A stretch of 64,000 nucleotides of DNA from assembly GCA_945868725.1 (NCBI GenBank), contig CAMBMU010000003.1:1-64000 (forward strand), written 5' to 3'. The position numbers and the translations under genes are program-made. This document shows, piece after piece, positions 1 to 64,000 of the stretch (positions within the stretch are counted from its first letter, which is position 1; each line of letters begins with the position of its first letter). A model generated the notes under the pieces. It had not been told where the DNA came from, made no database searches, and saw only the letters and a program-made list of their open reading frames with translations. Origin of the DNA: Spirosoma fluviale (GTDB lineage Bacteria; Bacteroidota; Bacteroidia; Cytophagales; Cyclobacteriaceae).

Positions 1-1
1 A

Positions 2-127
2 GCCATCTTGATGGCAACCCACAATCACGAACTCCTCCGGAAATACCCCTACCGGGTGCTGAAATGTGAAAAAGGAAAGTTGCTAGACAGCACCATGGAC
101 GATATCTCTTTCGGCTCCACCTTTTAA
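2..127 (+). CDS. ftsE: 3' end of cell division ATP-binding protein FtsE (partial)
   Basis: In-frame translation AILMATHNHELLRKYPYRVLKCEKGKLLDSTMDDISFGSTF*, resembling the C-terminus of FtsE-type ABC ATPases. Confidence 0.65.
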   Translation, partial: AILMATHNHELLRKYPYRVLKCEKGKLLDSTMDDISFGSTF

Positions 128-138
128 AATTGACTTTG

Positions 139-393
139 GATTTGTCAACGGTCCACAGTCCACGGACAATTCTGTTTAGCGCATGAAAAACGTGTTAAAA
201 TTTGGATTTTAAACTTTATACCAAACGAATCGGCTGTCGACAGTAGACTGTTAGCTGTTGACGATTTGTCAACCGTCAACGGTCCACGGACCACAATCAA
301 TTATGTTCAGCACATGAAAAAGGTGTTAAAATTTGGGTTCTAAGCTTTATACCAAACGAATCGGCTGTCGACAGTAGACTGTTAGCTGTTGAC
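139..393. repeat. Tandem 131-bp-period intergenic repeat with 7-nt-periodic words
   Basis: catgaaaaa[c/g]gtgttaaaatttgg...taccaaacgaatcggctgtcgacagtagactgttagctgttgac occurs at ~182 and again at ~313 (131-bp offset); heptads GTCAACG GTCCACA GTCCACG and CTGTCGA CAGTAGA CTGTTAG CTGTTGA. Confidence 0.85.
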
Positions 394-432
394 AGATAAA
401 ATTCACAGACTGTTTTTTATTCTTTTTGGAGA

Positions 433-1143
433 TTAATTCGTCTTAACCAAATTTTCCTTAGCCTGGGTAAATGTAGGCTCAATTGCAAGGGCTTCATTGA
501 ATGCCGCCTTGGCTTCCACCTTTGAGTTTTGATCCAAATACACCAAGCCCTTCAAGTTGAGTGCCGCCGCTTTCATGTCCACCTGCTGAGTCTCTGCCTC
601 GGAGATAGCAAAACCAATTTTTTCATCCGCCTTAGCCACCTTCATGAGCATAGTCAAGGAATTCATTGCTTCGGCATACCGCTTCATGGAATACTGAAGG
701 TAGGCCGACTTATACAAACTAAAATTATCACCCGTCAAGAGGTGTAGGCTTTCATAATACGGAAGGGCACGATCAAAGGCTCCTAATTGCTCCAAGGAGT
801 ACGAAGCAATTTCCAAAGCACCTACATTCTTATCGTTGATTTTCAAAATATCCATGGCCACCAATGCTGCAGAAGCATTTTGGCCCTCTTCGAAATACAA
901 GCTACCCAAAGCTTCCATGTAGCGGAGATCTTCTGGATTTCTTGCCATCAGATCGTAAAGCTTTTGTTTAGCGATTGCCAAGTCGCTGTAGCGGAGTGCT
1001 GCCTGGTACACCATTTGATCCGACATATTCAAGGCACTTTTTACTTTAGGGTCAAACTTAGGGATAGAGTCCGCTGCTGTTTGAGCCATGGCTGTACCGA
1101 TGCTAAGCGTGAATAGGGAAACGAAAACTGCAATTTTCATCAT
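433..1143 (-). CDS. TPR-repeat protein with signal peptide
   Basis: N-terminal signal sequence MMKIAVFVSLFTLSIGTAMAQ; TPR-like repeats. Confidence 0.75.
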   Translation of the reverse strand: MMKIAVFVSLFTLSIGTAMAQTAADSIPKFDPKVKSALNMSDQMVYQAALRYSDLAIAKQKLYDLMARNPEDLRYMEALGSLYFEEGQNASAALVAMDILKINDKNVGALEIASYSLEQLGAFDRALPYYESLHLLTGDNFSLYKSAYLQYSMKRYAEAMNSLTMLMKVAKADEKIGFAISEAETQQVDMKAAALNLKGLVYLDQNSKVEAKAAFNEALAIEPTFTQAKENLVKTN

Positions 1144-1157
1144 GACTGAACTAGTAT

Positions 1158-2582
1158 TTAAGGTTTTTGAATGGGGTAAAGTCCTTTTTCTTGGGCAATT
1201 TGAAGCATTAGATTTCGGGCTTCCTCCGGGTTATTTTGGATTCGACCCTCCAATATAGCTTCTTTGATTTCTTCTTTTATATCTCCAATGATTTTTGAAG
1301 GTGAAATCCCAAAGGTATCCATAATTTCCTCTCCACTCACTGGCGGCTGAAAATTACGAACCTGGTCTTTTTCTTCCACTTGTTTGAGCTTCTCCTCTAC
1401 CCGACCAAAGTTATCCAAGTACTTCTGAACCTTCTTGTCATTTTTGGAGGTAATATCTGCTCGACACAAGGCCATCAGATCATCAATATCATCCCCCGCA
1501 TCAAAAAGCAACCTCCGCAAGGCTGAGTCTGTCACCTCATCTTTTACCAAGGCAATAGGTCTTAAATGAAGTCGGACCAGCTTCTGTACATACTTCATCC
1601 GCTCATCCATGGGAAGTTTCAATCGCTTAAAAATCCCTGGCGTCATCCGTGCCCCTTTGTCTTCGTGCCCATGAAAGGTCCAGCCTACCTTTGGATGAAA
1701 TCGCTTGGTGGCAGGCTTGGCGATATCGTGAAGAATTGCCGCCCAGCGAAGCCATAGGTTATCTGAGGCTTGACAGAGGTTGTCCAATACTTGGAGCGTA
1801 TGGTAAAAATTGTCTTTATGCGATTTGTCGTCTACAGAATCAACCCCTTGGAGCTCGACCATTTCAGGAAAAAACTCATGCAAGAGCTTGGAGGCAAACA
1901 ACAGTTTGAATCCATAGGAAGGCTTTGGGGTTTGGATTATTTTATTGAGTTCATCAATGATCCGCTCCGCCGAAATGATTTGAAGTCGGGAAGCATTTGT
2001 GGATAATGCAAAAAAAGTTTCTGACTCGATATCAAAATTAAGTTGCGCGGCAAACCGCACCCCGCGCATCATGCGTAGCGGATCATCAGAGAATGTAATT
2101 CCTGGTTGTAAGGGGGTTTTTAACTGCTTGGACTTTAAATCTTTTATCCCATCAAATGGATCGATCAATTCTCCATAGTTATCCGAATTCAGGGATATAG
2201 CCATCGCATTAATCGTGAAATCTCTCCGCTCCAAATCTTCCTGGAGAGTACCGTCTTCCACGAGGGGTTTGCGCGATTCTTGCCGATATGATTCTTTTCG
2301 AGCACCTACAAACTCAAGCTCCCAGTCGTCTAACTTCAGCATGGCTGTCCCGAAATTTTTGAATACCGACAGGGGCACATGTACATCAAAGGTCTTCGCA
2401 ACTGCTTGTGCCAACTGAATCCCAGAACCCACGCAGGTAAAATCAATATCCTTGCTTGGTCGTCCCAGAATCAAGTCACGCACATAGCCTCCTACAACAT
2501 AGGTTTCAAGCCCTTCCTTAGCAGCCACTTTCGCAATACGGGCAAAAATGGAATGTTCATCTAGCCTATCCTTTAAGTTCAT
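1158..2582 (-). CDS. CCA tRNA nucleotidyltransferase / poly(A) polymerase family with HD domain
   Basis: YVVGGYVRDLILGRPSKDIDF motif, RRDFTINAMA, HDIAKP. Confidence 0.93.
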   Translation of the reverse strand: MNLKDRLDEHSIFARIAKVAAKEGLETYVVGGYVRDLILGRPSKDIDFTCVGSGIQLAQAVAKTFDVHVPLSVFKNFGTAMLKLDDWELEFVGARKESYRQESRKPLVEDGTLQEDLERRDFTINAMAISLNSDNYGELIDPFDGIKDLKSKQLKTPLQPGITFSDDPLRMMRGVRFAAQLNFDIESETFFALSTNASRLQIISAERIIDELNKIIQTPKPSYGFKLLFASKLLHEFFPEMVELQGVDSVDDKSHKDNFYHTLQVLDNLCQASDNLWLRWAAILHDIAKPATKRFHPKVGWTFHGHEDKGARMTPGIFKRLKLPMDERMKYVQKLVRLHLRPIALVKDEVTDSALRRLLFDAGDDIDDLMALCRADITSKNDKKVQKYLDNFGRVEEKLKQVEEKDQVRNFQPPVSGEEIMDTFGISPSKIIGDIKEEIKEAILEGRIQNNPEEARNLMLQIAQEKGLYPIQKP

Positions 2583-3052
2583 CCCTTCTGTATTTTTACT
2601 TCTCCTTCGGGACCTAAAAACAACTCTTTAGTTCCTGAGTGGAAAAGCGGGAATGGCAGACTAGTTTGTACCGCTGCCTCCTCTCCTGATTCTTCCCTAA
2701 AAAGTACGGGTTGGGCGATTTGAAACAAAAGTTTATTCCAGTTGGGCTCTCGAATCAAAGAAAAGCGAACCAATCCATTTACCACTGCCCCTTTGGGGAG
2801 CATGGGATTTGCTGGACTTTGATAGATCGTAGGCTTGGAAGCAAATTCGACAATATCCAACGAAACCTCAGAAAATGAAACGCATAGCGTTCGGATTTGA
2901 AACAAATCAAATAGCAGGTAAATTCCTCCTTCTACTTGTTCTTGCTCAGCAAGGGATCCTTTACGCAAGGAAAAAATCTTTCCGCTTCCTTCTTTGATGT
3001 AAACTTTCCCTTTTTCTTTAAGAAGAGTAAGAATGTTGGACTGATCTAGCAT
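2579..3052 (-). CDS. hypothetical protein
   Basis: 157-aa ORF overlapping the start of the nucleotidyltransferase gene by 4 bp. Confidence 0.6.
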   Translation of the reverse strand: MLDQSNILTLLKEKGKVYIKEGSGKIFSLRKGSLAEQEQVEGGIYLLFDLFQIRTLCVSFSEVSLDIVEFASKPTIYQSPANPMLPKGAVVNGLVRFSLIREPNWNKLLFQIAQPVLFREESGEEAAVQTSLPFPLFHSGTKELFLGPEGEVKIQKG

Positions 3053-3171
3053 GCTGCAAAAATAAACAGATTATCTATCTAGACTACCATCCTAAAAAAT
3101 CATTCACAATTCCCTTGGAAACAAAAAGTAATGAGTACTCGATTATTGCCTCTACATACACCCAACTAGCA

Positions 3172-3205
3172 ACAAAAAAGGACAGCGATGGCTGTCCTTT
3201 TTTGT
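3172..3205. terminator. Bidirectional intrinsic terminator
   Basis: AAAAAAGGACAGCGATGGCTGTCCTTTTTTG. Confidence 0.8.
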
Positions 3206-3222
3206 TTAATTTGCTTAGAGGA

Positions 3223-3627
3223 TTACCCTCTCAACCAGTTGATAAAAGTTTGGTAACCCACACCAATTTCGCGAGCGAAAGCTGCTTTGGTTTTTTTTCC
3301 AGCGGCTTCTACCTTCTTCCATTCTTCCATGATTTTTCCTTTTTCAATGTCAGAAAAAGATCTACGTTTCCCTTCAGACTTACCTGTAGAAGTTCCATTC
3401 AAGGAAGCAATCAACTCGTTTAGGTCTGCTAAGAATTTGTTTTCAGTAAGAAACAAACCTGCAGATTCTAATTTCTTAATTACTCCATCCCTCGGGTTTA
3501 CTGGTGTTACAGCGATTCCTCGTGACGCAGCTTCATGAAGGTCAATTTTTTTTCCTTCAGCGGTCACATACACAAATCCATCGGATTTTTTTAGATCTAC
3601 GATAGACTCTTTGATTAATTCTCTCAT
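3223..3627 (-). CDS. small protein with C-terminal helix-turn-helix-like segment
   Basis: C-terminus EKGKIMEEWKKVEAAGKKTKAAFAREIGVGYQTFINWLRG resembles an HTH. Confidence 0.65.
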   Translation of the reverse strand: MRELIKESIVDLKKSDGFVYVTAEGKKIDLHEAASRGIAVTPVNPRDGVIKKLESAGLFLTENKFLADLNELIASLNGTSTGKSEGKRRSFSDIEKGKIMEEWKKVEAAGKKTKAAFAREIGVGYQTFINWLRG

Positions 3628-4401
3628 GCTTTTGTTTATTTTTATAGTTTAAAAACGACTTGCAATTTAGTTCGAGAAAAGTATTATTCCAAAATGATTC
3701 ATATATTTTTTAACAAAAAAATAATGGAGAGTTCTTTTTTTTATCACTAACCATTTTTCAAATCCACAAAAAGTCTTTTTATTTCGATTAAACATAGATT
3801 TAAATAATAACCATGCATAAAAATGAAATTACTAAAAAAGAGAATAATCACTCCAACATTCATCAAAAAAAACGGAAATGAAGACGATTAGATCAATCAA
3901 CCGCACAATTTGAATGAGATTTATGTACTAAAGCAAGAATTGGATTAATACTTCTATAAAGAATACAAATAAATGATGTCTTACCAAACCACAACTACAA
4001 AAAATCATATTACTAGGAATAAAATTGAATCTATTCAGTTAGAAACACAAAAGGAATATCACCTAATTAACTGACTTTGATCATAAAAAGTCCCGTAAAC
4101 TATTCTTGTATTAAAGTGGGTTTTGAATTCTCAACTTAAAAAAAACTTAAAGTTGATACAAAGACTTTTTATTGTACAAGGGTAATGTAGAAAAAACACA
4201 AAACCCATCAAGTTGTTAGCAGCTAGATTCCGAGTAATTGCTTTCTGATTTTTAGTTCAGATTTTTTTAAGTTTTTCTGAAAGGCGGGGCAATTTCTTTT
4301 CCTGAAAAATTCCAACAAGGTTATAAAGACCTATTCATGAAATTTTTCTACCTTTATACCCCATAAGAATTCAACTTATTTCTATCCCTCCACAGCTTCT
4401 T

Positions 4402-6021
4402 ATGGCCTCAAAAACAAAGTACATTTTTATCACTGGAGGAGTTACTTCTTCCTTAGGAAAAGGCATAATCGCCGCATCATTGGGCAAATTGCTTCAATCC
4501 AGAGGACTAAGTGTCACCATTCAAAAATTTGACCCCTACCTAAATATTGATCCAGGTACTTTGAATCCTTACGAGCACGGAGAATGCTATGTAACTGAGG
4601 ATGGAGCGGAAACAGACCTTGACCTGGGGCATTACGAACGATTTTTAAACGTAGAAACCTCCCAAAGCAATAACATCACCACCGGCAGGATCTACAACAA
4701 TGTCATCACTAAAGAGCGTAAAGGTGAATTTCTCGGTAAAACAGTTCAGGTAATCCCACACATCACCGATGAGATCAAAAGCAACTTCTACAAGCTTGGG
4801 CAAGATGGAAAATACGATGTAGTCATCACAGAGATTGGAGGTTGCGTTGGAGATATAGAGTCCTTACCCTTTATTGAAGCGGTAAGACAAGCCCGATGGG
4901 ATTTAGGTCCTGGGAATTTTCTAGTAGTACACCTTACGCTCATTCCCTACCTGAAAGCCGCGAAGGAACTGAAAACCAAACCCACGCAGCACTCCGTAAA
5001 GCAACTCCTTGAAGCAGGTATTCAACCTGATATATTAGTTTGCCGCACCGAGTACCCTTTACCTGCTGATGTCAAACGAAAACTAGCCTTGTTTTGCAAT
5101 GTGCAGTTGGACAGCGTCATCGAAGCCATGGATGCCGAGTCCATTTACGACGTGCCACTTTTGATGAAAAAAGAGAAGCTTGACGAACGAGTACTTTCCA
5201 AACTCAATTTAAAGCCTAAGTCAAAGTTAGACTTGAAAGACTGGAAAGGCTTTTTAGGCAGATTGAAAAACCCAACAGCAGAGGTAACCATAGGACTAAT
5301 AGGTAAATATGTTTCGCTTCCCGATGCCTACAAATCCATCATAGAGTCATTTATACATGCAAGTGCCGCAGCTGAATGCAAGGTCAACCTGATCCTGCTA
5401 TCTTCTGAGGAAATAAATAATGGAAATTACAGTGCCAAACTAAAATTGTTGGACGGCATAGTAGTTGCCCCAGGGTTTGGTGAGCGAGGATTTGAAGGTA
5501 AAATCGCCACTGTAAAGTATGCTCGGGAAAACCAGATTCCCTACTTCGGTATCTGCCTAGGAATGCAAGTTGCCGTGATTGAATTTGCAAGAAATGTGCT
5601 CAAACTTGAGCATGCCAATTCCACCGAAATGGATCCAAACACCCCTCATCCTGTCATTGCCCTGATGGAAGAACAAAAGAAAATTGACCAAATGGGAGGA
5701 ACTATGCGTCTGGGTTCGTATGCTTGTGATCTCAAAAAAGGCAGCAAGTCAGCTTTGGCCTACGGGAAAACAAAAATTCAAGAGCGCCATAGACACCGCT
5801 ATGAATTCAACAACGTATACCTCGAACAAATCGAATCCAAAGGCATGGTGGCCACAGGGAAAAATCCTAAAACTGGATTGGTAGAAATTATTGAACTTAA
5901 AAACCATCCTTGGTTTGTAGGCGTGCAATTTCATCCTGAGTACAAAAGCACTGTTTTGAAACCACAACCCTTGTTTGTGGAATTTATTCAAGCAGCACTC
6001 GATAAAAAAAATAACAAATAA
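4402..6021 (+). CDS. pyrG: CTP synthase
   Basis: [24 protein letters not shown]-terminus; GATase motif GICLGMQ. Confidence 0.98.
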
Positions 6022-6053
6022 CTAGAGCTTAAGCCCAGCCTTCTTCAACTAAC

Positions 6054-7850
6054 ATGGATAAAAATCAAGCAACAGGTTTGATCCTTTTTGCAGCGGTCAT
6101 TCTCACCTACTCGATATTTTTTGCGACTAGCCCAGAAATTCCGCCTGTAGAAACCGCCACTTCTGCCGATTCGACCACCACCACAACAGCTATAGCAGCC
6201 GTCACCTTGCCCACAGCAGGAATTCCAGACAGCTTACTCGACCTAGAGCGTCAACGTAAATTTGGTGATCTCGCTCCCTTCACACTTGGTGAGGAAGAGC
6301 CCCTCATCCTAGAGAATGAGGTAGTCAAAATCACCCTCTCCAACAAAGGAGGAAGCATCAAAGAGGTTCTTCTTAAAAATTATACCAGCTGGAAAAACGA
6401 ACCTCTTTACCTACTGGATAGTGCTCAAACTAGCATAAACTACTCCATTGACACCCGTTTAGGACCTGTAAACCTGAATGACTTGTATTTTGTGCCGGCG
6501 TTAAGTTCACAGGATATTGAAGGGGTAAAACAACAAACGGTAACTTTTACTGCTAGCAGCCCAGCAGGACAATTAATTCAAAAATACACGCTCAAAGAAG
6601 GTGAATACACCTTAGCAAAGAGTTTTGAATTCCAAGGGCTCCAAGGAATACTAACCGCAAAAGCAATCCAAATTGACTGGAAAGACGAAATCAAATCCCA
6701 AGAAAAAGACCTTGCGGAATCCAGAAGAAAAACACAAGTAAATTATTACCTGGCTGAAGGTAGCTATGAAAATCTTGGGCTTAGTGATGATCCTGAAGAA
6801 GCGAAAGTGGCTGAACCCGTAAAATGGATCGCCTTCTCCCAACGTTTTTTTACTGCCGGAATCATTGCAGATTCTGTATTCCAAGAGGTACAAGTGAGTC
6901 AAAGCACTCCAACAGATTCCTCTCTTGTACGCTCCATGAACGCAAGCTTTGCCTTGCCCATCTTAGACGGTCAGGCAAACCTCAGCTATTATTTTGGTCC
7001 AGATCAATACAAAACCCTAAAAGCCATAACCCCTGGATTTGAGGAAAATGTGGACATGGGCTACTTTTTTGTGAGCTGGGTAAATAAATACATTGTTGTA
7101 CACCTGTTCGAATTCCTAGAAAAGTACTTTGATAGCTATGGGATTATTATCATCCTGATCGTACTCCTAATCAAATTAGCATTATCCCCGCTAACCTATA
7201 AATCCTATATCGGGATGGCAAAAATGCGGGTCATAAAACCCGAGATTGATGAGTTGAAAGAAAAGTATGGAGACGATGCCACCAAAATGCAACAGGAGCA
7301 AATGAAGCTCTTCTCTCAATTAGGAGTGAGCCCTTTATCTGGCTGTCTTCCCTTATTGTTGCAGATGCCATTCTTATTTGCCATGTTCTTCTTCTTCCCC
7401 AATGCGATCGAACTGAGACAGGAATCCTTCTGGTGGGCAGAAGATCTTTCTACTTATGATGAATTCATCAAGCTCCCGTTCACCATCCCTTTTTATGGAG
7501 CTCACGTAAGTTTGTTTACCCTTTTGATGACGATTTCTCAAGTGCTATACGCACATTTCAATAACCAGTTGACTACCGCAACAGGCCCTATGAAAAACTT
7601 GGGCTACATCATGCCGGTGATGTTTATGTTTGTCCTAAACTCTTACCCTGCAGGACTTAGTTTCTACTACTTTGTGTCCAACATATTTACATTTGGGCAG
7701 CAGGCCTTGATTAAACTATTTGTTGATGATGCTAAAATCCGTCAAAAAGTGGAAGAAAATAAAGTGAAGAATGTAGACAAGAAAAAGTCAAAATTCCAAC
7801 AACGGCTAGAAGATGCAATGAAAGTTGCAGATGCAAACAAGAAAAAATAA
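6054..7850 (+). CDS. yidC: membrane protein insertase YidC
   Basis: YidC periplasmic domain and GVSPLSGCLPLLLQMPFLFAMFFFFPNAIELR. Confidence 0.97.
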   Translation: MDKNQATGLILFAAVILTYSIFFATSPEIPPVETATSADSTTTTTAIAAVTLPTAGIPDSLLDLERQRKFGDLAPFTLGEEEPLILENEVVKITLSNKGGSIKEVLLKNYTSWKNEPLYLLDSAQTSINYSIDTRLGPVNLNDLYFVPALSSQDIEGVKQQTVTFTASSPAGQLIQKYTLKEGEYTLAKSFEFQGLQGILTAKAIQIDWKDEIKSQEKDLAESRRKTQVNYYLAEGSYENLGLSDDPEEAKVAEPVKWIAFSQRFFTAGIIADSVFQEVQVSQSTPTDSSLVRSMNASFALPILDGQANLSYYFGPDQYKTLKAITPGFEENVDMGYFFVSWVNKYIVVHLFEFLEKYFDSYGIIIILIVLLIKLALSPLTYKSYIGMAKMRVIKPEIDELKEKYGDDATKMQQEQMKLFSQLGVSPLSGCLPLLLQMPFLFAMFFFFPNAIELRQESFWWAEDLSTYDEFIKLPFTIPFYGAHVSLFTLLMTISQVLYAHFNNQLTTATGPMKNLGYIMPVMFMFVLNSYPAGLSFYYFVSNIFTFGQQALIKLFVDDAKIRQKVEENKVKNVDKKKSKFQQRLEDAMKVADANKKK

Positions 7851-7855
7851 AAAAA

Positions 7856-7883
7856 GGGGGCACATCATCTGCCCCCTTTTTTT
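7856..7883 (+). terminator. Intrinsic terminator after yidC
   Basis: GGGGGCA-N7-TGCCCCC followed by T7. Confidence 0.88.
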
Positions 7884-8186
7884 ATCCCTTGCAAGTGCTG
7901 CTTCACTAAGCATTCTATAGCTGAAGGTTTAGTTGAATGGTTTAAACGTGTACGCTTATTCAGCTATTGTCCAAAACTAAGGGTTGCTAGTTAAAAGAAT
8001 ATGCTGTGGGCCTGGAAAGGTCAACTGCCGACTAGTTGCTGTATCCGAGTTTATGCTATTTGACTTAGCATTTGTGGATAATCACCTTATTTTTTGTTAG
8101 AAACCTTGCAAAAAAAGGAGAGCCCTGCCAAAAATGGACCTTAATTTGCTTAATATTGATTTCTAAATTCCGGTAACGAACACACC

Positions 8187-8969
8187 ATGGGAAAAATTAT
8201 TGCCATTGCGAGCCAAAAAGGTGGAGTTGGAAAAACTACCACAGCAATGAATTTGGCTGCAAGTCTCGCTGTTTTAGAATTCAAAACCTTAGTTATTGAT
8301 GCTGACCCCCAAGCAAATACAACTTCAGGTCTTGGCCATAATCCCAAATCAATAGAAACTAGTATATACGAGTGTATGGTAGATGGTGTGGATATCCAAT
8401 CCATTATCCTACCCACCAACTTGGAACATTTATCTCTGGTTCCTTCTCATATTGACTTGGTAGGTGCTGAAGTGGAAATGATCAATGTAGACAACCGAGA
8501 AGAAAAGATGAAAGAAGTGATCTCATCGTTGAAGGATCAATACGATTTCATCATCATTGACTGCTCTCCTTCCCTTGGTTTGATCACCATCAATGCATTA
8601 ACTGCTGCAAACTCAGTAATTATCCCAGTTCAATGCGAATATTTTGCATTGGAAGGTTTAGGAAAGCTATTAAATACCATCAAGATTATACAAACACGAC
8701 TTAATCCAGATCTTGGTATAGAAGGAATTTTATTGACCATGTACGATGTCCGTCTTCGCCTTTCCAACCAAGTAGTAGAGGAGGTTCGAACTCACTTTAA
8801 GAATATGGTATTCGAAACTATTATTCCTCGAAATGTCCGACTTTCCGAGTCCCCAAGCTTTGGACTACCAGCAGTTTCCTTCGATGCTGATGGAAAAGGT
8901 ACCATCGCCTACCTCAATTTGGCAGGGGAGGTTGTACAACGAAATGGACTCCAAAAATCAAAGAATTGA
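8187..8969 (+). CDS. parA: chromosome partitioning ATPase ParA/Soj
   Basis: Walker A KGGVGKTTTAMNLAASLA. Confidence 0.97.
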   Translation: MGKIIAIASQKGGVGKTTTAMNLAASLAVLEFKTLVIDADPQANTTSGLGHNPKSIETSIYECMVDGVDIQSIILPTNLEHLSLVPSHIDLVGAEVEMINVDNREEKMKEVISSLKDQYDFIIIDCSPSLGLITINALTAANSVIIPVQCEYFALEGLGKLLNTIKIIQTRLNPDLGIEGILLTMYDVRLRLSNQVVEEVRTHFKNMVFETIIPRNVRLSESPSFGLPAVSFDADGKGTIAYLNLAGEVVQRNGLQKSKN

Positions 8970-9883
8970 TCATGTCAGATTCAAAATCCCCAAGAAAAAA
9001 TGCATTAGGAAGAGGTTTAGGAGCTCTTTTGGAAGATAGTCCAGCCAAAGGTAAATCACAAGAAATCCTGCCTGAGATTCAAAAAGTAGGAATCTTTGAA
9101 ATCCCTTTAACAGAAATTCAAGTCAATCCCTATCAGCCAAGATTACACTTCGATAAGGAGGCCATGCAAGAGTTGGCTGAGTCAATTCGTGTGCAAGGAA
9201 TCATTCAACCCATCACTGTCCGGAAGCTGGCACCCAACGAATACCAACTTATTTCAGGTGAACGGAGATTTCAGGCATCAAAGCTCGCGGGATTAACTAA
9301 AATTCCAGCTTATGTCCGTGAGGCCAATGACCAGCAAATGCTGGAAATGGCCCTAATAGAAAATATTCAGCGTGAGAATCTCAATGCGCTCGAAATCGCA
9401 CAATCCTACCAAAGATTACTTATTGAATGCAACTTAAAGCAAGAGGAACTAGGCGATAGAGTTGGGAAAAATAGAACCACTGTCAATAATTACCTCCGCT
9501 TACTCAAGCTACCTCCAACTATCCAAGCAGCTATTCGAGATCAGCAATTGTCCATGGGTCATGCACGCGCTTTGATAAATATTGTAGATGTAGACCAGCA
9601 ACTTGCACTCTTTAAGAAAATTCTAGACGAAGAACTAAGCGTAAGAAAGGTAGAAGCTCTGGTTAAAGGATTGAATGAAGGAAATCCAGAAAAACCTAGT
9701 TCGAAGCCAGAAATCAGCCCTGTTCGAAAGTATGAACTTTCAAAAATCCAGCAGCGGCTTGCTTCCCATTTTGGATCCAAAGTAGCCTTAAAGGCGAACC
9801 AAAAAAATAAAGGAGAAATCAAAATTCCCTTCACGTCTGCATCGGATCTCAACAGAATTCTTGAAATCTTAGAAATCATTTAA
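8966..9883 (+). CDS. parB: ParB/Spo0J family partition protein
   Basis: GERRFQASKLAGL, ENIQRENLNALEIAQSYQRL; 4-bp overlap with parA. Confidence 0.97.
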   Translation: MIMSDSKSPRKNALGRGLGALLEDSPAKGKSQEILPEIQKVGIFEIPLTEIQVNPYQPRLHFDKEAMQELAESIRVQGIIQPITVRKLAPNEYQLISGERRFQASKLAGLTKIPAYVREANDQQMLEMALIENIQRENLNALEIAQSYQRLLIECNLKQEELGDRVGKNRTTVNNYLRLLKLPPTIQAAIRDQQLSMGHARALINIVDVDQQLALFKKILDEELSVRKVEALVKGLNEGNPEKPSSKPEISPVRKYELSKIQQRLASHFGSKVALKANQKNKGEIKIPFTSASDLNRILEILEII

Positions 9884-9885
9884 TT

Positions 9886-10494
9886 GTGTTTGCCTTTTCC
9901 TCTCCTATTCTGCCCTCCAAAACGCTGCTTTGGTCTTTTTTAGTAGCGCTCTGTATGTTGGGAATAGGAACAGGTACTGCTAATGGTCAATCCGACTCAA
10001 GCGCACAAACCAGCCCAAAAAAATTGGAGAAAGTAGCGGACTCCCCTAGTTTACTCCCAAAGGATCCAAAGAAAGCGACCATGCTGTCAGCGATGCTGCC
10101 TGGAGCCGGCCAAGTTTACAATGGGAAAACCTGGAAGGTACCGATCCTGTACGCAGGCATACTTACAGATGTCTACTTTATCCAGTACAATCACAAGCGG
10201 TATGAACGCTTTCGAGATGCGCTTTTTGCGCTAGACAAGGGAGAACCCAACCCATTTCCTTCCTTAAACCGCGCAGCATTGGTTCGAAATGTGGATTATT
10301 GGAGGCAAAATAGGGACCTAACCCTACTCCTGATGCTCGGTATTTATGCCCTCAACTTGGTAGATGCCAATGTAGATGCACACCTATCTGGTTTTGACAT
10401 CTCCGAAGATTTAACCCTGAAGATAGCCCCGCAAATTGGCACACTTTCTGCCTCTTCCACTACGGGTTTTTCTCTCACACTCCAATTCAAGTAA
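9886..10494 (+). CDS. DUF5683 domain-containing membrane protein
   Basis: SAMLPGAGQVYNGKTWKVPILYAG motif; parB-DUF5683-dapB neighbourhood. Confidence 0.8.
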   Translation: MFAFSSPILPSKTLLWSFLVALCMLGIGTGTANGQSDSSAQTSPKKLEKVADSPSLLPKDPKKATMLSAMLPGAGQVYNGKTWKVPILYAGILTDVYFIQYNHKRYERFRDALFALDKGEPNPFPSLNRAALVRNVDYWRQNRDLTLLLMLGIYALNLVDANVDAHLSGFDISEDLTLKIAPQIGTLSASSTTGFSLTLQFK

Positions 10495-11216
10495 TGAACA
10501 TTGCACTTCTAGGATACGGAAAAATGGGCAAGCTAATCGCTGCATTAGCTGAAGAAAGAGGACACCAGATCATCGCTAAAGTTGATCTGGAAAACCAAGA
10601 ATTACGCAATTCTTTAGACCCTAAAACCATCGATGTAGCCATCGAATTCAGTCAACCAGAAGCCGCATTCGGAAATATTCGATGGGCAATTACAAATGGA
10701 ATCCCTGTACTTTCAGGAACTACCGGCTGGTTATCCCGACTTTCAGAGATTGAAGCCTTGACACACCAACACCAAGGAACCTTCTTTTATGCCTCCAACT
10801 TTAGTATTGGAGTAAACGTATTCTTCAAAGTAAATGAACTCCTTGCCAAGCTCATGAATGAGACCAGTGGCTACCAAGTGACGCTCGAAGAAATTCACCA
10901 TACAGCAAAAAAGGATGCTCCATCAGGAACTGCCATCACCCTGGCTGAAGGGATACTTAAGCACTATTCGCACCTAAAGGCATGGAACTTGGTGGGAGAA
11001 TCTCCCAACAGTCCAGGCTCTTTGCCAATCACGGCAAAGCGTATCGATCCAGCACCCGGCACCCATCGAATTCGTTATTCTTCTGGAATTGATGACCTCG
11101 AAATCACCCATACAGCACACAGCAGGGAAGGATTTGCCCTAGGAGCAATCCAAGTTGCGGAATGGATTTTGGGAAAAAAAGGAGTACTTTCGATGGATGA
11201 TTACTTATCATTTTAA
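10494..11216 (+). CDS. dapB: 4-hydroxy-tetrahydrodipicolinate reductase
   Basis: LGYGKMGKLI; EEIHHTAKKDAPSGTA. Confidence 0.97.
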   Translation: MNIALLGYGKMGKLIAALAEERGHQIIAKVDLENQELRNSLDPKTIDVAIEFSQPEAAFGNIRWAITNGIPVLSGTTGWLSRLSEIEALTHQHQGTFFYASNFSIGVNVFFKVNELLAKLMNETSGYQVTLEEIHHTAKKDAPSGTAITLAEGILKHYSHLKAWNLVGESPNSPGSLPITAKRIDPAPGTHRIRYSSGIDDLEITHTAHSREGFALGAIQVAEWILGKKGVLSMDDYLSF

Positions 11217-11231
11217 GTCAACAGCTAACCA

Positions 11232-12308
11232 ATGAGTAAAACTAAACCAAAAAAATCGGCATTTCGTGAGTGGATTGATGCGCTAGTATTCGCTGTAATT
11301 GCAGCCTCTTTAATCCGCTGGCTACTTCTAGAGCCCTTCACCATTCCAACTGCTTCGATGGAAAAAACCTTACTGGTTGGAGATTTCCTGTTTGTAAGTA
11401 AAATGCATTACGGAACTAGAATTCCAAAAACTATTTTGCAGGTTCCACTGACGCATCAAAAAATTTGGGGTACTGAAATCCCCTCTTATTCAGATCTTGT
11501 TCAGCTGCCTTATCTCCGTCTGCCTGGATTTACCTCCGTGCAGCGCAATGATGTGGTCGTGTTTAACTATCCCGTAGAATTCAACTACCCAAATGATCTC
11601 AAAACAAATTACATCAAACGAGCAGTAGCTGTTCCTGGCGATCAAATTGAAGTTCGGGAGGGAGAACTTTTTGTCAACCAAAAAGCATCTCCAAAGCCTG
11701 AGGAAATGCAGTACTCCTATGAAATTACGACCAATAGAAGTTTGACGGCAGATTTTTTGAAGGATTTTGGCATCAACCAAGAGAGCTTTTATGCTGCTCC
11801 AGATGGTAGCCGCTACCTAATTTGGACTACAGATCCGAATATTGAAAAACTTAAATCCTCTCCAGTGGTGACCTCTGTTACCAAATCCCTTCAGCCCAAA
11901 GGTCAAGCAGAGTCTGCGATTTTCCCTAATGGTGCAAACCTACCTTGGAATAGGGATAATTATGGACCGCTACTCGTACCTGGTGAGGATCAGACCCTAG
12001 AAATGAACCCTGACAATGTATTAAAGTATGCCTTTACCATAGAAAAATACGAGGGTCACGAAAAAGTAGAAGTAAAAGATGGGGCCTTGTACATCGATGG
12101 GAAAAAAGTGGATAACTATACTTTCAAGCAGAATTATTACTTCATGATGGGCGATAACAGGCATGATTCGCTCGACTCGCGCTACTGGGGCTTCGTACCC
12201 GAAGACCATGTGGTGGGCAAAGCCTGGTTCTTGTGGTTATCCTTGGATAAATTTGAATCCATGTTTGGAAAAATTCGATGGAATAGATTCTTTAAAGGAA
12301 TCTCCTAA
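11232..12308 (+). CDS. lepB: signal peptidase I
   Basis: EPFTIPTASMEKTLLVGDFLFVSK; MGDNRHDSLDSRYWGFVPEDHVVGKA. Confidence 0.96.
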   Translation: MSKTKPKKSAFREWIDALVFAVIAASLIRWLLLEPFTIPTASMEKTLLVGDFLFVSKMHYGTRIPKTILQVPLTHQKIWGTEIPSYSDLVQLPYLRLPGFTSVQRNDVVVFNYPVEFNYPNDLKTNYIKRAVAVPGDQIEVREGELFVNQKASPKPEEMQYSYEITTNRSLTADFLKDFGINQESFYAAPDGSRYLIWTTDPNIEKLKSSPVVTSVTKSLQPKGQAESAIFPNGANLPWNRDNYGPLLVPGEDQTLEMNPDNVLKYAFTIEKYEGHEKVEVKDGALYIDGKKVDNYTFKQNYYFMMGDNRHDSLDSRYWGFVPEDHVVGKAWFLWLSLDKFESMFGKIRWNRFFKGIS

Positions 12309-12310
12309 GC

Positions 12311-12345
12311 AAGAGGCCCCGCATATTACGGGGCCTCTTTTTTTT
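12311..12345. terminator. Bidirectional intrinsic terminator between lepB and ung
   Basis: AAGAGGCCCCGcatattaCGGGGCCTCTTTTTTTT. Confidence 0.85.
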
Positions 12346-13006
12346 ACCAAACTATGGGAGTTTGGCCAGTAGCGATCAAGTAATCATTGGTCTTTGAAAA
12401 ATGCTTGCATCCCCAAAAACCGCGATGAGCTGCCAGAGGGCTAGGATGAGGAGCCTTCAGGACGCAATGCTTTTCCGCATCAATTAATTCTTCCTTCTTC
12501 TGTGCATATGCCCCCCATAATAAAAATACAACCTGTGATCGCTCATGGCTAATCGTTCGAATCACCTCATCCGTAAATGCCTCCCAACCTTGGTTTTGGT
12601 GGGATCCAGCCAAATTTGAACGAACCGTCAAGGTAGCATTTACTAAAAATACACCTTGGGAGGCCCAGCCACTGAGATCTCCATGTGCCGGCAAAGGAAT
12701 CCCTAGATCAGTTTTTAGCTCCTTAAATATATTCAGCAAACTTGGGGGGAAAGGAACCCCTGCAGCAACGGAAAAAGCAAGCCCATTGGCTTGGCCTTCT
12801 CCGTGGTAGGGGTCTTGCCCCAGAATTACCACCTTCACTTCGGGAAGCGGGCAATGCCAAAAAGCAGAAAAAATCTGCTTACCAGGAGGAAATACCCGAT
12901 GCTGCTGGTACTCCTGCTTGACGAATTGAGTGAGATTCAAAAAGGGTTCGCTTTGGAAAATTGGACTTAAGGCCGTTTTCCATGTGGGTTCTAGGGCAAC
13001 ATCCAT
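12344..13006 (-). CDS. ung: uracil-DNA glycosylase
   Basis: VVILGQDPYHGEGQANGLAFSV, HPSPLAAHRGFWGCKHFS; start trimmed to MDVALEPTW because the longer ORF (to 13096) overlaps apaG. Confidence 0.95.
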   Translation of the reverse strand: MDVALEPTWKTALSPIFQSEPFLNLTQFVKQEYQQHRVFPPGKQIFSAFWHCPLPEVKVVILGQDPYHGEGQANGLAFSVAAGVPFPPSLLNIFKELKTDLGIPLPAHGDLSGWASQGVFLVNATLTVRSNLAGSHQNQGWEAFTDEVIRTISHERSQVVFLLWGAYAQKKEELIDAEKHCVLKAPHPSPLAAHRGFWGCKHFSKTNDYLIATGQTPIVW

Positions 13007-13066
13007 CGGATAAGGGTTGGTTTGAAAAGTAGAAATCCTACCTTTAGTACTTGAAATAGTGATGCC

Positions 13067-13453
13067 ATGGTCTCTGCGATTACCAAAGGAATTCAAGTAA
13101 GTGTTGAAACTACCTACCAGCCGGATTTTTCAAATCCGCAGCAGCACCATTATGTATTCACTTACAAGGTACGCATAGAAAATAAAAGCAACCAAACCGT
13201 TCAATTGTTGAGGAGGCGATGGGAAATTTATGATGCTACCGAAAGTCGAAAAATTGTGGAGGGAGATGGGGTAGTCGGCCAGCAACCTATTTTGGAGCCA
13301 GGTGAGTTTCATACCTATGTTTCTGGCTGCAACTTAAAGTCAGGAATTGGCAAAATGCGCGGGTCCTTTACCCTTGAGAAATTAATGGATGGTAAACTCT
13401 TGGAGATAGTCATCCCAGAGTTTCAGCTAATTTCCACCCTCTTTCAAAATTAA
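13067..13453 (+). CDS. apaG: ApaG domain protein
   Basis: VEGDGVVGQQPILEPGEFHTYVSGCNLKSGIGKMRGSF. Confidence 0.95.
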   Translation: MVSAITKGIQVSVETTYQPDFSNPQQHHYVFTYKVRIENKSNQTVQLLRRRWEIYDATESRKIVEGDGVVGQQPILEPGEFHTYVSGCNLKSGIGKMRGSFTLEKLMDGKLLEIVIPEFQLISTLFQN

Positions 13454-14211
13454 TGTCTCGGAATTCATTTGCCCTTGCATTTGCCTATTTTCAACATTGG
13501 CTTCGAAAAGAAGATCTTTACAGTCAACAATCCCCATTTATTTTTTCACGCTACCAGGACCTAATTGCCTATTTAAAAAGTGCCAAGCATTTCCATTTGA
13601 AGGCTGCAGATTTTAGTGCTTCAATTTTCTCAAATACAGCTCGAAAAAGAACAACTAGTGCTGAAAATTTCAATTCAGCCGTAAATCCAATCACTAGAAC
13701 CGTATGGAAACCCCGCAAAAAAGCGGCCTTACTATGTTCCTATTTTTGCCAAACTACCGCTGCAAAACAGGTAATCGAACTAGGGATGGGAACTGGAGCA
13801 GTGACTCGGCTTCTTGATCAAGTAACGAAAGGTCATCTCTATACCTTCAGTGAATGGAATTCTTTTGACTCTAAGGATACCTTTTCTTCAAACACCAGGG
13901 TAATTCCTGAGGTAACGGTAGCAAAATTCACAGCAGTACTCCAAGACTTGGATGCACTCGATTTTTTAGTCATCCATCCAGAGTTTTCACAAACGATGTT
14001 TCGCGAGATAGTTTCTTTTTGCATCCCTCGAATGCAATCCACAGGGATTCTTGCACTCGGAGGTATTCACCACAGTGAAGAGATGAATGCTTACTGGCAA
14101 GAAGTTCAAAAAGAGGAAAGCGTGAAGCTTAGCCTAGATTTTTTTGATTACGGTGTCCTATTTTTCAACTACTCGGGGCCAAAAACCGATCTCATTTTAG
14201 GATATAAATGA
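13453..14211 (+). CDS. class I SAM-dependent methyltransferase-like protein
   Basis: VIELGMGTGAVTRLL motif I. Confidence 0.65.
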   Translation: MSRNSFALAFAYFQHWLRKEDLYSQQSPFIFSRYQDLIAYLKSAKHFHLKAADFSASIFSNTARKRTTSAENFNSAVNPITRTVWKPRKKAALLCSYFCQTTAAKQVIELGMGTGAVTRLLDQVTKGHLYTFSEWNSFDSKDTFSSNTRVIPEVTVAKFTAVLQDLDALDFLVIHPEFSQTMFREIVSFCIPRMQSTGILALGGIHHSEEMNAYWQEVQKEESVKLSLDFFDYGVLFFNYSGPKTDLILGYK

Positions 14212-14407
14212 GTCGATGGACATTCTTAGGAAGTCAAAATAAGGTTGAAAGATATGCCTTCTTAATCTGCGTAAATAAACTTTATCTATTTGATCCAAGA
14301 ATTGGCAAAGATATTGATAAAGACTAGGAAAGGGTTTTGTTAGAAGGTGAGCCCCTAACCTGCCTCAAAAACCAGCGAATAAAGCCCCTTTTCCATCCCC
14401 TTGCATT

Positions 14408-15337
14408 ATGGACCAGTTTAGCAAAGACCAAAAGTCGCCAAAAACCGAATTAGGCAAAAACTTAATTTTGGTGTTTTTGTTGCTATTGGTCTTAATCAGT
14501 GGAACAAAACTATATCTAGATCACCTGGACAGCACTAAACAAACAGCCGAAATCTCAGCATTGACTGAAGAAAACCAAATCCTAAGTACCCGATTAGATT
14601 CAGTGGAGAAACAACTGAAGATTCGAATTCAAGAATTGGAAAAATTAGGAGCCAATGTCACGGAACTTCGCTTTTTGCAAGACCAATTGATTCAAGAAAA
14701 AAAATCCAATACACAGCGAAGTGCGAGAGAAATTGACGCATTGAATCAACGAATCAAGGATCTCTCCAACCTATTGGTTCAAAAGGATGCGGAGATCCTT
14801 CAACTTCAGGAACGTTTTCAAGCGTTATCCTCAGAAAATGAAGTGCTCAAAAGCAATCAGTCTGAGCTAGAGAAAGAAGTGACTCAAATCAATCTACAAA
14901 AACAGGAATTGGCCACAAAGGTAGCGGAAGCCTCCAAACTAAAAGTGAATGGAATTCGAGTGGCTGGAATGAATGCCAGAGGCAAAGCTTTGGATGGTAA
15001 GAATAAAACTTTTAAAAAGAAACAAATCAAGGGGATTCAAGTACTGATTCAGCTCGCTGATAATTCAGTGGCAGAGAAAGGAACTCGAACAGCCTATCTC
15101 CAGGTAATAGGCCCCAACAAACTCCCTATTTTTGACCTTGCCAAGGGCTCTGGAATAGCGAATTGGGCAGGAAAAGAGGAATTTTACACCGCAAAACAAG
15201 AGTTTTGGTTTGATACCAAGGAACAGACACTTGAATTTTTCTACGAAAAAGGCAGTCCCTATGGCCCGGGTAACTATGAAGTTAAACTCTATGTGGATAA
15301 GCAATATTTAGGAAGCAGTTCATTTGTGGTTGAATAA
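14408..15337 (+). CDS. membrane-anchored coiled-coil protein
   Basis: N-terminal TM segment, long heptad-rich region, C-terminal beta-rich domain. Confidence 0.65.
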   Translation: MDQFSKDQKSPKTELGKNLILVFLLLLVLISGTKLYLDHLDSTKQTAEISALTEENQILSTRLDSVEKQLKIRIQELEKLGANVTELRFLQDQLIQEKKSNTQRSAREIDALNQRIKDLSNLLVQKDAEILQLQERFQALSSENEVLKSNQSELEKEVTQINLQKQELATKVAEASKLKVNGIRVAGMNARGKALDGKNKTFKKKQIKGIQVLIQLADNSVAEKGTRTAYLQVIGPNKLPIFDLAKGSGIANWAGKEEFYTAKQEFWFDTKEQTLEFFYEKGSPYGPGNYEVKLYVDKQYLGSSSFVVE

Positions 15338-15388
15338 GTAAAATCCTGCATAATTTTTTGATTTATACCCTTAGATTCTAGATAATTA

Positions 15389-15420
15389 TTTGGAGGGTAG
15401 GCTGATTTATACTACTTTTG
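15389..15420 (+). promoter_or_regulatory. Bacteroidota sigma-A-type promoter upstream of rpsF
   Basis: TTTG-N20-TACTTTTG, matches the TTTG/TANNTTTG consensus. Confidence 0.7.
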
Positions 15421-15458
15421 CGGTCTGTTTATTTAAATTCCAACAAACACATTAAAAA

Positions 15459-15830
15459 ATGTTCCAAAGAAGTTACGAGACGGTATTCATTTTAACTCCC
15501 GTTTTATCTGATGTTCAGATGAAGGATACTGTCGACAAGTTTGTGAACTTGTTAAAAGAAGAGGGGGCAGATGTTATAAATGTGGAAAACTGGGGTCTTA
15601 AGAAGATGGCTTATCCAATCGAAAAAAAGACAACAGGTTTTTATGTTTTGGTAGAGTTCATGGCTGACCCAACACTAATCAAAAAGTTTGAGATTGAAAT
15701 CAGACGAGATGAGAAAGTGATGCGATTTCTGACTACTGTATTGGACAAACACGCGATCGTGTATGCCCAAAGAAGAAGAAAAGGAGAATTTAACAAAAAA
15801 GCTGAAGTTAAGGAGGAGCAAGCCCAATGA
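15459..15830 (+). CDS. rpsF: 30S ribosomal protein S6
   Basis: [28 protein letters not shown]. Confidence 0.98.
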
Positions 15831-16078
15831 CACTAGTAAACGAACCTATCAACAGAGGCGAAATCAGAAAGAAATATTGCCGATTCAAGAAGCACGGTAT
15901 CAAGTATATCGACTACAAGGACCCGAACTTTCTTTTAAAATTCGTAAACGAGCAAGGGAAAATCCTTCCTAGAAGACTTTCCGGTAACTCTGCAAAGTAT
16001 CAGCGGAAAGTTGCTCAAGCGATTAAGAAAGCAAGACAATTGGCTTTGTTGCCATTCGTAACCGACGGTCTGAAATAG
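15827..16078 (+). CDS. rpsR: 30S ribosomal protein S18
   Basis: [55 protein letters not shown]. Confidence 0.98.
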
Positions 16079-16117
16079 GCTCACGGTGTATCGTTCAATC
16101 AATAAAGATCATTACAA

Positions 16118-16561
16118 ATGGAAATCATTCTAAAAACAGATATCAAAGGTCTTGGATACAAAAATGACTTGGTGAGCGTAAAGCCAGGATACGGTAGAAA
16201 CTACCTAATCCCACAAGGTTTTGCTGTACTTGCTACAGGGTCAAACAAGAAAGTCCTAGCTGAAAATATCAAGCAAGCAGCACATAAAGCTGAAAAGATC
16301 AAGACGGAGGCAGAAAATATTGCTGCAAGAATTGCCGAAACAACCCTTGAAATCAAGGCGAAAATCGGAGAAACGGGCAAAATTTTCGGAAAGGTAACTA
16401 CGCTACAAATTTCAGATGCCTTAGCAACCAAAGGCTTTGAAATCGACAGAAAGAAAATCGCTATCACTGTTCCAGTGGAAGGTGCAGGCGAATTTACTGC
16501 TGACATCGACCTTCACAGAGAGGTAAAGACGCAGGTTAAATTTGTCGTAGTAGGCGAATAA
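16118..16561 (+). CDS. rplI: 50S ribosomal protein L9
   Basis: MEIILKTDIKGLGYKNDLVSVKPGYGRNYLIPQGFA. Confidence 0.98.
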   Translation: MEIILKTDIKGLGYKNDLVSVKPGYGRNYLIPQGFAVLATGSNKKVLAENIKQAAHKAEKIKTEAENIAARIAETTLEIKAKIGETGKIFGKVTTLQISDALATKGFEIDRKKIAITVPVEGAGEFTADIDLHREVKTQVKFVVVGE

Positions 16562-16585
16562 TCGATTCGAAAAACCAAAAAAAAA

Positions 16586-16612
16586 GTCCCGCAAATGCGG
16601 GACTTTTTTTTT
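16586..16612. terminator. Intrinsic terminator after rplI
   Basis: GTCCCGCAAATGCGGGACTTTTTTTTT. Confidence 0.87.
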
Positions 16613-16853
16613 ATGCCAATGCCGATTCCAAATCCTCGACCAATTTCTTGGCTACTGACTTTCCCTTTTTCTCTCGAGCGGCTTGCAATACATGCAGAGC
16701 TGAGGCCCCTGCTTTGACTAATCCCGATGGGTTGCCATCAGCCTGAAAGCTTCCCCAACACCACCGCAGTTCCGAGGCAAGTTCAGCCTGTTCCAGTTTT
16801 TCTAATTTCTCGATGACTGTTGCCACCACTTTTTTCATTTTTCGCGCATCCAT
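16611..16853 (-). CDS. hypothetical small protein
   Basis: 80-aa ORF; start codon and position consistent. Confidence 0.6.
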   Translation of the reverse strand: MDARKMKKVVATVIEKLEKLEQAELASELRWCWGSFQADGNPSGLVKAGASALHVLQAAREKKGKSVAKKLVEDLESALA

Positions 16854-16930
16854 GGTTTGTCGATTGGTTGTTTAGCCTTCTTATACGAAACAAAGGAGTG
16901 ACTTTTTTTGATTTAAAAAACTTATTTCCT

Positions 16931-16972
16931 CGTTAGCTAACGAAAATCATGTTTTCAATCGGTTTAGCTAAC
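16931..16972. promoter_or_regulatory. Pair of AGCTAAC palindromes (putative operator)
   Basis: CGTTAGCTAACG (perfect 12-bp palindrome) and GTTTAGCTAAC, centres 31 bp apart. Confidence 0.45.
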
Positions 16973-17100
16973 TTCCTTCAACCCTAAAAAATCCGCCCCT
17001 ACCAAAGACCACTTTCAATTATTACCAAAAAGGCAAGTTACTTTGCCACAAAGAATTAGCCTCCAAGCCCTGTAAATATCAAAATTCTTTGCCAGGATAC

Positions 17101-17131
17101 TTGGAAAAAAAAGGGGATAACTTTACATTTG
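17101..17131 (+). promoter_or_regulatory. Promoter upstream of tRNA-Gln
   Basis: TTGG-N19-TACATTTG. Confidence 0.65.
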
Positions 17132-17169
17132 TACCACTATTTCAAAAGCGAAGGCATTTTGAAAATCAC

Positions 17170-17242
17170 TGACTGATGGTGTAACTGGCAACACGTCTGA
17201 TTTTGGTTCAGAAGAGTCTAGGTTCGAGCCCTAGTCGGTCAA
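17170..17242 (+). tRNA. tRNA-Gln (TTG)
   Basis: Acceptor TGACTGA/TCGGTCA, anticodon stem-loop TCTGA-TTTTGGT-TCAGA, T-loop GGTTCGAGCC. Confidence 0.93.
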
Positions 17243-17250
17243 CAAAAAAA

Positions 17251-17278
17251 ACCTCCCATTTGGGGAGGTTTTTTTTTG
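17251..17278 (+). terminator. Intrinsic terminator after tRNA-Gln
   Basis: ACCTCCCATTTGGGGAGGTTTTTTTTT. Confidence 0.85.
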
Positions 17279-17313
17279 TTTTGTCCCATTTCCACAGGAT
17301 AGATCTTTAAACC

Positions 17314-20034
17314 TTACTTATACAAGCCATTAAACAACATTTTGAAGGTGCCATGTGCCTGCCCACGGAAGGTGATCTCGGGGCCAAAAGCATACAATTT
17401 CCCCTTACCTATTTGCGCCTCAAAAGCAGTGACTCCTTGCTTTAAATAGTTTTGTCCCCAAGCCCAGCCACTTCGAAGCGGAGGAGTTGTTCCAAACCAA
17501 GCCAAAGGCTTCACCCCTAAACTAGCTGCTTCTGGAGCCAAACGAAATACAGGGCTATTTGAAAACATAATGTCTGCTTTCTGGCCCATTCCAAAATTGA
17601 TTGGAGCAGCGGTATCTACCGCCATCTCCAATACACTCCCTGGAATGTAATACTTATCCCCAGTTAGTGACTTTTCCTGACCATTCACAATCTCAACCAA
17701 GGCATTGGAAACAGGTAACCCTAAATGACTCGCTAAAGAGGTAGCTCCTCCTGCCGTTAGAATTTGTCCGCCCCCCTCAAGAAATTTCTTCAGTTGTGGA
17801 ATGGACTTGTCAATTGAAAGCCTACCTAGCATGTGATGATAGGTTGCAGGAATATCTTCCTTTTTAGGCTGCGCCCCAGTACCATATCCACCCCCAGCTC
17901 CTGGCATGCCAGGACCCATGAATAAAAGCACATCGTACTTTTCAGCCAAATTGCCCCCATCGATCTCCATTGGAAACACCTGCGCAAAGTCGAAGTGAAA
18001 CTGCTCCATGATCCATCTTGTCCAGCCAGAGGGCATGGAGCCCCCATAGTAATCGTACAGCCCAACCCGAGCAGGCTTAATTTCTTTTGCCCCTGAAGGC
18101 ATTCCTTTTACCGCCGTAGGCTTTAATCCATAGTTTCGAGCTGCTTGTTCTACTATTTTTTTGCCTGCCGCAGGAACATAAAAAGCCCCTGCTGGAATAG
18201 TACCAGAGGCCGTTTGTGTACGGTATACCTTCACTTTGCCTTTGAGCAAGTCATTCACTGCTGTAAAGGAATCATTGACGCGTGGATCAAGAAGATAGCC
18301 TGACCCTGAAGCCGGCAACGAAGAGCCTTCTGGAGAAAGTAATTTTCCATAAGTGAGCGCCTCGAAGGGACCATCAAAGCCTTCCATGATTCGATCTGCC
18401 TCAATCCCCATCTGGAAGGCAAGCGTCCAGCCTGCAGCATCGTAAGGACGTACAGGAGGTCCCCCAGGATACTGGAAATCATTCGGGTGATCCTGGGGCT
18501 CAAACATATCGATCACGTGGGGACGGAATGCCTGAGCCGTCTTGACGATATAGGAACCCTTTGGATAATTCTTTCCCCCTACAGTAAAATCACTTGTAGC
18601 CCGATGCACCAAAATACCAGACTTAATTAACGCATTTAAAAACTTGATGGCAGTTGGGAAATCAGCCTGGTCCGCCGATAAAATATAGCCCCTCGGATCT
18701 CTTTTGGCCGGATCAGCATACACGGAATCATAGAAAGCGAGGGGAATCCCAGCTCTATTGCCAAAATAAGCCTCTTCAGGATCGTCGCCTGCTGGCTTAC
18801 CCTTACTGGCCTCAAAGGAATTTTGAATGTCCTGTGCATACTTGGGATAGCGTGTCCAAGTATCCGTATTTCCTCTTTCGATGGATTTTTTACCCATCAA
18901 ATAGAAGTTGTAGAGCAACTCGTCGCCATGCCGCACCGCATGATTGAGTATCGCATAATTCATGGAAACCGAGTAGTCGATGGAGCGACGGAAAGGCCAA
19001 GGTCCAGGGGTCACAGGAAAAGGATTACCATTATTAGGAATCAAACGATCTGGAACCAACGGAATCGAATAGGGAGAAGGATCTCCCACGATCTCAGTCA
19101 AGATTCCAATCATATTGTGGTAGTAGGGAGTGGTTCTCAACCCTCCATTCCACCAAGTAGAAAACACGGATCCATCCAAGCGCGCAAAACCAGGCTTTTC
19201 TTCTTGGTGCAGTCGATTGATCATCGCCGCTCCTACCGCATCTAAGCTCGTGACAATCAATGGATCAAAAACATGGTTAAAAGGGTCACGGTAGGGAGGT
19301 CCTGCTACAACAGTGCCGGCCGGACCTGATTGGTGGTGGTTGTAAATGATTTGAGGCATCCACTCCACGTATTGCTGCATGGAAATATTGGTAGACTCCT
19401 TCATGTTGTTCATGAAAAAATCTCGGTTGTTGTCATGCCCCACATACTTCTGATACAGCACTGGGATATTTTTATTTCGCTTGGCATTTTCTGAAGGAAG
19501 CATGTACCAATTGGACATAATCTCCATGCCATCTGGATTTACATGAACTAAAAGAATGATCACCTCATCCAAGATGCGTAGCGTTTCTTCATCGTTTTTA
19601 GAGGCAAGTTCATAGAGCGTCTCGATCAACTGCTGTGCACCAACCACCTCACTGGCATGTAGGCCACCATCAATCCATACGATCGGCTTTCCTTGATTAG
19701 AGAGTGCTTTAGCCTCGGCTTCAGAAATCTCCGCTCTACCCAATTTTCTAGAAATTTCTTGGTAGCGCGCTAAATCAGGGAAATTTTTGGGTGAAGTAAT
19801 CACCAAAAGTGGTTGCTCACGACCAAACTCCGTTTGCCCAATGCTTCGGTACTCCACTCGATCCGAAATGGCAGCGATTTTTTTGAAGTAGGACTCCGTT
19901 TGAGTGAAATTGGCAAGCATGTACGGTTCACCGATGGTAAATCCAAAATGCTCCTTGGGAGTAGGAATGGTCTGAGCAAGCAGGGCAATCGGCACAAGCA
20001 AGGTCAGCAGGAAGAAAAGAACTATTTTTTTCAT
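17314..20034 (-). CDS. M14 family zinc carboxypeptidase, secreted
   Basis: Signal peptide; VWIDGGLHASEVVGAQQLIE (HxxE-type zinc motif), HVNPDGME. Confidence 0.9.
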   Translation of the reverse strand: MKKIVLFFLLTLLVPIALLAQTIPTPKEHFGFTIGEPYMLANFTQTESYFKKIAAISDRVEYRSIGQTEFGREQPLLVITSPKNFPDLARYQEISRKLGRAEISEAEAKALSNQGKPIVWIDGGLHASEVVGAQQLIETLYELASKNDEETLRILDEVIILLVHVNPDGMEIMSNWYMLPSENAKRNKNIPVLYQKYVGHDNNRDFFMNNMKESTNISMQQYVEWMPQIIYNHHQSGPAGTVVAGPPYRDPFNHVFDPLIVTSLDAVGAAMINRLHQEEKPGFARLDGSVFSTWWNGGLRTTPYYHNMIGILTEIVGDPSPYSIPLVPDRLIPNNGNPFPVTPGPWPFRRSIDYSVSMNYAILNHAVRHGDELLYNFYLMGKKSIERGNTDTWTRYPKYAQDIQNSFEASKGKPAGDDPEEAYFGNRAGIPLAFYDSVYADPAKRDPRGYILSADQADFPTAIKFLNALIKSGILVHRATSDFTVGGKNYPKGSYIVKTAQAFRPHVIDMFEPQDHPNDFQYPGGPPVRPYDAAGWTLAFQMGIEADRIMEGFDGPFEALTYGKLLSPEGSSLPASGSGYLLDPRVNDSFTAVNDLLKGKVKVYRTQTASGTIPAGAFYVPAAGKKIVEQAARNYGLKPTAVKGMPSGAKEIKPARVGLYDYYGGSMPSGWTRWIMEQFHFDFAQVFPMEIDGGNLAEKYDVLLFMGPGMPGAGGGYGTGAQPKKEDIPATYHHMLGRLSIDKSIPQLKKFLEGGGQILTAGGATSLASHLGLPVSNALVEIVNGQEKSLTGDKYYIPGSVLEMAVDTAAPINFGMGQKADIMFSNSPVFRLAPEAASLGVKPLAWFGTTPPLRSGWAWGQNYLKQGVTAFEAQIGKGKLYAFGPEITFRGQAHGTFKMLFNGLYK

Positions 20035-20267
20035 GAATACAGTAAATTATACCTTCCCAATTTAACCCTTTGATTTGTAAAAAGACTGAAAATTAGTCCT
20101 GCCTTCCAATTTTTACAGGGTCGGAAAAATAGCAAAATGAATTGCTGAAATAAAGTTCATACCTGCCAAACGGCTAATTCTATCAAAAAAATAGGTAAGT
20201 CAAATCCAGCATTGAAATTTTTCTATTGACAGTAGTTTTCGGAGCACAATCCTTCCCTCAAAATCAT

Positions 20268-20275
20268 TACTTTTG
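20268..20275 (+). promoter_or_regulatory. -7 box of prs promoter
   Basis: TACTTTTG. Confidence 0.5.
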
Positions 20276-20321
20276 TTTACCAATCCTTTCCATCCTCATC
20301 CTTCAAACTCCCCTGATTCCA

Positions 20322-21248
20322 ATGTCCGAGGTAAAAATCTTTGCAGGCTCCAATAGCATAGATTTGGCACAAAAAATTGCCAAAAGCTATGGTAAAAAAT
20401 TAGGAGAACTAACCCTATCCAGATTCAGTGATGGTGAGATGTCACCCAGTTATGATGAGTCTATTCGAGGCTGTACCGTGTTTATCATTCAAAGCACCAA
20501 CCCGCCTAGCGATAACTTACTTGAGCTTTGCCTCCTGATTGATGCTGCCAAGAGAGCCAGTGCCTACAAAGTATGTGCGGTAATCCCCTACTTTGGCTAT
20601 GCGCGTCAAGACCGAAAAGACAGGCCTCGAGTATCCATCGCAGCCAAGTTGATTGCCAATATGCTAACTTCTGCAGGGGCGGACCGAGTTATGGCTTGCG
20701 ATTTACATGCGGGACAAATCCAAGGTTTTTTTGATATTCCATTGGACCATTTAAATGGATCTGCTATATTTGCACCCTATTTGAGTACGCTTCGCTTAAA
20801 TGACATGATTTTCGCTGCTCCCGATATGGGGGGTGTTGCAAGAGCAAGGTCTTTCGCAAAGCACTTTGAAGTAGAAATGGTGGTCTGTGATAAGCACAGA
20901 AAAAGAGCCAACGAGATCGCTTCTATGCAGGTGATCGGAGATGTAGAAGGAAAGGATGTGATACTCGTAGATGATTTGGTGGACACTGCAGGCACTTTGT
21001 GCAAGGCTGCTCAAATCATCCGAGAAAAAGGAGCCAATTCGGTACGGGCCATCGTGACACACGGGGTACTCTCAGGAAAGGCAATTGAAAACATAGAAAA
21101 TTCGATGTTGGAGGAACTAGTCATCACCGATACTATTCCATTAAAACATCCATCTTCTAAAATCCAGGTACTGAGTGTGGGAGAATTGTTTGGCAAGGCC
21201 ATACATGCTGTGACAGGTCATACCTCCATCAGTTCCTTATTTATTTAA
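20322..21248 (+). CDS. prs: ribose-phosphate pyrophosphokinase
   Basis: MSEVKIFAGSNSIDLAQKIAKSYG; VCAVIPYFGYARQDRKDRPR; DDLVDTAGT. Start at 20322 rather than 20226; a TACTTTTG -7 box lies at 20268-20275, inside the longer ORF. Confidence 0.95.
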   Translation: MSEVKIFAGSNSIDLAQKIAKSYGKKLGELTLSRFSDGEMSPSYDESIRGCTVFIIQSTNPPSDNLLELCLLIDAAKRASAYKVCAVIPYFGYARQDRKDRPRVSIAAKLIANMLTSAGADRVMACDLHAGQIQGFFDIPLDHLNGSAIFAPYLSTLRLNDMIFAAPDMGGVARARSFAKHFEVEMVVCDKHRKRANEIASMQVIGDVEGKDVILVDDLVDTAGTLCKAAQIIREKGANSVRAIVTHGVLSGKAIENIENSMLEELVITDTIPLKHPSSKIQVLSVGELFGKAIHAVTGHTSISSLFI

Positions 21249-21271
21249 AACCAATTTTAAAATACAAATAC

Positions 21272-21844
21272 ATGAAAACACTAGAGATTATAGGGTTTAA
21301 AAGAGCAAATCTCGACAGCGCTGCTTTGAATGAAATTAGAGATGCCGGCAATGTTCCCTGCGTAGTTTATGGACCAGGCATTCCTGATCAAGTACATTTC
21401 TATTCCCCAGCGATTCTTTTTAGAGCCCTGATTTACACGCCAGATGTTCACCTTGTTGAGCTGAACATTGAAGGCAGAATCATCAAAGCAGTCTTGAAAG
21501 AAGCACAGTTTCACCCAGTAAGCGAAGTATTGCTTCATGCAGACTTCATGGCCTACACAAACGACAAGACTATCAAATTTGAAATCCCTATTAAAGTAGA
21601 AGGAAGTTCTCCAGGTATTGCAAAAGGGGGTAAACTAGAGTTCAAAACGAGAAAGCTAAAAGTAAAAGGTTTGGCTCAAACTCTTCCTGATTACGTTGTA
21701 GTAGATATTTCTGACCTAGACCTTGGAAAATCATTCAAGGTTAGTGAGGTAAAGGCAAAAGGATTTGAGATTTTAACTTCTCCGAATGTGTCCATCGTGA
21801 CCGTCGGTGTTCCAAGAGCACTTCGTGGAAAGAAAGGAGAATAA
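21272..21844 (+). CDS. rplY: 50S ribosomal protein L25/general stress protein Ctc
   Basis: L25 N-domain and TL5-like C-domain; prs-rplY-pth order. Confidence 0.94.
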   Translation: MKTLEIIGFKRANLDSAALNEIRDAGNVPCVVYGPGIPDQVHFYSPAILFRALIYTPDVHLVELNIEGRIIKAVLKEAQFHPVSEVLLHADFMAYTNDKTIKFEIPIKVEGSSPGIAKGGKLEFKTRKLKVKGLAQTLPDYVVVDISDLDLGKSFKVSEVKAKGFEILTSPNVSIVTVGVPRALRGKKGE

Positions 21845-21865
21845 TTCTTTCTTTTCTCTTTTTGA

Positions 21866-21900
21866 AATCCTGCTCTTTACCGAGCAGGATTTTTTATTTT
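21866..21900 (+). terminator. Intrinsic terminator after rplY
   Basis: ATCCTGCTCtttacCGAGCAGGATTTTTTATTTT. Confidence 0.83.
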
Positions 21901-21922
21901 TACCCAGCTGAATCCTTATTTT

Positions 21923-22483
21923 ATGAATTATTTATTGGTCGGATTAGGGAATATTGGCCCTGAATACGAATTGACTCGACATAATATTGGTTTCCTTACG
22001 CTGGACCGCCTCGCTGACAAAGAGGGAGCGGCTTGGAAAAGCGATCGCCTGGCCTTCAAAAGTGAATTCAGACACAAAGGCCGAACGATTCACCTCATCA
22101 AGCCCACTACCTACATGAATTTGAGTGGAAAGGCTGTCAACTATTGGATGAAAATCTTAACTATCCCCAAAGAAAACATCCTAGTTCTCGTAGACGATGT
22201 GGCCATCCCTTTTGAAAAATTACGGATGCGCCCCAAGGGAAGTGCTGCAGGACACAATGGACTCAAAAATATCGAAGAACTATGTGGAGGACAAGACTAC
22301 CCCCGGCTTCGCATGGGTATTGGAGACAATTTTCCCAAAGGAAGACAGGTGGACTACGTTTTAGGTAGGTTTACCCAAGAGGAACTGGATGCGTTACCCT
22401 CCATCCTAGACAAAGCCATCTCCATGGCTTTGGGATTTTGTACGATAGGAATCGATCAGACGATGACCCAGTTTAACGACTGA
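21923..22483 (+). CDS. pth: peptidyl-tRNA hydrolase
   Basis: YLLVGLGNIGPEYELTRHNIGF; HNGLKNIEELCGGQDYPRLRMGIG. Confidence 0.97.
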   Translation: MNYLLVGLGNIGPEYELTRHNIGFLTLDRLADKEGAAWKSDRLAFKSEFRHKGRTIHLIKPTTYMNLSGKAVNYWMKILTIPKENILVLVDDVAIPFEKLRMRPKGSAAGHNGLKNIEELCGGQDYPRLRMGIGDNFPKGRQVDYVLGRFTQEELDALPSILDKAISMALGFCTIGIDQTMTQFND

Positions 22484-22494
22484 TTTTTTAATCT

Positions 22495-22620
22495 GATTAT
22501 CCGCAATCATGCCAGTGGCTCATCATGCCTATTTAAAACTGCGGATAATCGTTGACAGACCATAGGCCACGGCCTACAGGCTTTCAACGGTCCACAGCTC
22601 ATCTTATTGAACCTCAAACC
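22495..22620 (+). repeat. Intergenic repeat copy: 11-bp IR hairpin plus heptad words
   Basis: GATTATCCGCA (22495-22505) / TGCGGATAATC (22540-22550), then GTTGACAGACCATAGGCC..TCAACGGTCCACAGCTCAT..TTGAACCTCAAACC; same module in inverse orientation at ~51478-51584. Confidence 0.85.
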
Positions 22621-22716
22621 TTTTTTTCTTTCGTTAGAAGTTAAAAAGCGGACAACCAGATTTTTTAAATTTGGAATTACGATTCTATCCTTATTTATTT
22701 GTACACTTTAAGGTAC

Positions 22717-22820
22717 TATTTTATAAAGAAGAGGCGAGAGAATAGGCTCCATGACCCTCTGGCAACCAGCTCCACAGTAGAGCAAGGTGCCAAAACCTAC
22801 CCTTCGTGGGAACTATAAAT
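22717..22820 (+). ncRNA. SAM riboswitch (SAM-I-like)
   Basis: AAGAGGCGAGAGAATAGGCTCCATGACCCTCTGGCAACC...AAGGTGCCAAAACCTACC; directly upstream of a methionine-biosynthesis transsulfuration enzyme. Confidence 0.85.
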
Positions 22821-22915
22821 TGGCGTAACTCTCTCTACCCCTCTTTCTGGTTCATCTACTGCTTTGGGAAATTTCTTATGAAATAGCCACCTGAGCTCAA
22901 TTTACTCGAACCTAT

Positions 22916-24082
22916 ATGCCACACTTCGAAACCGATGCCATCCGCATTCAACAGCGTTCCAACCAACGAGAACACTCCTCTGCGCTCTACCTGAGTTCAA
23001 GCTTTGTCTTTGAATCCGCAGAGGAAGCTCGCGCCATGTTTGCGGAAGAAATACAAGGAAATATCTATTCCCGCTACTCCAACCCCAACTCCTCGGACCT
23101 GATTGAAAAGGTTTGCAGAGCAGAAGGCACCGAAGATGGCATAGCTACCGCCTCGGGGATGGCAGCCATGTTTGGTAGTATAGCCGGACTACTCAAGCAA
23201 GGGGACCATCTCTTGGCTTCTCGTGCCTTGTTTGGCTCCACCCACCAGCTCCTTACGCGTGTGTTTCCCAAATGGGGCATCAGCTCCACCTATGGGGACA
23301 TTTCTGACTATAAAAATTGGGATAAATTGATCCAGCCCAACACCAAAATGCTTTTTCTTGAAACCCCCTCCAACCCAGGACTTGAAATCATCGACCTGGA
23401 CTGGGCAGGAAAGTTTGCCGAAGCACATGGACTTATCTTGGTGGTGGACAATTGCTTTGCCACACCCTATCTACAGCAGCCTGCCAAGTGGGGAGCACAC
23501 TTAGTCACTCACAGTGCCACCAAATACATTGATGGGCAAGGCAGGGTGCTGGGAGGTTTGATTCTTGGAAAAAAAGAATTAATCGACGAAGTTCGTTTTT
23601 TTACCCGCCATACCGGCCCTTCCCTTTCCCCCTTCAATGCCTGGATCCTATCCAAAAGCATGGAAACGCTGGCCCTTCGCATGGACCGGCACTGCGAAAA
23701 TGCAGAAAAAGTGGCCCGCTACTTTGAGGGCTGCCCACATCTCGAACGAGTAAACTACCCATTTCTTCCCTCCCACCTACAGCACGACTTGGCCATCAAA
23801 CAAATGAAAGCCGGGGGAGGTATTCTTACCTTGACGGTAAAGGGAGGACTGCAAAGAGCACAACGCTTCATTGACAAACTACAAATGATCTCCATTACGC
23901 CCAACCTAGGCGATAGCCGAAGCATTATTACGCATCCTGCCTCCACTACCCACAGTAAGCTTAGCGCTGAGGAACGGCAGAAAGTAGGGATCACGGATGG
24001 ACTTATTAGACTCTCCGTAGGACTAGAACATTACGAGGACATTCTCCAGGATGTGGAGCGCGCCTTGGAGCAGTCCAAATAA
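22916..24082 (+). CDS. metZ: Cys/Met metabolism PLP-dependent enzyme, likely O-succinylhomoserine sulfhydrylase
   Basis: SRYSNPNSSDLIEKVCRAEGTEDGIATASGMAA; VVDNCFATPYLQQPAKWGAHLVTHSATKYIDGQGRVLGG. Confidence 0.92.
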   Translation: MPHFETDAIRIQQRSNQREHSSALYLSSSFVFESAEEARAMFAEEIQGNIYSRYSNPNSSDLIEKVCRAEGTEDGIATASGMAAMFGSIAGLLKQGDHLLASRALFGSTHQLLTRVFPKWGISSTYGDISDYKNWDKLIQPNTKMLFLETPSNPGLEIIDLDWAGKFAEAHGLILVVDNCFATPYLQQPAKWGAHLVTHSATKYIDGQGRVLGGLILGKKELIDEVRFFTRHTGPSLSPFNAWILSKSMETLALRMDRHCENAEKVARYFEGCPHLERVNYPFLPSHLQHDLAIKQMKAGGGILTLTVKGGLQRAQRFIDKLQMISITPNLGDSRSIITHPASTTHSKLSAEERQKVGITDGLIRLSVGLEHYEDILQDVERALEQSK

Positions 24083-24089
24083 AACAGAA

Positions 24090-25622
24090 TTAGCGCAGTT
24101 GATTTCTAAGCACCAAAAAAGGGCGCCAAGGGCGGTCGGGCGCCTTGTACAACTGATCGAAGGCAAAAGTACCCACGATGAGGTCTTCATCTCCATCCTG
24201 GTCTATATCCCCTTTGGTGAGTATAAGTAAGTGATCTTCCACCTGCTCCTTTAAGGTCGATGGAGTAAATCTGCCGCTTGCAGTTTGCTTGAAGTAAATC
24301 AGATGCTGGTAGTCTATCTGCCTTAAATCTGGAAAGAAAGAGAGCGTCACGATATCCACAAATCCATCTTGGTCAAAATCCCCAAGCTCAAGTCCACTGG
24401 CACCATACATGGGATAAAACCACGATTCTTGATAGCTCCCTTTCTCATCACGCTTGAAAATCCGGAGACCATGGTAGGACTTGAAAATTTGACTTTGGTC
24501 CGTATTGGCTCCATTCACCAGAATGATTTCAGGCTCCCCATCTCGATTGATGTCTTCAAATCGAAAATCACTCGACCCAAAAGCAGGATGGAACGCCAAT
24601 AGTTGCTTTTCTTTAAAATCCCCTTTCCCCAAATTTTCATAGAGCGAAAGTCCCTCTTTGGCTTGAGAAAATAGGACCATCAGGTCCAAATCCCCATCCT
24701 TATCGTAATCCACTGCAATGGAATGCCTTGCTCCTGGATCTTTCTTCAAGATCACCTCGGTAAATCCATTCGGCTTACTTAAAAAAATGCTCAATTTCCC
24801 AACATGGTTTCCAAATTGGCAGACCACATAATCCTTTTTGCCATCCCCATTCCAATCCGCCACTTCCATATCCATGGGGCGCATCAGCTGGTCGATGCGA
24901 GGCACTTGTTCCCAACTCGTACCCTTTAAGTTGTAGGTGGACAAAAGTCCAATCGAGTCATTGGATGGATCCATTTTCCCCATTGAAATTAAATCAAAGG
25001 AAGAGGGAGAGTTCCAAATGAGATCCACTGGAGCCACTCGGGTGGGCAAGGAATCGATTTGCTTAAACTTGTTTTTTGAATCCAAACGATAAATAGCCCT
25101 AAAACGATCCCCAACCCACAAATCCCCCGTTTGCGGATGAATGCGAAGCAAGGTAGTCAGGCTAGATCGTATCGCTGAGAAGACAGGTGCCTCTAGCGTG
25201 AATCCAGGAATTCCTACCTGAGGGCGCTCCTTCTTTGCTTGAGGCAATGGACTTTCAGGTGCATTTTCTAAGTAGTAGGCTTGTAGCTTTTTCCAATTCT
25301 CAGGTGTGATGTAGGGCACTTTGGAGTATATCCCTTCCGGCACCCCTTCGTCTTCCGGCATAGCAGTATTAAAATCCTCTTCTAGGTACAAGCCCATTCG
25401 CTTGCGCATGTCGGGTAGCAAAGTGGTCCAGGTCTTCTTATCCAAAACACTTGGGTCAGGCATCAGGTGACAGGCAGCGCAGTATCCTTTGGCAAGCTGC
25501 TCACCTGAAAGATCCAAATCCGATTGGGATAGCTGATAGAGGCTTGGAGGTGGCTGCTTTCGCTCGGTCAAGGGTTCGCAACCCAACACAATAAGGAAAA
25601 GAAACCCGCTAATCTGCCGCAT
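24090..25622 (-). CDS. FG-GAP/VCBS repeat lipoprotein with a CxxCH heme-binding-like motif
   Basis: Repeated DWNGDGKKDYV / DYDKDGDLDLM / DINRDGEPEI; N-terminal GYCAACHLMPDPS. Confidence 0.83.
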   Translation of the reverse strand: MRQISGFLFLIVLGCEPLTERKQPPPSLYQLSQSDLDLSGEQLAKGYCAACHLMPDPSVLDKKTWTTLLPDMRKRMGLYLEEDFNTAMPEDEGVPEGIYSKVPYITPENWKKLQAYYLENAPESPLPQAKKERPQVGIPGFTLEAPVFSAIRSSLTTLLRIHPQTGDLWVGDRFRAIYRLDSKNKFKQIDSLPTRVAPVDLIWNSPSSFDLISMGKMDPSNDSIGLLSTYNLKGTSWEQVPRIDQLMRPMDMEVADWNGDGKKDYVVCQFGNHVGKLSIFLSKPNGFTEVILKKDPGARHSIAVDYDKDGDLDLMVLFSQAKEGLSLYENLGKGDFKEKQLLAFHPAFGSSDFRFEDINRDGEPEIILVNGANTDQSQIFKSYHGLRIFKRDEKGSYQESWFYPMYGASGLELGDFDQDGFVDIVTLSFFPDLRQIDYQHLIYFKQTASGRFTPSTLKEQVEDHLLILTKGDIDQDGDEDLIVGTFAFDQLYKAPDRPWRPFLVLRNQLR

Positions 25623-25629
25623 AACCGGT

Positions 25630-26367
25630 CTAAAGGACTGATTTAAACTCTTCTACCACAGCAGGATCTATCCCAAAAATAGTGGAATAGTCTAAGGGAG
25701 TGGAGGAGAAAGAGAGCTCTGGCTTGGTAAACTGGTTGCTACTTGCTTTTCCAAGCTTACAGGAAGAATGAATCTCTTTGAGGTAGCCCGATGCTTTCAA
25801 GATTGGCACATGGGAAGGCTTTAGCCCTCCTCCTGGCATTACAATCAGTTGGTCTTTTGCCAAAAGCAGCAGTTCAAGTACTTGATCCAGCCCTTCACTA
25901 AGCAAATTTTTACCTCCAGAAGTAAGCACCCGCTGAAAACCTAGGTGTATGATTTTCTTCAAGGAGTCTTGAAGATTTGCGGAAGCATCAAAGGCTCGGT
26001 GAAAGGTGCAGGGCTTGGAGGCGGCTGCGCGAAGTAGAAATTCGCAAGCGGCTTCATTGACGGACCCTTGGGCATCCAACACGCCAAAGACAAAGCCATC
26101 AGCCCCTAGATCACCCAAAAGCTGCATGTCGTGCTTCATCACGAGAAGCTCCTTGGAGGAATAGACAAAATCACCGCCACGAGGGCGAATCATGACAAAA
26201 ATGGGAAGGTCGAGCTCGCTCTTCAAAAAGCGAAGCATCCCTGCGCTGGGTGTCTCCCCTCCTTCGGGGAAGTTGGCACACAATTCCAGACGATCAATCC
26301 CTTGCTGTGCTGCCTCCATAGCAGCTTGAACATTAAAAACCGGAGCTTCTAAAAGAATGCTGCTCAT
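25630..26367 (-). CDS. cutC: CutC family protein (TIM barrel)
   Basis: AAQQGIDRLELCANFPEGGETPSAGML; TFHRAFD; RVLTSGG; MPGGGL. Confidence 0.92.
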   Translation of the reverse strand: MSSILLEAPVFNVQAAMEAAQQGIDRLELCANFPEGGETPSAGMLRFLKSELDLPIFVMIRPRGGDFVYSSKELLVMKHDMQLLGDLGADGFVFGVLDAQGSVNEAACEFLLRAAASKPCTFHRAFDASANLQDSLKKIIHLGFQRVLTSGGKNLLSEGLDQVLELLLLAKDQLIVMPGGGLKPSHVPILKASGYLKEIHSSCKLGKASSNQFTKPELSFSSTPLDYSTIFGIDPAVVEEFKSVL

Positions 26368-27350
26368 GGCTTAAACTGACTACCTGCATCCACCAACACA
26401 TTGCCAGACTCCGTAGCGAGGGCGTAATTGAACCCAGGATGTACGGCAAAAGCACCTACTTCCCCCTCCTTATTAATCGCAAGAAATCCTGCTTGTATAT
26501 CTTTGATGTTTTTGTTTTTGGCCACCAACCTGCGTACAGCTTCCTCGCAGGCTTCTTGTGGGCTTCTTCCTTGACGCATGAGTTCCACAATCAAAAAGCT
26601 GCCGCAAATACGGATGATGGACTCACCCAAACCGGTAGCTGTGGCTGCTCCAACTTCATCGTCTACAAATAGACCTGCTCCGATGATAGGGCTATCTCCT
26701 ACCCTGCCATGCATTTTATAGGACAGCCCACTGGTGGTACAGCTACCTGCCAATTTTCCAGCAGCATCTAGGCCAATCATGCCGATGGTGTCGTGATTTT
26801 CAATATTAATAATGGGTTTGTATTGGCTAGTCACTTTCCATTTATCGTATTCCTTTTGAGCATTTGGACTCAATTTCTCTTCTTCCATAGGAAATCCCTG
26901 AGCAATCGCAAACTGTCTTGCTCCTTCCCCTACCAGCATCACGTGTGGTGTTTTTTCCATAACCGCGCGAGCCAAGGAGATGGGGTGCTTTACCTGTCTG
27001 ACAAAGGCCACCGTACCGCAAGAGCCGTCCCCGCACATGATGGAGGCATCCAAGGTGGTGATCCCTTCCCGATCAGGCAGTCCCTGGAGTCCTACAGAAA
27101 GATTTTCCATATCCAACTCGGTATTCCGCACCCCTGCTTCCACAGCATCGAGGATGCTCCCCGTTTGCTTCAATTTGGCCCAGGCATCCGCATTGGCGGG
27201 CAAACCGTGGACCCAAGTAGAAAGGATAAGTGGCTTAGTTCCACTGGATTTCTTCAATGGGGAGGCTTGGCTGTTTAGGGCACTTAATCCGGGGAGGAGT
27301 AGTGCTGATCCAAGCAAGGATTGCTTGATAAACTTTCTTCTTTGCGACAT
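26364..27350 (-). CDS. N4-(beta-N-acetylglucosaminyl)-L-asparaginase / Ntn hydrolase with Tat signal
   Basis: Start set to MSQRRKFIKQSLLGSALLLPG (Tat-like RRKFIK); HDTIGMIGLDAAGKLAGSCTTSGLSYKMHGRVGDSPIIGAGLFVDDEVGAATATGLGE. Confidence 0.93.
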   Translation of the reverse strand: MSQRRKFIKQSLLGSALLLPGLSALNSQASPLKKSSGTKPLILSTWVHGLPANADAWAKLKQTGSILDAVEAGVRNTELDMENLSVGLQGLPDREGITTLDASIMCGDGSCGTVAFVRQVKHPISLARAVMEKTPHVMLVGEGARQFAIAQGFPMEEEKLSPNAQKEYDKWKVTSQYKPIINIENHDTIGMIGLDAAGKLAGSCTTSGLSYKMHGRVGDSPIIGAGLFVDDEVGAATATGLGESIIRICGSFLIVELMRQGRSPQEACEEAVRRLVAKNKNIKDIQAGFLAINKEGEVGAFAVHPGFNYALATESGNVLVDAGSQFKP

Positions 27351-27435
27351 GGATTGTACTTTAGAATCTGAAAGACAAATTATCACTTTTGATCCGAATT
27401 ATCCTTTCCTTTCCTCCAAATCTGAAAACAAATCC

Positions 27436-28197
27436 ATGAGACCCTATATTTTAAAAGAAGCCAGCTGGAAATCTCTCAAAACCTATCGCTATGAGCTAGC
27501 CGTGCTGCCCTGGGGCGCGACAGAAGCGCACAACTACCACCTACCCTATGGTACAGATGTCTATGAGGCAGATGCAATAGCCGAAGAGGGAGCTCGGAAA
27601 GCTTGGGAGAAAGGCACTAAAGTCGTGGTACTTCCTACCGTTCCATTTGGGGTAAATACTGGGCAGGCCGACATCTACCTAGACCTCAACCTCAATCCAA
27701 GTACCCAGCTACTGATTCTTCAAGACTTAATTGTCGTTCTACAGCGTCAGGGATTGAAAAAATTACTAATTCTCAACAGCCATGGAGGGAATAACTTTCA
27801 GCCCATGCTCCGGGAATTAGGACTCAAATTTCCAGACATGCTGCTCTTCACCTGCAACTGGTTTCAGGCGCTTGACAAAAGCCAGTACTTTGAAGAAGGC
27901 GGTGACCATGCGGATGAAATGGAAACTTCCTTGATTCAATACCTGCATCCAGAATTAGTAGCCCCCTTAGCTGAGGCTGGAGATGGAGCTGAAAAAAAAT
28001 CAGTCATTCGTGGGATCCGTGAAAAATGGGCTTGGGCGGAGCGCAAGTGGTCTGAAGTATCGGAGGACACAGGAATTGGCAATCCAAAAAAAGCCTCCCC
28101 AGAAAAAGGGAGGCTCTATTTCGAAGCGGTGACCGACAAGGTTGCCGGACTAATGGAAGATATCTGCCAGGCAAAGCCTGGAGAATTGTATCGTTAA
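27436..28197 (+). CDS. creatininase family protein
   Basis: MRPYILKEASWKSLKTYRYELAVLPWGATEAHNYHLPYGTDVYEADAIA; GGNNFQPMLRE; GDHADEMETS. Start trimmed from 26980. Confidence 0.9.
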   Translation: MRPYILKEASWKSLKTYRYELAVLPWGATEAHNYHLPYGTDVYEADAIAEEGARKAWEKGTKVVVLPTVPFGVNTGQADIYLDLNLNPSTQLLILQDLIVVLQRQGLKKLLILNSHGGNNFQPMLRELGLKFPDMLLFTCNWFQALDKSQYFEEGGDHADEMETSLIQYLHPELVAPLAEAGDGAEKKSVIRGIREKWAWAERKWSEVSEDTGIGNPKKASPEKGRLYFEAVTDKVAGLMEDICQAKPGELYR

Positions 28198-31100
28198 TTA
28201 CTTGGGTAAAGGAAGCGCACTTGCCTCTCCTTTGTAGTTGATTTTCGTGGCTGATTTTAGTCCTAGAGGCAAGTGAATCGTACGACTGGATTGCGAACCA
28301 AAGCCCGCTCCATAGCTCGTGTCGATCCGTTGTTTTTTGCCGTTGGCGAGCACTAACTCCACTGCCATCGCATCGGCAGGAACCTGCAAGACTCTAGTTT
28401 CCTGCTGCTTTGCCGAAAAGGCTAGCAGTTTGGATCGGTTTTGTGAAGCAACATACAGGGCTTCCCCCCCGCCCCTAGCAAGTTTGACCAAGGCCTTGGC
28501 ATCTCCAGGGACTACAAAACCACTTTCCCGTGCAGGAACAGGCACAAAACCACCTTTTCCATCTCCAAGAAATACCCAACCCAGAGCCGCATCCAGCCTT
28601 CCAATAAACACCTCGTTCCCATAATCATTCCCTACCATCACCAGGTCTGTAAACCCATCGCCATTGACATCTTCAGCTACGATTCCATTCATAGGGGCAA
28701 TTTGAGCCTGCCAAGGAAGTTCGTGTAAGGTGAATTTTCCATTGCCTAGGTTTTCTACCCAAACAGAGCGGTCGCTGTTTCCGATTAATCTCTTTGCATC
28801 CTTCTTCTCCTCTTCGGTAAAGAAGGTCTGCTCCGTACTCAAGGCAAAGTGTTTGTATCGATCAAATTTTCGTCTAAACAAGGGGCTTTGCCCCATCAAA
28901 TCGTCCCAGAAATGGGTAGGATAAGCTTGGTAGCCTCCTCCGATTTTATCTTTGTAGAATGCAAAAGCCACCGGATCCACGGAGCCATTGGCATCAAAAT
29001 CCTTAGCATATAGGGTATAAGGTCGGTCGGCAGAGGGAGCGAAAGCATTGTTGGTACCTAGGTTGCCCACCACCCAGTCGGTATCCCCATCCTGATCCAA
29101 GTCGGCACTCGAGATGGAATTCCACCAGCCCAGGTAATTTTCCAATCCAGTAGCGGTAGCCAATTCAAATCGAGTTCCCGTATTCACCAATACTGTGATC
29201 GGCATGAGTTCCCCCACCAAGACCAAGTCCACCTTCCCATCTTTGTTTACATCCGACCAGAGGGCATCCGTAATCATCCCCAATTGATCTAGCTGTGGCA
29301 GCCACTTTTGTGTAGCATCCACCAGCTTCCCATTTTCATTTTTCAAAAAGACACTTTTCTCCGGGAGTGGGTATTGTCCAATAGGGCTTCTACCCCCTAC
29401 AAATACGTCCATATATCCATCCCCATCAACATCTGCTCCCCTTGCCACTGAACCATTACTAGCTAAAGTCGGCGCATTGGGATCAAGGCTAAACGTGCCC
29501 TTTCCATTGTTTAGAAATATACGATCCTTGTATTCGGGAGCATTGGGAACAAACTCAGCACTACCCGAAACAAGATATAGGTCCAAATCCTGGTCCTTAT
29601 CCAAATCAACTAGAAGGATTCCGGTTAGCTCTTGGGTAATCGCTTCCCCGGCGGGGAGCAATGCTTTTTGAGTAAAGGTGCCATCTTGGTTTTGACTGTA
29701 CCAAATCGGGGCAAACCCAGACGAAGAACCTACTACCAGATCTTCTCTCCCATCCCCATTCAAATCTCCTACGGCGAGTGGAGGCCCAAACTGCGAAAGT
29801 TTATGCGGTAGCGTACGCTGTAAGTTGTAGTCGATTTTATCTTGTTCTAGGTGGATAAAATCAATTCCCAAAGCGGTAGAAACTTCGTCAAAAAGTTGGT
29901 TTCCTGGAGCTAATTCTTCTACTGCAACTGACTTTGTCCCCGGACTAGCCTTACTATAAGCCAAGGAGAGTACTTGGTTGACAGGTACTTGCTTTAGATT
30001 GTGGACTTTACCATCTGGCCACTTCACGATAAGTTCCTCCAGCACAGCTGCTGAATCCAAGCCAAAATGGACAATGGGTTCTGTGGAGGACATGTAGCCT
30101 CGAACCACCTGCATTTCTTGGTACGCCATCTTCCCTTTACCCCACTTCGCCCAGACTTTTGCTCCCAAAGCCTGCGGGTTGTTTTTAGGACCTTCTAGTT
30201 TAATTCTTAGGTAGCTAGGTGCCTTTTTTTGTTGATTTAGCTTGTTTTCAAATACAAAGGCAGGGTCGTTGATATTGTTGACCACATAATCCAAGTCTCC
30301 ATCCAAGTCCAGATCCAAAATTACCGCACCATTGGAAAAGGAGGGCTGATCGAGTCCCCATGCGTCCCCCACATCCTCGAAAGAAAGGTTTTGTACCTGC
30401 TTGTAGGCATAGTTTGGGATTTTTACGATGGGGATGGAATCCAACAATTGCCGTGCAGAGGCAATGTTGCCTACATCTGCTCGATAATTGGCAAAATCTT
30501 TATCGGTAATGTCTCTTGGAAATCCATTGGTGATCAGGAGATCTCGATTGCCATCGTTGTCCATATCAGCAAACAAGGGTGCCCAGCTCCAGTCGGTTTG
30601 GTATACTCCTGCTAGCATCCCCACCTCACTGAATGGGAGGCCAGGTCCATTGTTGAGCTGCAGCATGTTGCGTACGTATTGGTACTCGTAACCAAACTCC
30701 TCGTTATTGAGGTAAGTCTGGTACACATTCTTTCCGATGGTGGTTTTTTTGCGGTAGCTATCCTCGCCGAGCATGTCGATGGTGATGAGATCTGGAAGCC
30801 CGTCGTTATTGACATCCGACATATCAGAGCCCATGGAAAATTGGCTTTGGTGCCTCAAAAAGTCCTTGGTTTGATTCGTGAAGGTGCCGTTTTGGTTATT
30901 GATGTAGAGAATGTCGTTGGTGATGTAATCGTTGCTCACGTAGATGTCTGGCCAACCGTCGTTGTTGACATCTCCAATAGCTAGACCCAAACCAAAGCCC
31001 TCGTAGGTAATTCCCGCTTCAAGCGTCACGTTGGTGAAGGTCCCGTCCCCATTATTTCGGTAAAAAGAATCGTTGTTGATGGCCGAACCATCGGTCACTT

Positions 31101-31719
31101 TTGCCCTAAAGTTAGTGGGCTTAGCTGCCAATTGCTCGTTGTTGAGGACATACAAGTCCAAATCTCCGTCAAGATCATAATCGAGGAAGGCAGCCCCCAT
31201 GGAATTGCCAGGGTCAGCGATGCCGTACTGACTAGCCATTTCCTTAAAACTTATTTTGCCTTCCGCATCTTTTCCTTGGTTGACGAAAAGCAAGTTATTC
31301 CGCTCCCCAGGACCTTTTTTCATGGCTGTAGCCACATAGATATCTGGCCAACCGTCTTGGTTGATGTCTACGATAACAGATCCCGTACACCATCTGTTTT
31401 CTGCCAGGATACCTGCCTCCTCGGAGACATCGGTAAATGAAAATTCCCCTTGGTTGAGGTAGAGTCGGTTGGCAACTTGATTGCCCGTAAAAAAGAGATC
31501 TGGAAGGCCATTCTGATCAAAATCTGCCGTAGCCACACCGCCTCCATTAAAAATATATTCGTCGGTGAGGATATTGAAGCTATCCGACTCTACGATCTGA
31601 TTGGCAAAGGTAATCCCCGTTTCTTCCGAAGATTTAAGTTCAAAGAGCGTTTGCTCTTGCTGGCAAGACACCAAATGCGCAGCAATTAGTACAGCTAGAA
31701 GAAGGGATGGAATTCTCAT
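28198..31719 (-). CDS. FG-GAP/VCBS and ASPIC/UnbV-domain outer-membrane lipoprotein
   Basis: Many DxDxDGxxDL repeats; SAAVLEELIVKWPDGKVHNLKQVPVNQVL (UnbV-like). Confidence 0.9.
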   Translation of the reverse strand: MRIPSLLLAVLIAAHLVSCQQEQTLFELKSSEETGITFANQIVESDSFNILTDEYIFNGGGVATADFDQNGLPDLFFTGNQVANRLYLNQGEFSFTDVSEEAGILAENRWCTGSVIVDINQDGWPDIYVATAMKKGPGERNNLLFVNQGKDAEGKISFKEMASQYGIADPGNSMGAAFLDYDLDGDLDLYVLNNEQLAAKPTNFRAKVTDGSAINNDSFYRNNGDGTFTNVTLEAGITYEGFGLGLAIGDVNNDGWPDIYVSNDYITNDILYINNQNGTFTNQTKDFLRHQSQFSMGSDMSDVNNDGLPDLITIDMLGEDSYRKKTTIGKNVYQTYLNNEEFGYEYQYVRNMLQLNNGPGLPFSEVGMLAGVYQTDWSWAPLFADMDNDGNRDLLITNGFPRDITDKDFANYRADVGNIASARQLLDSIPIVKIPNYAYKQVQNLSFEDVGDAWGLDQPSFSNGAVILDLDLDGDLDYVVNNINDPAFVFENKLNQQKKAPSYLRIKLEGPKNNPQALGAKVWAKWGKGKMAYQEMQVVRGYMSSTEPIVHFGLDSAAVLEELIVKWPDGKVHNLKQVPVNQVLSLAYSKASPGTKSVAVEELAPGNQLFDEVSTALGIDFIHLEQDKIDYNLQRTLPHKLSQFGPPLAVGDLNGDGREDLVVGSSSGFAPIWYSQNQDGTFTQKALLPAGEAITQELTGILLVDLDKDQDLDLYLVSGSAEFVPNAPEYKDRIFLNNGKGTFSLDPNAPTLASNGSVARGADVDGDGYMDVFVGGRSPIGQYPLPEKSVFLKNENGKLVDATQKWLPQLDQLGMITDALWSDVNKDGKVDLVLVGELMPITVLVNTGTRFELATATGLENYLGWWNSISSADLDQDGDTDWVVGNLGTNNAFAPSADRPYTLYAKDFDANGSVDPVAFAFYKDKIGGGYQAYPTHFWDDLMGQSPLFRRKFDRYKHFALSTEQTFFTEEEKKDAKRLIGNSDRSVWVENLGNGKFTLHELPWQAQIAPMNGIVAEDVNGDGFTDLVMVGNDYGNEVFIGRLDAALGWVFLGDGKGGFVPVPARESGFVVPGDAKALVKLARGGGEALYVASQNRSKLLAFSAKQQETRVLQVPADAMAVELVLANGKKQRIDTSYGAGFGSQSSRTIHLPLGLKSATKINYKGEASALPLPK

Positions 31720-31798
31720 TAAGGAAAGGGGGAATTAGAAGTAGAAAATTACATTTTCCCAAGTGGAAAAAAAAGGATTGGATAGCAAACAAAAAAAA

Positions 31799-31827
31799 AG
31801 AGAAGGCCGAAAGACCTTCTCTTTTTA
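31799..31827. terminator. Terminator-like hairpin between susD-like and FG-GAP genes
   Basis: AGAGAAGG-ccgaaaga-CCTTCTCT flanked by A9 and T5. Confidence 0.7.
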
Positions 31828-31846
31828 CTCGTATTGTATTGTGGAA

Positions 31847-33577
31847 TTAGAATCCTGGGTTTTGAACCAAGATATCCTTTCCTACAAGGTCAATTTGATC
31901 TTGAGGGATTGGAACCCACTTGAACTTATCGGAATACTTAGATCCACCTAGAGCAGAAGTAAGTTTAGGTCCATCGTAAGCAAAGTAGAAATCCAATTCA
32001 GCCTGTGCAGTTCCCCAACGCTGAAAGTCATAGAAACGGTGACCTTCCATACCCAACTCCAATAGACGCTCGTGACGAACTGCCAATCTAGCAGTGTCCT
32101 TACTTGTCCAAGCAGCAGTATACGTACTGATCTTATAGTTAGCAGCAATAGAACCGTCCTTTCTTTTAATGAAGGAATTGATTGCTCTAGTGCGAACTCT
32201 GTTCACATACTCCCGTGCTTTTTCCAAGCTACCTACTTCGATTTCAGCCTCAGCAGCGAGCAATAGCACGTCTGCAAAGCGGATGATCATGAAGTTGATA
32301 CCGGTATAACCCGGAGTCCAAGAAGAGTTATCTTGGATAGTACCTACTTCTGACTTAGCATACACATATTTCTTAGGAGAGTAAGGTCCTGCGTTTGGCT
32401 GGTTACGAATCCAAGCTTGACCTGGGTGATCCATCCAATCCAAATAAGGAATACCTCTACGACCTACCGTATGATCCAAACGAGGATCAAGTTCTCCTGC
32501 ATCTGGAGTAAAAGATGCACCAGAAGCTACATCCATATCGTTCTTCACCTGGTTTGCACCGGTGTTGTACGTCTTATCCAAAAGTGGAAGACCATCCTTA
32601 GTTCTGAATGCATTCACGAAGGTGAAGCTTGGCTGGAAGAATCCACAGCAGTTACCTGGACCATCAGGGCCGGTATTGTAAGGGAAGTTCAAGTCAAACT
32701 CAGGGTTTGCGTTGTTTACAGAGCCAGTGTTGGCAGCAGACTGATAGGCCCAGATAGATTCCTGGTGGTTATCATTCTTGCCACGGAACATGTCCTCGTA
32801 GTAAGGAACCAAGTTGTACTTCAATCCATTTGAAGTCACACCATTGGCGATCACGTCATCAAATAACGCTTTTGCTTTTCCATACTCCTTGGTGTACATG
32901 TAAACCTTAGCTAAGTAAGTCTTCGCTGCCCATACGTTTACTCTACCTACTTGAGGTTGAGTCACAGGAAGCTTAGAGATCGCATACTCCAAATCTGCAA
33001 TGATGAAAGGCCACATTGGCTTGTCATTCTTTACTTTTTCCAAGCCAGAACCGTAATCTACAGTTTCGTCCACATAGGGAACCTTGTCGTAGTCACGAGT
33101 AAGCTCAAAGTAAAAATGTGCTCTCAAGAATCTTGCCTGAGCAGAAAGACGAGCCTGATCTGTAGCAACCACGGTTGCTCCAGCTTTGGTCAACAGTCTC
33201 AACACGTTGTTGGCTCTAGCGATACCTTCGTAAGCCACTGCATACTTTGCTCCAATATCACCTCCAGCAGCGTTGTTTTCAAAACGCTGAATTGGGTTGA
33301 TTGTCGTAAAGTCACCTGGGTCAGTGCCTTTGTTGGCCTCACCACCTCTAATACTACCCCACACCCAGTTGGATGGAGATCCTAATCTGTTGCCACGTCC
33401 GTTAACTTGGGAGTATGCCGCGATCAATGATGCATCTAAGCCAGCTAAAGTAGATAGCTGGGCTTCAGCCAATTGGCCAACCGGCGGGACTTCCAAAAAC
33501 TCCTCGCTACAACTCACTGCTACGAGCATCACTCCGGATGCGAGCAGAGCACCGATTTTTAATTTGAAATTGTTCAT
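31847..33577 (-). CDS. RagB/SusD family nutrient uptake outer membrane protein
   Basis: CSEEFLEVPPVGQLAEAQL lipobox region; AKTYLAKVYMYTKEYGKAKALFDDVI; RHERLLELGMEGHRFYDFQRWG. Confidence 0.96.
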   Translation of the reverse strand: MNNFKLKIGALLASGVMLVAVSCSEEFLEVPPVGQLAEAQLSTLAGLDASLIAAYSQVNGRGNRLGSPSNWVWGSIRGGEANKGTDPGDFTTINPIQRFENNAAGGDIGAKYAVAYEGIARANNVLRLLTKAGATVVATDQARLSAQARFLRAHFYFELTRDYDKVPYVDETVDYGSGLEKVKNDKPMWPFIIADLEYAISKLPVTQPQVGRVNVWAAKTYLAKVYMYTKEYGKAKALFDDVIANGVTSNGLKYNLVPYYEDMFRGKNDNHQESIWAYQSAANTGSVNNANPEFDLNFPYNTGPDGPGNCCGFFQPSFTFVNAFRTKDGLPLLDKTYNTGANQVKNDMDVASGASFTPDAGELDPRLDHTVGRRGIPYLDWMDHPGQAWIRNQPNAGPYSPKKYVYAKSEVGTIQDNSSWTPGYTGINFMIIRFADVLLLAAEAEIEVGSLEKAREYVNRVRTRAINSFIKRKDGSIAANYKISTYTAAWTSKDTARLAVRHERLLELGMEGHRFYDFQRWGTAQAELDFYFAYDGPKLTSALGGSKYSDKFKWVPIPQDQIDLVGKDILVQNPGF

Positions 33578-33629
33578 TTATTTAATCAATTATATGTCTA
33601 TAACTCGATTTAAAATTAATTGTTTAAGC

Positions 33630-36600
33630 TTAGAAGCTCAAATTAAGACCGAAAGTCCAACCTCTAGTAACTGGGTAGTTACCAACGTCAATACCGAAAG
33701 TCAAGTCAGCGTCACCACCGACTGCAGGATCCAATCCTTCGTAACCTGTCAAGGTGAATAAGTTGTTCACAGAACCAAATACTCTCAGTCTTTCCATCTT
33801 CAACTTCTCCAATACGCTTGCAGGAGCAGAATAACCAAGGGTCAAGTTCTGCAATCTCAAGTAAGATCCATCCTCAATGTAAGACGAGTTGGCTACGTTG
33901 GAGTTAGAGAAGTTAGACACACGCTCTACGATTGGAATAGTTGCATCCAAGTTTTGAGGAGTCCATGCTTCAAGCAATCTCTTTGACTTAGCTGCACCTT
34001 CGAAAGTCTGGTTGAAGTCCGTGAACCAACGAGATTGGTTCCAGATTTCGTTACCGATAGAAGTATACAAGTACGCAGAGATATCAAATCCTTTGTATCC
34101 TAAGGTAAAGTTCATACCACCTGTGAAATCAGGAACTGGATTACCTAAGAACACACGGTCAGCAGGAGTGATTGTTCCATCCTTATTTACGTCTTCAAAC
34201 TTGAAACGACCTGGAGCTTTACCGTCCTGAACAGCATGCTTAGACACATCTTCTGCATTGCGGAACAACCCAAGGGTATTGTATCCAAAGAAGGAAGAAA
34301 GTGGCTGACCAACCGCATTACGGATAGGCTGAATACCTCTGTAAGAAGGGTTAACAGACGTGATGAAACTCAAGCCAGGAGCAAGCGCAACGATCTCATT
34401 CTTCAAAGTTGAAGCTGTTACAGTCAATTCATAGGTCAAGTCTGTCGTCAAGTTACCTCTGGTTGTTACCAAAAGGTCAAGACCTCTGTTCAACATCTCT
34501 CCAATATTTACTGCTGGAGGCGAAGCGTTGTTACCTGCAGTCAAAGGAATTGGAACTGTAAACAACAAATCTTTGGTGTCCTTTCTCCACCAGTCGAAGA
34601 TTATATCTAAACGACCGTTGTAGAAGGTACCATCAAAACCAATGTTCTGAGTTACAGCAGTTTCCCACTGTGCGTTCGGGTTACCGATACGAGATCTTCT
34701 GAAACCAATAAGAGCACCTGAGTTAGAACCGGTGATATCGTAAGAAGAAGATCCTATATCACCTGCAAACAAAGAATACTGGTTGTTTGGATCTACGTTG
34801 TTGGAGTTACCCATCTCTCCCCAGCCACCACGGATCTTCAAATCGTCGATCCAAGTAGCGCCTTGTAGGAAAGATTCAGAGGAAACTCTCCAAGCAGCAG
34901 AGAATGCAGGGAATACACCATATCGAGCATTCTCACCAAAGCGAGAAGAACCGTCACGACGAACAACCGCACTCACGATGTACTTGTCGTCGAAGGTGTA
35001 ACGCAACTGGCCAAAGTAGGAGTTAAAGTTTACTCCTTTAAACTGGTTGGAGTTTACTTGACGTGTACCTACTGGCAAGTTAGAAATGGTGATAAAGTTA
35101 GGATCTGTAGAGAAAGGATTCTGACCTACAGCACTCATACCTCTACCAGCACCAGAGTTCAAAGCTTCTTGACCTGCCAAGAAATTGAAATCATGCTTGC
35201 CAATCTTCTTCTTGTAAGACAAGGTGTTGGTGAACGTCCAGGCAAAAGAGAAACCTGCTCCTTCACTGTATCCGAAAGCAGAGTTGTTTTCAGAGTTTTC
35301 GTACTGAAGGCGGGAATAATCCCAGAAGTAGAAGTTGTTGTACTGACCACCTGCGGAAGTTCTGAAAGTCAAGTCATCGATGATGTCCCACTCTGCATAC
35401 ACGTTACCGAAGGCATTTGCGTTGAAGTTTCTATTGTTCAATAGACCTTCACGGTTAGCCACAGGGTTTCTTGGGTTGTTGAAACCTCTAGAAGCAGTAC
35501 CTGCATAGCCACCAAACTCGTCAAAGACAGGAATGATGGATGGCATACGGAAGGCCTGAAGGATATCGTTTTCGTCATCAGATACACCTCGTCCGCCAGT
35601 TCCCCCTTGCTGACCCAATACCTGACGGTAGGTAGCCTGGAAGTTTTGGCCGATACGGATACGCTTGGTTACATCAAATTCAGAGTTGGCACGCAAAGAG
35701 TATCTTTTGAATTCGTTACCGACCATGATACCAGACTGATCCTGGACACCCAAACCGATGTAAAATCTTGAAGTCTCAGAACCTCCATTGAAGCCCAAAG
35801 AATGTCTAGAAACTGGCGCAAAACGAGTCAATTCACCATACCAATCAGTACCTTCTCCAGTTACGGCTCTGGTCAACTGACGGATAGATCCTGCAGCAGG
35901 ATTGGTATTGTACCAAGCTCTTTGCTGTTCGATTTGAGAAGCCGTTAACGGGCCTGGCTGACCAGAAAGTACGCTGAATGCTCCTGTAGAGCTTTGGCTA
36001 ATTGAACTCAAATAGTAAGGCATTACAGGAGTAGCACCTGTACCGAATTGTGGGTGTCCATAAGCTGGAGCACGGCCCTGCAAGGCAGCTGTGTTTTTCT
36101 CAGCTAACCAAGTAATATCAGCATAACCTTGTGGGTTCAACATGTCCAAACCTTTGCCTGGATCTGTAGTACCATACATACCGCTGTAATCTACACGCAA
36201 TTTTTTGCCTCTTGAACCACGCTTAGTAGTGTAAACGATAACGCCGTTAGCTGCACGAGCACCGTAGATAGAAGCCGCAGCCGCATCTTTCAATACTGTG
36301 GTAGACTCGATGTCATCAGGATTCAAGAAATCTGTAGATCCAGTAGGCACTCCATCGACAATGTACAAAGGCTCGTTACCACCGAAGGCACCGAAACCAC
36401 GTACACGAATGATAGAAGAAGTACCAGGCTGACCGTTGGTAATTACAGTTACACCAGAAACACGACCTTGAAGGGTCTGCTCGATGTTACCTGTAGGGAT
36501 TACAGTCAAATCTTTAGGGCTAACTGTAGAGATCGCACCGGTCGTCTCTCTTCTGGAGTCGATAGAGTAACCTGTTACAACTAGTTCGGTAAGCGTTCTT

Positions 36601-36902
36601 TCGTCTGGCTTCAACGAAACGTCAACTACGCTTCTAGCTCCTACCAATTGCTCGGTAGAAGTATAGCCAATGAAAGAGAAGACCAAAGTAGCTTGGTCAT
36701 TAGGAACATTTAGGGAATATTTCCCGTCAATGTTGGTGGCAGTACCTGTGGTTGTACCCTTTACAAGGATAGAAACACCCGGAAGGCCCATGCCAAATTC
36801 GTCTAGTACTGTACCAGTCACCGTTTTCTGCGCGTAGGCAGCGGAAACAGAAAGTACCAAGAGCGTAAGGCACACACTTAGGATTTTGTAAATTTTTTTC
36901 AT
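33630..36902 (-). CDS. SusC/RagA family TonB-linked outer membrane protein
   Basis: VTGTVLDEFGMGLPGVSILVKGTTTGT; plug VRGFGAFGGNEPLYIVDGVP; KDAAAASIYGARAANGVI. Start trimmed to MKKIYKILSVCLTLL. Confidence 0.96.
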   Translation of the reverse strand: MKKIYKILSVCLTLLVLSVSAAYAQKTVTGTVLDEFGMGLPGVSILVKGTTTGTATNIDGKYSLNVPNDQATLVFSFIGYTSTEQLVGARSVVDVSLKPDERTLTELVVTGYSIDSRRETTGAISTVSPKDLTVIPTGNIEQTLQGRVSGVTVITNGQPGTSSIIRVRGFGAFGGNEPLYIVDGVPTGSTDFLNPDDIESTTVLKDAAAASIYGARAANGVIVYTTKRGSRGKKLRVDYSGMYGTTDPGKGLDMLNPQGYADITWLAEKNTAALQGRAPAYGHPQFGTGATPVMPYYLSSISQSSTGAFSVLSGQPGPLTASQIEQQRAWYNTNPAAGSIRQLTRAVTGEGTDWYGELTRFAPVSRHSLGFNGGSETSRFYIGLGVQDQSGIMVGNEFKRYSLRANSEFDVTKRIRIGQNFQATYRQVLGQQGGTGGRGVSDDENDILQAFRMPSIIPVFDEFGGYAGTASRGFNNPRNPVANREGLLNNRNFNANAFGNVYAEWDIIDDLTFRTSAGGQYNNFYFWDYSRLQYENSENNSAFGYSEGAGFSFAWTFTNTLSYKKKIGKHDFNFLAGQEALNSGAGRGMSAVGQNPFSTDPNFITISNLPVGTRQVNSNQFKGVNFNSYFGQLRYTFDDKYIVSAVVRRDGSSRFGENARYGVFPAFSAAWRVSSESFLQGATWIDDLKIRGGWGEMGNSNNVDPNNQYSLFAGDIGSSSYDITGSNSGALIGFRRSRIGNPNAQWETAVTQNIGFDGTFYNGRLDIIFDWWRKDTKDLLFTVPIPLTAGNNASPPAVNIGEMLNRGLDLLVTTRGNLTTDLTYELTVTASTLKNEIVALAPGLSFITSVNPSYRGIQPIRNAVGQPLSSFFGYNTLGLFRNAEDVSKHAVQDGKAPGRFKFEDVNKDGTITPADRVFLGNPVPDFTGGMNFTLGYKGFDISAYLYTSIGNEIWNQSRWFTDFNQTFEGAAKSKRLLEAWTPQNLDATIPIVERVSNFSNSNVANSSYIEDGSYLRLQNLTLGYSAPASVLEKLKMERLRVFGSVNNLFTLTGYEGLDPAVGGDADLTFGIDVGNYPVTRGWTFGLNLSF

Positions 36903-37448
36903 AAACATAGATAGATTGGGTAACAAGATTAATCTCAATAACCTGTTTGTTAATTGAAAATGCAATCGTTTCCGATTATTATTAAACTAGTTGCAAAAGC
37001 GATTCCTTGATTTTTTTTTTTGGAAATTCTTTTGCGCCTATACCTGGTCAAATGACCCGCGAACTGAAAAAAACCGATAGGTTTAGCATCGGTCGATACT
37101 AGGTGAGAGAAGGAAATTAATTAAGCAAATTTACTCATAGGCTGGTTTTTTGGGTTTGGTTGTCACTTCTCGACTGCCAATGTTAAATAATCTTAAAGAA
37201 AAAACAAACAAGAAGAGTCAAATAAAATTTGCAAAACAAGAAAAAAATCACCTTGTCACCTATTTATACCCTTCAAATAAGGATTCTAACTTTTTTCCTC
37301 CGATACAGCAGGACGCCAAAGTCACCTTAATTTAACATTGCGACAACGAAAAAAGAGGGGCAAATCCTGCCTGACTTCTTCACAAAAAAAAATTTAATCT
37401 TGATTTAATTTAACGGATTGCGATCACTTGCCTTTTCCCCAAATGCAA

Positions 37449-37475
37449 AAAAAACACCAGTTGAAGTTCAACTGG
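37449..37475 (-). terminator. Intrinsic terminator for the OmpA/TPR gene
   Basis: Minus strand CCAGTTGAACTTCAACTGG-TG-TTTTTTTT. Confidence 0.72.
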
Positions 37476-37568
37476 ATAAGCTGTAAACCCTGGTCTGTGA
37501 ACGGTTACCTGCGGTGCTGAACCCGCCTATTGAGCCAAGGCCTACTTGCGGATTTCCATCGAATGCTT

Positions 37569-39344
37569 TTAGTCGAAAAATTGGCTGAAGATGGGATCCG
37601 CGGCTATTTTTTGCTTCAACCCAATTTTGGCAGTGATTGTCTTTTCCAAGTAAAAACTAGCTGACTCCAGCTGTCCCAATTCCATCGCCACCAAAGCCAA
37701 ACCATAATAACCATAGCCAAATTCCCTCTGCGCAAGCACAGAAGCCTCAAAAGCGGCATTAGCGCCCTGGTAGTCTCCAATTAGATGGAATGCAAGTCCT
37801 TTATTAAACCAATCCTCTGCAGATACCATTGGATAGCCAAATCGCAAAAGTGCCAACTTGTAATCTCCACGCTGTACATCCAGCGCTCCCCTCAAGGATT
37901 CAATTGCATGGAAAAGGGGAGCATCTCCCTTGGCCAATACAGAAGCTTCGGAAAGGATTTTATAGGCTTCCCAGAATTCGCCTTGCAGCACTTTGAGTTG
38001 CCCTTGATTGTATAGCCCCAAGGGGGTCACTTGCATTCGATTGGCCTCCTCCAGCAATCGAGCTGCTTCGTCCCACAACACTGCTCTCGATTCATTATCC
38101 TCCAGTTCCTGCCCTTGCCGCATCCGAACAACTGCCAAATTGATATAGGGAGCTGGGTTTGCAAACCATTTAATCATGGAGGCATATAAAAATGCCTTCT
38201 CATCTAAACTAGGAGTTGCTGCGGCAGCAAGCGACCAATCTGCATAGGAGAGCTTGTTTTTACCCCCAGTTGCCAGGGACTCTCTTAGAAGATTCTTCTT
38301 TTGCCTATCCAAACCCACATAAGGCTTGGCCGTAAGTTCCACGAGCGCCGAGCGCAGCTTTGGATAAATAGCTGCTGCTACCGCTTCAAAGTCTGGAATG
38401 GCTTTTATCCGAAGTCCTTTTTCAAAATAAGTCCCCTCAGCATCCAGCTCCTTGTAATAACGCGCCTTGGTTTGTTCAGCTATCCCTGCGTAATCGGTAA
38501 GCTGTACCCTAAAGTCAACCCAATCGTTCCAACGGGATTGAAGGTTGATTTGATCTTTAGTGATTCCAGGAAAAAATTCCTGAAGCTTTTGTCCCATTTG
38601 CTCAGCCCGCCGATAGCCTAGCTGACTTGTTCGACCTTCTGCCTGTTCTGGGGACTGCAGTCCTGTAATTTTTAAGGAAATGATCTCTGGGTTTTGTTTT
38701 AAAAAAATCGTGAGCTGCCTTTTGGCTTCTTGATTCTTAGGATCTACTAGCCAATCAGACTTACCGGGTTCAAACTTGAAATAAATCGCCATGGTTTGCT
38801 GATTTACCTCCACCGATTTTTCTGAAAAATCGTATCGGCCCACCCTGGGAATTGTTTCTCCCGGCAAGTATTGTCCAAGACGAACTAGTAGCTGGGGAGT
38901 ATGTACCCCTTTCGCTAGAATTTTTGTCTCTACCGTAGACTTATTTTTGCCGAGAGAAAAATCTAGTAAAAGACTGGCTTCCTCCATCCAAGGTTGGAAG
39001 TAAAGCGTTACCTTTTTTTGAATGATTGTAATTCCAGTCTGATTGTTAAGTGCTATACTTCCCAAATCTAGACTGTCTTGTTTGGCCAGCAACCGAAGTC
39101 GAACCTCGGGCTGTTTGGTGAGAAGACCAGAGCCGGTCACCAGTTTTCCAGAAATCAAAAATCTGATTGAATCTTTTTCCAATCTAAGTTTTTGGGGAAC
39201 AAGCTCAATGGAACCTAAATACTTCAGTGGCGCTTGTTGACTGTACCCCTTTTGTACAGCAAAAAACACAAATACTAAACAAAACAATCTGATAATCAAG
39301 TGAGTTTGTAATCTACTTGTTTTTATTAATACATTTGTATACAT
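37569..39344 (-). CDS. OmpA-like / TPR periplasmic protein
   Basis: MYTNVLIKTSRLQTHLIIRLFCLVFVFFAVQKGYSQ signal; VNQQTMAIYFKFEPGKSDWLVDPKNQEAKRQLTIFLKQNP; C-terminal TPRs. Start trimmed from 39449 because of overlap with the divergent gene. Confidence 0.7.
   Translation of the reverse strand: MYTNVLIKTSRLQTHLIIRLFCLVFVFFAVQKGYSQQAPLKYLGSIELVPQKLRLEKDSIRFLISGKLVTGSGLLTKQPEVRLRLLAKQDSLDLGSIALNNQTGITIIQKKVTLYFQPWMEEASLLLDFSLGKNKSTVETKILAKGVHTPQLLVRLGQYLPGETIPRVGRYDFSEKSVEVNQQTMAIYFKFEPGKSDWLVDPKNQEAKRQLTIFLKQNPEIISLKITGLQSPEQAEGRTSQLGYRRAEQMGQKLQEFFPGITKDQINLQSRWNDWVDFRVQLTDYAGIAEQTKARYYKELDAEGTYFEKGLRIKAIPDFEAVAAAIYPKLRSALVELTAKPYVGLDRQKKNLLRESLATGGKNKLSYADWSLAAAATPSLDEKAFLYASMIKWFANPAPYINLAVVRMRQGQELEDNESRAVLWDEAARLLEEANRMQVTPLGLYNQGQLKVLQGEFWEAYKILSEASVLAKGDAPLFHAIESLRGALDVQRGDYKLALLRFGYPMVSAEDWFNKGLAFHLIGDYQGANAAFEASVLAQREFGYGYYGLALVAMELGQLESASFYLEKTITAKIGLKQKIAADPIFSQFFD
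39305..39337 (+). promoter_or_regulatory. Promoter for the PspC-like gene
   Basis: TTTG-N21-TACATTTG. Confidence 0.55.
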
Positions 39345-39360
39345 CCATTTTGCCCCAACC

Positions 39361-39579
39361 ATGGAAAAACTCAAATTGTTTTTTGAAGAAAGTGCCTTCG
39401 GCGTTTGCTCCAAACTTGGAGAAAAATTGAATTTCCCTATAGACAGCATTCGCTTATTTTTTATTTACGCCTCTTTTATCACGCTGGGTTCGCCCGTTGT
39501 TCTGTATGTTTCCATGGCGATGATGCTGAAAATTAGAACCTATTTTCGAAAAAAGAATCACCCCGCCTTATTCGATTAA
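39361..39579 (+). CDS. PspC-domain-like small membrane protein
   Basis: FGVCSKLGEKLNFPIDSIRLFFIYASFITLGSPVVLYV. Confidence 0.75.
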   Translation: MEKLKLFFEESAFGVCSKLGEKLNFPIDSIRLFFIYASFITLGSPVVLYVSMAMMLKIRTYFRKKNHPALFD

Positions 39580-40577
39580 AGATCGGTGAATTTTCGCTTG
39601 CCCAATAGCAAGAAGTACACAAAAATTACCCCAACTGGTCCTGAACCACCCACTTCCGGTAAATTGGTCTCAACAGAAACTGATTTGACTTTTTTGGATC
39701 CAAGAAAATCCCCATAGGCCCGCAGGATAGCCTTTGCAAATTGCCCTTCTCCCTTACGTAAATAGTTGATGGCTGCCAATCCTTCAAAAAAGCCTTTGGC
39801 GATGAAGATCGCTGCAAAGCGAAGTGGTCCCACGTTTTTGTACAGCATCGACAAGCTGTTTCTACAATTCAAATAGAGCTTTTGCGCACTCGCCCGGTCC
39901 AAGGTGGCTCCACCCTGGTGGTAGACTACAGCCGAACCGAGGTATCCGATTTTCCGCCCGGACTTGCGTAATCTCCAGCACAAATCTATTTCCTCCATAT
40001 GCGCAAAAAAGCTAGCGTCAAAACCTTGATGGGCATAAAAATCAGCGGCAGTCAGGGCCAAACAGGCACCTGAAGCCCAATCTACCTGGAGGGTGTCGTC
40101 GTATTGCCCAGCATCTTGCTCCAGATGATTCCAAATTCTCCCACGGCAATAAGGGTAACCCAAGCCGTCTACAAATCCCCCACCTGCCCCAGCATAATCA
40201 AAATAGGCTCGATCCTTCCATGAACGGATTTTAGGTTGCACCGCAGCATAATCCGGGTGATTGGTTAAAAAATCCACTAAACTTTGGTCCCAGCCGGGGG
40301 TCACCTCTACATCGGTATTGAGCAGGATAAAGTATTCGTATTGCCCTCTCAACTGCTCCAAACCAAGATTATAGCCCCCAGTAAATCCGTAATTGCTGTC
40401 CAACAAAATCAGCGGTAGCTCAGGAAAATTCTCTTTTACATAGGTCAGCGATCCATCCGTACTCGCATTGTCAATCATCCACACCTCAAAGCGACTGTGC
40501 TCAACGACAGACGGAAGAAAAGAGGGCAGTACCCCTTCCCCATTGTAATTGAGTAGGACGATGGCACAGGATTTCAT
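39576..40577 (-). CDS. family 2 glycosyltransferase
   Basis: CAIVLLNYNGEGVLPSFLPSV; MIDNASTDGS; LLNTDVEVTPGWD. Confidence 0.94.
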   Translation of the reverse strand: MKSCAIVLLNYNGEGVLPSFLPSVVEHSRFEVWMIDNASTDGSLTYVKENFPELPLILLDSNYGFTGGYNLGLEQLRGQYEYFILLNTDVEVTPGWDQSLVDFLTNHPDYAAVQPKIRSWKDRAYFDYAGAGGGFVDGLGYPYCRGRIWNHLEQDAGQYDDTLQVDWASGACLALTAADFYAHQGFDASFFAHMEEIDLCWRLRKSGRKIGYLGSAVVYHQGGATLDRASAQKLYLNCRNSLSMLYKNVGPLRFAAIFIAKGFFEGLAAINYLRKGEGQFAKAILRAYGDFLGSKKVKSVSVETNLPEVGGSGPVGVIFVYFLLLGKRKFTDL

Positions 40578-40909
40578 CCAAACAAATTGCCTAAATCCAT
40601 CCCCGGAATAGAGGGGATCATTCCCTCCGTCGCCGCCTTCATTTCATGCTTGATTTTTTCATCGATCGATTCCATGGCTTTATTGGTAGCCGCCACAATC
40701 AAATCACTGAGCATCTCACGATCCTGAGGGTTTAGCAAGGATTCATCTAGTTCCATCGTCAGCACCTTTCGCTCTCCACTCACCACGACTTTCACCAATC
40801 CTGCTCCTGACTCCCCTTCGGCTCTCAAGTGCACCAACTTGGACTGTGCTTCTTTTATTTTGGCTTGGGCCTCTTTTACCTTACCCATCATGCCCATCAA
40901 ATCAAACAT
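40574..40909 (-). CDS. YbaB/EbfC family nucleoid-associated protein
   Basis: MFDLMGMMGKVKEAQAKIKEAQ; VVSGERKVLTMELDESLL. Confidence 0.93.
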   Translation of the reverse strand: MFDLMGMMGKVKEAQAKIKEAQSKLVHLRAEGESGAGLVKVVVSGERKVLTMELDESLLNPQDREMLSDLIVAATNKAMESIDEKIKHEMKAATEGMIPSIPGMDLGNLFG

Positions 40910-40980
40910 AGCGCTTTGTATTTATCTTTCTTTTTAACTCCCCTGAAACCCTACTTGTTGTCAGTCCCTTACTTTGGCAC

Positions 40981-42351
40981 CTACACTGTGGCCTGCAACT
41001 TGGCAATCAACTCGTTTAAGGTCAAACTCTCTTGTGTTCCCGTAGCCAAGGCCTTTACCGCTAAGGTCTGAGTAGCAATTTCTTGATCCCCACAGATGCC
41101 TACATACGAAAGCTCTTTTTTGGAAGCATACTCCAACTGCTTTTTGAGTTTGCAGACCTCCGGATAGAGTTCTGTTCGGATGCCTGCCTCACGCAAGATG
41201 GGAAGACATTTCAAGGCGTAGTCAAATCCCGCTTGATCAAAATGAGCCAACAACAGCTGCGTTCCCTCTATGCGATCCATTGGAAACAGCTCAAGCTCCT
41301 CCAATACGTCATACAATCGGTCTACTCCAAAGGAAAATCCAACTCCAGGCACGCCTGGCAAACCAAATACGCCGGTGAGGTTGTCGTATCGACCTCCTCC
41401 ACTTACCGAACCGATGGATACTCCGTGCACTTTCACTTCAAAGATAGCACCTGTATAATAGGACAGTCCTCGGGCAAGCATGGGATCAAAATCTACATGA
41501 TCTTGGTTGCTACCCATTCGCTCCAGTAAGCCAAAGACTTCTTCAAGTTCCTGTAAACCCTGAATACCTGTCGGAGAATCCTTCAAAAATTCGTAGAGCA
41601 CCTCAATTCGGCTGCTTACACCTTCTTTCAAGTTCACGAGAGGCTCTAGTCGGGTAAGGGAGGCATTTTCGAATCCTCGCTGCTGAAGCTCTTCCTGCAC
41701 TTTCTCCCAACCAATCTTATCCAGCTTGTCTATGGCCACGCAGAGAGGGCCTTCTTTTCCATCCGCACCAATGGCTTCAGCGATGCCGGTCAAAATTTTA
41801 CGGTTGTTAATTTTTATGGAATACTGAGTTAATCCCAATTTGGTAAATACCTGACGAATCATCCCAATGATTTCGGCTTCACAGAGCAAGCTATCTGTCC
41901 CCACCACATCGGCATCACACTGGTAAAACTCTCGGTATCTCCCTTTTTGCGGGCGATCCGCTCTCCAGACAGGCTGGATTTGGTACCGCTTAAATGGAAA
42001 AGAAAGTTCATTGCGATTCATGGCCACATAGCGCGCAAAAGGTACAGTCAGGTCATAGCGAAGCCCTTTTTCAGATAGCTTGTTCAGGTTTGCTGCTGAT
42101 CCTTTCGATAGATCATCTGGCCCTACCTCCTTGAGAAAGTCTCCACTATTCAGGATTTTAAATAAAAGCTGATCTCCCTCATCTCCATATTTTCCGGTGA
42201 GTGTGCTCAGGTTTTCCATTGCCGGCGTCTCGATCTGTTGGTACCCAAAGAGTTGAAAAGTAGCCTTGATTACATCTAGGATATAGTTTCTTCGTGCCAT
42301 TTGAACAGGCCCAAAATCGCGCGTACCCTTGGGAAGACTCGGCTTTTGCAT
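40981..42351 (-). CDS. hisS: histidine-tRNA ligase
   Basis: KGTRDFGPVQMARRNYI; LTVPFARYVAMN; VGFSFGVDRL. Confidence 0.97.
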   Translation of the reverse strand: MQKPSLPKGTRDFGPVQMARRNYILDVIKATFQLFGYQQIETPAMENLSTLTGKYGDEGDQLLFKILNSGDFLKEVGPDDLSKGSAANLNKLSEKGLRYDLTVPFARYVAMNRNELSFPFKRYQIQPVWRADRPQKGRYREFYQCDADVVGTDSLLCEAEIIGMIRQVFTKLGLTQYSIKINNRKILTGIAEAIGADGKEGPLCVAIDKLDKIGWEKVQEELQQRGFENASLTRLEPLVNLKEGVSSRIEVLYEFLKDSPTGIQGLQELEEVFGLLERMGSNQDHVDFDPMLARGLSYYTGAIFEVKVHGVSIGSVSGGGRYDNLTGVFGLPGVPGVGFSFGVDRLYDVLEELELFPMDRIEGTQLLLAHFDQAGFDYALKCLPILREAGIRTELYPEVCKLKKQLEYASKKELSYVGICGDQEIATQTLAVKALATGTQESLTLNELIAKLQATV

Positions 42352-42500
42352 GGTGGTTTCTTGAAATTTAAATCAAATTTACCCAAAATTCCCAAAACGA
42401 AGGACGGCAAGAATAAAATCGAAAGATTTGTAGGCGGAAAAGATAAGTTTATATACTTTTGCAATCCGTTTTGAATTCAAAAATTAAAATACATACGATC

Positions 42501-42644
42501 ATGGGTGTTACTACGCTAAAAAGAAAACTGAAAAGAAAAAGACAGGGTCAAACTGGACGAGTGATTAAAATCAAGCAATTGTGTGCGAAGCCTGTGATCA
42601 AAAATGTGGACGTTGAAGCAATCAAAGCTTCTTTCGCAAAATAA
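42501..42644 (+). CDS. 47-aa highly basic protein of unknown function
   Basis: MGVTTLKRKLKRKRQGQTGRVIKIKQLCAKPVIKNVDVEAIKASFAK; preceded by TATACTTTTG and followed by a terminator at 42671-42698; ORF-track start at 42459 trimmed. Confidence 0.75.
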   Translation: MGVTTLKRKLKRKRQGQTGRVIKIKQLCAKPVIKNVDVEAIKASFAK

Positions 42645-42670
42645 TTGGATCTTTTTTCTTAGATATAAAA

Positions 42671-42698
42671 ATAGCGGCTCTGGCCGCTATTTTTTTTT
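42671..42698 (+). terminator. Intrinsic terminator after the small basic protein gene
   Basis: ATAGCGGCtctgGCCGCTATTTTTTTT. Confidence 0.87.
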
Positions 42699-42701
42699 AC
42701 C

Positions 42702-43214
42702 CTAAGCGCTCAAGGCTCCTCTTTTTCCAAGTTCGACTACCCGCAGGTTGGTGATTTTTCCAGCATCCAAATCAAACAGCAACAGCGTTCGCATCTGGTG
42801 AAAACCATGCTGGCCCACCGCACCAGGGTTCATGTAGAGGCAGCTGAGCTCACGATCAAACTCCACCTTACAAATATGGGAGTGCCCACAGACGAAAAGT
42901 TGGGGTTGAAGAATCCGGAGGCGCTCTTTTACACCTTTTGCATAGCGGGGAGGGGTGCCACCAATATGGATCATGGCTACCTTCACTCCTTCCAATTCAA
43001 ACACCTGCCACTCTGGATACTGCTCCTGCACTTCCTCATCGTCAATGTTTCCATAAACGGCACGAAAAGGCTTATTTAGTGGCAATGAGTTGAGGATGCT
43101 CGCATCTCCAATATCTCCAGCATGCCAAATCTCATCCACCTCCTGTAGGTAATCACAAGTTTTGTGATCTAAGTAACTATGGGAATCCGAAATCAATCCA
43201 ATCTTTAGCGGCAT
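42702..43214 (-). CDS. YfcE-like metallophosphoesterase
   Basis: KIGLISDSHSYLD; HAGDIGD; YGNIDD; CGHSHICK. Confidence 0.93.
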   Translation of the reverse strand: MPLKIGLISDSHSYLDHKTCDYLQEVDEIWHAGDIGDASILNSLPLNKPFRAVYGNIDDEEVQEQYPEWQVFELEGVKVAMIHIGGTPPRYAKGVKERLRILQPQLFVCGHSHICKVEFDRELSCLYMNPGAVGQHGFHQMRTLLLFDLDAGKITNLRVVELGKRGALSA

Positions 43215-43282
43215 ATTGACAAGAAAGTCAGTAAATTTTCACCTCAAATAGGCAGTAGTTTACTCAAAAACCAAACCTTCAC

Positions 43283-43678
43283 ATGAAATACGTACTTATT
43301 TTTCTGCTCTCCTTTTTTGCATTTCACGCTGAAATCGAGGCCCAAACGATCCAAAAAGACTCCATTCAGGTGCTTTCACTGGCAGAATTTGAAAAAATGT
43401 CCGCCAAAAGAAAATCAAAGATCTTGGATGTACGAACTCCGGAGGAGGTAGCGGAAGGCCATTTACTGGGATCCACCACCGTTAATTTTCTAAGTCCTGA
43501 CTTCAGTACGGAAATTCAAGCCCTGAGCAAAAACAAAACCTACCTTTTGTATTGCAGATCAGGAACTCGTACCCGCAAAGCTGCCGATGCGATGCAAAAA
43601 ATGGGGTTCAAACACGTGTACATGCTTGAAGGAGGAATTACCGCTTGGAAAGAAGCAGGCAAAGAACTGGTCAAATGA
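43283..43678 (+). CDS. rhodanese-like domain protein, secreted
   Basis: ILDVRTPEEVAEGHLLGSTTVNF; LLYCRSGTRTRKAADAMQKMGFKHVYMLEGGITAW. Confidence 0.93.
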   Translation: MKYVLIFLLSFFAFHAEIEAQTIQKDSIQVLSLAEFEKMSAKRKSKILDVRTPEEVAEGHLLGSTTVNFLSPDFSTEIQALSKNKTYLLYCRSGTRTRKAADAMQKMGFKHVYMLEGGITAWKEAGKELVK

Positions 43679-43770
43679 GTTTGATTCGGTCGGTAGATTC
43701 CATTGGTGGAATCCAAAAATCGGCCCTTGACCGAGAATTGCGCAAGCAGGGCATTCTAGAATTTGTCTAG
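43675..43770 (+). CDS. 31-aa small ORF overlapping the rhodanese stop codon (ATGA)
   Basis: MSLIRSVDSIGGIQKSALDRELRKQGILEFV*; below the ORF-track length cutoff. Confidence 0.25.
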   Translation: MSLIRSVDSIGGIQKSALDRELRKQGILEFV

Positions 43771-43880
43771 TAATAAACCGTTTATCTCGGTAAAATGCCC
43801 TCTTTGACAAAGAAAAGCCTAGGCTTTGCAAATGGCCGATTCCTTTCTATTTTTACATGCCAAAAAATTGTCCCTAAGTA

Positions 43881-44861
43881 ATGAGAGAACTACAATTTCG
43901 GGAAGCCTTGAGAGAGGCCCTATCCGAAGAGATGAGACGAGACAAAAACGTCTTTTTAATGGGTGAAGAAGTTGCCGAATACAACGGTGCTTACAAAGTG
44001 TCACAAGGGATGCTGGATGAATTTGGTCCTGAGCGCGTGTATGACACCCCCATCTCCGAACTTGGATTTGCTGGCCTCGGAGTCGGCGCAGCCATGAATG
44101 GTTTGAAGCCGATCATCGAATTCATGACCTTCAACTTTTCGTTGGTGGCTATCGATCAGATCATCAACTCTGCCGCAAAAATGTATGCCATGTCTGGAGG
44201 CGCTTATTCAGTCCCGATTGTATTTCGTGGCCCTACGGGCAATGCAGGGCAGCTTGGAGCTACCCACTCCTCCAACTTTGAAAACTGGTTTGCCAATACT
44301 CCTGGATTAAAAGTAATTGTACCTTCCAATCCTGCCGATGCAAAGGGCTTGCTCAAGTCTGCTATTCGTGATCCAGATCCAGTAATATTTATGGAATCTG
44401 AGGTGATGTATTCCGACAAGGGCATGGTGCCCGATGGGGAATACTTGCTTCCGATCGGCGTGGCTGACATCAAGCGTAAGGGCTCGGATGTAACTGTAAT
44501 TTCTTTCGGGAAAATGATGAAGGTAGCCCTCGAAGCAGCTGAAGAAATGGAGAAATCAGGGGTTTCCTGTGAGGTGATCGACCTGCGAACTGTTCGTCCA
44601 ATCGACTATGCTACTTGCGTGGAATCTTTGAAAAAGACCAACCGAGTGGTGATTATTGAAGAAGCGAATCCATTGGCTGGTATTTCGTCTGAACTTACCT
44701 ACCACTTCCAGCGCCATGCTTTTGACTACCTAGACGCTCCTGTCATTCGTGTCAACTCCATGGACATCCCTTTGAGCTATTCGCCAGCCTACATTGATGT
44801 GACCCTCCCTAATGTGAAGCGAACCGTGGAAGCAATCCAAAAAGTACTCTATAAGGCCTAA
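43881..44861 (+). CDS. pdhB: pyruvate dehydrogenase E1 component, beta subunit
   Basis: MRELQFREALREALSEEMRRDKNVFLMGEEVAEYNGAYKVSQGM. Confidence 0.96.
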   Translation: MRELQFREALREALSEEMRRDKNVFLMGEEVAEYNGAYKVSQGMLDEFGPERVYDTPISELGFAGLGVGAAMNGLKPIIEFMTFNFSLVAIDQIINSAAKMYAMSGGAYSVPIVFRGPTGNAGQLGATHSSNFENWFANTPGLKVIVPSNPADAKGLLKSAIRDPDPVIFMESEVMYSDKGMVPDGEYLLPIGVADIKRKGSDVTVISFGKMMKVALEAAEEMEKSGVSCEVIDLRTVRPIDYATCVESLKKTNRVVIIEEANPLAGISSELTYHFQRHAFDYLDAPVIRVNSMDIPLSYSPAYIDVTLPNVKRTVEAIQKVLYKA

Positions 44862-44889
44862 GGGTCTTTATTTTTAGAACAGTAAAAAA

Positions 44890-44915
44890 CCAGACCGTAG
44901 CGTCTGGTTTTTTTT
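44890..44915 (+). terminator. Intrinsic terminator after pdhB
   Basis: ACCAGACcgtagcGTCTGGTTTTTTTT. Confidence 0.83.
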
Positions 44916-44933
44916 ACACCTTTTTTTCGGCTA

Positions 44934-44967
44934 AATAAAAAATCCCGGATTCATCAAACCCGGGATT
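44934..44967 (-). terminator. Intrinsic terminator for the TonB-dependent receptor gene
   Basis: Minus strand AATCCCGGgtttgatgaatCCGGGATTTTTT. Confidence 0.8.
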
Positions 44968-45015
44968 ATTGTTCAACCTATCTAGTAATAAACTTATTTT
45001 GTCTTTGAGAATTTT

Positions 45016-47535
45016 TTAACGGTTTCGAACCGTTGGAGCTCCTCCTTGTTCGCCTTGTCCCTCACCACCATCTTTCAAGTCGTCGTTGGTAATGGATTTT
45101 CTCTTTTTAGGGGCCTGATTCAAACTCATCTTGCCTATTCGGTAATTGAAGTTGATCTTAAAATTCAAATTTTGAAGTCGAGAAGTACTGTTCTGTACAA
45201 TGCTCGGCGTCACGATTTCGTTTCGGATGACCATCTCCTTCATTAAGAAATTTTCAGCACCGAATCCAAAGGAGCCTCTCTTCTCTTTGAATTGCTTGTT
45301 GAAGTTCAATCCATAGGCTGCAAAGCCTCCCGAGGAACCTTGCAACTGGACCTGATTGCCACGTGCAAAGGTGAAGAGCTGAATTTGCCAATCTTTGGGA
45401 AGAGTGTAGTTGCCAAACATTCGGCCACTCACCACAAACCCTTCGTTTTGGGCGGCAAACTTTGGATCAGTCAAGCCGTTGTCTAGCATGGAATAGTAGA
45501 GATCCATCCCACCATTCAAAGAAAATTTGTTGTTGAGATTGACGTTGAAAAAGAGGTTGGTTCCAACAGCTTGCTCACGACCAATGTTTTCGAAGGAGGT
45601 AAATATGATGCCGTTCTCCCGCACATTGCGGATGGATTGGATAGACCCAGTTGTATTTCTATAGAATCCTGTAAAATTCAAGGTAGTCCCTTTAATAAAG
45701 GTGCTGTACCCGATTTCATAGTTATCGGTCAATTCCGGATCTAGCTCAGGGTTACCTTGAGACTGCTGCTGCGGATTGGATGCTTCAATGTTTGGATTGA
45801 GAAAACGAAGGGAAGGGCGCTGAATCCGGCGGTTGTAGGCCAACTTAATTAGGTTGCCATTTTTTAATTTTCTGCTTGCATTGATGCTGGGAACCAGAGT
45901 TCCATACGAAGGTATCTCTGCTTTGAAATCCGTTTTAAAGTCCGCGTTGATCGTGGTGTACTCGTATCTTAGCCCCGGCTTCAAGGTATAGTTTTTAAGC
46001 AATTGAATGGTGTAGGAAAAGTAGGCTGCTGTTACATTTTGATCGTAGCTAAACTCGTTATTCAAGGTAGGATCGGGTAGTGCTACAAATGGACCGGTAG
46101 GGCCCTCGGCTAAGAAATAAGAGAAATCTGAAGATGCCTTTCTCAAAATGTTTTTAGCTCCGTATTCAATGATCTGAGAGCCCTGTTCGTTGAGGGGATT
46201 TACATAATCTATTTGAAACGTAAACTCTTCATTTTTGCTTGGGTTCACGTTTTTCAGTCTTGAAAAGATCGTTTCCAGGTCATTTTCTTTAAAAAGCGTG
46301 TTGGTAAACGAATTGTCTCGAAGGTTATTGGAGTACAAGGTAAGAAAACTCAATTCCTTCCCTTTCTTCTCAAAGGTCTTGGTGTAGTTCAAACTCACAT
46401 CCACCGAATTGGAGTTATCCAGCGTATTGCTTTCCCGATTTTGCTGGGCACGCAGCACGTCATTCAGCGAATTTTGCGTAAGAAAATTGTACTGCCAGTT
46501 TTCAGAGTTTCGAATGCCGAAATTGACTGCTCCTGTAATGAAGTTTTTGGAATCAATTTCGTAATCAACCCCAAAGTTGTAGCGCCCAAAAATCTCGCTT
46601 CGTTCGGTGTCTGCCGACTGCTGGGAAGAGGAAACACTTCCGTTGGCAAGGTTGGTCACCTGCTTATTCTCGAAGCTTCCCAAGATATTGTATCCTGAGC
46701 GGCCAAATCCACCCAAAGAAAAGCCCAGCTTCCCTTTTCTGGCAGATCCTTGAAGACCCAAATTGGATCCTCTCCATCCTGCCGCAGAATTGATATTAAG
46801 CGTCATTCCTTGCAGGTTATTTTTCTTGGTAACGATGTTGATTACCCCTGAAGTACCTTCCGCATCAAATCTTGCGGATGGCGAGGTAATCACTTCAACA
46901 GCCTTGATTTCGTCCGCAGGGATTTGCCGTAAAGCATCTGCGATGGAGGAAGCAGCAATAGCGGAAGGCCTATTGTCAATCAAGACCAGGATATTGGAGC
47001 TACCTCTCATGGATACATTACCATTCAAGTCTACGGATAGCATGGGTACCCGGCGAAGTACATCGGTGGCATCTCCACCCGCAGTGGTTTTGTCGTTCTC
47101 AGCTTTGTAGATGGTTCGGTCTACTCGCTCCTCAATCAGTTCACGCTGGCCTTGTACCGTAATCTCTTGAAGGGCTACCCCTTCATCGGACATGGCGATT
47201 TCGCCTAGATTGAGGTCTGAGTCAAGCGAATTTACATTGACTGTACGCTTGACGGTTTCATACCCTAGGAAGGAAACCTGCAATTCGTAGGTGCCTACTG
47301 CAAATCCAGTGATGTAAAAAACGCCATTGCCATCAGCGACGGCCCCTGCGATGGAGGCTGGATTTCCTGCTAGGTATAAGGCAGCAGTGGCATAGCCTAC
47401 TGAGCTACCCGTTTTAAGGTCTTTGGCCACACCCAGAATACGGATGGGCTCTTTTTTCTCCTCTGTCTGCTGGCCAAAAGCCATTTGAACAGACAGGAAG
47501 AGAAATAAGGTAAATAAAAGGTGTACTTTTTTCAT
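45016..47535 (-). CDS. TonB-dependent receptor / outer membrane beta-barrel family protein with carboxypeptidase-like N-domain
   Basis: Signal peptide; CarboxypepD_reg-like region; VLRRVPMLSVDLNGNVSMRGSSNILVLIDNRPS; many beta-barrel strands. Confidence 0.92.
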   Translation of the reverse strand: MKKVHLLFTLFLFLSVQMAFGQQTEEKKEPIRILGVAKDLKTGSSVGYATAALYLAGNPASIAGAVADGNGVFYITGFAVGTYELQVSFLGYETVKRTVNVNSLDSDLNLGEIAMSDEGVALQEITVQGQRELIEERVDRTIYKAENDKTTAGGDATDVLRRVPMLSVDLNGNVSMRGSSNILVLIDNRPSAIAASSIADALRQIPADEIKAVEVITSPSARFDAEGTSGVINIVTKKNNLQGMTLNINSAAGWRGSNLGLQGSARKGKLGFSLGGFGRSGYNILGSFENKQVTNLANGSVSSSQQSADTERSEIFGRYNFGVDYEIDSKNFITGAVNFGIRNSENWQYNFLTQNSLNDVLRAQQNRESNTLDNSNSVDVSLNYTKTFEKKGKELSFLTLYSNNLRDNSFTNTLFKENDLETIFSRLKNVNPSKNEEFTFQIDYVNPLNEQGSQIIEYGAKNILRKASSDFSYFLAEGPTGPFVALPDPTLNNEFSYDQNVTAAYFSYTIQLLKNYTLKPGLRYEYTTINADFKTDFKAEIPSYGTLVPSINASRKLKNGNLIKLAYNRRIQRPSLRFLNPNIEASNPQQQSQGNPELDPELTDNYEIGYSTFIKGTTLNFTGFYRNTTGSIQSIRNVRENGIIFTSFENIGREQAVGTNLFFNVNLNNKFSLNGGMDLYYSMLDNGLTDPKFAAQNEGFVVSGRMFGNYTLPKDWQIQLFTFARGNQVQLQGSSGGFAAYGLNFNKQFKEKRGSFGFGAENFLMKEMVIRNEIVTPSIVQNSTSRLQNLNFKINFNYRIGKMSLNQAPKKRKSITNDDLKDGGEGQGEQGGAPTVRNR

Positions 47536-47794
47536 GGTTTAGTTTTCAAAGAGACGATTTAGTCTCCCTATATACCCCAAAGGTGGGTCTATTGTTTGGC
47601 CTACTCAAATCCGATAGACCAGCACAAACTTCCTGTCGACCAATTGCCCAAAATGAAAGATTAAAATTTCAGGCGCCTAAAAGAAGGGCTTGATACCTTG
47701 ATTTTGCCTATTGGTAGGCAAGAATGCCATTTTGGTAGATTTGATTCAGAAGAAGAAAGAAAATGCCTTAGCTTCACCCCTGTAAATCAAGACC

Positions 47795-48877
47795 ATGCTG
47801 CTTAGTACACGAAAAAGAAAGCTTTCTATTCTGGTCCATCTCCTGGGATGGATCATGCTTTGCGTAGTATTGCTTATCCTTTCACCCTTATCCTGGAGGA
47901 TGGGCGACATTGAGCTTCCCGTACAGTTTTGGTGGAAGCAAGTCTACTTGGTCTCCTTATTGATCTTTGTATTCTACGCAAACGCCTGGGGTCTTGTGCC
48001 CAAGTTTCTGCTCAACGGAAAGAATTACCTCTACCTGTTGGTTATCCTACTCGGAGCGGTCCTTTTTTATGGCTTAATCTTTTATTTCGACCAGTTTTCG
48101 CTGTATGCTGAAAAAATGCATGAACTTTTTAACCCAGGGAAGCCCTTTATTGCCAAAAATCGTTGGATTCCTGGCGACGTCTTTCAGTTGCTGCTTTACG
48201 TGATTTCCATTGGATTAAGCACCTCGGTAGCCCTGGTTCAAAAATGGCAAAATGACGAGGCCTTTCGAGGCGAGCTGGAGCGGCAGCGTATCGACACCGA
48301 ACTCTCTTATTTGAAGGCCCAGATCAACCCTCACTTCTTTTTCAATACGCTGAACAATATCTATTCCTTGACGACCTTGGATGTAAATAAGGCCCAAGAA
48401 GCACTTTTGAAGCTTTCTAGAATGATGCGCTACGTGCTGTATGAGAACCAGAAAGATGAAACCTTGCTAAGCAAAGAGGTTAAATTTATAGAAGACTACT
48501 TAGAGTTGATGAAAATGAGACTCAGCCAAAAGGTAAAGCTTCATGTGAAGCTCGAAGAACCCAAGGATGATTTGGTGATCGCTCCCATGCTTTTTCTCCC
48601 CTTTCTAGAAAACTGTTTCAAACACGGAATCAGCTCTCAGCAAGAAACTGAAATCAACATCAGCCTCGAGGTGATGGGAGATACCGTATTTTTTGAGACG
48701 AAGAATGCCTTCTTCCCCATACCTCCTGAAAGTCCTGAAGCCTTAGAGAATGGCATAGGACTAGTAAATACCCAAAGGCGCCTTGCCTTACTCTATCCCG
48801 ATAAATATCGACTTAAATTGGGGGTAGATGAAACTACTGGAAATTATGGGGTGCATCTGACGATAAATCTTTCATGA
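47795..48877 (+). CDS. LytS-type sensor histidine kinase
   Basis: ELSYLKAQINPHFFFNTLNNIYSL; multiple TM helices. Confidence 0.94.
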   Translation: MLLSTRKRKLSILVHLLGWIMLCVVLLILSPLSWRMGDIELPVQFWWKQVYLVSLLIFVFYANAWGLVPKFLLNGKNYLYLLVILLGAVLFYGLIFYFDQFSLYAEKMHELFNPGKPFIAKNRWIPGDVFQLLLYVISIGLSTSVALVQKWQNDEAFRGELERQRIDTELSYLKAQINPHFFFNTLNNIYSLTTLDVNKAQEALLKLSRMMRYVLYENQKDETLLSKEVKFIEDYLELMKMRLSQKVKLHVKLEEPKDDLVIAPMLFLPFLENCFKHGISSQQETEINISLEVMGDTVFFETKNAFFPIPPESPEALENGIGLVNTQRRLALLYPDKYRLKLGVDETTGNYGVHLTINLS

Positions 48878-49620
48878 AGATCTCCTGCGTAGCCATCGAT
48901 GACGAGCCTTTGGCACTTGAGTTACTGAGCAAGTTTATCAGACAAACTCCTTTTTTGAAGCTTGTAGGTGGGTTTTCAAATGCCATCGAAGCCCTGAGCT
49001 ACATCAATCAACATGAGGTCAATTTGATTTTCATGGACATTCAAATGCCTGATCTTTCCGGTATGGAGCTCGCAAGAATATTGGATGGTAAGAAAAATTC
49101 AGGAACTACGCGTGTGATTTTTTGTACTGCCTACCATCAATTTGCTTTAGAAGGCTACAAAGTAGAGGCCTTAGATTACTTACTCAAACCCTACAGTTAC
49201 GAGGATTTTTTGACCGCCGCCACCAAAGCTTATCAATATTTTGGAAAGATGGGTACTCTTGTTCAGGCATCTTCAGCGACCTCCTCATCGACTCCATCGG
49301 ACTATATTTTTTTGAAGGTAGAGTACCAGCTGGTCAAGGTGATTCTCAAAGATATCAGCCATATTGAAGCGTATAAGGACTATGTGAAGGTGCATTTGAA
49401 ATCCAAAAATCATCCTTTGCTCTCGCTTACTTCCATGAAGAATATGGAAGAGCTACTCCCAAAGGATCGCTTCATGCGCGTCCACCGCTCCTTTATCGTT
49501 TCGCTGGATCATATTGAATCCATTTCCAAAAATGTAATCCACATTGGAACACAACAAATTGCTGTGGGTGACTTGTACAAAGAGCAATTTACAGAATTTG
49601 TAAGTCGCTGGACGAATTGA
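48874..49620 (+). CDS. LytTR-family response regulator
   Basis: VAIDDEPLALELL; IFMDIQMPDLSG; FMRVHRSFIVSLDHIESI. Confidence 0.95.
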   Translation: MKISCVAIDDEPLALELLSKFIRQTPFLKLVGGFSNAIEALSYINQHEVNLIFMDIQMPDLSGMELARILDGKKNSGTTRVIFCTAYHQFALEGYKVEALDYLLKPYSYEDFLTAATKAYQYFGKMGTLVQASSATSSSTPSDYIFLKVEYQLVKVILKDISHIEAYKDYVKVHLKSKNHPLLSLTSMKNMEELLPKDRFMRVHRSFIVSLDHIESISKNVIHIGTQQIAVGDLYKEQFTEFVSRWTN

Positions 49621-49685
49621 ACGGTCCCATCCTGATTTGAGCTAATTCTCTTAAAAACGATTTGAGAATTTATGGGATGTGTTTT

Positions 49686-50183
49686 TTAGAGGTATCCAGT
49701 CTCAACTAATTGATCTGGTACAATCCCAATCCTATGAAAAATTTGTTTTGCCTCAACTTGTAACTCATTTTCAGATTTACTTCCATCAAATCCCTTGGTT
49801 TCAATTTCCAAGAAAATTCCACCAGTTACTGGCAAGTCAAGGTGAATTGTGGAGTTTTTAAGTTGAAAAATTTTTCTAATTTTCTTGATTTCCCCAATAA
49901 GCTCTGAAGTTTCAAATAGCAAGTCGATTTCACGATTACTTGGATTAAGATCATAGCGAAATACCCTTGTCTTCTCAATCTCCCCAATTTTTATTCGTTC
50001 ATAATGGGTAATTAAGCTTCGAATTGTACTTTTTCTATACTTCAATTTTCCCTTTGGGACCTTAAAATAAAAATCATGTTGAAAATCCTCAGCAATAAAA
50101 TTTGCACCTATTTCCTGCAGTTTTTTTTCAATAGTAGGTTGGCTATCCACGACAGCTTTTAACGTAAAATCAATGTAACTCAT
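49686..50183 (-). CDS. CYTH-domain protein (class IV adenylate cyclase-like)
   Basis: DFYFKVPKGKLKYRKS; TRVFRYDL; FLEIETKG. Confidence 0.75.
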   Translation of the reverse strand: MSYIDFTLKAVVDSQPTIEKKLQEIGANFIAEDFQHDFYFKVPKGKLKYRKSTIRSLITHYERIKIGEIEKTRVFRYDLNPSNREIDLLFETSELIGEIKKIRKIFQLKNSTIHLDLPVTGGIFLEIETKGFDGSKSENELQVEAKQIFHRIGIVPDQLVETGYL

Positions 50184-50253
50184 GAAATTGAAAGGCTTTT
50201 AATTCTAGAAATTTTCTAGTGAGGATAATTTCAAACCTACTAAATGATCTCAA

Positions 50254-50883
50254 CTAGAGCAAGTCTTGAAAATCTCCCAGCCCTTCACGCAGACAGACTA
50301 CCTCGTCTCCTGTGCAATCCAATACGGTGGAAGGGATCAATCCCCCATAGCCCCCATCAATCACCAAATCCACCTCGTGTTGGTATTTTTCAAAAATCAA
50401 CTCCGGGTCAGTGCTGTACTCCAAAGGGTCTTCGTCGCCATGGGGCAAGGAAGAGGATAAAATTGGGTGCCCCAAGGCCTCCACAATTGCGCGGGGAATC
50501 CCGTGATTGGGCACACGGATTCCTACCGTTTTTTTCTGACTATGGAGCAGTTTAGGCACTTGAGTGTTGGCTTCTAAAATAAAGGTGAAGGGTCCTGGGA
50601 GCCCTTTTTTCATCATTTTGAAAATAGGTTTGGAAATCACACGGGTGTAATTGGCCAGGTGACTCAGATCGGCGCAGACGATGGAAAAATTATGCTTTTT
50701 GGGATTGATGCCTTTGATTCTACAGATTTTTTCCACGGCACGCGATTGGGTAATGTCGCAACCTAGCCCATAGACCGTATCCGTTGGGTAAATGAGTACT
50801 CCCCCACTTTGGAGAACTTCTACCACCTGTTTGATCCGCCTTGGATCTGGATTTTCTTCATACAATCGGATGTATTCCGCCAT
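50254..50883 (-). CDS. L-threonylcarbamoyladenylate synthase (Sua5/YciO/YrdC family)
   Basis: GGVLIYPTDTVYGLGCDI; KRIxG-like CRIKGINPKKHNF. Confidence 0.95.
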   Translation of the reverse strand: MAEYIRLYEENPDPRRIKQVVEVLQSGGVLIYPTDTVYGLGCDITQSRAVEKICRIKGINPKKHNFSIVCADLSHLANYTRVISKPIFKMMKKGLPGPFTFILEANTQVPKLLHSQKKTVGIRVPNHGIPRAIVEALGHPILSSSLPHGDEDPLEYSTDPELIFEKYQHEVDLVIDGGYGGLIPSTVLDCTGDEVVCLREGLGDFQDLL

Positions 50884-50890
50884 GATTTTT

Positions 50891-51301
50891 TTAGGTTAAA
50901 CCCAAGAAATAATCCCAGTGCTCCCGTAATTCCTCGACAATCGGGAGGTCTGCAGGTGCCCAATCCAAAGTTAAGAGGTCTTGCGGCACCAACCACTGAT
51001 ATTGTGCATGTTCGGTGAGCTGCAAAGTGCCCGATTCCCAAGTAGCAAGAAAAGGAATGAGCTGGATAGACTTGGCTGGATAGACATGCAGCACCGGTGT
51101 CAAGGGCCTACCTATCTGAATGCCAATGGACAGCTCCTCCCCAATCTCCCGAATCAAGCAAGCCTCAGGACTTTCTTCGGGCTCTACTTTTCCACCAGGA
51201 AACTCCCACAATCCGGGCAAGTCCATCTTCTCAGAGCGCTGGGTGGCCAAAACTTTCCCTTGATGCAACAATACAAGACAAGATACGTGGATGATTTTCA
51301 C
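50891..51301 (-). CDS. NUDIX hydrolase, MutT-like
   Basis: GLWEFPGGKVEPEESPEACLIREIGEEL. Confidence 0.95.
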   Translation of the reverse strand: MKIIHVSCLVLLHQGKVLATQRSEKMDLPGLWEFPGGKVEPEESPEACLIREIGEELSIGIQIGRPLTPVLHVYPAKSIQLIPFLATWESGTLQLTEHAQYQWLVPQDLLTLDWAPADLPIVEELREHWDYFLGLT

Positions 51302-51477
51302 AGCAAAAAACGAATGGGGAAAGGTACGCGAAATAAATTAGGTAAAAATTCGCTTTCCACCTGTTTTCCTAGGATTTTGAGTGTTCAGCGATTCCCTCCC
51401 AGTGGAAAGGGAGTTATCAACTAAAGATAATTGTCTTTCTGATTATCCATTTTTTCAGCACTAACCAGAGAAATAAG

Positions 51478-51584
51478 GTTTGAGGTTCAATTAGGTGAGC
51501 TGTGGACCGTTGACTGTGGTCTGTCAACGATTATCCGCAGTTTAAATTAGGCATGCTGAGCTACTGGCATGATTGCGGATAATC
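51478..51584 (-). repeat. Inverse-orientation copy of the hairpin plus heptad-word repeat
   Basis: GATTATCCGCA (51529-51539) / TGCGGATAATC (51574-51584), with adjacent TTGAGGTTCAATTAGGTGAGCTGTGGACCGTTGACTGTGGTCTGTCAAC. Confidence 0.85.
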
Positions 51585-51606
51585 ATTATTTTCTATTTTT
51601 GCTGCT

Positions 51607-52650
51607 ATGCTACTCGAAAAACGCAAAAAATTTATGTTGGTCTTCCTAATCGGAGGATCGGTTCTGGCCATATCCCTTACTTTTTATTTCTATCAGGTCT
51701 TTTTCGTCGCCAACACCCTGGTAGAATCAGACAAGCCCTACCTGCTCAAGATCCCCTCCAATTCAGTGTATAAAAATGTAGTAGACAAGCTTTACGAAGA
51801 GCGGGTGATCAATGATGCCTTAAGCTTTAGCTTTGTCGCAAAAGTCCTGGGCTACCAAGATGGGGTCAAACCGGGATTGTATCAGATTGAACCAAAAATG
51901 AATAACCTTCAGCTGGTACGTATGCTACGATCCGGTCAACAAACTCCGGTACGTGTAACCTTCAATACGGTACGAACTCAAGAGGATTTGGCTGAAAAAA
52001 TCAGTGTAAATCTTGAAGTAAGCAAGGAACAGTTTCTTGAACTCCTGCAAGACTCCGTTTACATCCGCAAATTTGGGTTTGAAGAAGAGACCGTCATGAG
52101 CATGTTCATTCCCAATACCTACGAGTTTTGGTGGGATACTAGTGCAGCCGAACTCTTTGAACGGATGCACAAGGAGTACCAAAGTTTTTGGACTGAAGCA
52201 CGCAGCCAAAAAGCACAGGATTTGGGGCTAAGCAAGGAGGAGGTCAGCACCTTGGCTTCCATCGTGCAGGCAGAAAGTCAAAAATCCGATGAGCGCCCCA
52301 AAATCGCTGGCGTCTATCTCAATCGGCTTCGCATAGGCATGCCCTTGCAGGCAGACCCAACCCTAGTTTTTGCAGCTGGCGACTTTAGCATCAAGCGCCT
52401 TACTGCCAAACAAATGGCGATCGACAGTCCCTACAATACCTACAAATATGCGGGGCTCCCTCCTGGACCGATCAACCTGCCGGATATCAATTCTTTGGAT
52501 GCGGTGTTGAATCCCGAGAAGCACAACTACCTTTATTTTTGTGCCAAGGAAGATTTTTCGGGGTACCATTCCTTTGCAGTAGGCTACGAGGAGCACCTCT
52601 CCAATGCCCGACGCTACCAGCGGGCCTTAAATGCAGCAAACATCTACTGA
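51607..52650 (+). CDS. mltG: endolytic transglycosylase MltG
   Basis: STLASIVQAESQKSDERPKIAGVYLNRLRIGMPLQADPTLVFA; PYNTYKYAGLPPGPINLPDINSLDAVLNPEKHNYLYFCA. Confidence 0.96.
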   Translation: MLLEKRKKFMLVFLIGGSVLAISLTFYFYQVFFVANTLVESDKPYLLKIPSNSVYKNVVDKLYEERVINDALSFSFVAKVLGYQDGVKPGLYQIEPKMNNLQLVRMLRSGQQTPVRVTFNTVRTQEDLAEKISVNLEVSKEQFLELLQDSVYIRKFGFEEETVMSMFIPNTYEFWWDTSAAELFERMHKEYQSFWTEARSQKAQDLGLSKEEVSTLASIVQAESQKSDERPKIAGVYLNRLRIGMPLQADPTLVFAAGDFSIKRLTAKQMAIDSPYNTYKYAGLPPGPINLPDINSLDAVLNPEKHNYLYFCAKEDFSGYHSFAVGYEEHLSNARRYQRALNAANIY

Positions 52651-52651
52651 T

Positions 52652-53059
52652 ATGTTTAAAGCAAAAACACAAATTCGGGTTCGCTACGCTGAAACAGATC
52701 AGATGGGCTTTGTCTATTACGGCAATTATGCCATGTATTTTGAAGTGGCGCGGGTGGAGGCCTTGCGGGCGGTGGGATTTTCCTACCGAGAGATGGAAGA
52801 TAGCGGCATCCTGATGCCAGTATTGGAAAGCCACATTACCTACCTGAAGCCAGGCAAGTACGATGACCTGCTTACGGTCCACACGGTGATTCCAGAGCTT
52901 CCCAATGTGAAAATTCGCTTTGAGTACCAGGTGAGTAACGAGGCGGGAGAGCAAATCGCTAGAGGATGGACTACCTTGGCCTTTATTCGAAAGGAAAACC
53001 ACCAACCTACGCGTCCTCCAAAAAGTTTGATGGAGCTGATGAACCCTTATTTTAATTAA
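52652..53059 (+). CDS. YbgC/FadM-type acyl-CoA thioesterase
   Basis: IRVRYAETDQMGFVYYGNYAMYFEVARVEALR. Confidence 0.95.
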   Translation: MFKAKTQIRVRYAETDQMGFVYYGNYAMYFEVARVEALRAVGFSYREMEDSGILMPVLESHITYLKPGKYDDLLTVHTVIPELPNVKIRFEYQVSNEAGEQIARGWTTLAFIRKENHQPTRPPKSLMELMNPYFN

Positions 53060-53069
53060 GCCAGCGCTA

Positions 53070-54044
53070 GTGGAGCTCAAGGAAAGAATATTAAAATGGA
53101 GAATCCGGCTACAGCTCAAGGCTCGAACGCTTAAGAAGATTCACTTCGGTAGCAAGAGCAAAAATCTGTACGATGTGCTCCGTATTTTTATTCAGCAGCT
53201 CAAAAAACATGACATCAACGAGCGTGCTGGCGCCATGGCATTCAGCTATACGATTGCCTTGTTTCCCCTTCTTTTATTTTTGCTCAACCTCGTTCCCTAC
53301 TTGCAGATTTTTTTTCCGTTGGTGACGACGGCCAATATCCTTTCCTTTGTGCAGGGGATCATGCCAATGGATGTGTATGTGACCATCGAATCTACCTTGC
53401 TGGACATCATTTCCAAGCCGAGGCAAAGTCTACTTTCTTTGGGTTTTTTCTTTGCCCTCTTTGCCTCCACGCAGGGGGTGGTGTCGATGATGAATTCGTT
53501 TAATGCGGTGTATAAAACCAAGGAAAATCGAAGCTGGGGTAGCAGTAGAGGCATTGCAATATCCATTGTGCTTGCCTTGGTAGTGACGATTCTGGCGGCA
53601 AGTTCAGTCATGATTGTAGGGAGCTTCTGGATTACAGAATTGAAGGATACGCAGCTATTTTCAAATGGATTTGTCATCTTCTTGTTCAATACACTGAAGT
53701 TTTTTATTCTTCTGGCAGTATTTTACCTGACCTCCGCCTTTATCTTCCGATTTGCTCCGGCGATCCACGACAAGTGGCATTTTTCCTCTACGGGGGCTCA
53801 GCTGGCGGGGCTTCTGAATACGCTGTCTTTTTACGGGTTTATTTTCTATTTAGAAAACTTTGCGAGTTACAACAAACTCTACGGATCCATCGGTACGATC
53901 ATCGCCTTGATGCTCTGGCTCTACCTCACCTCCGTGATTGTGCTCGTTTGCTATGCCGTGAATGTGAGTTTTGACTTGGCAGAGGAAAAGCAGCGGCAGC
54001 GGGACAACTTGAAAAAGATGCTGGGCAAGTCAACCGGGAACTGA
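53070..54044 (+). CDS. YihY/virulence factor BrkB family membrane protein
   Basis: NERAGAMAFSYTIALFPLLLFLLNLVP; LYGSIGTIIALMLWLYLTSVIVLVCYAVN. Confidence 0.93.
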   Translation: MELKERILKWRIRLQLKARTLKKIHFGSKSKNLYDVLRIFIQQLKKHDINERAGAMAFSYTIALFPLLLFLLNLVPYLQIFFPLVTTANILSFVQGIMPMDVYVTIESTLLDIISKPRQSLLSLGFFFALFASTQGVVSMMNSFNAVYKTKENRSWGSSRGIAISIVLALVVTILAASSVMIVGSFWITELKDTQLFSNGFVIFLFNTLKFFILLAVFYLTSAFIFRFAPAIHDKWHFSSTGAQLAGLLNTLSFYGFIFYLENFASYNKLYGSIGTIIALMLWLYLTSVIVLVCYAVNVSFDLAEEKQRQRDNLKKMLGKSTGN

Positions 54045-54232
54045 GCCTTCTATTTTTCTAAACTACCTTTTCACTTTGTGCCAGTAAATTTAGCAGTGCG
54101 AATGGCCAATCGGGCTTGTATAAAATTTAAGCCCTAAAAAATCAAGTACTTACGATAAAAAGAAGGAAAGAAGTTGGCATAACTCGTTAAACCCCCTATT
54201 TTTGCACACTCGATGACCTATCGACACGATTT

Positions 54233-54317
54233 AGAGGAGTGGCAGAGTGGTCGATCGCGGCGGTCTTGAAAACCGTTGTACCGTGAGGTACCGGGGGTTC
54301 GAATCCCTCCTCCTCTG
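54233..54317 (+). tRNA. tRNA-Ser (TGA)
   Basis: Acceptor AGAGGAG/CTCCTCT, anticodon loop CTTGAAA, long variable arm, GGTTCGAATCC T-loop. Confidence 0.95.
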
Positions 54318-54324
54318 CAAAAAA

Positions 54325-54355
54325 TCCCTTTCGGAATACCGTAAGGGCTTTTTTA
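54325..54355 (+). terminator. Intrinsic terminator after tRNA-Ser
   Basis: CCCTTtCGGaataCCGtAAGGGCTTTTTT. Confidence 0.7.
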
Positions 54356-54429
54356 TTCATTTAAAGTTGCAAGTCGGCTTTTTAAACCAATAGGATTTTT
54401 GGCTTTTATTTTTTTCTTATTTTTGCGGT

Positions 54430-54529
54430 TCAATTGGTGTCATCATTTGAAACTTGATCTTTAAGGTCTACCAAACCATATTTTACTAATTGCTTTTACA
54501 TTTCAGTTAGGGAATCTTTGCTTTTTGTA
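54430..54529 (-). pseudogene. Decayed C-terminal fragment of the 55398-56012 membrane-protein family
   Basis: Minus-strand frame ..TKSKDSLTEM*KQLVKYGLVDLKDQVSNDDTN* aligns with KKENPEYFDKLVKAGLVNLDDFKDEDSNNE of the intact paralogue; one internal stop. Confidence 0.6.
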
Positions 54530-54605
54530 TTTAAGGAAGGTGACTTCTGATAAAATTATAAAGTCCTTAAACCAATTTCTTTAAAACTAGATCATAGGGT
54601 TAAAT

Positions 54606-55022
54606 TTAATTTTTCTTTTTCCCAAACTCTTTTCCTATAATTCCCTTTTCTTGCATCATTTTAAACAATTCAGGATCTTGTCTTTTCATTTGTTTTAATC
54701 TTGGCACATAACTCCTTGCAGTTTCTTCCATTTCTTTATCCAACTTGTTTAAAACAGGATCATTGTCAAAATCTACTTCAGAATACCTCTTTTTGAAAAA
54801 TAGTAAAGCTCCACTTAGAAGCCAAAGAAATAAACCTGTCCATAAGTTCCACGAACCTTTACCATCTTCTCCTTTGTTTAAAGGATCTCCTTCAGGAGAC
54901 AAAAAGTAAATGAAGAAAATCCCCCAAAAAAATAGGAGATATAACACCGTATAAGATGTCACTAATTTAACGAATATCGAATTTTTTTTGAACCATTTTG
55001 GGTTATTTTTTGATTTTTTCAT
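54606..55022 (-). CDS. membrane protein of unknown function (family copy 1)
   Basis: Two hydrophobic helices; GEDGKGSWNLWTGLFLWLLSGALLFFKKRYSEVDFDNDPVLNKLD shared with 55398-56012. Confidence 0.7.
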   Translation of the reverse strand: MKKSKNNPKWFKKNSIFVKLVTSYTVLYLLFFWGIFFIYFLSPEGDPLNKGEDGKGSWNLWTGLFLWLLSGALLFFKKRYSEVDFDNDPVLNKLDKEMEETARSYVPRLKQMKRQDPELFKMMQEKGIIGKEFGKKKN

Positions 55023-55137
55023 TCTTTTTAATAAATTTTTAAATAAAAAAAAGAAAAAATATATAAATAACTAAATTATAGTTGATAGGACGAATATTAA
55101 AATTTTGATAAACCCTCCTGAGTTATTTTCAAATTAA

Positions 55138-55347
55138 TTATTCATCGTATTTAAGATCTGACCAATCATAAATTATTTCATTGCAATACCTACATCGAGA
55201 ATTCTCTTTTTGCAAAGCATTAGAACAATTATGTTCTTTGTTGTAACATCCACTACCTCCACACTTTTTATGGATCATTAAAAATTTACCACATCTTCTC
55301 CCAGGATTTCTCCCAGATTTCGATTCTCCATTACATTCTTTAGTCAT
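55138..55347 (-). CDS. small Cys-rich (zinc-ribbon-like) protein
   Basis: MTKECNGESKSGRNPGRRCGKFLMIHKKCGGSGCYNKEHNCSNALQKENSRCRYCNEIIYDW; eight Cys. Confidence 0.55.
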   Translation of the reverse strand: MTKECNGESKSGRNPGRRCGKFLMIHKKCGGSGCYNKEHNCSNALQKENSRCRYCNEIIYDWSDLKYDE

Positions 55348-55397
55348 AGTTTTTTCTAATTAAATTAATCACGAATTTTGCTGCTTATAACATCTTT

Positions 55398-56012
55398 TTA
55401 GCTTTTATGTTTAGAATCACTGGTTGATTTTTCTTTCGGGTTTAGTTTCTCATTATTTGAATCTTCATCTTTAAAATCATCAAGATTAACCAATCCAGCT
55501 TTTACTAATTTATCGAAATATTCAGGATTTTCTTTTTTCATTTTTTTTAATTTTGGAATTTGACCCCTATTGATTTCAAACAGTTCATCATCTAACTTGT
55601 TCAAAACAGGATCTTCGTCAAAATCCACTTCAGAAAATCTCTTTTTGAAAAACAATAAAACACCACTTAGGAGCCAAAGAAATAAACCTGTCCATAAGTT
55701 CCACGAACCTTTGCCATCTTCTCCTCTGTTTAAAAAATCTCCTTCAGGTGACATAAAATAAATAAAGAAAACTCCCGCAAAAAAAAGGAGAAATAACACC
55801 GTATAAGATGTAATTAGTTGAAGAAAAATAGAGGGGTTTTTAAATGCACTCAAAATATCTTTAAAATTGATCACCAAAGCACCAGTCCAATAGAACAAAC
55901 CGATCAGTACTTGAAACGTTTCCCCTATTCCTATATCTACCTTCCAATCTTCAATAACTCCAATAAAGAGGAACCCCAACACAACTAAAACAATTGACAG
56001 TAGATTTTTCAT
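55398..56012 (-). CDS. membrane protein of unknown function (family copy 2, longer N-terminus)
   Basis: Paralogue of 54606-55022 with extra N-terminal hydrophobic segments. Confidence 0.7.
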   Translation of the reverse strand: MKNLLSIVLVVLGFLFIGVIEDWKVDIGIGETFQVLIGLFYWTGALVINFKDILSAFKNPSIFLQLITSYTVLFLLFFAGVFFIYFMSPEGDFLNRGEDGKGSWNLWTGLFLWLLSGVLLFFKKRFSEVDFDEDPVLNKLDDELFEINRGQIPKLKKMKKENPEYFDKLVKAGLVNLDDFKDEDSNNEKLNPKEKSTSDSKHKS

Positions 56013-56253
56013 AAGTGATTTTTTTAAACAATTACAAAAATGAAATTTTCTGAATTTAAGGAATTCAATGCTAAATTATTAAAAATCAGTAAATTTCAAA
56101 ATTAGAAATAGCTAAATACTATGCTAACATCTCCAATTATTACTTTAAGAGTGCTTGAAAGAATTCTTTTTCTTTTTTGAAATGATAGGCCCTTATTTTT
56201 GGTGGAACTGGCTTAGAAAACAAGAATGGAACTATTCTAGATTCATTTAAGAA

Positions 56254-56320
56254 GCGGCACGGTTTTCGACATATATGGGCAGGTATTCCTGCTCCAGGTC
56301 ATCCCAGAGCACCAAGAGGT
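56254..56320 (-). pseudogene. 67-bp duplicated fragment of the 57770-58033 gene
   Basis: 65/67 identical by eye to 57861-57927, same orientation. Confidence 0.8.
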
Positions 56321-56659
56321 CACAATGAGTGTTACATCGATAAACTCTTGATGGGATATGGTGCGTTCGTTTTCTTTAGCAAAGAAAGGAATGATGCATT
56401 CTCATTCTAGATAATGAAGCTAAACCTCAAGACAATTCGCTTCAATGAACGGCTTTCTGGGTGGTGGTACATTCTTTTTAATCACCCCATTTTGAATGAT
56501 GGAAAACGGTGGTTCCCTGATTGAAAGTTGTTTGGGTGAAACAAGAACTTAGGGGTGTTCCTCAAGGCCTCAATCTAGAGATGGATTACTTAATGGATGT
56601 AACCTACCTACTTGCGCTTAAAACGTAGTTAGTATACGCTTACACCTTGTTAAGTGAAT

Positions 56660-57442
56660 TTATTTTATTGGGTACATCTTAAAATTTTGGGTATCAAAAT
56701 ACTTAATCCGATTTGGAATTGTTTTTAAAATCGTAGCCTTCAGAGATGAACTAATTCTATCAGACCGATAGCGAAGCGCCATATACAAAAGATAGGTCTC
56801 AGCGACATCTTCTCTTTCAGGATTATCACGAGCATAAGTAGAAATGAAACTAGGATCTAATTTTTGTGCATTGATCCAACCACTTGAGGCAGAATGATAC
56901 TCATCTAGTGAAGAATGGGCTGCTTCATGAACTAATGTTTCTTCCAATATCCCATCGTTTTCATACTCTAGTGATTGACCAATGTAAATAAGAAGATTAT
57001 TGTTTCCGCCGCCAAAAGGTTCTGTTCCCTTGTGAATCCATGAGGTTTTTACATCGCTACGCAAAGCTGTTGGAAGTTTGCCAAATACCTCCGCATATTT
57101 TAAGGCTTGGATTTCAGCTTCAGCTACATTTTTGAATTCAGGGTTAATTTGAATTTCTATTGACAGACCATCGGTGTAGTTGGCATTGAAAATAAAAGGA
57201 GTTAAAGTTATAAAATCATCAACTCTTCTGTCAAACATAGTCCTTTCAGCTTGACCAGCATAAGCAAGACTTTTGAATGTGGATGGATCCGAACTTGTAA
57301 TTATATCAGGATCTAAAAAAATGGTTCCGTCAAATGGAGGATCTAGTTGAACTTTTGGAATAGATGGTTGTGCATCACTTTTACTACAAGAAATTAGAAC
57401 TAGTAGTAGACCAAACAACATTAAGTTTATGACTTGTTTCAT
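56660..57442 (-). CDS. putative lipoprotein with HExxH metallopeptidase-like motif
   Basis: MKQVINLMLFGLLLVLISCSKS lipobox; ETLVHEAAHSSLDEYH. Confidence 0.72.
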   Translation of the reverse strand: MKQVINLMLFGLLLVLISCSKSDAQPSIPKVQLDPPFDGTIFLDPDIITSSDPSTFKSLAYAGQAERTMFDRRVDDFITLTPFIFNANYTDGLSIEIQINPEFKNVAEAEIQALKYAEVFGKLPTALRSDVKTSWIHKGTEPFGGGNNNLLIYIGQSLEYENDGILEETLVHEAAHSSLDEYHSASSGWINAQKLDPSFISTYARDNPEREDVAETYLLYMALRYRSDRISSSLKATILKTIPNRIKYFDTQNFKMYPIK

Positions 57443-57769
57443 AAGGTAGGCGAATGTTTGTCTCGTTCATTTTTTAAAGGTCATCGAATTGACTTCGTGT
57501 TTATTGATTTCCACCACGAGATGCTTGTATTCTGCTGCATCTCTATTGTCATGAAGTTTGTCAGCAGATGTCCACATGTTTTTTCGAGGTCTTGGATCCT
57601 AAATTATCAAAAATCAATCAATTATTACCTTAATCTAGCTCCAATGAAGCATTTTACAAAATATTTGTTTGCTGATGATGTTGAGTAATGCTATAAAAGT
57701 AATCTGTTGGGGAACTTGCTTCAGTTACCATTACGCAAGTTCTAGCTAGAAAAGCCTACACCTACATTC

Positions 57770-58033
57770 TTACCCTACCCTCGATTCAGAAAACAAATCG
57801 TAGGCAGCCACGAGCAGTTGCTGCGCGGGGGAAGTACCGTATTTTTCATAGCCTTGTATGGCGGCACGGTTTTCGACATACACGGGCAGGTATTCCTGCT
57901 CCAGGTCATCCCAGAGCACCAAGAGGTATTCGTAGGGTATTTTGCTTTCACGCCCGCGCTCCAACCAGGAGTTAAAGCGCCCTTCATCTAGGGGTTTGGG
58001 GTATTCCGAACTGTTAAACATGGGATAACCCAT
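57770..58033 (-). CDS. hypothetical protein
   Basis: 87-aa ORF overlapping the luciferase-like monooxygenase stop region. Confidence 0.65.
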   Translation of the reverse strand: MGYPMFNSSEYPKPLDEGRFNSWLERGRESKIPYEYLLVLWDDLEQEYLPVYVENRAAIQGYEKYGTSPAQQLLVAAYDLFSESRVG

Positions 58034-59054
58034 TTTTTACTTTTGGGATCACTTCTTCCCCAATCAAAGCGATTGTATCGCTCAACTGCTGGTGGCTCAG
58101 TCCTGCATTGTCTAGCTGAAAGGTAAAGCGATCAATACCTCCCCAAGAGTCACTGTGGCGCAAAATTTTCTCCGCCACCTCATCCGAATCCCCTACTAGG
58201 TAAGCTCCACGGGGAGCATTTTGGGCTTCAAAATGTCCACGAGTAACGGGAGGCCAACCGCGCTCTTGACCGATGCGGGTAAAGGTTTCGGCATAGCCCG
58301 GATAGTAGTTTTCTACTGCCTCTTCGTGCGTCTGCGCCACATAGCCTAGGGAATGCAATCCCACTTTCAAGTCTTCTTGTGCAAAGCCTGCCTTATCTCC
58401 CGCTTCTCGGTACAAATCAATCAAGGGGCGGAAACGGTGTGTCTCACCACCTATCACGGCCACCATCAAGGGAAGTCCTAGGGAACCCGCACGCACAAAG
58501 GAGGCGGGAGTGCCTCCCACCCCCAACCAGATGGGGAGCTTGCCTTGCATGGGTCTCGGATAGATCGCTTGCTCCTGCAAGGCGGGTCGAAATCTCCCCC
58601 TCCAAGTCACCACTTCCTTCTCGTTTAGCAGCAGGAGTAAATCCAGCTTTTCTGCAAACAAGGCATCGTAATCCTGATAATTCAATCCAAAAAGTGGAAA
58701 TGCTTCTGTAAAGGAACCCCGACCCACTACCAGCTCGGCACGGCCCTGGGAAATTAAATCTAGGGTAGCAAACTGTTGGAATACCCGAACCGGGTCTGCC
58801 GCACTGAGTACGGTCACGGCGCTGCTCAAACGAATCCGAGTGGTGCGAGCTGCGGCAGCTGCCAAAATCACGGAGGTAGCGGAATCTAAAAACTCCTTGC
58901 GGTGGTGCTCCCCGACGGAAAACACATCCAGTCCCTTTTCATCGGCCAACTGGATGCGATCCAGCAATTCACGTAAGGCGTCCTGAGCAGTTCCTACCGG
59001 ATTGCCCTTTGCATCGGTGACAAAGGCAGCAAAGCTATCTATTCCAATTTCCAT
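58014..59054 (-). CDS. luciferase-like monooxygenase (LLM class flavin-dependent oxidoreductase)
   Basis: GLDVFSVGEHHRKEFLDSATSVILAAAAARTTRIRLSSAVTVLSAADPVRVFQQFATLDLISQGRAELVVGRGSF. Confidence 0.95.
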   Translation of the reverse strand: MEIGIDSFAAFVTDAKGNPVGTAQDALRELLDRIQLADEKGLDVFSVGEHHRKEFLDSATSVILAAAAARTTRIRLSSAVTVLSAADPVRVFQQFATLDLISQGRAELVVGRGSFTEAFPLFGLNYQDYDALFAEKLDLLLLLNEKEVVTWRGRFRPALQEQAIYPRPMQGKLPIWLGVGGTPASFVRAGSLGLPLMVAVIGGETHRFRPLIDLYREAGDKAGFAQEDLKVGLHSLGYVAQTHEEAVENYYPGYAETFTRIGQERGWPPVTRGHFEAQNAPRGAYLVGDSDEVAEKILRHSDSWGGIDRFTFQLDNAGLSHQQLSDTIALIGEEVIPKVKNGLSHV

Positions 59055-59156
59055 GGGGTAAACCTAGGGAGTCTTGGCTAATTACCCAAGCGTGCCGCTT
59101 GATTCAGGTGGCTTATTGCTTGTTTATGGTGATAAAAAAATGGGTATTTTAGCCCC

Positions 59157-59390
59157 ATGAATCCCCAAGTCTTGATCGATATCGTCACACACCGCATGCC
59201 CTTTGGCAAGTACAAGGGACGCCTGCTCTGCGACATCCCTGAAGATTACCTAGTTTGGATGTACAAAAAAGGTTTTCCAGCGGGTAACTTGGGCATGTGC
59301 TTGAATACCTTGTATGAAATCAGACTGAATGGCTTGGAGGAACTAATTCACGAAATTAGATCGCGCTATCCAAACCCATCCAGAGGCTAA
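59157..59390 (+). CDS. DUF3820 family protein
   Basis: MPFGKYKGRLLCDIPEDYLVWMYKKGFPAGNLG. Confidence 0.85.
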   Translation: MNPQVLIDIVTHRMPFGKYKGRLLCDIPEDYLVWMYKKGFPAGNLGMCLNTLYEIRLNGLEELIHEIRSRYPNPSRG

Positions 59391-59411
59391 AATCAAATTC
59401 AGTCGAATAGA

Positions 59412-60548
59412 CTAGGGCTTCACAATCCACTCCTCGTGCAAAATCTGAATGGCACGACGAATCACTCGGATATACCCTTCCTCTTCCGTCGGATCACAGC
59501 CATTGCTGATCACAACAAATCCATACTTTTCTTCGGGATTGAAAAACATAGCGCTATACAAGCCATAAGCAGATCCTGTATGCCCTACCAGTTCCACTCC
59601 TGGGATCAATACATCCGTTTTCCACAGGGCCAAACCGTAGTTTTCATCCGAAGAAAGAGGGGTCTGCATTTCTTGAGAATGGGCTGAAGAAATAAGTCGT
59701 ACCCTACCGACCTTCCCATAATTCATGTGGAGTAAGAGGTACTTGGCTAGATCTGGTGCTGAGATTTTCATGCCCCCCGTAGGAGAGAAAATTGGGGTAC
59801 TATAGCCCGGAATATAGGTTTTGAGTTCCTCGCTTTTGGATACATAGGCAGCTGGTGATGCTGTAAACTTGGACGAATCCCGCTGATAGGCATAGAGTGT
59901 AGCGAGGCGGTTTTTATCCAACTGGTCTACATCATAACCTCCATATAAACCTAGTGGCTTGAGGATATTTTCTTGGATGTAAGCATCAAAGCGAACTTCT
60001 GAATACTTCTCCAATATTGCTCCTGCTAGGTTGAAGTTCAGGTTGCAGTATTCGTAGCCCTTTCCTGGGGCGTAGGCATTGTAAGCTGCTTGCCAAGTAG
60101 CATTCTTCTCCGGATGGATGGCATCCAAGGTAAAGTAGCCCTGCTGATCGTTGATGCTGGACGTATGGGAAAGCAGCATCCGCAGGGTAATCACGGTGTC
60201 CGGAAATTTGGGATTCCGAATCCGAAATCCAATTAGGTTGCTGACGTCATCATCCAAGGAAAGTAATTTTTTCTCGACCAGCTGCAGGAGGGCTGTGGCC
60301 GTGAAGGACTTGGATATGGAAGCGATTCGAAAGAGGTCTGTGGTCTCCAAAGGCTCCTTCCCTTCTTCTTTCCAGCCCAAAGCTTGGGTATGGACTACCT
60401 TCCCCTCCTTGACTACCGCCACAGAAAGTCCCATCACGGGATAGTCCTGCATTAATTGGGTAAGCCGCTGGGTGCTGGACTCTTGTGCCTGCAAGGAGAT
60501 TGTGAATGCGAGCAGGCAACCGAAAAAGACTGTGGAGAAGGTTTTCAT
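59412..60548 (-). CDS. serine hydrolase, beta-lactamase/class C-related
   Basis: LFRIASISKSFTATALLQLVE (SxxK), YEYCNLNFNLAG (YxN), HTGS. Start trimmed to MKTFSTVFFGCLL. Confidence 0.94.
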   Translation of the reverse strand: MKTFSTVFFGCLLAFTISLQAQESSTQRLTQLMQDYPVMGLSVAVVKEGKVVHTQALGWKEEGKEPLETTDLFRIASISKSFTATALLQLVEKKLLSLDDDVSNLIGFRIRNPKFPDTVITLRMLLSHTSSINDQQGYFTLDAIHPEKNATWQAAYNAYAPGKGYEYCNLNFNLAGAILEKYSEVRFDAYIQENILKPLGLYGGYDVDQLDKNRLATLYAYQRDSSKFTASPAAYVSKSEELKTYIPGYSTPIFSPTGGMKISAPDLAKYLLLHMNYGKVGRVRLISSAHSQEMQTPLSSDENYGLALWKTDVLIPGVELVGHTGSAYGLYSAMFFNPEEKYGFVVISNGCDPTEEEGYIRVIRRAIQILHEEWIVKP

Positions 60549-60659
60549 GAGTAAGAAAAGAAGCTTGGTGTTTAGAAGTTTTAATATATGAAATTGGAAT
60601 TGTTTTGAAACGCGCCTAGTCAAAATAGGAACACATCAAATGCTAGCCACAAAATAGAA

Positions 60660-61005
60660 TTTACCTCAAAGGCACCTAGAAAAGCTTTCAAAAGAGAAAA
60701 ACCACATAAACACCAAGAGCGATTTTAAAAAAAACCCAAATAGAAAATGAGAGAATTCCCTTTTATCCTATGTGGCTATATAGCTTACTAATTTCTGTCT
60801 TGAATCTTGCCTGACTACCGCAAGCCCTTGGCGTCTTGGCCGCTTTGCGAGACAATTATTTCACGCGGATCTAGCAGATTTTAGGGGATTTTTCCCGCCG
60901 CGGCGGGCAGGCCCTTGGCGCAAAGGAATAACTGGTTCAAGCATTTTTTCTTAAAATAAAACCACATAGAAGGCACATAGAAAAATCAATGTGGGTTACC
61001 TAATT
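60660..61005. repeat. Composite intergenic repeat cluster
   Basis: aaaaaccacataaacacc, cctatgtggctatatag (inverse), cgcaagcccttggcgtcttggccgctttgcgagac, tttcacgcggatctagcagatttt, CCCGCCGCGGCGGG palindrome (60894-60907), aaaaccacatagaaggcacatagaaa. Confidence 0.7.
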
Positions 61006-61034
61006 TGTAACTTTAAATCCGAATAAATCACTTA

Positions 61035-61661
61035 ATGGCTCAACCCAACACTCAGATCGACCAATTTCTACTCGAAGGTTGCATGCGCTGCTCTTTGGGT
61101 GCTACTCCAGCCTGCAAGGTGCTACTTTGGACGGATATCTTGGAGTTTTTGAGGCAACTAATCTTGGAAACGAAACTCCAGGAAGAACGAAAATGGGGGG
61201 TGCCGACCTACACGATCAATGGAAAAAACGTGGTGATGTTGGGGGTGTTTAAGGATTCCTGTGTGTTGAGTTTTATCAAAGGACAGCTAATCCCTGATCC
61301 TAAGGGACTGCTCGAACTACCGGGTCCCAACTCTATTGAAGGCAGAATCCTTCGATTTACCAAACTCAGCCAAGCTACGTTTTTGGAAAAAGACATTCGA
61401 TACTACCTGCAAGAGGCCATTCTGGTAGAGCAATCTGGGAAGAAGGCAGAACCTAGTTCAAGCCCACAAGAGCTCCCCGAGGAACTCCTTCAAAAATTCG
61501 CGGAGCATCTCGGTCTGGAAGCTGCATTTTTTGCACTGACTCCAGGTCGGCAGCGGGGCTACCTCATCCACTTTTCTGGAGCCAAGCAGTCGCCTACCCG
61601 ACTTAGCCGCATCGAAAAATGTATCCCAAAGATCTTTGCAGGCAAAGGGATGATGGATTAG
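61035..61661 (+). CDS. DUF1801 / YdeI-OmpD-associated family protein
   Basis: LRQLILETKLQEERKWGVPTYTINGKNVVMLGVFKDSCVLSFIKGQLI. Confidence 0.88.
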   Translation: MAQPNTQIDQFLLEGCMRCSLGATPACKVLLWTDILEFLRQLILETKLQEERKWGVPTYTINGKNVVMLGVFKDSCVLSFIKGQLIPDPKGLLELPGPNSIEGRILRFTKLSQATFLEKDIRYYLQEAILVEQSGKKAEPSSSPQELPEELLQKFAEHLGLEAAFFALTPGRQRGYLIHFSGAKQSPTRLSRIEKCIPKIFAGKGMMD

Positions 61662-61674
61662 ATTGATACAAATC

Positions 61675-61740
61675 GTCCACAGTTGGCAGACCACGGTCCA
61701 CAGCTCATTTAATTGAACCACAAACCCTATTTCCTTCCCC
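61675..61740 (+). repeat. Partial copy of the heptad-word repeat, lacking the hairpin
   Basis: GTCCACAGTTGGCAGACCACGGTCCACAGCTCATTTAATTGAACCACAAACCCTATTTCCTT; same order as the 22551-22620 copy. Confidence 0.75.
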
Positions 61741-61813
61741 CACAGATAAAAAAAAGGGAGTGATAAAATTATTTTTTTCTTTTTAAACGTTGAGGCGATT
61801 TTTGGAAGGCCAT

Positions 61814-61843
61814 GAAACAATATTTGTTTCCCGTTTGGGAAAC
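61814..61843. promoter_or_regulatory. Two overlapping dyads upstream of XRE gene (putative autoregulatory operator)
   Basis: GAAACA-N5-TGTTTC (61814-61830) and GTTTCCC-N4-GGGAAAC (61826-61843), both perfect arms. Confidence 0.65.
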
Positions 61844-61905
61844 TATTTTTTTAACTTATCCGTTTAACATATGAAATTCCAAAAGTTTCAAAGTTAAATT
61901 CCACC

Positions 61906-62223
61906 ATGAAAAATAAACCACTTCAGCAATTCTCACTAGAAGAGATCACCGATAAATACATCGGAAAGAAAGGAAGCGAAAAACGTGATGCATTTGAAAA
62001 TGAATTACGATTAGACTTATTAGGTGAAGCACTAAAACAAACGCGAATCAAGCAAAAGCTTACCCAAGCAGAATTGGGAAAGCTTGTTGGAGTTCAAAAA
62101 TCTCAAATATCAAAACTTGAAAACAGTGTGAAAGATGCAAGATTTGAAACCGTACTCAAGGTTTTTAAAGCCTTGAATACCCGCATCACATTCAAATTAG
62201 AGATGGAAGAAACTACGTCCTAA
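61906..62223 (+). CDS. XRE-family HTH transcriptional regulator, antitoxin-like
   Basis: LGEALKQTRIKQKLTQAELGKLVGVQKSQISKLENSVKDARFETVLKVFKAL. Confidence 0.9.
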   Translation: MKNKPLQQFSLEEITDKYIGKKGSEKRDAFENELRLDLLGEALKQTRIKQKLTQAELGKLVGVQKSQISKLENSVKDARFETVLKVFKALNTRITFKLEMEETTS

Positions 62224-62361
62224 CACTCAGATTCTACCTCTTGCCTTTGGACTAAATTCTTTCATTTTTTCCTTTTTAAACTCACTCCTCCAGTTAGCTA
62301 CCCATTGTAATCTTAGCAATTACCTGCGTTCTTTGTAGAAGCAAGAATATTTCTACCCACC

Positions 62362-63708
62362 ATGTCCCAAGCTACGCTTATCCAGCAAGTCACCCTTGTC
62401 AACGAAGGCCAAATCCAAGTTACTGACGTCCTAATTGAAGGGGAACGCATCCAAAAAATCGGTTCCATCCCGGCTCAAAACCAGTACCAGATCGTGGATG
62501 GTCGCGGCAAGTACTTGCTTCCTGGAGTGATCGACGGACAGGTACACTTTCGTGATCCCGGACTGACGCACAAGGCAGACTTGACAAGCGAAAGTAAGGC
62601 AGCCATCGCCGGTGGAGTCACCTCCTTTATCGAGATGCCCAACACCCGTCCCAATACGCTCACACTCGAACTTTGGGCCGACAAATACGAGTTGGCCTCC
62701 ACCAAATCGCTGGCCAACTATGGCTTCTTGCTTGGCATCACCGCCGACAACTTGGACGAGGTCATCCAATGGGACACCTCCAAGCACCTCGCCATCACGG
62801 ATGATGGGCTTTATTTTACGGGAAAGGGGAATATCCTCGCAGATCAACCCGCCATGTTGGAGAAACTTTTTGCAGCGCACAAAGGACTGATCGCCATCCA
62901 CTCTGAAAAGGAGGCGATCATCGAGAAAAATGAGGAACTCTACCGAGAAAAATACGGAGAAAATGTGCCCATCGCCTGCCATCCGCTGATCCGAAGTGAA
63001 CAGGCTTGCTACGAGGCTACGGAACGGGCCATCGGCCTTGCCGAAAAACATGGGGCTAGATTGCATATCCTCCACCTGAGCACTGCCAAGGAAACGAATC
63101 TTTTTCGCAACGACATTCCCTTGGCCGATAAAAACATCACGACCGAAGTATCGGTGCACCACCTCTGGTTTACGGACCAGGACTACGAGCGACTTGGTGT
63201 CTTGATCAAGTGGAACCCTGCCATCAAAACCCAAAAAGACAAAGATGGGCTACTTGCCGCCCTTCTTGAAGACCGCATCGACATCATTACCACGGATCAT
63301 GCTCCGCATACCTTGGAAGAAAAACAAAAGCCCTACTTCCAGTCCATGTCTGGCGCTCCTTTGGTGCAGCACTCCCTCAACTGTCTCCTTGAATTCTACA
63401 CACAAGGCAAAATCAGTCTCGAAAAAATTGTGGAGAAAATGTGCCATAACCCCGCCATCCTCTACCGCATTAAGGAACGCGGCTACATCCGTGAAGGCTA
63501 CTTTGCAGACTTGACCTTGGTGGATCTCAACAGCGAATGGACCGTAAGCAAGGAAAATATCCTGTACAAGTGTGGTTGGTCTCCTCTGGAAGGCACCACC
63601 TTCCACAACCAAGTAGTGAAAACCTGGGTCAACGGACACTTGGCCTACGCGGACGGAGTATTTCACGAGGAGGTCAAAGGCAAAGCCCTGGAAGTTCAAT
63701 CCAACTAA
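62362..63708 (+). CDS. pyrC: dihydroorotase
   Basis: LLPGVIDGQVHFRDPGLTHKADLTSESKAAIAGGVTSFIEMPNT; DIITTDHAPHTLEEK. Confidence 0.95.
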   Translation: MSQATLIQQVTLVNEGQIQVTDVLIEGERIQKIGSIPAQNQYQIVDGRGKYLLPGVIDGQVHFRDPGLTHKADLTSESKAAIAGGVTSFIEMPNTRPNTLTLELWADKYELASTKSLANYGFLLGITADNLDEVIQWDTSKHLAITDDGLYFTGKGNILADQPAMLEKLFAAHKGLIAIHSEKEAIIEKNEELYREKYGENVPIACHPLIRSEQACYEATERAIGLAEKHGARLHILHLSTAKETNLFRNDIPLADKNITTEVSVHHLWFTDQDYERLGVLIKWNPAIKTQKDKDGLLAALLEDRIDIITTDHAPHTLEEKQKPYFQSMSGAPLVQHSLNCLLEFYTQGKISLEKIVEKMCHNPAILYRIKERGYIREGYFADLTLVDLNSEWTVSKENILYKCGWSPLEGTTFHNQVVKTWVNGHLAYADGVFHEEVKGKALEVQSN

Positions 63709-63766
63709 GCCCTTAAGGCTGGATTTTTTGAAGGGAGGCAAAGAGGGGGTAGATACCTTTGAAGCC

Positions 63767-63868
63767 ATGGCCAAAAAAGGCCTGTGGATCATTGATCGCG
63801 TGGTGCAGGAAGAACTCAAGGGAGGTGTGGACTTAAGCAGCAATAGCTGGTATATCCCAAAAAAGTAA
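63767..63868 (+). CDS. small ORF, possibly a gene remnant or small protein
   Basis: MAKKGLWIIDRVVQEELKGGVDLSSNSWYIPKK*; frame stays open upstream into the end of pyrC. Confidence 0.3.
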   Translation: MAKKGLWIIDRVVQEELKGGVDLSSNSWYIPKK

Positions 63869-63890
63869 GCCTTCTCTCGAGTACAACTAC

Positions 63891-64000
63891 TTACATCCCG
63901 TGCTTTTCACACATCCCTTTGATGAGTTGGTAGCCCTGCTCCGCCATCTCCCAAGGAGCGGAAAACTCGCGCCACACCCCGATGGCATTCGCAAAAGCAG
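63891..64000 (-). CDS. 3' end of an unidentified CDS, truncated by window edge
   Basis: ..AFANAIGVWREFSAPWEMAEQGYQLIKGMCEKHGM*. Confidence 0.55.
   Translation of the reverse strand, partial: AFANAIGVWREFSAPWEMAEQGYQLIKGMCEKHGM

Follow-up and report, generated by a model that had tools for sequence, protein, structure and literature searches.

Structure of the locus

The window, that is, the whole 64,000-nucleotide stretch of DNA analysed here, carries a pth ORF (21923–22483) and a SAM riboswitch (22718–22821; Rfam RF00162, 72 bits). Between them, as an initial annotation of this DNA had stated, lies a repeat, which we find to be a complete MITE of 169 bp on the forward strand (22492–22660, TCTGATTATCC...GGACAACCAGA), its ends being set by 145 aligned copies and by empty sites. 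The element is flanked by two exactly matching 8-bp target-site duplications, TTTTTTAA at 22484–22491, immediately 3' of the pth stop codon, and TTTTTTAA at 22661–22668. The left terminal inverted repeat (22492–22519, forward strand) is identical at 23 of 28 positions to the 3' end of L300, an IS1595-family element, and shuffled sequences (n = 200) reached 20 at best. The right terminal inverted repeat (22632–22660, reverse strand) is partly decayed in this copy, where 15 of 28 positions match the IS end; the right end of the consensus comes nearer to it. An internal third arm (TGCGGATAATC, 22540–22550, forward strand) is followed by a core of 7-bp words (GTTGACA GACCATA GGCCACG ..., 22551–22597, forward strand).

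The internal arm pairs with 22495–22505, giving the hairpin GATTATCCGCA-34 nt-TGCGGATAATC. The initial annotation had placed this hairpin correctly, as it had the heptad words and tail. The end of the element at 22620, which it also proposed, had to be revised: aligned copies run on past this position through ...CTCTGGTTAGTGGTGAAAAAGCGGATAATCAGA, and the real right end, formed by a third arm, lies at 22660. The two arms of the hairpin are not the two ends of the element: the left arm is the left end, the second arm is the internal third copy, and the real right end had been missed.

The second copy in the window, described earlier as a reverse complement near 51.5 kb, spans 150 bp on the reverse strand (51438–51587); its arms reach 51584 and its flanks, TAGAAAAT and AAGACAAT, agree at six of eight positions. 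The tail-half copy reported near 61.7 kb is also present, as a truncated and decayed remnant with core and tail and without a left end (61671–61767, forward strand, right boundary approximate). The window contains other repeats as well: a direct duplication of 300 nt with 83% identity (54668–54967 and 55520–55819) and a direct repeat of 67 nt with 97% identity (56254–56320 and 57861–57927).

Copies, ends and target-site duplications

The host assembly comprises 2.8 Mb in 164 contigs and is 82% complete. A genome-wide BLAST search with the 126-nt repeat as the query gave 51 matches, and the element exists in dozens of copies in this bacterium and related ones. The exact 11-34-11 hairpin occurs in at least 44 copies, compared with none for the reversed control pattern, and the 10-bp arm has 184 exact occurrences, compared with one for its control; the earlier judgement that the repeat is not due to chance is borne out by these counts. 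The same layout was found across Cyclobacteriaceae. Based on predicted genes, 50 of 53 host copies are intergenic, whereas only 13% of random 150-bp stretches are.

Alignment of the copies, as the initial annotation had suggested, revealed consistent ends and 8-bp target-site duplications. The end profiles are aTGATTATCCGCAATcaTgCCAGTagc on the left and cTGATTATCCGCTTTtTcACCAgTAaCcAaAg on the right, which identifies the ends as terminal inverted repeats of about 30 bp. The length between the outer arms is 146–148 bp in most copies and 163–166 bp in a class with a longer core. The elements thus show the defining traits of MITEs: they are 147–169 bp long, have no coding capacity, carry inverted ends of about 30 bp and are dispersed in many copies.

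Across 145 copies drawn from several genera, the match between left and right flanks covers exactly eight positions, with no signal beyond them. Flank identity at these positions is 69–77%, compared with 32–54% in shuffled pairs. All eight positions are identical in 51 of the 145 copies, where 0.6 would be expected. Some of the copies depend on each other, as a few orthologues and overlapping loci are included, and exact arms served to retrieve most loci; neither point much affects a comparison against shuffled pairs. Tandem elements separated by copies of one 8-bp site were observed at L255/L256, L267 and L326, and look as if insertion recurs next to an existing end.

The pth-riboswitch region was compared with 61 genomes of the same genus. 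In eight of these, the gap between pth and the SAM riboswitch has no insert, and its alignment gives a clean empty site; in a ninth genome, G301, this site is occupied by the insert. Past transposition is documented at the sequence level, along with the end structure and the duplication length. The genome of Algoriphagus alkaliphilus DSM 22703 (that of L157) contains about 40 copies, six of which are mutually identical; the element family has therefore been recently active.

IS1595-family elements with the same ends

IS1595-family genes are present, and one in G301 is bounded by TATGTGTATCCG...TGCACGTCGCC, which resembles the MITE end. A genus-wide search with the protein encoded by this gene as the query identified relatives whose ends are those of the MITE (L300, L301, L302, L303, and L308). 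The same ends also flank L326 and L335, IS1595-family elements that come from further genera of the family. The complete elements are 1037–1042 bp long and have perfect 8-bp duplications: AAAGTTAA in L300, TTTTTTAA in L301, AAATATTA in L302, TTAAATTA in L326, and AATCATAA in L335. The duplication length of the MITE and of these ISs is thus equal, and 8-bp target duplications are the norm in the IS1595 family (PMC8101967). The transposases of L300, L302, and L285 match PF12762 and exceed the NCBIfam cut-off for IS1595 (NF033547).

At L326 in Belliella, an IS adjoins a MITE of the same architecture in the arrangement TTAAATTA-IS-TTAAATTA-MITE-TTAAATTA. The transposase frame of this IS has one stop. 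L326 belongs to G207; G207 and the Belliella aquatica record have an identical locus in common (L090 and L105).

An IS remnant of 44 residues, 77% identical to L300 and including the end, was detected in the host genome (contig C35). Neither the 82%-complete host assembly, where IS1595 fragments are located at contig ends, nor A. alkaliphilus, the site of the recent burst, yielded an intact IS whose ends are exactly these. We infer that the matching IS has been lost from the host genome or is missing from the incomplete assembly. In two further genomes (G337 and G195), the last 20–37 residues of IS1595 transposases occur at dozens of contig ends, a sign of a high-copy IS breaking these assemblies. 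Several candidates for an autonomous partner were rejected. Long elements between the same ends among the first loci (L188, L189, and L106) proved to be ordinary genes between neighbouring MITEs, and the genes examined next to orphan ends in A. alkaliphilus (a kinase, an oxidoreductase, a glycosidase, TauE, YhcG, and PIG-L) are not transposases.

In L300 (minus strand, 1478–1510), the stop codon of the transposase gene lies within the terminal inverted repeat (TGG TAT GAT TGC GGA TAA), so that the end sequence doubles as the coding sequence of the C-terminus, WYDCG.

Hairpin, internal arm and heptad core

The hairpin consists of the left end and the inverted internal third arm; it forms because this arm is complementary to the left end. 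Their distance is nearly fixed, with an offset of 45 in 81 copies and 46 in 31. None of 32 arm changes is compensated, so that there is no visible conservation of pairing as such. L103 is a hairpin-only element with near-matching flanks (TAATTTTA and AAATTTTA). It may have been moved as a unit by its left and internal arms, or have arisen through a deletion between the internal arm and the right arm, these two being direct repeats. The internal arm is missing from one subfamily in A. alkaliphilus and is thus not essential to all.

The 7-bp period of the core is strong over 130 copies, with an identity of 0.60 at lag 7 and 0.58 at lag 14, compared with 0.25 after shuffling. In Algoriphagus and Belliella subfamilies the words differ (GTCCACA, GTCCGAT, and GTTATTG), and the period is kept to varying degrees. 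The core may conceivably be a functional module that is selected for its period and not for its letters and that, together with the third arm and the near-fixed length of 147–148 bp, constitutes a defined complex for transposition or regulation, a reading we regard as doubtful. We claim no function for the core because such arrays could arise by replication slippage alone. A separate repeat at 144–393 of the window contains two 119-nt copies with a 131-bp period that are about 90% alike and have the same 7-bp words at their bounds. Its right part (CGAATCGGCTGTCGACAG) resembles the sequence 3' of some hairpins (L084 and L129) and may thus represent either a second module or an element related to this one.

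Discussion

In this study, the repeat between pth and the SAM riboswitch was characterized as a MITE with no gene of its own, very probably mobilised by the IS1595-family DDE transposase of a full-length IS elsewhere, as judged from sequence comparison. The earlier description of a modular, non-autonomous, MITE-like element was well founded, given the terminal inverted repeats, 8-bp duplications, empty sites, and the autonomous partner family found here. We assign the MITE to an IS1595-family IS and not to a REP/RAYT system because IS1595-family ISs have the same ends and 8-bp duplications, and because an IS and a MITE occur as a pair in Belliella. The identity of the ends with those of IS1595-family ISs is established by alignment. 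Action of the IS1595 transposase on the MITE in trans is suggested by the shared ends and duplication length, which are the usual argument for MITEs (PMC3852290).

We propose the following pathway. A full-length IS elsewhere would encode an IS1595-family DDE transposase, which would recognise both ends of the MITE (TNTGATTATCCGC...CCAGTA) and mobilise it. The MITE would then be inserted into AT-rich intergenic DNA through an 8-bp staggered cut. As for the internal third arm, it probably represents a spare end, oriented like the right end.

Other origins were weighed. A REP/BIME-type hairpin moved by a RAYT (Y1 tyrosine) transposase, the REP-like possibility raised in the initial annotation, would account for a small imperfect palindrome in many intergenic copies, and the genome does have three Y1_Tnp genes. 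However, none of these three loci has the ends described here, and the target duplications and IS1595 ends contradict this origin. Inverted ends with a target duplication are expected of a DDE transposase, and Y1 enzymes are not known to make inverted terminal repeats and 8-bp target duplications. There is also no REP-type tagging of a short palindrome of 20–40 nt as described in PMC3733652, and we consider a RAYT origin extremely improbable. A conserved structured RNA or regulatory hairpin that has spread by another route, for instance as a leader or attenuator ahead of the SAM riboswitch gene, would fit the perfect 11-bp stem, the constant spacing, and the strongly conserved arms. It is nevertheless very unlikely, as the riboswitch is the sole Rfam match, the arm changes are never compensated, the copies adjoin unrelated genes in every flanking orientation, and the eight relatives keep pth and the riboswitch without the insert.

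A different DDE transposase, of the IS4 family (IS10/IS50-like) or another one, could in principle have moved the MITE. The lead to the IS4 family was the CTGA at the start of many MITE right ends, which resembles IS10/IS50 ends. The only PF01609 gene of the host, however, has other ends (CACTAGTGTCCG), and PF01609 loci of nine genomes all lack the MITE ends, whereas IS1595-family elements have them; such a source is thus also highly improbable. Segmental duplication instead of transposition, considered initially in the form of a single event, is the least probable of all and practically negligible. No evidence in its favour was found, and it is contradicted by unrelated flanks, a private 8-bp duplication at each copy, and clean empty sites.

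The terminal sequence of the MITE and its 8-bp duplication are the same as in the IS1595-family (PMC8101967; NCBIfam NF033547) elements L300, L301, L302, and L326 found here, but the MITE has no transposase gene and is 147–169 bp long instead of about 1040. The internal third arm and the core of 7-bp words are absent from L300, the IS copy that was read; simple internal deletion of this IS therefore does not account for the MITE interiors. The BrickBuilt MITE of Porphyromonas gingivalis (PMC4596501), also from Bacteroidota, likewise has a tandem-repeat core, IS-like ends, and intergenic locations. Its ends are of the IS5 family and about 12 bp long, its unit is 23 bp, and its duplication length is not consistent, in contrast to the IS1595-family ends, 7-bp unit, and consistent 8 bp here. 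MITECca01 of Cardinium (PMC9769881) is another high-copy, mostly intergenic Bacteroidota MITE whose parent IS is known by its ends; it is 240 bp long with an IS982-family parent, whereas the parent family here is IS1595. The elements share with REP/RAYT systems (PMC3733652) a short intergenic palindrome in many copies, and differ in having no RAYT association and in their inverted terminal repeats and 8-bp duplication. The intergenic 7-nt tandem words recall heptanucleotide direct repeats such as TAACTGA of Beggiatoaceae (PMC4679880), but the words of the MITE form the core of a transposable element, with letters that vary between subfamilies. In open-licence papers, we found no earlier account of a MITE derived from IS1595 in Algoriphagus or its family. 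From its sequence features, the element is a MITE, very probably an IS1595-derived one, and its internal anatomy is unusual.

A conspicuous class of repeats in Cyclobacteriaceae is explained here as one transposable-element family. With the ends, the target length, and the enzyme family identified, it becomes possible to annotate the copies and to use them as markers of insertion between species. The family also lends itself well to the question of why a 7-bp tandem core and an additional internal end are retained in short elements that encode nothing.
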